From Planctomycetaceae bacterium (lineage in GTDB: Bacteria > Planctomycetota > Phycisphaerae > SM23-33), in NCBI GenBank assembly GCA_021371965.1, contig JAJFVE010000080.1, positions 1-31,486 on the forward strand: 31,486 bases of DNA. The letters are read 5' to 3'. A program made the translations under genes and the position numbers. Shown in pieces: positions 1 through 31,486 of the stretch (positions are counted from its first letter, which is position 1; the number at the start of each line of letters is the position of its first letter). The notes under the pieces were generated by a model. That model was given only the letters and a program-made list of their open reading frames with translations. It was not told the origin of the DNA and did no database searches.

Positions 1-1159
1 GCGAGAAGTTCAGGAACTTGCAGCCGTGGACCAGCGGCGGGCAGGCGGGGCGCATATGCACTTCTTTGGCCCCGGCTTCGTAAAGCATCCGCACGGTGTC
101 CTTGAGCTGCGTGCCGCGGACGATCGAGTCTTCGCAGAACAGCAGCCGCTTGCCCTTGATGAGCTCTTTGACCGGGATGAGTTTCATGCGGGCCACCAGG
201 TCGCGCATGGTCTGGTTCTGCGGCATGAAGCTTCGCGGCCACGTGGGCGTGTATTTGACGAACGGGCGGCGGTACGGCACGCCGGCGGCCGTGGCGTACC
301 CGATGGCGTGCCCGGTTCCCGAATCCGGGATACCGGCGACGACATCGACTTTGACATCGTCGTTTCGCGCCAGAGCTTCGCCGCATCGGTTGCGGCAGTC
401 TTCGGTGTTGACGCCCTCGTAGCTCGACGCCGGATAGCCGTAGTACACCCACAGGAACGAGCATATCTGCATCCGACTTCCGGGCTTCTTCATCTGCTGG
501 GCGCCGTCGGGCGTCAGCAGCGCGATCTCGCCGGGGCCCAGGTCGCGCTGGTACTCAAAGCCCAGGTTCGCGAAGGCGCAGGTCTCGATTGTGGCGGCCA
601 TCGCGCCGTCGCGGCGGCCCAGGATGATCGGCGTGCGCCCGAGCTTGTCGCGCGAGGCATAGATGCCCTCTGCCGTCAGCAGCAGCACCGAGCAGGAGCC
701 TTCGATCTGTTCCTGGGCGTTGGCCAGGCCGTCGGTAAAATTGGCCTCCTGGTTGATCAGCGTGGCGACCAGTTCGGTGGGGTTGACCTCGTTGTTGGCC
801 ATCTCAGAGAAGTGCGTGGTGCGTTTGCTGAAGGCCTTGGCGGCCAGTTGCTCGGCGTTGGTGATCTTTCCGACGGTGACGATGGCGTAGGTGCCCAGGT
901 GCGAGAAGACGATGACGGGCTGGTCTTCGTGGTCGCTGATGGCGCCGATGCCCAGGATGCCTTTGAGCTTGTGGACGTCGTCCTCGAACTTCGAGCGGAA
1001 CTGGGCATTCTCGATGTTGTGGATGTATCGCTGAATGCCGCTGCCGTTGAGAACGGCCAGCCCGCCGCGTTTGGTGCCCAGGTGGGAATGGTAATCAGTG
1101 CCGTAGAAGAGGTCGCTGACGCAGTTCTCGCGCGAAGCGACGCCAAAAAAGCCGCCCAT
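1..1159 (-). CDS. PurF-like amidophosphoribosyltransferase paralogue without the N-terminal Cys (3' end cut by window)
   Basis: The family makes 5-phosphoribosylamine from PRPP and glutamine, the first step of purine synthesis. The first 386 residues are present; the C-terminus lies beyond base 1. The N-terminal class II glutamine amidotransferase fold begins MGGFFGV, where active PurF has Met-Cys-Gly, so the catalytic Cys is replaced by Gly. Motifs LGTKRGG and DKLGRTPI follow. The phosphoribosyltransferase half has the PRPP loop FCEDSIVRGTQ near the window edge. Cys residues in QICSFLWVYYG and PACPPLVHGC match positions that hold a 4Fe-4S cluster in Bacillus PurF. The start at 1159 is preferred because AAAGGA lies 8 nt upstream; the ATG at 1168 is too close to that site. 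Many Bacteroidota and planctomycete genomes, as I recall, carry a similar MGGFFG-type protein annotated as PurF. It lies downstream of a Cys-bearing paralogue. Its activity without the Cys (ammonia-dependent, regulatory or other) is unknown. Confidence 0.85.
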   Translation of the reverse strand, partial: MGGFFGVASRENCVSDLFYGTDYHSHLGTKRGGLAVLNGSGIQRYIHNIENAQFRSKFEDDVHKLKGILGIGAISDHEDQPVIVFSHLGTYAIVTVGKITNAEQLAAKAFSKRTTHFSEMANNEVNPTELVATLINQEANFTDGLANAQEQIEGSCSVLLLTAEGIYASRDKLGRTPIILGRRDGAMAATIETCAFANLGFEYQRDLGPGEIALLTPDGAQQMKKPGSRMQICSFLWVYYGYPASSYEGVNTEDCRNRCGEALARNDDVKVDVVAGIPDSGTGHAIGYATAAGVPYRRPFVKYTPTWPRSFMPQNQTMRDLVARMKLIPVKELIKGKRLLFCEDSIVRGTQLKDTVRMLYEAGAKEVHMRPACPPLVHGCKFLNFS

Positions 1160-1243
1160 GCCAGCCATCCTTTCGTTTTGTGCATCTGCCTGTGGAGACT
1201 CTTACCGGATGGAGGGGCGTTTGTCCAGCGGTGCAAGAAGATT

Positions 1244-1260
1244 ACCACAGAGGCACAGAG
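1244..1260. repeat. Short dispersed repeat (CCACAGAGGCACAGAG type)
   Basis: ACCACAGAGGCACAGAG lies upstream of the Cys-less purF paralogue. A nearly identical stretch occurs in reverse orientation at 20822-20838, touching the rsmH stop codon. Two copies in one window, both intergenic, indicate a dispersed repeat rather than a gene-specific site. Its function is unknown. Confidence 0.6.
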
Positions 1261-1289
1261 AGCCCTGAGGTGAAAGAACGTTCCGGGAG

Positions 1290-1411
1290 AAAAGTTGGGA
1301 CGCTTACCACTTTCGATACATCCAGAATGTTAACGGCCTCTGCAGGGTAATCGTCTTAAGACTCGGCAATCTCGCCTTCGGGACCAGAAAGTGGTAAGCG
1401 TCCCAACTTTT
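1290..1411. mobile_element. 122-bp element with perfect 25-bp terminal inverted repeats (MITE- or REP-like)
   Basis: Positions 1290-1314 and 1387-1411 are perfect reverse complements over 25 bp; the core of the arm reads GGGACGCTTACCACTTTC. The 72-bp interior contains a 10-bp palindrome GTCTTAAGAC at 1353-1362, near the centre. There is no coding capacity. The element ends 2 bp from the stop codon of the Cys-bearing purF and separates it from the second purF-like gene. Terminal inverted repeats with no ORF fit a miniature inverted-repeat transposable element or a REP-type element moved in trans. No target-site duplication is obvious. In a purF transcript it would fold into a long hairpin and could act as a terminator or mRNA stabiliser. 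Confidence 0.7.
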
Positions 1412-1413
1412 TC

Positions 1414-2985
1414 CTACTCGTACGTGCGGCCTTCTTTGCCGTCGAGTTGTTTCTGGCGGGCCATGGCCATCAGCTTGTTGCCCCATCGGGTGGGGTATTT
1501 GCCGGTGACGCATCCGGTGCAGAGCGAGTCAGGGGGAACCTGGATACAGCCGGCCAGCGCCGGGACGGGCAGGTATTTCAGCGAGTCGATGCCCAGGGCC
1601 TTGGCCATGCCCGCCAGCACTTTGGGCGTGGGCGTTCCGTTGTACTTCTTGCCGACCAGGTGGGCGGCGAAGAGTTCCTTGAGCGTCGACATGTCGATGC
1701 CGTAGAAGCACGGAGCGATAATCGGCGGGCAGGCCACGCGGACGTGGATTTCTTTGGCCCCGCCGCGCTCTCGCAACTGCTTGGCCAGCGCCGCCAGCGT
1801 CGTCGAGCGCACGATCGAGTCTTCAAGCAGGAAGACCTTCTTGCCGCCCAGCACGGCTGGCAAGGGCGTGTACTTATACCGGGCGCTGCTGGTGCGCGTG
1901 GCGCCGGGCTGGATGAACGTCCGTCCCACGTAGCGGTTGCGGATGAGCCCCTCGACGCAGGGGATCTTCATCGCAAAGGCAAACGCGTCGGCGGCCGCCT
2001 TGGCGGTATCGGGCACCGGCACGACGATGGAGTTCTCGTCGACGGGCTGGTCTTCCATCGCCGCCAAAGCCGCCCCGCTGCGGGCGCGGGCCAGGTACAC
2101 GCTCGAGTCGTCCATCGTGCTGCCGACGCTGGAGAAGTACACCCACTCGAAGAAGCACCGGGCGACCTTCTTGCGCTTGGCATAGCGATGCACCCGCATG
2201 CGGCCGTTCTCGATGATCACGATCTGGCCGGGCTCGAGGTGCTTGATGTCGGTGAAGCCCAGGTTCGACAGGGCGACCGACTCGCTGGCGGCCGCGAACA
2301 GCCGCCCCTTGACGCCGTAGCTCAGCGGTCGCAGGCCGACGGGGTCGCGGGCGACGAACATGCGCCCCATGGCGTCGAGGAAGGTGATGTTGTAAGCCCC
2401 GTCGAACTCGCGGGCCAGCAGGCGCATGACGTTGGCCAGATCGGGGGCTTTATTGCCCCGAAGAGCGAACGAGAGCATGTGCATGATGATTTCGGTGTCG
2501 GTGTCGAGCGTGAAGTGGTAGTCGCGTTTGCTCAGCAGGCGGTTGCGAAGCACCGAGTAGTTGGCCAGGTTGCCGTTGAAGGCGAAGGCGAACCATTTCC
2601 ACAGCCGCCCGTGATGCCGCTCGAACGGCTGGGCGTAACGCTCGTCGTCGAGCCCGCAGGTGGCGTATCGCGTGTGCCCGATGGCGGCGGGGCCGGCGTA
2701 TTTCTCCAGGATGGCCGTGTGCTTGGCCGGATGGGACATGCGGAAGACTTCGTTGACGGTTCCGATGTCCTTGTAGGTGTCGAGCACCTGCTTGCGGCAG
2801 GGATTGTAGCTGGACAGGCCCGAGGCGAGCTGTCCGCGATTCTGCAGGTTGAGCAGGACCTGCGGCATGAGTGCGACAACGTCGTCGCCACACTTCATCT
2901 GCCCGGCCTTTTCGATGTCGCAGCGCGGCTTGCCCAGCCAATAGAGAGCCGCTACGCCACACTCTTCCTTGATTTCATCTAGCAA
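1414..2985 (-). CDS. purF: Amidophosphoribosyltransferase (glutamine PRPP amidotransferase)
   Basis: It catalyses the committed step of de novo purine synthesis in the cytoplasm. The nucleophile is the Cys in EECGVAALY, residue 9 from the TTG start, so a short propeptide (MLDEIKEE) would be removed, as in Bacillus PurF (11 residues). Other motifs: NRGQLASG, GHTRYAT, FAFNGNLAN (amidotransferase core), DPVGLRPL, and the PRPP loop FLLEDSIVRSTT. Cys in ARCFFEWVYF, PCFYGIDMST and SLCTGC match the four 4Fe-4S ligands of the Bacillus enzyme. The length of 523 residues is normal to slightly long. The TTG at 2985 has a strong AGGAAGG 5 nt upstream. The ATG at 3042 lies inside the predicted -10 box (3041-3046), so it should not be in the transcript. 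The second purF-like gene follows after the palindromic element. Confidence 0.93.
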   Translation of the reverse strand: MLDEIKEECGVAALYWLGKPRCDIEKAGQMKCGDDVVALMPQVLLNLQNRGQLASGLSSYNPCRKQVLDTYKDIGTVNEVFRMSHPAKHTAILEKYAGPAAIGHTRYATCGLDDERYAQPFERHHGRLWKWFAFAFNGNLANYSVLRNRLLSKRDYHFTLDTDTEIIMHMLSFALRGNKAPDLANVMRLLAREFDGAYNITFLDAMGRMFVARDPVGLRPLSYGVKGRLFAAASESVALSNLGFTDIKHLEPGQIVIIENGRMRVHRYAKRKKVARCFFEWVYFSSVGSTMDDSSVYLARARSGAALAAMEDQPVDENSIVVPVPDTAKAAADAFAFAMKIPCVEGLIRNRYVGRTFIQPGATRTSSARYKYTPLPAVLGGKKVFLLEDSIVRSTTLAALAKQLRERGGAKEIHVRVACPPIIAPCFYGIDMSTLKELFAAHLVGKKYNGTPTPKVLAGMAKALGIDSLKYLPVPALAGCIQVPPDSLCTGCVTGKYPTRWGNKLMAMARQKQLDGKEGRTYE

Positions 2986-3040
2986 GGGAACCTTCCTGGC
3001 CACCGCCGCGCCTGCCCGCGCATCGTCGCCCGAAGGAGGC

Positions 3041-3068
3041 ATGATACACGATTTTGTACGTCCGTCAA
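3041..3068 (-). promoter_or_regulatory. Sigma70-type promoter of purF
   Basis: Reading the minus strand, TTGACG (3068-3063), a 16-bp spacer and TATCAT (3046-3041) match the -35/-10 consensus at 5 of 6 bases each. The transcript would start near 3034, about 50 nt before the TTG start of purF. This supports the TTG over the ATG at 3042. Confidence 0.6.
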
Positions 3069-3115
3069 CTCCCCCGCGTTCTCGGGTAAACCCGATTGCG
3101 CGGTTCCGGAGAGGG

Positions 3116-3165
3116 GGAGAGCGGGATTAAGGGATTAATAGAAGCGATTAAGAGGATTGGGAAAG
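3116..3165. repeat. Dispersed TTAATCC-family repeat (one copy)
   Basis: AGAGCGGGATTAAGGGATTA followed by GATTAAGAGGATTGGGAAAG recurs at 7874-7930, 27411-27475 and in several reverse copies at 27555-27754. This is one of several repeat copies in the 435-bp gap between purF and the next gene. No coding signal is visible. Confidence 0.6.
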
Positions 3166-3245
3166 AAGGGTTGGATATGCTGGTGGCATGGTGACACGCG
3201 TTTCTGTTTCATGCGGGTCGCCATGGGCGCGCCGGGATCGGGGAA

Positions 3246-3281
3246 GTTACGTCCACGAATGTCACGAATGACACGAATGGG
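3246..3281. repeat. Dispersed CACGAATGTCACGAAT-family repeat
   Basis: The 36-bp stretch GTTACGTCCACGAATGTCAC then GAATGACACGAATGG is almost the exact reverse complement of 4415-4446. Internally it is built from a CACGAATG unit repeated about every 9 bp. Other copies: 4286-4323, 5119-5150, 21899-21930, 22020-22042 and 22123-22153. Confidence 0.65.
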
Positions 3282-3309
3282 AAAAAGCATAAGACAGGTG
3301 CGTTCAGCG

Positions 3310-3355
3310 GTCGAGTTCCTGTCCGCCGAAGCCTTGGCGAAGGCGGATGCTCGAC
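3310..3355. repeat. Nested inverted repeat (cruciform or hairpin)
   Basis: An outer pair GTCGAG (3310-3315) / CTCGAC (3350-3355) encloses an inner pair TCCGCC (3322-3327) / GGCGGA (3342-3347) around GAAGCCTTGGCGAA. A GGGTTTTT run follows at 3356-3364, giving a terminator-like shape on the plus strand, but no plus-strand gene lies upstream. It may be another dispersed repeat. The rest of the 3069-3477 gap shows only repeats and no gene. Confidence 0.45.
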
Positions 3356-3477
3356 GGGTTTTTGTAAGAGGAACGGGCGATAGGCTAAAAAGCGAAAATT
3401 CTTTACGCACTTCCGCGTCAAAGGGATACTGACTAACAACAAGGACTCACTTTTCCCGTGGCAGAAAGGGGAACGTT

Positions 3478-4275
3478 ATGCACAAAACGTTCATCGTGTC
3501 GTTGGTGCTGGCGGCCGCAATGGTCTGCGGCGGCTGTGAGAATTATTCCAAAGATGCACAGGTGAAGGCTCTTTACCGCGACAAACACATGCTCACGCAG
3601 CAGAAGGACGAGATGGCCAGGCAGTTGTCGGAGTCGCAGGCTCTCGGAGCCGCCGCATTGCAGCGGTCCGAGGCCGCGCGGCCTGCCGCAGCGGCCACGC
3701 TAGTGCCTTCGGCGGCTGCAGCGGCCCGCCCGGCGGCTGTCGATCCGCGCAGGATCATCTATAGCGCGCAGTTCGCCATCGTGGCGCCGGACGTTGCGGC
3801 AGCGCTGAACAAAGCCAAGGCGATGGCCGCCGCCTCGGGCGGGTACATGCAGCAGATGACCAGCGACACCATCGTCATGCGCATACCGGCCGAACGGTTT
3901 GATCCGTTTATCGCCGAACTGGCAGCGCTGGGCACCGTAACGCGCAAAAACATCGAGGCCGCCGACGTCACCGAGCAGTACGCCGACCTGGAGCTTCGCC
4001 TGCGATCGGCCAAGGCCATGCACGACAAGCTGATGTCCCTGCTGGACAAGGCCGCCGGCGTGAAGGACACACTGGCGGTGGAGACCGAGATCGGCCGCGT
4101 GCGCGAGGAGGTTGAGCGCCTCGAGGGCCTGCTCAACCGCCTGCGAAACCAGGTGTCGTACTCGACGATCAGCGTGAGCTTCACGGCCGCCGCCCTGGCG
4201 CCGCAGGAACTCAAGATCATCCTGCCCTTCCCCTGGCTGCAGACGCTGGGGCTGGATCGGCTGCTGGGAACGTGA
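3478..4275 (+). CDS. DUF4349-family lipoprotein
   Basis: 265 residues. The N-terminus MHKTFIVSLVLAAAMVCGGC is a signal peptide ending in a lipobox-like CGGC, slightly atypical at position -3, so Cys20 is probably lipidated. Residues about 28-55 are a charged heptad-like helix, followed by an Ala/Pro-rich linker to about 93. From RRIIYSAQFAIVAPD onward the protein matches the DUF4349 pattern: ASGGYMQ, VMRIPAERFD, DVTEQYADLELRL, then a long coiled coil (VETEIGRVREEVERLEG) and the strand QVSYSTISVSF. Members usually have a C-terminal transmembrane anchor; here only a short moderately hydrophobic end is seen. The start is supported by AAAGGGG about 7 nt upstream. The molecular function of the family is unknown; it is an envelope protein by its signal. 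The next gene also encodes a lipoprotein. Confidence 0.82.
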   Translation: MHKTFIVSLVLAAAMVCGGCENYSKDAQVKALYRDKHMLTQQKDEMARQLSESQALGAAALQRSEAARPAAAATLVPSAAAAARPAAVDPRRIIYSAQFAIVAPDVAAALNKAKAMAAASGGYMQQMTSDTIVMRIPAERFDPFIAELAALGTVTRKNIEAADVTEQYADLELRLRSAKAMHDKLMSLLDKAAGVKDTLAVETEIGRVREEVERLEGLLNRLRNQVSYSTISVSFTAAALAPQELKIILPFPWLQTLGLDRLLGT

Positions 4276-4285
4276 ACCGATCCCA

Positions 4286-4450
4286 AAAACTTACCACGAA
4301 TGTCACGAATAAAGACGAATGGGAAGGGAGAAGGAAGAGTAGTTGAACGGAGTGCATGGCGGCGGAATGGTATCGCTCCGGTCGCCACGGCATCCGATCT
4401 CAAAGGCTTCTTCCCCATTCGTGCCATTCGTGACATTCGTGGACGTAACT
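4286..4450. mobile_element. MITE-like element bounded by inverted CACGAATG repeats
   Basis: The left arm (4286-4323, ACTTACCACGAATGTCACGA...) and right arm (4414-4450) are imperfect inverted repeats of about 37 bp around an 90-bp core. The core has no convincing gene, although an ORF in frame with the next lipoprotein runs through it. It fills nearly the whole gap between two lipoprotein genes. The same arms bound a larger composite at 21899-22153. The terminal arms and the recurrence suggest non-autonomous mobility; no transposase is present. Confidence 0.55.
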
Positions 4451-4470
4451 TCTTCGGCGAAAGGAAGACT

Positions 4471-4929
4471 ATGTCGTACATTAAGACCATAACGGTCCTG
4501 GCGATGGCCGCGATTATTTCGGGCTGTCTGGGCGGGACGACCATGGAAGTGCCCGGAGAGTTCGTGCCCGTCGAGCGGACTGAACCTTACGACCTCAAGA
4601 CCGTCTCGGCCGACGGGGTCGTCTTGGCCAGACGTACGCAGGAGAACCCCAAGAACGGCACGCTGGAGTTCTGGGCCCAGGCCATCGGCAACCAATTGTC
4701 CGCTCGCGAGGGGTACAAACTCGCCGACAACGTCGCCGTGACCAGCGAATCGGGCGTGACCGGGCGGCTCATGACTTTCGACGCACTCCGTAGCGGCGCG
4801 GCCTTCAAGTACCTCGTGGCCGTGTTCGTCAAAGGCGACAAGGTGATCGTCGTCGAGGCCGGCGGGCGAGCCGAGTCTGTCACCAAGCTCCTGCCGCAGA
4901 TCCGCACAGCCATGATGACGGTCAAGTAG
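4471..4929 (+). CDS. Small lipoprotein of unknown function
   Basis: 152 residues. MSYIKTITVLAMAAIISGC is a clear lipoprotein signal, with lipobox I-S-G-Cys19. The mature part of about 133 residues is a single small alpha/beta-looking domain with no motif that I recognise; residues such as FDALRSGAAFKYLVAVFVKG and VIVVEAGGRAE look like core strands. The start at 4471 is chosen because AAAGGA lies 5 nt upstream and the signal peptide begins there. The same frame is open back to 4300 but only through repeat sequence. It follows the DUF4349 lipoprotein gene on the same strand, about 195 bp downstream, most of it the inserted element. Confidence 0.72.
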   Translation: MSYIKTITVLAMAAIISGCLGGTTMEVPGEFVPVERTEPYDLKTVSADGVVLARRTQENPKNGTLEFWAQAIGNQLSAREGYKLADNVAVTSESGVTGRLMTFDALRSGAAFKYLVAVFVKGDKVIVVEAGGRAESVTKLLPQIRTAMMTVK

Positions 4930-4935
4930 GCGTTT

Positions 4936-5019
4936 TCAGCCTAATGCGACCATCGCGACGGCCGCCAGCACGATCATCAGCGCTGCCAGCGGAAGAATGT
5001 CACTGCGGTTGAGTTTCAT
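4936..5019 (-). CDS. Candidate 27-residue single-membrane-segment micro-protein
   Basis: An 84-nt ORF. The product starts MKLNRSDILP and continues with about 17 mostly hydrophobic residues (LAALMIVLAAVAMVAL) ending in Gly, so it is predicted to be one transmembrane helix with a short positive N-terminus. GGGAGA lies 7 nt before the ATG. The gene is antisense-facing to the lipoprotein that ends at 4929, with 6 bp between stop codons. The good ribosome binding site plus the clean hydrophobic design are the evidence; no homologue is known to me. A chance ORF remains possible. Confidence 0.4.
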   Translation of the reverse strand: MKLNRSDILPLAALMIVLAAVAMVALG

Positions 5020-5118
5020 GGCGATCTCTCCCAAGAAGGCCGATCGCAGTATCTGACGCACGAGTCCCGAAGAAGTTCCAGCGTGTCTTCCATTCTTTCA
5101 TCCATCCACCCCCGTCCG

Positions 5119-5150
5119 ATTGGTGTCATTCGTGACATTCGTGGACTAAA
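5119..5150. repeat. CACGAATG-family repeat, single arm
   Basis: GATTGGTGTCATTCGTGACA followed by TTCGTGGACTAAATC is the reverse-orientation arm of the family also seen at 3246-3281 and 4415-4450. No partner arm lies nearby. The remainder of 4930-5209 holds only the micro-ORF and this repeat. Confidence 0.6.
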
Positions 5151-5209
5151 TCTTCCCCGTTATTGCTGCCGCGCGGTACACTTGATTGCCAGATGGCGAG
5201 TCTGACGGT

Positions 5210-5509
5210 ATGAGCGAAATAACCAAAGATTCCAAGCTGACATTCGGCAAGCACCGCGGCCGCAGGCTGGGCCAGTGCCAGAGCGACTATCTCGAATGGA
5301 TGGCCGCCAAGCTGCTCGACACCGACTTTCACGCATGGGCCCTGGCGGCCAAGAAGATCATCGAGTCCCGCAAGGCCGCCGGCGCGGCCGAGGTCAAGCT
5401 GGCCAGCCTGGAAGAACAGGCCGACGCCCTGCTGCGGCGGGCGGGCTTCGACTCCAAAGGCCAGAAGGCCGACGGATGGCAAGACGAGCAGGAGGAAGAG
5501 GAAGAATGA
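5210..5509 (+). CDS. DUF3820-like small protein
   Basis: 99 residues. LTFGKHRGRRLGQCQSDYLE near the N-terminus is the hallmark of the DUF3820 family (described in Pfam as putative quorum-sensing-regulated virulence factor), also found as a tail on some exonucleases. A Lys/Ala-rich helix follows (FHAWALAAKKIIESRKAAG), and the C-terminus is very acidic (DEQEEEEE). No signal peptide. The ATG at 5210 is used; a TTG at 5186 in the same frame is the alternative and neither has a strong ribosome binding site. It overlaps the next gene by 4 nt (ATGA), so the two are translationally coupled. No direct functional link between the two is known. Confidence 0.7.
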   Translation: MSEITKDSKLTFGKHRGRRLGQCQSDYLEWMAAKLLDTDFHAWALAAKKIIESRKAAGAAEVKLASLEEQADALLRRAGFDSKGQKADGWQDEQEEEEE

Positions 5510-6600
5510 CGCGAGTGGCACATAAGCCTAACGGACTTCTGGACGACGTGGCGGCCTTGTCGCATCGCTTCGGCGGCGACGAGTATGTCAAGGGCGGCGG
5601 CGGAAACTGCTCGGGCAAAGACGCCCACACGCTGTGGATCAAGCCCTCGGGCCTGGCGTTGAGCGATCTCAAGCCAGCCGACCTGGTCGCCCTCGACCGG
5701 GCGAAGCTGGCCAAGCTCTACACCGCCAAGTCGCCCCGCAACGCCACCGCCCGCGAGGCGCTGGTCAAGGAAATCATGATGGGCGCGGTGGCCCCGGGCT
5801 CGTCCGGCCGTCCCAGCGTCGAGAGCCCGCTGCACGACTCGTTCCACGCCACCTACGTCCTGCACGTCCACCCGCCGCTGGTGGGCGGGATGGTCTGCGC
5901 CGCCGGCGGAAAGGCCGCCTGCCAGGAACTCTTCCCCAACGCCCTCTGGATGGACTACACCGACCCGGGCTTCACCCTCTGCATGAGCATCCGACAGGCC
6001 GTCGCCGACTACACCAAAGAGCATGGCCGCCAGCCCAGCGTCGTCTTCCACGCCAATCACGGGTTATTCGTGGCCGCCAACACCACCGAAAAAGTCAGCT
6101 TACTCTGCCACGAAGTGCTCGACGTGCTGCGGCAGCGATATCTCGCCGCGGGCGTGGCGATGGAGATTCCCTTTGCAGCGGAGGCGCCCAAGGCCGACAT
6201 CGACAAGGCCATCGAGCAGATGTCCGAGGTGCTCGGGCCCCAAGCCGAACATGTCTGCGTCGAGTCCCCATTCGCCGTGGCCGCCGGACCGCTGACGCCC
6301 GACCACATCGTGTATATGAAGTCGCATACGCTGATCGGCCAGCCGACGCCGGCGGCCATCTCGCGATTCGTCAAGGCGCACGGATATATGCCGCGCGTCA
6401 TCAGTTGCCCCGCCGGCGTATTCGCCGTGGGCACGTCCCCGCGAAACGCCCAGTTGGCGATGGACCTCGCACAGGACGGCGCGCTGGTCGAGCAACTGAC
6501 AGCCGCTTTCGGCGGCGTGCAGTACATGACGGCCGCTGCGCAGGAGTTCATCGACAACTGGGAAGTGGAAGCCTACCGCCGGCAAGTGAGCCAAGGCTAG
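5506..6600 (+). CDS. Class II aldolase/adducin-family protein (sugar-phosphate aldolase, RhaD-like)
   Basis: 364 residues, cytoplasmic. Features of class II aldolases: the phosphate-binding GGGGNCSGKD, the catalytic-base Glu in SVESPLHDSFH, zinc ligands His-x-His in YVLHVHPPLVGG, and a third His in FHANHGLFVA. The length and end (FIDNWEVEAYRRQV) match the N-terminal half of the bifunctional rhamnulose-1-phosphate aldolase / lactaldehyde dehydrogenase proteins, but the dehydrogenase half is absent. The likely reaction is cleavage of a deoxy-ketose phosphate to DHAP and an aldehyde; the exact sugar cannot be read from sequence. The ATG overlaps the TGA of the preceding gene. A GH29 fucosidase 1.4 kb away makes a deoxy-sugar substrate plausible. 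Confidence 0.82.
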   Translation: MTRVAHKPNGLLDDVAALSHRFGGDEYVKGGGGNCSGKDAHTLWIKPSGLALSDLKPADLVALDRAKLAKLYTAKSPRNATAREALVKEIMMGAVAPGSSGRPSVESPLHDSFHATYVLHVHPPLVGGMVCAAGGKAACQELFPNALWMDYTDPGFTLCMSIRQAVADYTKEHGRQPSVVFHANHGLFVAANTTEKVSLLCHEVLDVLRQRYLAAGVAMEIPFAAEAPKADIDKAIEQMSEVLGPQAEHVCVESPFAVAAGPLTPDHIVYMKSHTLIGQPTPAAISRFVKAHGYMPRVISCPAGVFAVGTSPRNAQLAMDLAQDGALVEQLTAAFGGVQYMTAAAQEFIDNWEVEAYRRQVSQG

Positions 6601-6621
6601 GTGGCACAGGATCGCGGCGCG

Positions 6622-6730
6622 GGGTGCCGTGGCGGGAGGGCGAAGCCCGACAGCCACGACCGGGCAGCAGCGCCGCAAGTTCAGGGATCGTGGCTCTCCG
6701 GGCCTTCGGCCCTGCGCGCCACGGCACCCA
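6622..6730. repeat. Palindromic GCCGTGGCGGGAGG-family element between convergent genes
   Basis: The left arm (6622-6660) and right arm (6687-6730) are imperfect inverted repeats of about 38 bp; the arm core is GGGTGCCGTGGCG. The central spacer is 26 bp. Single-arm relatives lie at 21972-22012 and 22073-22112. It fills the gap between the aldolase and lpxK, which converge, and ends next to the lpxK stop codon. The folded RNA would be a strong hairpin in either direction, so it may serve as a bidirectional terminator even if it arrived as a repeat. There is no U-run. Confidence 0.6.
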
Positions 6731-7762
6731 TCATCTTGTGACACTTAGAACCAACTCCCGCAGCGGCGAGGGATCGTCCAGAAAGTCGATCTCGACCGCC
6801 AATTGCCACGGCCGCAGGATCTCCGACACGCCGGCGAGTTTGACGTCGTCTTTCTGCGTGGTGATGGCCGCCTCAGCGCCGGCGGCCGCCGCCCGCGCGG
6901 CGATGTCGCCCGCCAGCGCGGCGTCATAATGGGCGTGATCATCCATCGCCTCGCGCCCGACCAACTGCCCGCCGGCCCGTTCAAGAGTGTTGAAGAAACT
7001 CTCGGGATTGCCGATCCCGCAGAAGGCGTAGAGCTTTTTGCCCGCCAGAGCAGCAATATCCTGCCGCAGGCCCTGGGGATCGATCACGTGCGAAGGTTTA
7101 TGTCGTGCCGCCAGCACGGGCGCGGCCGTCCACTCTGATGGAAGGGCGCGAAGCTCGGCCAGCCGCGCCGCGGGCACCTCATCGGCGCGTGTTATAATGA
7201 CAGCCGCCGCATCGGCCAGTGCCGTTGGCGGCTCGCGCAGGAGCCCCCGCGGCAGGCAGCGGCCGTAGCCCAGCGGGCATGTGGCGTCGATGAGCACGAT
7301 GTCCAGGTCACGACGCAGGCGCAGGTGCTGGAACCCGTCGTCCATGACGGCCACGTCGGCGCCGGTGGCCTTGGCGGCAGCGGCGCCAGCGACGCGATCG
7401 GCGTTGACGATGACCTTCACGCCGCAGGTGGCCTCCAGCAGTGCCGCCTCGTCGGACAGGCCCGCGTGGGCCTTATAGCCGCGCGTGAGGATGGCAGGCG
7501 TGCGCCCCGCGGCCTGAAGCTGACGCACAATCCAGGCGACCATGGGCGTCTTGCCCGCCCCGCCGGTGGTAAGATTGCCCACGCAGATAACGGTCAGGTC
7601 AGCCTCTTGCGAGGCCAGCATCCCGTGTTTGTACGCCCAGCGGCGCAGGCGCATCGCGGCGCCATACGGAACGGCCGCAACAGACATCGCCGCCCGCAGC
7701 GCAGCGGCGCCAAGCCCGCCCCGCCGCCCGCTCAGTATGTCATGCACCGCCCGTTCATCCAT
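6731..7762 (-). CDS. lpxK: Tetraacyldisaccharide 4'-kinase
   Basis: 343 residues. The enzyme phosphorylates the 4' position of the lipid A disaccharide precursor at the inner membrane, so the cell is expected to have a lipid A-bearing outer membrane. The Walker A motif is GNLTTGGAGKTP (residues 62-73), followed by the family signature AILTRGYKAH, DGFQHLRLRRDLDIVLID (Walker B region), PRGLLREPP and the C-terminal ITTQKDDVKL. A hydrophobic N-terminal helix (about 20-40) fits the membrane anchor. The start at 7762 gives a normal length; the open frame to 7948 runs through repeat sequence and has no family similarity. It is convergent with the aldolase and divergent from the fucosidase. No other lipid A gene is nearby. 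Confidence 0.93.
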   Translation of the reverse strand: MDERAVHDILSGRRGGLGAAALRAAMSVAAVPYGAAMRLRRWAYKHGMLASQEADLTVICVGNLTTGGAGKTPMVAWIVRQLQAAGRTPAILTRGYKAHAGLSDEAALLEATCGVKVIVNADRVAGAAAAKATGADVAVMDDGFQHLRLRRDLDIVLIDATCPLGYGRCLPRGLLREPPTALADAAAVIITRADEVPAARLAELRALPSEWTAAPVLAARHKPSHVIDPQGLRQDIAALAGKKLYAFCGIGNPESFFNTLERAGGQLVGREAMDDHAHYDAALAGDIAARAAAAGAEAAITTQKDDVKLAGVSEILRPWQLAVEIDFLDDPSPLRELVLSVTR

Positions 7763-7873
7763 GGGCGATATCGTATCGCACCGGCGGCGCAGCGTCGAGC
7801 CTTGGAAAGTCAGCGGCTGAGCTTGCTCTGCCGCGTCCTGTGCTGACGCGATTGGCGTGTCGCCATGCCCCCC

Positions 7874-7930
7874 CCTTTCCCTCATCCTCTTAATCCACTT
7901 AATCCGGTAATCCCGCACTCCCCATCCCCG
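7874..7930. repeat. TTAATCC-family dispersed repeat
   Basis: CATCCTCTTAATCCACTTAA then TCCGGTAATCCCGCACTCCC is the same family as 3116-3165 and 27411-27754. It lies in the divergent gap between lpxK and the fucosidase gene. TATCAT at 7943 could be a -10 box for the fucosidase, but no convincing -35 accompanies it. Confidence 0.6.
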
Positions 7931-7974
7931 GAACTTTCGTGGTATCATGCGGCGACCTTAAAGGAGAACCGGCG

Positions 7975-8973
7975 ATGAAAGAAGGCCCTCATGCCGAGCG
8001 TAGCGTACAGCGGCTCAGCGAAGATGCCCTCAACGAATGGCTGTCGTGGGAGTACGGCATGTTCATCCATTACGGGATGAACACCTACAGCAAAGGCCGC
8101 GGCGGCGAGGCGGACCTGTACCAACCCATCGAGAACTACCGCCCCACCAAGCTCGACGTGGACCAGTGGGTGGCCGTGGCGCGCGATGCGGGGATGAAGT
8201 ACGCCATCCTGACGACCAAGCACGGCACGGGCTTTTGCCTCTGGCCCACCAAGCACAGCGACTACAACGTTGCCAACAGCCCCTGCAAGGCCGACGTGGT
8301 CGAACTGTTCGTCAACGCCTGCCGCAAGTACGGCGTCAAACCCGCCTTTTACCACTGCGGCGGCGACCACAACTTCGGACTCACCGGCGGCGAGGTCGTC
8401 AAAGGCCGCAAGTACGAACTCTTTGAATACGTCACTGAGCACGTCAAGGAACTGCTGACCTGGTACGGGCCCATCGCCGAGATGTGGTTTGACGGGCCGG
8501 GGCAGTACGGCCTTGAGGGGCGAAAGAAACTCTACGCCCTCGTGACGGGTCTGCAACCGCAAATCGTGGTGGCCAACAACGGCGCCTTCGACAACAACGG
8601 CCACAAGTCGGTCGTCAAGCCCGAGACGTGGCCGACGGATGTCAACGTGATCGAGGCCGGCGTGCCGCCATTCTGGCCGATCGACCGGTTCGACATCGGC
8701 GAGGATGTGACGGGCAAACCCGGCCCGGCGGAGGAATATTACCTGCCCATCGAGGTCGTCACGTGCATGGACAACATGGCCGACCGCTGGTGGTTCGGCG
8801 GCGACCACGCCGTCGTCCGCAGCCAGAACGAGCTGCTGGCGATTCGCCTGCTGTGCAAGCTGCGCGGGGCCAACTGCGTCTTGAACGTCCCGCCGACGCC
8901 CGAGGGGCGACTGCGGCAGGATTATGTCGACGCGCTGCTGGAACTGCCCCGGACATGGGCGAAGGTGGTTTGA
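7975..8973 (+). CDS. Alpha-L-fucosidase, GH29 family
   Basis: 332 residues. It hydrolyses terminal alpha-L-fucose from glycans with retention. Motifs: WEYGMFIHYGMNTY with His33, AILTTKHGTGFCLWPTKHSD with substrate-binding His83, and EMWFDGPGQ with the presumed nucleophile Asp173. The (beta/alpha)8 domain is followed only by a short end (NVPPTPEGRL, typical of the family), so the usual C-terminal beta-sandwich is missing or reduced. No signal peptide is visible from this start, so it appears cytoplasmic. AAAGGAGA 8 nt before the ATG makes the start secure. The acid/base residue is not assigned because it varies in this family. Substrates could be imported fucosylated oligosaccharides, e.g. algal fucan or mucin fragments. 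Confidence 0.88.
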   Translation: MKEGPHAERSVQRLSEDALNEWLSWEYGMFIHYGMNTYSKGRGGEADLYQPIENYRPTKLDVDQWVAVARDAGMKYAILTTKHGTGFCLWPTKHSDYNVANSPCKADVVELFVNACRKYGVKPAFYHCGGDHNFGLTGGEVVKGRKYELFEYVTEHVKELLTWYGPIAEMWFDGPGQYGLEGRKKLYALVTGLQPQIVVANNGAFDNNGHKSVVKPETWPTDVNVIEAGVPPFWPIDRFDIGEDVTGKPGPAEEYYLPIEVVTCMDNMADRWWFGGDHAVVRSQNELLAIRLLCKLRGANCVLNVPPTPEGRLRQDYVDALLELPRTWAKVV

Positions 8974-8999
8974 CTGCGTCGCCATGTCCCTGACCGCGG

Positions 9000-9062
9000 T
9001 CGGGAAATTCCAGACCACAAATTCCAGGCTCCAACCAAGAAGATAACCAACAAGCTCCAATA
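9000..9062. repeat. Low-GC repeat-like stretch (AAATTCCAG...CCAA type)
   Basis: GGGAAATTCCAGACCACAAA followed by TTCCAGGCTCCAACCAAGAA and further CCAA-rich units is AT-richer than the surroundings and internally repetitive (AATTCCAG twice). Similar stretches are common between genes in planctomycete genomes, but no second copy is in this window. The rest of 8974-9266 shows no gene; the AT-rich stretch 9138-9165 may include promoter elements for the next gene, not assigned. Confidence 0.35.
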
Positions 9063-9266
9063 AGACGCCATCCCCGGGTTTGTCTCTTGACAATTTATTA
9101 GTGGCGCTGCCTGGCGGGGCCGCAATCATTCCATCAATTCCGCAATCCTTAATAAATCGATCCCACTGGCTGGCCGAATAATCCTGTTGGAGGCATGGGC
9201 AAGCGGATACTTGCAGCAAGGCACAGCCGTGATTGCTGCGACTTGTCCTATTGTCGAAGGAAACTG

Positions 9267-12658
<3,392 letters not shown>

Positions 12659-12662
<4 letters not shown>

Positions 12663-13561
12663 AGGTACTGATCATCGACGATTCGGCCGAAGCGCTGTTG
12701 CTGGCCAAGGCCCGCCTGGCCCAGGAATCGCTGGAGGTCATCTGCGCCAACAGCGGACGCGAGGGGCTCGATACGGCAGCGGCCGAGATGCCCGACCTGA
12801 TCCTGCTGGACGTGGACATGCCCGACATGTCGGGCTTTACCGTCTGCCAGATGCTCCAGCAGTCGCCCACGCTGTGCATGGTTCCGGTGATCTTCCTCAG
12901 CGGTTCACAGGACGCCCGGGACAAGGTTCGCGGCCTGGATCTCGGGGCGGTCGATTACGTCACCAAGCCCTTCGACGCCTTCGAGCTTCGCGCCCGCGTT
13001 CGGGCGGCGCTGCGGACCAAGCGTCTGCAGGACCTGCTGCTGACGTGCACGCAGATCGACCCGCTGACCGAACTGGGCAATCGCCGCGCGCTCGATGCCG
13101 GACTCCAGCAGGAATGGTCCCGCGCCGAACGAACCGGCACGCCGCTGGCGCTGGTAATGGTCGACATCGACCTGTTCAAGCGGGTCAACGACCACTTCGG
13201 GCACCATGGCGGCGACGACGTGCTCGCGCGAGTAGCCTCCATCCTGCGAAACCAGTGCCGCCAGTGCGACCGCGTCTTCCGCTATGGCGGCGAGGAATTC
13301 GTCCTCCTGCTGCCCGGCGAGAGCGCCGCCTCGGCCGCCAACGTCGCCGACCGCTGCCGCCGCGCGATCGCCCAGTGGCCCGTCAAGACTGTCAAGGGTG
13401 TCGTCGAAGTCACCGCCAGTTTCGGCACGGCCGACTCGCGCCAGGCCTCCTGTTCGCAGGAACTGATCGACCTGGCCGATGCCGCCATGTACAACGCCAA
13501 ACGCCAGGGCCGCAACTGCGTGTGCCTCGCGCAACAGCCTCAGCTTCGCCGGGCGGTGTGA
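12659..13561 (+). CDS. Response regulator with diguanylate cyclase output (REC-GGDEF)
   Basis: 300 residues, cytoplasmic. An N-terminal receiver has Asp51 in LILLDVDMPDMSG and Lys in VTKPFDAFELRAR. The GGDEF domain starts at DPLTELGNRRALD; the active site is GGEEF (residues 210-214), which is an active variant, and an RQCD motif upstream of FRYGGEEF matches the RxxD inhibitory site. The protein should make c-di-GMP when phosphorylated and be subject to product inhibition. Architecture resembles PleD-like regulators with a single receiver. The start ATG overlaps the TGA of the hybrid kinase (ATGA), with GGAG 7 nt upstream, so the HPt of that kinase is the probable phosphodonor. No EAL or HD-GYP phosphodiesterase is nearby. 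Confidence 0.93.
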
Positions 13562-13626
13562 CGTTGGCACTGCCCTCCCAGGCGTGGCCCGCCATGTTGC
13601 GATAGACCGATGCCTGTGCCAGCAGC

Positions 13627-15663
13627 TCACGAAGGCATGATGCGGAATGGCTGGGGACTGGTGCCGGTGACGTAGTAATAGATCGCGCCGTGGATCATCG
13701 GAAGGATCGCCCCCAGCAGATCGCCGGCGATGAGGCCGACCATGAACGGCCGGCCGGACTGGTAGGTCTTGCTCCCGCCGGCCTTGGTGACGATCACCTT
13801 GATCAGCCACCCCAGCAGGAACGACGACGACAGCGTCGTGCTCTGCCACGTCCCGAGCATGCAGAACAGCACCGGGTGGATCGGCCACCACGTCAGCTTC
13901 AGCCGCAGCACGGTCAGCACCAACACCACCGCCAGGCCCGCCCCCAGGGCGATCACGGTCGGGTAGTCCGGGCGCAGGTTCAAGAACCGCTCCAGTCCGG
14001 GCGCCGGTCCGCCCACCAGCGCCGGATCCGCATCGACCTTGGACTTGATGCGCGACAGGCCGTCGAGGGCAAAGGTCGGAACGCACGCCCACGTCCAACC
14101 GTCGCTGACAGTCTTGGCGCCATGCTGGTACTGCAAACCCAGCGTGACCGGCAAAGCCACGGCCATCGCCAGCACCAGCGCCACGCCGCCGAAGATTCCC
14201 ACGCGCCCCTGGGGCACGCCCTTGAGCTGCGCCAACTTCAGGCCCGTGACCATAAACGGCATGACCGCTTCGCGCGGGTCGATGAAAAGCAGCGTCGAGA
14301 CCAGGAACAATATCGCCAGCGAGTGCAGGTCCATCACGGTCAGGCCCAGGAACCCCAGCAGGACCTCGCACGGGAAATAGTACGAGTGGATAAAGAACAC
14401 GCCAGTCTCGGCCACAATGCGGCTGATGACCGTGTACAGCACCAGCGCGCCGACGGCGTAGAGGATCGCGATGGGCCAGTACACCCCCGCCACTGTCAGT
14501 TGCAGCACGAAGCACACGATGAAGACCAGGAAGGCCCGCGCCGCCCACGCCGACCAGGACGGTTGACCTCGCCCCAGCGGCAGAAACGGCAGCAGCGCTC
14601 GGCCGAAGACCGCGGCCAGGTACCGCCGCCCGGTATAGACCAGGCTCAGGAACAGCCCCGTGTACGCCCCGCAGTGGATGGCCCCGCGAAGCGAGCCGGC
14701 GAAGAAGCCCTTGTTGAGAACCACGCCGCGATCGAAGGCCACCGTGTTGGTCAGCGCCCACACGTACGGCGCCAGCCCCAGCGACAGCGACAGATCCGCC
14801 GAGAGGAAGTACGCGAAACCGACGGCCGTAGGAAAAAAGGGTTGGCTCATCAGCCACGCCATGTTTCCCTCGGCGTGCCAGCCGATGAGTTCGCCGACGG
14901 GGCCCAGGTCGATCCCCATGGGAATCTGGATCATGCTGAGCGGGTAGTACTTAAAGGCGTAGTTGTTGAGATGGATCAGCACGATGCCGACGCAAGAGAT
15001 CCAGAAGCCCGTGTTGCGCAAGATGCCGCTGCTGGCGCCGTCGGCGCGGGGCAGCAGCGTGTCGGCAAACTGCGCGATGGGATATCGTAGCCGCTCGCGC
15101 ATGGCCCACTGCCCGTGCAGCACCACCGACAGCGCGATCGTCGCCAGCCACAGGCTCAACAGCAGCGGCAGCCAGAACATCAGCGGACGCTTCCACACGT
15201 GCCAGGGAATCCTCACGGGCGTATCAACGGATTTGCCCGCTTCGTCGACCGGCTGCACGGTGAACGCTTCGACGTCGTGAGCGTTGGCCTGGGCAAGCAT
15301 CTGTTTGGGCACCAGATCCAGCAGCCGCGTGCGCTTCCAGGACAGGTCGCTCTGCCCGCGGGCCACGGGGAGCATGAGGACGTTGGTGAAGTAGTGCATG
15401 AGCCCGCGGCCGGGGATCGAGCAGGCGACCATCCCCAGGGCCATGATGACGGCCAGTTCGCCACCGCCCAGGGCCCACTTGCCGTGCATCAGCCGCACGA
15501 GGGGATTGATCGTCAGCACCACCAGCAGCACGCCGCCGAAGACGGAAATGGGCATGTAATTGCCGGTGAGATACGTGCCTCGCAGCACGTAATCATTGAA
15601 GAACGCCACGCCGCAGATAAACGCGGCCAGCGCCAGACCCAGCAATACGCATCGAAAGGTCAT
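13627..15663 (-). CDS. Polytopic membrane protein, DUF6785/DUF6784 type
   Basis: 678 residues with about 14 hydrophobic segments, starting with CVLLGLALAAFICGVAFFND. Recognisable family features: ISVFGGVLLVVLTINPLVRL, GELAVIMALGMVACSIPGRGLMHYF, and the C-terminal part LSSSFLLGWLIKVIVTKAGG and GRPFMVGLIAGDLLGAI, which I associate with DUF6785 followed by DUF6784, common in planctomycetes. A relationship to oligopeptide (OPT) transporters has been suggested by topology; the substrate is unknown. The start at 15663 places the first helix at the N-terminus; an in-frame ATG at 15828 would add 55 mainly polar residues and cross the promoter of the divergent gene. It converges with the diguanylate cyclase gene (65 bp gap). 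Confidence 0.75.
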   Translation of the reverse strand: MTFRCVLLGLALAAFICGVAFFNDYVLRGTYLTGNYMPISVFGGVLLVVLTINPLVRLMHGKWALGGGELAVIMALGMVACSIPGRGLMHYFTNVLMLPVARGQSDLSWKRTRLLDLVPKQMLAQANAHDVEAFTVQPVDEAGKSVDTPVRIPWHVWKRPLMFWLPLLLSLWLATIALSVVLHGQWAMRERLRYPIAQFADTLLPRADGASSGILRNTGFWISCVGIVLIHLNNYAFKYYPLSMIQIPMGIDLGPVGELIGWHAEGNMAWLMSQPFFPTAVGFAYFLSADLSLSLGLAPYVWALTNTVAFDRGVVLNKGFFAGSLRGAIHCGAYTGLFLSLVYTGRRYLAAVFGRALLPFLPLGRGQPSWSAWAARAFLVFIVCFVLQLTVAGVYWPIAILYAVGALVLYTVISRIVAETGVFFIHSYYFPCEVLLGFLGLTVMDLHSLAILFLVSTLLFIDPREAVMPFMVTGLKLAQLKGVPQGRVGIFGGVALVLAMAVALPVTLGLQYQHGAKTVSDGWTWACVPTFALDGLSRIKSKVDADPALVGGPAPGLERFLNLRPDYPTVIALGAGLAVVLVLTVLRLKLTWWPIHPVLFCMLGTWQSTTLSSSFLLGWLIKVIVTKAGGSKTYQSGRPFMVGLIAGDLLGAILPMIHGAIYYYVTGTSPQPFRIMPS

Positions 15664-15790
15664 CAGGTTCTCTGGAACGTTCCGGCGGTACTGCCGATGC
15701 GTGCGACGAACATATCTTACACCAATTGAAAACCCGCCGCCGGACAATGGTCCTGGTATTGGAAGTTTTTTCCAGCACGTCTCGCCCGCC

Positions 15791-15819
15791 TTGCCTTGCT
15801 TGTCCGGCCGATCTATAGT
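15791..15819 (+). promoter_or_regulatory. Promoter of the DUF1846 gene, giving a nearly leaderless transcript
   Basis: TTGCCT (15791-15796), a 17-bp spacer and TATAGT (15814-15819) lie just before the ATG at 15827. Transcription would start at or within a base or two of the ATG, and no ribosome binding site is present in the remaining 7 nt, so the mRNA should be leaderless. Confidence 0.5.
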
Positions 15820-15826
15820 GTCGGCC

Positions 15827-17386
15827 ATGAACGCTATAACTCCTGACGCAAATCAAGGCAGCCTGTGGTCCAACCGGGCTGAAGGATTCGACAACGAAGA
15901 GTATCTTGCCCAGCAGAGCGCAGCCATCTTGCAGCGGACCCCGCAGTCCGGAGGCAAGCTCTATCTGGAGTTCGGCGGCAAGCTGGTGTTCGACTACCAC
16001 GCCGCCCGCGTGCTTCCGGGGTACGACCCCAACGTCAAGATGCGCCTCCTGCAGCGCCTCAAGGCAGACGCCGAGATCATCCTGTGCATCTATGCCGGGC
16101 ATATCGAGCACAAGAAGATCCGCGGCGACTTCGGCATCACGTACGACGCCGACGCCTCCAAGCTCATCGACGACATCCGCCAGTGGGGCCTGGATGTCTC
16201 GGCCGTCGTTATCACGCGGTTTGAAGGCCAGCCGGGTGCGGTGGCCTTTCGCAACAAGCTCGAGCGCCGGGGCGTGCGCACGCTGACGCACGGAACGATC
16301 CGCGGATATCCCGCCGACGTGGACCTGATCGTCAGCGACAGCGGGTACGGCGCTAACGCATTTATCGAAACCACCAAGCCGCTGGTGGTGGTAACGGGCC
16401 CAGGGCCCAACAGCGGCAAGATGGCGACTTGCCTCTCGCAGGTCTATCACGAGCACCGCCGGGGCACACAGGCCGGGTACGCCAAGTTCGAGACATTCCC
16501 CATCTGGAACCTGCCCCTGCGCCATCCGGTGAACGTCGCGTACGAGGCAGCGACGGCCGACATCCGCGACTTCAACCTGATCGACCCCTTCCACCTCGAG
16601 GCCTACGGGGAGACCACGGTGAACTACAACCGGGACGTGGAGACATTCCCCGTGCTGCGGACGATTCTCCATCGCATCACCGGCGGCAAGGACGTCTATC
16701 GCTCGCCGACGGACATGGGCGTCAACCGTGCCGGGTTCGCCATCACCAACGACGCGTGCGTGCGCGAGGCCGCCGCGCAGGAAGTGATTCGCCGCTACTT
16801 CCGCACGGCGTGCGAGTACGCCCTGGGCATGGCCGAAAAGCAGACTGTCGACCGCCAGGAAGTGCTGATGCGCGAACTGGGCGTGACGCCCCAGAGCCGG
16901 CCGGTGGTGATCGCCGCTCGCGAGGCGGCCGCCGCCACCGCCCCGCAAGACAAAGGCAACAAGAACATCCTCTGCGCCGCGGCGATACAACTGCACCAGG
17001 GCCCGATCATCACCGGGCTCAATTCACCCTTGATGCACGCGGCCTCCAGCGCCGTGCTCAACACCCTGAAGCACCTGGGCGGGATCCCGCCCAAACTGCA
17101 CCTGCTCTCACCGGCCATCGTGCAATCGATCGCGCATCTCAAGCAGGAGATTCTCCAGCGCAAGACCCTCAGCCTGGACCTGGAAGAGACGCTCATTGCT
17201 CTATCGATCGCCGCGACGACCAATCCGACGGCCGAACTGGCCGTCTCGCAGCTCAAGGCCCTGCGCGGGTGCGAGGTGCACATGACGCACCTGCCTGCCC
17301 CGGGCGACGACGCGGGGCTGCGGCGCCTGGGCGTCAATCTCACCTGCGATCCGCAGTTCGCCACCGCCAGTTTGTTCGTGGGCTGA
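15827..17386 (+). CDS. DUF1846 (UPF0371) family protein
   Basis: 519 residues, normal for the family, with no signal or membrane segment. Matching stretches include GFDNEEYLAQQSAAI near the N-terminus, KLYLEFGGKLVFDYHAARVL, the conserved PGPNSGKMATCLSQVYHEH, KFETFPIWNLPL and PTDMGVNRAGFAI. The family is widespread and structurally known, but its biochemical function is not established; the PGPNSGKMATCL segment resembles a nucleotide-binding loop, which is suggestive only. The start is set by the family N-terminus and by the TATAGT box 7 nt upstream. It converges on carB with only 8 bp between stop codons and no terminator visible. Confidence 0.88.
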   Translation: MNAITPDANQGSLWSNRAEGFDNEEYLAQQSAAILQRTPQSGGKLYLEFGGKLVFDYHAARVLPGYDPNVKMRLLQRLKADAEIILCIYAGHIEHKKIRGDFGITYDADASKLIDDIRQWGLDVSAVVITRFEGQPGAVAFRNKLERRGVRTLTHGTIRGYPADVDLIVSDSGYGANAFIETTKPLVVVTGPGPNSGKMATCLSQVYHEHRRGTQAGYAKFETFPIWNLPLRHPVNVAYEAATADIRDFNLIDPFHLEAYGETTVNYNRDVETFPVLRTILHRITGGKDVYRSPTDMGVNRAGFAITNDACVREAAAQEVIRRYFRTACEYALGMAEKQTVDRQEVLMRELGVTPQSRPVVIAAREAAAATAPQDKGNKNILCAAAIQLHQGPIITGLNSPLMHAASSAVLNTLKHLGGIPPKLHLLSPAIVQSIAHLKQEILQRKTLSLDLEETLIALSIAATTNPTAELAVSQLKALRGCEVHMTHLPAPGDDAGLRRLGVNLTCDPQFATASLFVG

Positions 17387-17394
17387 GCCGCGGC

Positions 17395-20589
<3,195 letters not shown>

Positions 20590-20821
20590 GGGCGATAACC
20601 TCTCTATACGTGTTTCCTGCAACGGCCGGACGGGCGCCTGCCGTCCCGAAACCGTAGCGGCGTATTCTGACCGCCCCGCCGCCGCCAGGCAAGGCCCCAC
20701 ATAGGATTTTTGCAGGGCGTTTACGGGCGATATTACGTCGTCTAATACCGCTATCACATTGGCAAGAATGACCCTGATTAAGGCGCTGAGGACGCTGGGG
20801 ATGTTACCCTACCTCATCTTA

Positions 20822-20838
20822 CTCTGTGCCTCTGTGGT
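20822..20838. repeat. Short dispersed repeat (reverse CCACAGAGGCACAGAG)
   Basis: CTCTGTGCCTCTGTGGT is the reverse complement of the copy at 1244-1260. Its last base overlaps the rsmH stop codon (20838-20840). The gap 20590-20837 otherwise shows no gene. Confidence 0.6.
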
Positions 20839-21890
20839 CAGTTTTTGACGGCCCAGCGGAACTTGGCCGGGCGGCTGCGAGGGTTGGAGTTGACCTCGGC
20901 CGGCGTGGGGCGAATCACTTCATCGCTGATCTGGGAATACAGGTCGGTGGCCAGTCCTTCCTTGAAGGCGTGTTTGACCAGGCGGTCTTCGCCGCTGTGG
21001 AAGGTCAGGATGCCCATGCGCCCGCCGGCACGCAGGCAGTACGGGGCGGCCCGCAGCAGCTCCCGCAGGCAGCCCAGCTCGTCGTTGACCAGCATGCGCA
21101 GAGTCTGGAACGTCTGGGCGGCCGGGTGCGGCGGGCGCTTGGAAGACGTCTCCTGACGCCACGCGCGGCGGTCGAGACCTTTGGCTTCGAGCACCAGCTC
21201 GGCCAGTTCGCCCGTGCGTGTCAGCGGAGAAGCAGCACGCCGCTGGACGATCAACGCGGCGATGCGCTGATGGTCGGCCTCGTCGCCCAGGTCGCGCAGG
21301 GCGTCGGAGATATCCTCCTCGCTCAGCCGCATCAGCCAATCGGCAGCCGTGGCCTTGAGCCGCTCGCTCATCCGCATGTCGAGCGGACCGTCGTGCTTGT
21401 AGCTGAACCCCCGCGCGGGGTCGTCAAGCTGCATGCTCGATACGCCCAGGTCGGCAAAGATGATGTCGGCCCCCTCTATCCCCTCCAGCGCCAGCACCTT
21501 GCCCACGCCGGCGAAGTTCATGCAATGCAGCGACAGCGGCGTTTGCAGCCCCGCCAGCCGCTCCCGCGTACGCTGCAGTTGGGCCGCGTCAACGTCCAGG
21601 CCGATCAACCGCCCACCGGGCCCGATGCGGCGGGCGAACTCCATCGCGTGGCCGCCGTAGCCCAGCGTGCAGTCGATGACGATCTCCCCCGCCGCCGGGG
21701 CGAGGCTCTGCATGCTCTGAGCGACCATGATCGGCACGTGAGTGCCCGCCGGCGTGCGCCCGGCCGCTCTGACATGCTCATGGGTAGCCGCGTCGCCGGA
21801 GAGTTCCTTGTAGCGCTGCTCAAAGCGCCGCGGATGCGTGCCGCGATACCGCACCCGCCGCGGCGGCTTCTGGTTTCCATCGTCGTTCAT
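20838..21890 (-). CDS. rsmH: 16S rRNA (cytosine-1402-N4)-methyltransferase
   Basis: 350 residues. It methylates C1402 in the ribosomal decoding centre using S-adenosylmethionine. SAM-binding motif I is IDCTLGYGGH; the family signature is FADLGVSSMQLDDPARGFSY followed by DGPLDMRM; the end has GILTFHSGEDRLVK and PAEVNSNPRSRPAKFR. An N-terminal extension of about 50 residues with the motif RYRGTHPRRFEQRYKEL precedes the usual start, which I recall as common in planctomycete homologues. In most bacteria rsmH lies in the dcw cell-wall/division cluster next to mraZ and ftsL; none of those genes is here. No ribosome binding site is visible, and a repeat begins 8 nt upstream of the ATG, so the start is less certain than the gene. 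Confidence 0.93.
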   Translation of the reverse strand: MNDDGNQKPPRRVRYRGTHPRRFEQRYKELSGDAATHEHVRAAGRTPAGTHVPIMVAQSMQSLAPAAGEIVIDCTLGYGGHAMEFARRIGPGGRLIGLDVDAAQLQRTRERLAGLQTPLSLHCMNFAGVGKVLALEGIEGADIIFADLGVSSMQLDDPARGFSYKHDGPLDMRMSERLKATAADWLMRLSEEDISDALRDLGDEADHQRIAALIVQRRAASPLTRTGELAELVLEAKGLDRRAWRQETSSKRPPHPAAQTFQTLRMLVNDELGCLRELLRAAPYCLRAGGRMGILTFHSGEDRLVKHAFKEGLATDLYSQISDEVIRPTPAEVNSNPRSRPAKFRWAVKN

Positions 21891-21898
21891 GGAAAAAA

Positions 21899-22153
21899 GC
21901 TTACCACGAATAAGACGAATGAAAACGAATGTCTCGAATAAGAAACTTGAGATAACGGGGAAACAACGTAGCGGGTGCCGTGGCGGGAGGCCGCAGGCCG
22001 ACAGTCACGATCCGAAAAACTTACCACGAATGTCACGAATAAAGCAGATGATGACGGGGAAACAACGCAACGGGGGCCGTGGCGGGAGGGCGCAGCCCGA
22101 CAGCCACGATCCTGTCCCCGTCCCTCATTCGTCCCATTCGTGACATTCGTGTT
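21899..22153. repeat. Composite repeat block: two nested CACGAATG / GCCGTGGCGGG units plus an inverted end
   Basis: Unit 1 (about 21899-22013) and unit 2 (about 22020-22112) both begin CTTACCACGAAT, continue with ACGGGGAAACAACG and end with the GCCGTGGCGGGAGG arm and CACGATCC. They are followed by an inverted CACGAATG arm at 22123-22153. Thus a tandem duplication of a compound element fills the gap between rsmH and the phosphoesterase gene. The same two repeat families occur separately at 4286-4450 and 6622-6730. No gene is seen here. Confidence 0.6.
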
Positions 22154-22173
22154 CGAATTAAGAGGCAGAAAGA

Positions 22174-23289
22174 CTATCCAGCCATCGCCCGCGCAGCCCC
22201 GCGGCAGGTGCAGGGGCGGCGGACCAGCGGCGGAGGCAGTTTCGTCGGCGCCTTCTGCGCCGCGGCCTTCGCCTCACCCTTGGCTGGCGCGGTGAAGCTC
22301 AACGTGTAGTCGGTGCGCGTCTTGCCCTGCTTGTCGATGAGCTTGGCGGTCACCGTAACCTTGAGGCCGTCGATTTCGACAATCACGTACCCGGGTTCGC
22401 GTGTCTGGCTGTGGTGGACCTTGCTGGGCGTCATGCCGGGGATCTTCTTGCCGTCATACTTGCCATTCTTCCAACTGTAGGCCTTGGTGCAGCTCGGCGG
22501 GGTGATGATCTGGTAGAAATCGTCGGCCTCGTTCTTGTTGCCGGGGTCGACGGCGTCATTGTTCAGCCGCGTGCAGTTGGACACGTGCATGTGCCCGCAG
22601 AAGAACGCCCGCCCGCCGGCGCCGACCAGGCTCTTGACGAAGGCGTCTCGCATCGGCCCGGCGTTGTCCAGCGACTCGCTGTGCTCGACCTTCTTGATCT
22701 GCGTGTGCTGGAACGCAAACACGTGCGGGGCCTTGTTGGCTGCCAGCTGCGCGTCGACCCACTTCTGGTCGATCGTCAGCTTCATGCTGTTGGGAGTCTT
22801 GTAGCCGTCGATGGCGATGAACGTCGCGTTCTTGTGCGTGAAGGAATACGTCAGCCCCTTCTCGTCGGCAGGGCCGTTGGCGGGCATGGCATACTGCCCG
22901 GAGAACACCTTGTTCCATACCCCCGCCGCCCAGGGGCGCGTCTCGTTGGGGCCGGTGTCGTGGCTGCCGCGCATGGCGTAGACGGGAATCTTCGCGTCGT
23001 ACGCCGGCGCCATCGTCGTGCGCCACAGCGCAAGCTGCTTCTCGAGCTCTTCGGCCGTGGCGGCCCCCTGGACCAGGTCGCCGGTGAACATGATCAGCTC
23101 GGGCTTGACGTTCTTGACCACGTCGTCGAGCACCAGCTTGAGCGTGCGCGTGGCCACGCCCTCGGTCGAGTCGCCGCTGGAGCCCTGGCTGTCGGACATC
23201 ACCACGAACTTCCAACTTTCACCTCGAACCGTTTCCCCAGCAAGCATCACCGACACCGCGATCAGCAGCACCGCATACGTTCTTCGCAT
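22174..23289 (-). CDS. Secreted metallophosphoesterase (calcineurin-like)
   Basis: 371 residues. The N-terminus MRRTYAVLLIAVSVMLAGE is a Sec signal peptide with probable cleavage after VRG (about residue 23), so the enzyme acts outside the inner membrane. Calcineurin-like metal motifs are present in variant form: VVMSDSQG (usual D-x-H), FTGDLVQG, MRGSHDTG (usual GNHD), AFQHTQ and CGHMHVSN. Two metals are expected, but the D-x-Q and GSHD changes are noted. The C-terminal end (ALA/KAP-rich, RRPCTCRGAARAMAG) is low-complexity. ATG at 23289 or at 23298, both with AAGGAGA upstream (10 nt or 1 nt), are possible; the former has better spacing. It is divergent from kaiC. The substrate is unknown. Confidence 0.85.
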   Translation of the reverse strand: MRRTYAVLLIAVSVMLAGETVRGESWKFVVMSDSQGSSGDSTEGVATRTLKLVLDDVVKNVKPELIMFTGDLVQGAATAEELEKQLALWRTTMAPAYDAKIPVYAMRGSHDTGPNETRPWAAGVWNKVFSGQYAMPANGPADEKGLTYSFTHKNATFIAIDGYKTPNSMKLTIDQKWVDAQLAANKAPHVFAFQHTQIKKVEHSESLDNAGPMRDAFVKSLVGAGGRAFFCGHMHVSNCTRLNNDAVDPGNKNEADDFYQIITPPSCTKAYSWKNGKYDGKKIPGMTPSKVHHSQTREPGYVIVEIDGLKVTVTAKLIDKQGKTRTDYTLSFTAPAKGEAKAAAQKAPTKLPPPLVRRPCTCRGAARAMAG

Positions 23290-23317
23290 CACCAGCATTC
23301 TCCTTAAGAAGGCCAGT

Positions 23318-23347
23318 AGTATAACCCGCCCCGGATGCTTGTGGCAG
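23318..23347 (-). promoter_or_regulatory. Possible promoter of the metallophosphoesterase gene
   Basis: On the minus strand CTGCCA (23347-23342), an 18-bp spacer and TATACT (23323-23318) match the consensus at 4 and 5 of 6 bases. The distance to the start at 23289 is suitable, and the AAGGAGA site lies within the leader. Confidence 0.4.
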
Positions 23348-23385
23348 CTACAATGATTTGTTGAAAGCCTAGAGCATCTAAGAAT

Positions 23386-23418
23386 TTGACCTACAGGATT
23401 TTGTAGGAAAAGTATATC
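23386..23418 (+). promoter_or_regulatory. Candidate kaiC promoter with overlapping inverted repeat
   Basis: TTGACC (23386-23391) and TATATC (23413-23418) are separated by 21 bp, longer than ideal. Within this spacer lies a perfect inverted repeat CCTACA-N6-TGTAGG (23390-23407), a reasonable size for a dimeric regulator binding site. The local region 23370-23460 is clearly AT-richer than the flanks. A 22-codon ORF from 23460 overlaps the kaiC start out of frame. The arrangement suggests a regulated promoter; no regulator is identified. Confidence 0.35.
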
Positions 23419-23488
23419 TTTGCGGGGAAGAAGCAATATATTTGTATTTGTTCCTGAACATGGCAGCTTACGTGAAAGAGAATCCGCA

Positions 23489-24925
23489 ATGTCTCGCCCC
23501 ACCAAGAAGACGCAACGCTCAACGCTAGAGCCTTTGGAAAAATGCCCCACCGGGATTGCCGGGCTTGATGAGGTCACGCTGGGCGGCTTGCCGCGCGGCC
23601 GACCGACGCTGGTGTGCGGTGCGGCCGGCTGCGGCAAAACACTGCTGGCGATGGAGTTCATCGTCCGGGGGATCCGCGAGTTCGGCGAGAACGGCGTCTT
23701 CATGTCGTTTGAAGAGAGCGAGGACGACCTGGTCAAGAACGTCGCCTCGCTGGGATTCGACCTCAAGGCCCTGCAGCGGCACAGCAAGTTGGTGCTCGAC
23801 CACGTCCACATCGAGCGGCGCGAGATCGAGGAGACCGGTGAGTACGACCTGGAAGGGCTCTTCGTGCGCCTCGGCGCGGCCATCGACAAAGTCGGCGCCA
23901 AGCGCGTGGCTATCGACACGCTCGAGGCGCTTTTTGCCGGCCTGCCTAACGAGGCGATCCTGCGCAGCGAGCTGCGGCGCCTGTTCCGCTGGCTGCGCGA
24001 GCGCGGCGTGACGGCGATCATCACCGGCGAAAAAGGCGAGCAGACCCTCACCCGCTACGGGCTGGAAGAGTACATCAGCGACTGCGTGATCTTCCTCGAC
24101 CATCGCATCGCCAATCAGATAGCCACCCGCCGCCTGCGCGTGGTGAAGTACCGCGGTTCGGCCCACGGCACGAACGAATACCCCACGATGATTGATACTT
24201 CCGGCCTGAGCGTCCTGCCGATCAGTTCGCTGGGGTTGGACTACCCCGTCGGCACGAAACGCATTTCGACCGGTGTCGATTGGCTCGACGGCATGCTCAG
24301 CGGCAAAGGATACATGGAAGGCAGCAGCATTCTCGTCAGCGGGACGGCCGGCACGGGCAAGACGACCCTTGCCGCGGCGTTTCTGGACGGCGTGTGCCGC
24401 CGCGGCGGGCGGTCGCTGTTCTTTTCCTTTGAAGAATCTCCCGCCCAGATCATCCGCAACATGCATTCGATCGGGATCGACATCCAGCGCCACTGCGACA
24501 AGGGGATGCTGAAGATACATTCCTCACGCTCGTCGCTGTACGGGCTCGAGCAGCACCTGGTCATGCTTCACCAGCTCGTCAAAGGGTTCAAGCCCAAGGC
24601 CGTCGTGATCGACCCGGTGACGAACCTGGCGCCTGTGGGCAGCAGCGACGAGATCAAGGCCATGCTCACCCGCATGATCGACTACCTCAAGAACGAGGGC
24701 GTCACGACCGTCTTCACGAGCCTGACCGAGGGCGGCGAGGCCCTGGACCGCACGGAGATCGCCATCTCCTCTCTCATGGACACCTGGCTGATGGCAGAGA
24801 TGGTGCTCCGCAACGAGCGGCGGCAGCGCCGCCTGAGCGTGCTCAAGAGCCGCGGGATGAGCCACTCCAACGAAATGCAACCTTTTGTGCTATCCGAGCG
24901 TGGAATTGAAATCTCCGACGTATAA
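23489..24925 (+). CDS. kaiC: KaiC-family dual-domain ATPase/autokinase
   Basis: 478 residues with two RecA-like domains. CI: Walker A GAAGCGKT (44-51), catalytic pair Glu75-Glu76 in FMSFEES. CII: Walker A GTAGTGKT (285-292), Glu pair in FFSFEES. In [11 protein letters not shown] aligns with the cyanobacterial HISTITDT, so Ser427-Ser428 replace Ser431-Thr432, the autophosphorylation sites. The protein ends [10 protein letters not shown], about 35-40 residues earlier than the 519-residue Synechococcus protein, so the tail that forms the A-loop and binds KaiA is missing. In cyanobacteria KaiC is the central clock ATPase; related KaiC proteins elsewhere act as timers or stress regulators. It heads kaiC-kaiB-kaiB-kinase with short gaps. 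The start at 23489 is by family length; its ribosome binding site is weak. Confidence 0.92.
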
Positions 24926-24951
24926 ACAATGTGACTTGGCAAAGGAAAGAC

Positions 24952-25287
24952 ATGGCAAAGACGGCAGTGCTGAACAGAAAGACTCGCCCCAACAAGGCCG
25001 CGGCAAATCCCGGTCTTTGGCAGTTGCGTCTTTACGTTGCCGGTCAGACGCCGCGAAGCGTGGCGGCCTTCGCCAACCTTAAGCGCATCTGCGAAGAGAA
25101 CATCCCGGGGCAATATGATATCGAGGTGATCGACCTGCTCAAGAATCCTCAGCTCGCCAAGGGCGACCAGATTCTGGCTGTGCCCACGCTGGTTCGCAAG
25201 CTTCCGGTGCCGGTGCGAAAAATCATTGGCGATCTGTCCAACACCGTGCGCGTCCTGGTCGGTTTGGACCTGCGCCAGAAGAGTTGA
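24952..25287 (+). CDS. kaiB: KaiB protein, canonical type
   Basis: 111 residues. The KaiB core begins [19 protein letters not shown] and continues [40 protein letters not shown] and VLVGLDL, very close to the cyanobacterial sequence. KaiB is a thioredoxin-like fold-switching protein that binds the CI ring of KaiC and lowers phosphorylation. About 27 residues of a basic N-terminal extension precede the core. AAAGGA about 5 nt before the ATG supports the start; it follows kaiC after 26 nt and is followed by a second kaiB. Retention of the fold-switch segment is inferred from similarity, not shown. Confidence 0.92.
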
Positions 25288-25292
25288 GTTTC

Positions 25293-25649
25293 ATGGCTCG
25301 AAAGAAAACATCTAGCGATACGGCGGCGATGGAAAGGGCACTGGCGGCCGCCCGCCAGGAGAATCCCGAGCGGCGCTACAAGCTGCGCCTGTACGTGGCC
25401 GGCGTTACGCCGCGCAGCGAGCAGGCGATCCGCAACGTCACGGCGCTGTGCGAGAAGCACCTGGCCGGCCAGTACGAGCTGGAGGTCATCGACCTCTACC
25501 AGAAGCCCGTGTTGGCCAAGGGCGAGCAGATTATCGCCGCCCCCACGCTCATCAAGGAACTGCCCCTGCCGCTGCGCCGGCTGATCGGAAGCATGTCGCA
25601 GGAAGAAAAGTTCCTGGTGGGCCTGGATCTCAAACCTCTTGAGGAATAG
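25293..25649 (+). CDS. Second, divergent KaiB protein
   Basis: 118 residues, starting 5 nt after the first kaiB. The core YKLRLYVAGVTPRSEQAI is followed by LEVIDLYQKPVLAKGEQII, APTLIKELPLPLRRLIGSMS and FLVGLDL, the same fold with substitutions such as YQKP for LKNP and GSMS for GDLS. An N-terminal extension of about 30 residues is charged and helical. Paired kaiB genes beside kaiC occur in several non-cyanobacteria, where the extra copy is often of the divergent type. The ATG at 25293 is preferred; a TTG at 25284 in the same frame is the alternative. It may compete with the first KaiB or act on the downstream kinase. Confidence 0.88.
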   Translation: MARKKTSSDTAAMERALAAARQENPERRYKLRLYVAGVTPRSEQAIRNVTALCEKHLAGQYELEVIDLYQKPVLAKGEQIIAAPTLIKELPLPLRRLIGSMSQEEKFLVGLDLKPLEE

Positions 25650-25660
25650 TACGTAATACC

Positions 25661-25680
25661 CTTGCGGCTCCGGCCGCAAG
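25661..25680 (+). promoter_or_regulatory. 8-bp perfect hairpin between kaiB2 and the kinase gene
   Basis: CTTGCGGC (25661-25668) and GCCGCAAG (25673-25680) form a perfect 8-bp stem with a TCCG loop, ending 7 nt before the kinase ATG at 25688. No U-run follows, so it is not a classic terminator. It would occupy the place of a ribosome binding site, which is otherwise absent, and could lower kinase translation or protect an mRNA end. It could also be a dispersed repeat. Confidence 0.5.
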
Positions 25681-25687
25681 CTACATT

Positions 25688-27403
25688 ATGGCAAAAAGCA
25701 AAAAGACATCTCATCTGCGCCCGCCCCTGGACGACTCGGGGCATGAGTTGCTCAAGGAGAATCGCCAGTTACGGGCGGAGTTGGCCGAGGCCAACGAGAC
25801 ACTCGCCGCCATCCGCAGCGGAGAAGTTGACGCTATTGTCGTCGACGGGTCGCAGGGTCAGCAGGTCTATTCGCTTTCGGGGGCAGAGTCGGTTTATCGC
25901 CTCATCGTCGAAACGATGAACGAGGCCGCCACCACCGTATCGATGGAAGGAACGATCCTTTACTGCAACGCCCAGTTCGCACAGTTGGTGGCCTGCCCGC
26001 TCGAGAACGTCGTCGGCCATTCAATCTGGAAGTTCGTGCCGCCCGACCAGAGGGCGGCAGTGGATTCGTTGCTTAAGGGCGATGCTCCTCTGCGCCGGCG
26101 GCTGGTGCTCAAGACCTGCGACGATTGCACCGTGGCGGTGCTGGTGGCGGGCAGTTTCCTCGGCGGCGCCGAAGCGCCCAGCATCTGCCTGGTGGCCACC
26201 GACCTGACGGACCTGGAAGACACGCGCCAGGCCCGCGAGAAACTCGAACGCGCCGTGGCCCAGCGTACCGAGACCCTGCGACTTCGCTCACAGCAACTGC
26301 AGACCCTCACCTCCGAACTGACGATGGCCGAGCAGCACGAACGCCAGCGACTGGCCCGCGTCCTGCACGACGACCTCCAGCAGCTCCTGGTCGGCGTCAA
26401 GTACCGTTTGGTCACGCTGGACCGCTCGAAAGATCCCGGCGTGCTCGCGGCCGCCGGGGCCGTCAACGAACTCATCAACCAGGCCCTCGATTGCTCGCGC
26501 TCGCTGACCGGCGAGCTGTTCCCGCCGATCCTGCAGCAGGCGGGGCTGGCGGCCGCCCTGGAATGGCTGGCTGACTGGATGCACCAGAAGCACGGCCTGA
26601 CGGTGGACCTGGAGACCGATCCCGATGCGCAGCCGGAGACCGAAGATATGGCGGTGCTGCTCTTCCAGGCCGTGCGCGAGCTGCTCTTTAACGTGGTGAA
26701 ACATGCCTCCGTCACCGGTGCCGCGGTGCGCCTGCGGCGCATCGACGGACAGTTGGAAATAACGGTAGCCGACGCGGGCAAGGGTTTCGATCCACAGCAT
26801 GCCCTTTCCCGGGCGGGCAAGACCGGCGGGCTTGGCCTGCTGAGCATCCGCGAGAGGCTCGACCTCATGGGCGGCAGCATGCACGTGCGATCCGGCGCCG
26901 GCAAGGGTAGCCGGTTCACGCTTCTGGCGCCCGTGCGCCCGGCCATTGTCGAGGTCCAGCCCCTGGCGGCAGACCTTCAGGAAACCGCTGCGGCCCAGCA
27001 TCCGGCCGGCGGCAGGCAAGCGAATGGCCCAACACGCACCATCCGCGTGCTGCTGGCGGACGACCACGTCGTCATGCGCCAGGGGCTTTCGCACATGCTG
27101 CATAGCGAAGACGACATCGAGGTCGTCGGCGAGGCCTCCGACGGCGCCGCGGCCGTCGAACTCGCCCGGCGCAAACAGCCCGACGTGGTGCTGATGGACA
27201 TCAACATGCCCATCATGGACGGTCTGGAGGCCACGCGTATTATCCACGCCGAAATGCCCGCAGCGCGGGTCATCGGCCTGTCGATGTTCGAGGAGTCCGA
27301 ACCGGCCAACGCCATGATCGCCGCCGGCGCCGAGCGCTACCTCACCAAGAGCGGCCCGTCCGAGCACCTCATCGCCGCCATCCGAGGCGAACGGGCGGAG
27401 TAG
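25688..27403 (+). CDS. PAS-histidine kinase (HisKA_3 type) with C-terminal receiver domain
   Basis: 571 residues, no membrane segment, so cytoplasmic. Order: coiled coil with LLKENRQLRAELAEANETL, PAS domain (about 72-180; YRLIVETMNEAATTVSMEGT), HisKA_3 dimerisation domain with His227 in RQRLARVLHDDLQQLL, an ATPase domain with RELLFNVVKHA, VADAGKGFD and GGLGLLSIRERLDLMGG, a linker, and a NarL-like receiver with Asp504 in VVLMDINMPIMDG and Lys in YLTKSGPSEHL. There is no DNA-binding or other output domain. Because a HisKA_3 kinase usually phosphorylates a NarL-type receiver, self-phosphorelay is likely. It lies 38 nt after the second kaiB, on the same strand, and is the probable output or input component of the Kai module. 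Hybrid kinases beside kaiBC are reported in other bacteria. Confidence 0.9.
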   Translation: MAKSKKTSHLRPPLDDSGHELLKENRQLRAELAEANETLAAIRSGEVDAIVVDGSQGQQVYSLSGAESVYRLIVETMNEAATTVSMEGTILYCNAQFAQLVACPLENVVGHSIWKFVPPDQRAAVDSLLKGDAPLRRRLVLKTCDDCTVAVLVAGSFLGGAEAPSICLVATDLTDLEDTRQAREKLERAVAQRTETLRLRSQQLQTLTSELTMAEQHERQRLARVLHDDLQQLLVGVKYRLVTLDRSKDPGVLAAAGAVNELINQALDCSRSLTGELFPPILQQAGLAAALEWLADWMHQKHGLTVDLETDPDAQPETEDMAVLLFQAVRELLFNVVKHASVTGAAVRLRRIDGQLEITVADAGKGFDPQHALSRAGKTGGLGLLSIRERLDLMGGSMHVRSGAGKGSRFTLLAPVRPAIVEVQPLAADLQETAAAQHPAGGRQANGPTRTIRVLLADDHVVMRQGLSHMLHSEDDIEVVGEASDGAAAVELARRKQPDVVLMDINMPIMDGLEATRIIHAEMPAARVIGLSMFEESEPANAMIAAGAERYLTKSGPSEHLIAAIRGERAE

Positions 27404-27410
27404 ATTTTCG

Positions 27411-27475
27411 GGACGGGGGGAGAGCGGGATTACGCGGATTGGAACCAGATTAAGAGGATTGGGAAAAAGCAAAGT
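27411..27475. repeat. TTAATCC-family repeat, forward copy
   Basis: The stretch GGGAGAGCGGGATTACGCGG then GATTAAGAGGATTGGGAAAA begins just after the kinase stop. It is in the opposite orientation to the block at 27555-27754, so the two form an inverted pair around an AT-rich spacer. Confidence 0.6.
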
Positions 27476-27554
27476 CAAGAACGCGGGACGGGGAAACAAC
27501 CCGTCGAGCAAGCTCAACCGCTAACGGGCTCGCGTCTTAGTTTTAACTTAGTCT

Positions 27555-27754
27555 ATGTCTTAATCTTAATCCGCTTAATCATCCGTTTCTAATCTGCGTC
27601 ATCCCGCTCTCCCCCGCCCCGTCCCCGTCTTTTTTAATCCTCTTAATCCGTTTCTAATCCGCGCAATCCCGCTCTTCCCGGCACCTTCCCCGTCTTTCTT
27701 AATCCTCTTAATCCGTTTCTAATCCGGTAATCCCGCTCTCCCCGTCCCCGGGGC
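27555..27754. repeat. Tandem array of three reverse TTAATCC-family units (about 65-bp period)
   Basis: Units contain CTTAATCCGTTTCTAATCCG and end with ATCCCGCTCT...CCCCGTCCCC. The second and third units start at about 27627 and 27692, a 65-bp period; the first is degenerate. The third unit overlaps the 3' end of the sialate O-acetylesterase gene on the other strand, whose stop codon lies at 27719-27721. The 315-bp gap 27404-27718 has no gene and is filled by these repeats. Confidence 0.65.
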
Positions 27755-29170
27755 GAGGCGAAAAGGACCAGCGGGCAGACCGGCGGAGTTGTAGAGCGAG
27801 CACTTGGGCACGCCGGCCCAGGCGTAGCGCACCGATACGATGGCGGCCACTTGGGGGCATGATAGCGTGACCGTATTGCCGGCGGCTGTGCCTTGGGCGG
27901 GGTAGAACTTCCCGTCAGCGCCGGCGGCCTCGAAGCCTTCAAGCTTGCCGCCCTTGACTACCAGGCCGCTGCCGGCGTGGTCGAACTCGATCGTCGCCTT
28001 GCTGCCCTCAGCGCTCATCTTGCGAAATGCAGGGCCTTCGTACTCGACCTTGCGGCCGTAGATTTTGCCCAGCGCCGACAGCGCCGCCCGCGTGGCCACG
28101 GGCTCCTTGTCCAGCGGGTGGCCGTTCTCGGCCTCGCCGGTGTCGATCGCCACGGCCATCGCCGTGTGCGGCTGCAGGGCGCAAACCCGCTGGCCTTCGC
28201 GCACGAGCGGCCAGGTGTCGCCGTTGTACCGCGGCAGTTGCACCAGGACGAAGGCCAGTTCATCGCGGCCGAAGGCCTTACGCCACGATTGCATCATGCC
28301 CGCCAGCAGCGCGCCATAGTCGCCGGCATCGCCACGGCGGCCGAAAGCTGCGTCGCGCAGCGGTTCCAGCGCGCTGCTTTCGCCCTGGTACCACAGCACG
28401 CCGCGCAGCCCCATGGGCGTCAGGGGGGCGATCATGGCGTTGTACAGGCGGCTGGGCAGGTGCTGGTCGCCATCGATGCCGAAGAACGTCCGCTGGGACG
28501 GTGGAATGTCCGCGCGGTCGCGATCGTTGATCAGAAAGGTCCTGCCCGGTTCGGCGGCCGCCAGAGCCTCGCGCGGCGTCCAGGCCTCGATGCGGCTGCC
28601 GCCCATCGCCGAGATCACGATGCCCACCGGAACGTCCAGCTCTTGCACCAGCCGAGCGGCAAAGAACATGCCGATGCCCGAATAGTCGTTTATGCGCTCG
28701 CGCGAGCAGACGTCCCAGTAATCCTTATTGGCCAGATCGTCCTGCGGCGAGGCCGCGAATTCGACGTTCACGTAGCAGGCGCGAATGGCCATCGAGTCGG
28801 CCGCTGCCACGACGGCCTCGGCGCCGGGCAGGCCCTTGAGCGGCATGACGACGTTGGACTGCCCGCTGGCGATCCAGACCTCCCCCACCAGCACGTCGCG
28901 AACCGCCGCCCGCCGCCCCGCCGCAGCCGACGTCACCGCCAGCTCGCGTCCCTGCTTGCAGGCGCCCATCGCGTCGAGCACGACCGACCATTTGCCGTCG
29001 CGCCCCGCCACGGCAGACTTCGCCTGTCCGGCAAACGCGACGCTGAGCCTCTCCCCCGCCTGCCCGCGACCCCACACCCGCACCGGCACGTCGCGCTGCA
29101 GCACCATGTGATCGCCGAAGATCCTCGCTAACGTCAGCGGCGCCGCAGATGCGGCATTTTGTTGCGACAC
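27719..29170 (-). CDS. Sialate O-acetylesterase-like SGNH hydrolase
   Basis: 483 residues. It likely removes O-acetyl groups from sialic acids or other sugars. The N-terminal beta domain (FGDHMVLQRDVPVRVWGRG) is typical of the family, followed by VGEVWIASGQSNVV with nucleophile Ser105, AMGGSRIEAW, and GLRGVLWYQGESSA; the C-terminal part ends in the family-like SAGLPAGPFR. The GTG start at 29170 is set by AGGAG 7 nt upstream and the family N-terminus; upstream ATG codons as far as 30097 are only in the hemB antisense frame. No signal peptide is seen, unusual for enzymes of this type. The last 12 or so residues (LAPGTGRAGLPD) are encoded by a dispersed repeat unit that also supplies the stop. 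It is divergent from hemB. Confidence 0.88.
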   Translation of the reverse strand: MSQQNAASAAPLTLARIFGDHMVLQRDVPVRVWGRGQAGERLSVAFAGQAKSAVAGRDGKWSVVLDAMGACKQGRELAVTSAAAGRRAAVRDVLVGEVWIASGQSNVVMPLKGLPGAEAVVAAADSMAIRACYVNVEFAASPQDDLANKDYWDVCSRERINDYSGIGMFFAARLVQELDVPVGIVISAMGGSRIEAWTPREALAAAEPGRTFLINDRDRADIPPSQRTFFGIDGDQHLPSRLYNAMIAPLTPMGLRGVLWYQGESSALEPLRDAAFGRRGDAGDYGALLAGMMQSWRKAFGRDELAFVLVQLPRYNGDTWPLVREGQRVCALQPHTAMAVAIDTGEAENGHPLDKEPVATRAALSALGKIYGRKVEYEGPAFRKMSAEGSKATIEFDHAGSGLVVKGGKLEGFEAAGADGKFYPAQGTAAGNTVTLSCPQVAAIVSVRYAWAGVPKCSLYNSAGLPAGPFRLAPGTGRAGLPD

Positions 29171-29261
29171 GTTCACACTCCTGTTGCACCATCGCGAAAA
29201 TTGTACGCCGCCGATGCGGCCAGGGACACAACTGATAGCTGTTCGCCGGCGGATCATAGGG

Positions 29262-29267
29262 TATACT
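29262..29267 (+). promoter_or_regulatory. Possible -10 box of hemB
   Basis: TATACT ends 8 nt before the hemB ATG at 29276. No good -35 was found. If used, the hemB transcript would be nearly leaderless; no ribosome binding site is seen before the ATG. Confidence 0.3.
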
Positions 29268-29275
29268 TGAACGCC

Positions 29276-30250
29276 ATGAAAGGCTTCCCCACACGACGGT
29301 TGCGACGATTGCGCGGCAGCGCGGCCTTGCGCGACATGCTCGCCCAGGTGCGCGTGCAGCGGACCGATCTGATCGCCCCGCTGTTTGTCCGCGGCGGCGC
29401 CGGCGTGCGCAACCCCATCGCGGCCATGCCGGGGCAGTTTCAGTTCTCGGCCGACACGGCTTTGGAAACCGCGCGGCGCTGGGCCGACCTGGGCCTGCCG
29501 GCCGTGCTGCTGTTTGGCCTGCCGGCGTGCAAAGACGCCGTCGGCTCGGCGGCGTGGGACGCCGGCGAATCGGTGCAGCGGCTGATCGGCCAGATCAAGG
29601 CCGCCCTTCCGCGGATGCTCGTGATCACCGACGTGTGCCTGTGCGAATACACCTCGCACGGCCACTGCGGGCCGCTCGACGCCCGCGGCGGCGTCGATAA
29701 CGACAAGGCGCTGGAGCTGCTGGCCCGCACCGCGCTTTCGCACGCCCGCGCCGGGGCCGATATCGTCGCCCCCTCGGCCATGATGGACGGCCAGGTGCAC
29801 GCCATCCGCCAGGTGCTCGATGCCGAAGGTTTTGCCGGCACGGCCATCATGGCCTACGCCGTCAAGTTCGCCTCCAGCCTCTACGGACCCTTCCGCGAAG
29901 CCGCCGGCAGCACCCCCGCCGCCGGCGACCGCCGCGGATACCAGATGGACTACCGAGCCCCCCGCCAGGCGCCGCTCGAAGCCGCACTCGACGCCGACGA
30001 GGGCGCCGACATCCTCATGGTCAAGCCCGCCGCGACGTATCTCGATATCATCGCCGACCTGCGACGCCGGTTCGATCTGCCCATCGCCGCGTATCACGTC
30101 AGCGGCGAGTACGCCCAGATCAAGGCCGCCGCGGCCGCCGGATGGATCGACGAACAGGCCGCCGCCCTCGAGGTCACCTCGGCCATCAAGCGCGCCGGGG
30201 CCGACTTGATCATCACGTACTTCGCCGAGCAGTTAGCGGCGTGGCTGTGA
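29276..30250 (+). CDS. hemB: Delta-aminolevulinic acid dehydratase (porphobilinogen synthase)
   Basis: 324 residues, standard length. It condenses two 5-aminolevulinate molecules to porphobilinogen in haem/tetrapyrrole synthesis. The Schiff-base lysines are Lys250 in ILMVKPA and Lys197 in MAYAVKFASSLYGPF. Cys121, Cys123 and Cys131 in VCLCEYTSHGHCG form the zinc triad, so the enzyme is the zinc-dependent type. The (beta/alpha)8 fold and octamer are typical of the family. The start at ATG 29276 gives the typical N-terminus with RRLRRLRGSAALRDML. It is followed after 7 nt by the Nudix gene, suggesting an operon, although Nudix enzymes are not part of haem synthesis. Confidence 0.97.
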   Translation: MKGFPTRRLRRLRGSAALRDMLAQVRVQRTDLIAPLFVRGGAGVRNPIAAMPGQFQFSADTALETARRWADLGLPAVLLFGLPACKDAVGSAAWDAGESVQRLIGQIKAALPRMLVITDVCLCEYTSHGHCGPLDARGGVDNDKALELLARTALSHARAGADIVAPSAMMDGQVHAIRQVLDAEGFAGTAIMAYAVKFASSLYGPFREAAGSTPAAGDRRGYQMDYRAPRQAPLEAALDADEGADILMVKPAATYLDIIADLRRRFDLPIAAYHVSGEYAQIKAAAAAGWIDEQAAALEVTSAIKRAGADLIITYFAEQLAAWL

Positions 30251-30257
30251 GAACGCG

Positions 30258-31151
30258 ATGAGCGAACCGGCCCTTTGCCCTGCCCGCGATGAGCCCCTCG
30301 ACGCCGGCACGAGCTTTCTGCCCTTGGCGTGCAGCCTCGACCCGCGGCAGGTCGCCGCGACGTGGAGCCCCCAGCCCGCCCCCGCCCTACCGGCCGACCA
30401 GCAAAAACGGATCGACGCGGCCTGGGAGCAGGCCCTGGCCAAAGCCGCCCGCCGCGGCGCCCGCCTCTTCGACGGCCCGCTCTGCCGACTGATGGATTTC
30501 TCCTTCGCCGAAGGCCGCCTTGAATTGCACCTGAGCCCCACCAGCTATAAGCAGTTCGTCGGCACCAACCGCAGCGACCCCACGGCCCGCCTGTTCGGCG
30601 GCACGCTGGCCGACCCGCTGGGCGTGATCGCCCTGGTGCTGACGAGCGACGGCCAGATCCTCCTGGGCCGACGCAGCAAGACCGTCGCCGAGTACCCCGA
30701 CCTGATCCACCCCGTCGGCGGCTGCCTCGATTGGCATGGGCGGGACCTGTCCCCTGGGGACGCCCATGCCCCGCTGCCGGACCCGCTGGCCGCGCTGATG
30801 ACCGAACTCGAAGAAGAAACCGGCGTAACCGCCCCGCACGTGTCAGCCGCCGCCTGCATCGGCCTCGTGCGCGACAAGCGAACCTACCAGCCGGAGATCG
30901 TCTACGATCTGACGGTAGACCTCGACGCCGCCGCCATCCGCCAAGCCGCGCTCACAGCCGCCGACGCCCACGAGCACACCGAAATGATCGCCATCCCCGA
31001 CGACCCGGTAGACTTGGCCCGCTTCATCGAAACCCACCTGTGCCAAACCACCCCCGCCACCCCCGGCGCCCTCCTCCTCCACGGCCGATCCCGCTGGGGC
31101 AACGCATGGTTCACCTCCGTGCGAGCGATGCTGCGCGCGGCGACTGCGTAG
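30258..31151 (+). CDS. Nudix hydrolase resembling NUDT22/NUDX9 type
   Basis: 297 residues. The N-terminal domain has LFDGPLCRLMDF and LHLSPTSYKQFVGTNRS, which resemble the pre-Nudix region of NUDT22 (UDP-glucose/UDP-galactose diphosphatase) and plant NUDX9. The Nudix core has ILLGRRSKTVAEYPDLIHPV, GGCLDW, a Pro/Asp-rich insertion, then ALMTELEEETGV. In the canonical box (REUxEExGU) the Arg is Thr here and the upstream G-x5-E is interrupted by about 14 extra residues, as in other NUDT22-like proteins; the metal-binding Glu residues are kept. No signal peptide. Its coupling to hemB (7-nt gap) is suggestive of cotranscription only. An UDP-sugar substrate is an inference from resemblance. Confidence 0.72.
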   Translation: MSEPALCPARDEPLDAGTSFLPLACSLDPRQVAATWSPQPAPALPADQQKRIDAAWEQALAKAARRGARLFDGPLCRLMDFSFAEGRLELHLSPTSYKQFVGTNRSDPTARLFGGTLADPLGVIALVLTSDGQILLGRRSKTVAEYPDLIHPVGGCLDWHGRDLSPGDAHAPLPDPLAALMTELEEETGVTAPHVSAAACIGLVRDKRTYQPEIVYDLTVDLDAAAIRQAALTAADAHEHTEMIAIPDDPVDLARFIETHLCQTTPATPGALLLHGRSRWGNAWFTSVRAMLRAATA

Positions 31152-31194
31152 AAATCGAGATTAGGTCAGCTATCGCGGAGAAGCCCCCTGGAGT

Positions 31195-31366
31195 GAGGCG
31201 GCAGCGACGCCGCCCTGGATGTTTCTCAGGAACACACACAAACTTCCCGGGCAGCAAAACAAAGACAACGGGGACGAACATCTTGCTGCCGCTGTTACGA
31301 CCTCCCGTACAGCCGCGATTCAACTGCCGCCCAAAAACATCTAAAGCGGCGTCGTTGCCGCCGCAT
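31195..31366. repeat. Imperfect inverted repeat pair flanking a 106-bp spacer
   Basis: GAGGCGGCAGCGACGCCGCC at 31195-31214 followed by CTGGATGTTTCT is matched in reverse by 31333-31366 (AAAAACATCTAAAGCGGCGT then CGTTGCCGCCGC). About 25 of 32 positions match. Each arm also holds a small GGCGGC/GCCGCC hairpin. A MITE- or REP-like origin is possible. The rest of 31152-31486 holds no gene. Confidence 0.5.
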
Positions 31367-31444
31367 CTCTGAAAGCGCGACGGTCAAGGCGAATCTGCCC
31401 TGACACTGTTTTTCCCTGACTCCGGGTCGGCGCCCACTCATCTC

Positions 31445-31473
31445 TTCGCCCTGGCTGCGGGCATGAATATAAT
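31445..31473 (+). promoter_or_regulatory. Possible promoter for a gene beyond the window
   Basis: A perfect TATAAT (31468-31473), with TG two bases before it, follows TTCGCC (31445-31450) at 17 bp spacing. The -35 match is weak (3 of 6). The gene it would serve starts beyond the edge. Confidence 0.3.
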
Positions 31474-31486
31474 TCGGAAGGCGTGT

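Follow-up and report, generated by a model that had tools for sequence, protein, structure and literature searches.

The window, a stretch of 31,486 nt, contains an operon that, judged by its sequence, is a form of the known KaiC2-KaiB hourglass operon with a KaiC that has no C-terminal tail. Operons of this kind are widespread timer operons of bacteria and archaea, kin to the cyanobacterial clock, with timing assigned by homology. At the N-terminus of the operon's kinase we recognise a helix-hairpin module of about 59 residues, previously unnamed, which is probably the clock-reading part of the protein. We consider it slightly better than even (a probability of about 0.55) that KaiC2 and KaiB here form a timer, or a device following the ATP/ADP state, which works independently of KaiA and is read through this module by an output kinase of its own.

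Organization of the operon

23489..24925, plus strand: kaiC, 478 aa, KaiC2-type, tail-less (Pfam PF06745 twice; closest PDB chains)
24767..24772, plus strand: codons for the phosphosite serines Ser427-Ser428 (alignment to LSSLMD of R. sphaeroides)
24914..24925, plus strand: last codons of the tail-less KaiC, residues 476-478, with the stop (tail-length comparison)
24952..25287, plus strand: first kaiB (KaiB-I), 111 aa, canonical lineage (PF07689; closest PDB chain 8fwj, KaiB of R. sphaeroides)
25293..25649, plus strand: second kaiB (KaiB-II), 118 aa, distinct lineage (PF07689; YQ signature)
25688..27403, plus strand: hybrid histidine kinase, 571 aa (Pfam PAS, HisKA_3, HATPase_c, Response_reg)
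25748..25924, plus strand: N-terminal kinase module linked to kaiBC, aa 21-79 (profile and conservation)
25895..26209, plus strand: PAS domain, aa 70-174 (Pfam)
26339..26938, plus strand: HisKA_3 and HATPase_c core, aa 218-417, with His227 (Pfam, motif residues)
27047..27385, plus strand: receiver domain, aa 454-566, with Asp504 (Pfam, motif residues)

A preliminary description of this DNA had proposed four plus-strand genes separated by 26, 5 and 38 nt; Pfam matches confirmed the genes, and the gaps are exact with ATG starts at 24952, 25293 and 25688. Its kaiC start at 23386 had to be corrected, as this position is out of frame with kaiC; the most likely start is the ATG at 23489, and the TTG at 23420 is a possible alternative. 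No KaiA domain was detected by Pfam scans of 24 window ORFs (the larger ones, part of the scans at E 1e-5). Both ATPase sites and the Ser427-Ser428 pair stood up to inspection: Walker A motifs lie at residues 44 and 285, EE pairs occur in both domains, and S427-S428 falls on the LSSLMD phosphosite in an alignment to KaiC of R. sphaeroides, whose chains were also the closest solved structures in a PDB search. KaiC thus comprises the two RecA-like ATPase domains of KaiC2 as well as the two phosphosite serines by which this subgroup is defined (PMC5520375), while the C-terminal extension that is predominant, but not universal, in KaiC2 is missing.

Among 80 loci located via KaiB-II, archaea included, kaiC lies upstream in 78, at least two KaiBs are present in 73 and a module kinase follows directly downstream in 76. 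Thus, the gene order is conserved in relatives, and the combination of two KaiBs with a soluble kinase, formerly regarded as unusual, is the common arrangement. Among Planctomycetota KaiB is sparse, exceeding the cut-off in 11 of 179 genomes. Judged by record titles, carriers include Methanosarcina and Desulfovibrio, probably non-phototrophs, and the phototrophs Oscillochloris and Thiohalocapsa.

Proposed mechanism and timing

By homology, the KaiC hexamer would autophosphorylate S427/S428 without KaiA, and KaiB-I, the canonical KaiB, would bind to the CI ring once ATP has been hydrolysed, favouring the dephosphorylated state. The helix-hairpin module of the kinase probably reads the KaiC-KaiB state. 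One might speculate that it does so most likely via KaiB-II and/or KaiC, and that signalling runs outward, with the Kai state setting autophosphorylation of His227, followed by transfer to Asp504 and then to some regulator.

It is quite conceivable, if somewhat short of an even chance, that the set is an ATP/ADP or stress switch and not a daily timer, with KaiC2 reporting the energy state over minutes to hours. This would suit the many carriers that, like Methanosarcina and Desulfovibrio, are probably non-phototrophs. For R. sphaeroides, moreover, it is reported that phosphorylation of KaiC needs no more than about half an hour and that KaiB binds in step with ADP, not with the phosphorylation state (PMC10076222), and a stress-response role is reported for Legionella (PMC5520375). 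Against a mere switch, kaiC of R. palustris is described as beneficial when light and dark alternate over 24 h, a benefit not seen under constant light or with 1-h cycles (PMC4794148).

Two KaiB lineages

The two window KaiBs, scoring 91.9 and 84.3 bits against PF07689 (cut-off 27), had been described as different types, and our KaiB comparison indeed places KaiB-I and KaiB-II in separate lineages. KaiB-II comprises a conserved YQ signature, which in the window reads IDLYQKP. Three KaiB prolines have been tied to fold switching (PMC11551320); at the positions of P58, P65 and P67 of R. sphaeroides, PTL and LP.P are aligned in both window KaiBs. An AlphaFold2 model of KaiB-II reached a pLDDT of 50.5, too poor for reading the fold state. 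The notion that KaiB-II is a split-off SasA domain was set aside: KaiB-II (28 bits) outscores KaiB-I (15 bits) against the SasA model, but both stay far below its cut-off of 342.

The kinase and its N-terminal module

The PAS domain and fused receiver proposed earlier are borne out by Pfam and by the receiver Asp; together with the H-box, N-box and G-boxes, all present, they make the protein a hybrid HisKA_3 kinase. Pfam detected neither an output domain after the receiver nor a KaiB domain (PF07689), and with its HisKA_3 core the kinase does not have SasA-type architecture. KaiB-kinase fusion was likewise discarded as Rosetta-stone evidence, PF07689 occurring in 0 of the 120 matches listed, of 3559 kinase homologues.

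The module, which went unnoticed in the preliminary description, consists of a long helix, a beta hairpin and a helix running into the PAS domain. Pfam and NCBIfam give no match over cut-off. It is unmentioned in the KaiBC literature surveyed, which was mostly open-access and covered without a module-specific search, and may be in print elsewhere; a search for literature joining KaiC, KaiB and 'HWE histidine kinase' found nothing.

Full-length modules, defined by at least 32 bits over at least 45 of 59 positions, occur in 44 copies in 981 genomes and span five phyla. All but two of these copies (42/44) lie within 3 kb of kaiB, 37 of the 42 at a distance of no more than 200 bp. KaiB is present in every one of the 38 carrier genomes, compared to 79/981 overall, and still in 33/33 carriers after removal of five centre genomes. 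Weak or partial matches, counted apart, number 15, of which 2 are near kaiB. Because the module is almost exclusively kaiB-linked, the link between kinase and clock becomes much stronger. The earlier view of a KaiBC set with its own kinase and without KaiA is supported within the ORFs scanned. KaiB alone, in turn, has no need of the module, since 41 of the 79 KaiB-carrying genomes (over cut-off) are without a full-length copy. Among Pseudomonadota there are 26 such genomes, with loci inspected for 13; in the fetched loci with another KaiC kind the module is missing. When 72,556 plasmid records were searched by tblastn with the window's 65-aa module peptide, one matched, and it holds a kaiC-kaiB-kaiB-response regulator operon. 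As a control this carries little weight, since diverged copies on R. sphaeroides, Falsirhodobacter and Rhizobium plasmids, which the profile finds, escaped the same search.

The module tends to accompany KaiB-II: it scores at least 59 bits in 30/33 KaiB-II loci (L089 and L090 being assigned on a weak signature) and is found with lower scores, 23-67 bits, in 8/11 KaiB-I-only loci, although the profile behind these scores was built from KaiB-II loci and influences them. Since those 8 loci have the module, KaiB-II is not required for it, and we dropped KaiB-II as a condition in favour of a tendency. An earlier count of 17 versus 8 loci (p 4e-5) is affected by relatedness among the loci and by the bias of the profile toward KaiB-II. 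Two loci, L125 and L142 (the locus of L047), comprise both KaiBs, yet no adjoining module kinase, while L124 has an orphan module kinase on the stretch examined. Across the 58 sets having all parts, module divergence follows KaiB-II with a partial r of 0.29, a value reached in 0 of 500 permutations, and KaiC with one of 0.26, but not KaiB-I (0.006), whereas the PAS domain in these kinases follows KaiB-I and KaiB-II about equally.

An opposite direction of signalling, in which the PAS domain acts as a sensor of oxygen, redox or a metabolite and KaiBC receives this signal through the module, seems unlikely to us. It has precedent in the suggestion that the R. sphaeroides kaiBC operon kinase is a redox transducer to KaiBC (PMC5520375; PMC10931921), and heme and flavin PAS sensors are among the PDB matches of the PAS region. 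However, a complete kinase and receiver lie downstream of the PAS domain. In addition, the module is followed by differing regions, with 13/77 kinases matching a HisKA_3-type core profile and that of R. sphaeroides being annotated HWE; thus an output adaptor fits better than an input.

We also doubt that the module is a mere PAS N-cap and coiled coil, linked to kaiBC through shared history and making no Kai contact. PAS and LOV domains often have helical N-caps, and helix and hairpin do lie ahead of the PAS domain. Nevertheless, the module exceeds the PAS domain in conservation, with 67% versus 47% mean column identity in a single alignment of 70 kinases (alignment A3 comprises 70/77 available rows, A4 69/74). 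Furthermore, its kaiB linkage is kept in five phyla and its divergence pattern is unlike that of the PAS domain.

The reading of the kinase as an output, through a module bound to kaiBC, can be tested directly, as the module is also found on the R. sphaeroides operon kinase (51 bits). The term 'histidine kinase' is absent from the main text of the paper on the R. sphaeroides hourglass, which therefore does not name this kinase as output (PMC10076222).

The missing KaiC tail

Window KaiC ends 3 residues past the conserved GIEI, so the entire tail is gone, whereas 173/202 rows extend 90-120 residues beyond it. The preliminary description had noted that there is no KaiA tail; a KaiA-binding tail is indeed missing, but this understated the matter, the long tail of another kind in its relatives having escaped notice. 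For the comparison, 15 incomplete KaiC rows were dropped and listed proteins above P0300 with tails >60 aa were thinned; a second tree excluded L072 (long branch) and used 40 hand-picked tailed rows, and a single-clade test for tail-less KaiC used 54 of 129 rows. Since window KaiC is nested among tailed relatives, we read the absence as a loss. The tree holds 14 further tail-less KaiCs, 8 of them from loci where a module kinase accompanies two KaiBs, and requires at least seven tail changes, likewise read as losses. That KaiC is a degenerate copy in a decaying locus is very improbable, even though most relatives are tailed, because both ATPase sites and the phosphosites are kept, KaiB-I starts 26 nt downstream and hence leaves no room for a tail remnant, and tail-less KaiCs recur on the tree.

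According to the R. sphaeroides study, delta-coil KaiC forms hexamers and autophosphorylates almost as fast as the wild type, no longer shows the acceleration of dephosphorylation conferred by the tail and is taken apart by KaiB binding (PMC10076222). The tail-less window hexamer should be unable to form a dodecamer of the R. sphaeroides type, and KaiB binding is therefore predicted to dismantle it. A naturally tail-less KaiC would serve as a natural test of the role of the coiled-coil tail.

Only tentatively, and with the odds clearly against the whole, we suggest a joint picture: the module would be a dedicated KaiBC-reading output adaptor, unrelated to the KaiB-like domain of SasA and common to archaea and many bacterial phyla; KaiB-II would be a second, ancient KaiB coupling KaiC to the module, with KaiB-I doing the timing; and recurrent tail loss in KaiC2 would yield a hexamer dismantled by KaiB. 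If true, some lineages time by assembly and disassembly, not by a coiled-coil register shift.

Comparison with known systems

The cyanobacterial KaiABC system with SasA shares the double ATPase of KaiC, KaiB and a kinase taken as KaiC reader. SasA carries a KaiB-like N-terminal domain on a HisKA kinase, and the phosphosite of cyanobacterial KaiC is Ser-Thr. In contrast, the window has two serines, a kinase without KaiB domain and with a HisKA_3 core, and no KaiA in the scanned ORFs. The KaiA3-KaiB3-KaiC3 system likewise has homologues of KaiB and KaiC that lie apart from the canonical cluster (PMC11372060), while the scanned window ORFs include no KaiA3-like gene. Ramlibacter resembles the window in having, after kaiC, a specific kinase whose N-terminal region is conserved (Nt_HK), but is set apart by its description, without kaiB and with a KaiB/SasA-like N-terminal domain (PMC3164672).

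The proto-circadian operon of R. palustris has the kaiC-kaiB-PAS/HK order of the window and, as described, one KaiB and TSS phosphosites (PMC4794148). The closest known system is the KaiBC hourglass of R. (Cereibacter) sphaeroides, with kaiC, kaiB and an HWE kinase on plasmid pRSKD131A. Its KaiC bears a dodecamer-forming tail that is absent from window KaiC, its operon has one KaiB where the window has an additional second lineage, and its kinase, annotated HWE, gives no noteworthy match to a receiver profile, compared to the HisKA_3 hybrid of the window. Common to both are a KaiC2 with SS phosphosites, a KaiB that is KaiB-I-like by signature and a module-bearing kinase directly downstream.

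The kaiBC Operon and Its Conserved Sites

Genes of the operon
23489-24925, plus strand, kaiC (478 aa counted from ATG)
24952-25287, plus strand, first kaiB (KaiB-I)
25293-25649, plus strand, second kaiB (KaiB-II)
25688-27403, plus strand, hybrid kinase

The four genes of the preliminary description and their gaps of 26, 5 and 38 nt were retained, while the start of kaiC most likely lies at 23489. The double ATPase sites and the SS phosphosites described for KaiC are indeed conserved in the window sequence, as are the catalytic boxes of the kinase. The labels KaiB-I and KaiB-II are ours, chosen to avoid the published names KaiB1/2/3, which carry other meanings. Among solved structures, R. sphaeroides KaiC chains are the closest relatives of the window KaiC, and R. 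sphaeroides KaiB is the top match for both window KaiBs. On both sides the neighbouring ORFs lie on the opposite strand: upstream of the operon a metallophosphoesterase, downstream a sialate O-acetylesterase-like ORF.

Elsewhere in the window, at 9195-13561, there is an overlap between the gene of a CHASE-PAS-HisKA-HATPase-receiver-Hpt kinase and a same-strand receiver-GGDEF gene, a pair likely to form a phosphorelay to c-di-GMP. Positions 13627-17386 encode a DUF6785/DUF6784 protein and a DUF1846 protein.

A Kinase Module Linked to kaiBC

The KaiB-II alignment was scanned against one genome per species, which confirmed 154 places, and the best 80 were taken as loci. Since KaiB-II was the basis of selection, these loci contain it by design, and the profile used to pick kinases includes the N-terminal module. 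Among these best 80 of 154, a KaiC frame lies upstream in 78, at least two KaiBs occur in 73 (one in 7), and a module kinase starts within 500 bp downstream in 76. Of the remaining four, three reach a contig end and one (L047) is without a downstream module kinase. The loci cover Planctomycetota, Pseudomonadota, Thermodesulfobacteriota, Acidobacteriota, Chloroflexota, archaea and others. The order, which the preliminary description had proposed to seek in relatives, recurs in these loci, and its view that two KaiBs with a soluble kinase make the wiring unusual is not supported. Three archaeal kaiBC loci (L094, L095, L099) carry two module kinases each, either flanking the genes or in tandem.

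About 59 residues ahead of the PAS domain are common to every one of the 77 kinases picked, 76 from the loci and one from the window. AlphaFold2 (window row and 70 sequences, mean pLDDT 90.6) predicts a long helix, a beta hairpin and a helix into PAS, with lowest confidence for the hairpin and next helix (block pLDDT 61-88). No Pfam match on the window kinase extends into the module helix or hairpin, and two NCBIfam models overlap part of the module at 16-18 bits (cut-offs 400 and 795). PDB sequence matches begin at profile position 46 or later among the 60 of 75 matches listed. Foldseek returned PAS proteins as top matches of the predicted structure, the longest match having a poor rmsd.

To assess specificity, the module and PF07689 were searched in the same 981 genomes from five phyla, with phylum labels derived from the loci on which the searches were centred. 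Module counts are lower bounds, because the first look scored limited candidate numbers in some genomes. At least 44 full-length matches were found, 42 of them within 3 kb of a KaiB and 37 of these within 200 bp. KaiB exceeded the cut-off in 38/38 module-carrier genomes (33/33 without the centre genomes) vs 79/981 overall. Of the two non-adjacent matches, one (L123) is found where a contig ends, next to a KaiC fragment. The other, a 1776-aa frame with the module (L124), is an orphan, with neither kaiB nor kaiC on the fetched stretch; its genome also has a normal kaiBC module locus.

KaiB without module is common: at least 7 of 33 KaiB-positive Pseudomonadota genomes have the full-length module. 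We fetched 13 loci of this group that lack the full-length module; twelve (L105-L116) have a KaiC of another kind (scores about 350-420), while at L117 no KaiC was seen. KaiC adjoining the full-length module scores 660-930 in most loci, exceptions being L087 (413, weak module) and L136 (490). Neither was the module found at the archaeal KaiC2-type loci L102-L104, which hold the KaiB-I lineage only. Next to kaiB, ten of the Pseudomonadota loci (L105-L114) hold frames with a receiver, about 290-365 aa long from stop to stop, and the general layout of these loci resembles that of the KaiA3 clusters described in PMC11372060.

Two KaiB Lineages and Covariation

A single branch divides KaiB-I from KaiB-II (73 and 74 rows; FastTree support 96, from few columns). 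Twelve columns, selected to tell them apart, separate them without overlap, and this signature places R. sphaeroides KaiB with KaiB-I. For 58 sets we compared the helix-hairpin distances with those of KaiB-I, KaiB-II and KaiC. They followed KaiB-II, given KaiB-I and KaiC (0.286; 0/500 permutations), and KaiC (0.256), and showed no correlation with KaiB-I (0.006; 244/500). The PAS domains of the same kinases gave 0.241 with KaiB-II and 0.263 with KaiB-I; the bootstrap difference was 0.282 (0.095 to 0.472). This covariation is indirect and no proof of contact; both the partner of the module and the direction of the signal are inferred.

Probable Loss of the KaiC Tail

Tail lengths past the GIEI motif are bimodal in 202 KaiC rows, fragments included: 90-120 residues in 173, at most 25 in 19, between in 7 and longer in 3. 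On a tree of 129 rows, the 15 tail-less rows need eight changes, at least seven being forced by well supported branches; a 54-row tree gave seven. A single tail-less clade, a group defined once the first tree had been seen, was rejected on the 54 rows (AU p 4.8e-9). Because tail-less rows lie among tailed ones in these unrooted trees, we read the changes as losses. The window KaiC clusters with two metagenome proteins on the larger tree (support 87) and is in no starred set on the smaller. A frameshift hiding a tail in this gene could be ruled out, since KaiB-I follows after 26 nt and two contigs carry the KaiC protein cluster.

Alignments to solved KaiC chains place the end of the window KaiC at about R. 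sphaeroides residue 464-466. The A-loop is therefore probably absent as well.

Comparison with Known Systems

According to PMC10076222, the R. sphaeroides KaiC tail forms a 12-helix bundle. KaiC truncated at 490 is described there as hexameric, with rates of phosphorylation and exchange that stay similar; the tail's speeding of dephosphorylation is gone, and KaiB binding disassembles the hexamer. The structural model of this truncated KaiC reaches only Pro463. The window KaiC may behave differently from this truncation.

PMC4794148 already gives the order kaiC-kaiB-PAS/HK for R. palustris and R. sphaeroides, and in 2011 PMC3164672 reported that kinases or GGDEF/EAL proteins can neighbour kaiC-kaiB. 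On R. sphaeroides plasmid pRSKD131A, kaiC is followed by a single KaiB and then by an HWE kinase, and the R. sphaeroides kinase contains the module (51 bits). Alphaproteobacterial plasmids carry KaiC2-KaiB-kinase operons at four loci (L118, L119, L120, L122), two typed as conjugative. The kaiBC-linked module is the most useful new point of our analysis, and the operon belongs with the known KaiC2-KaiB hourglass operons, as a new form.
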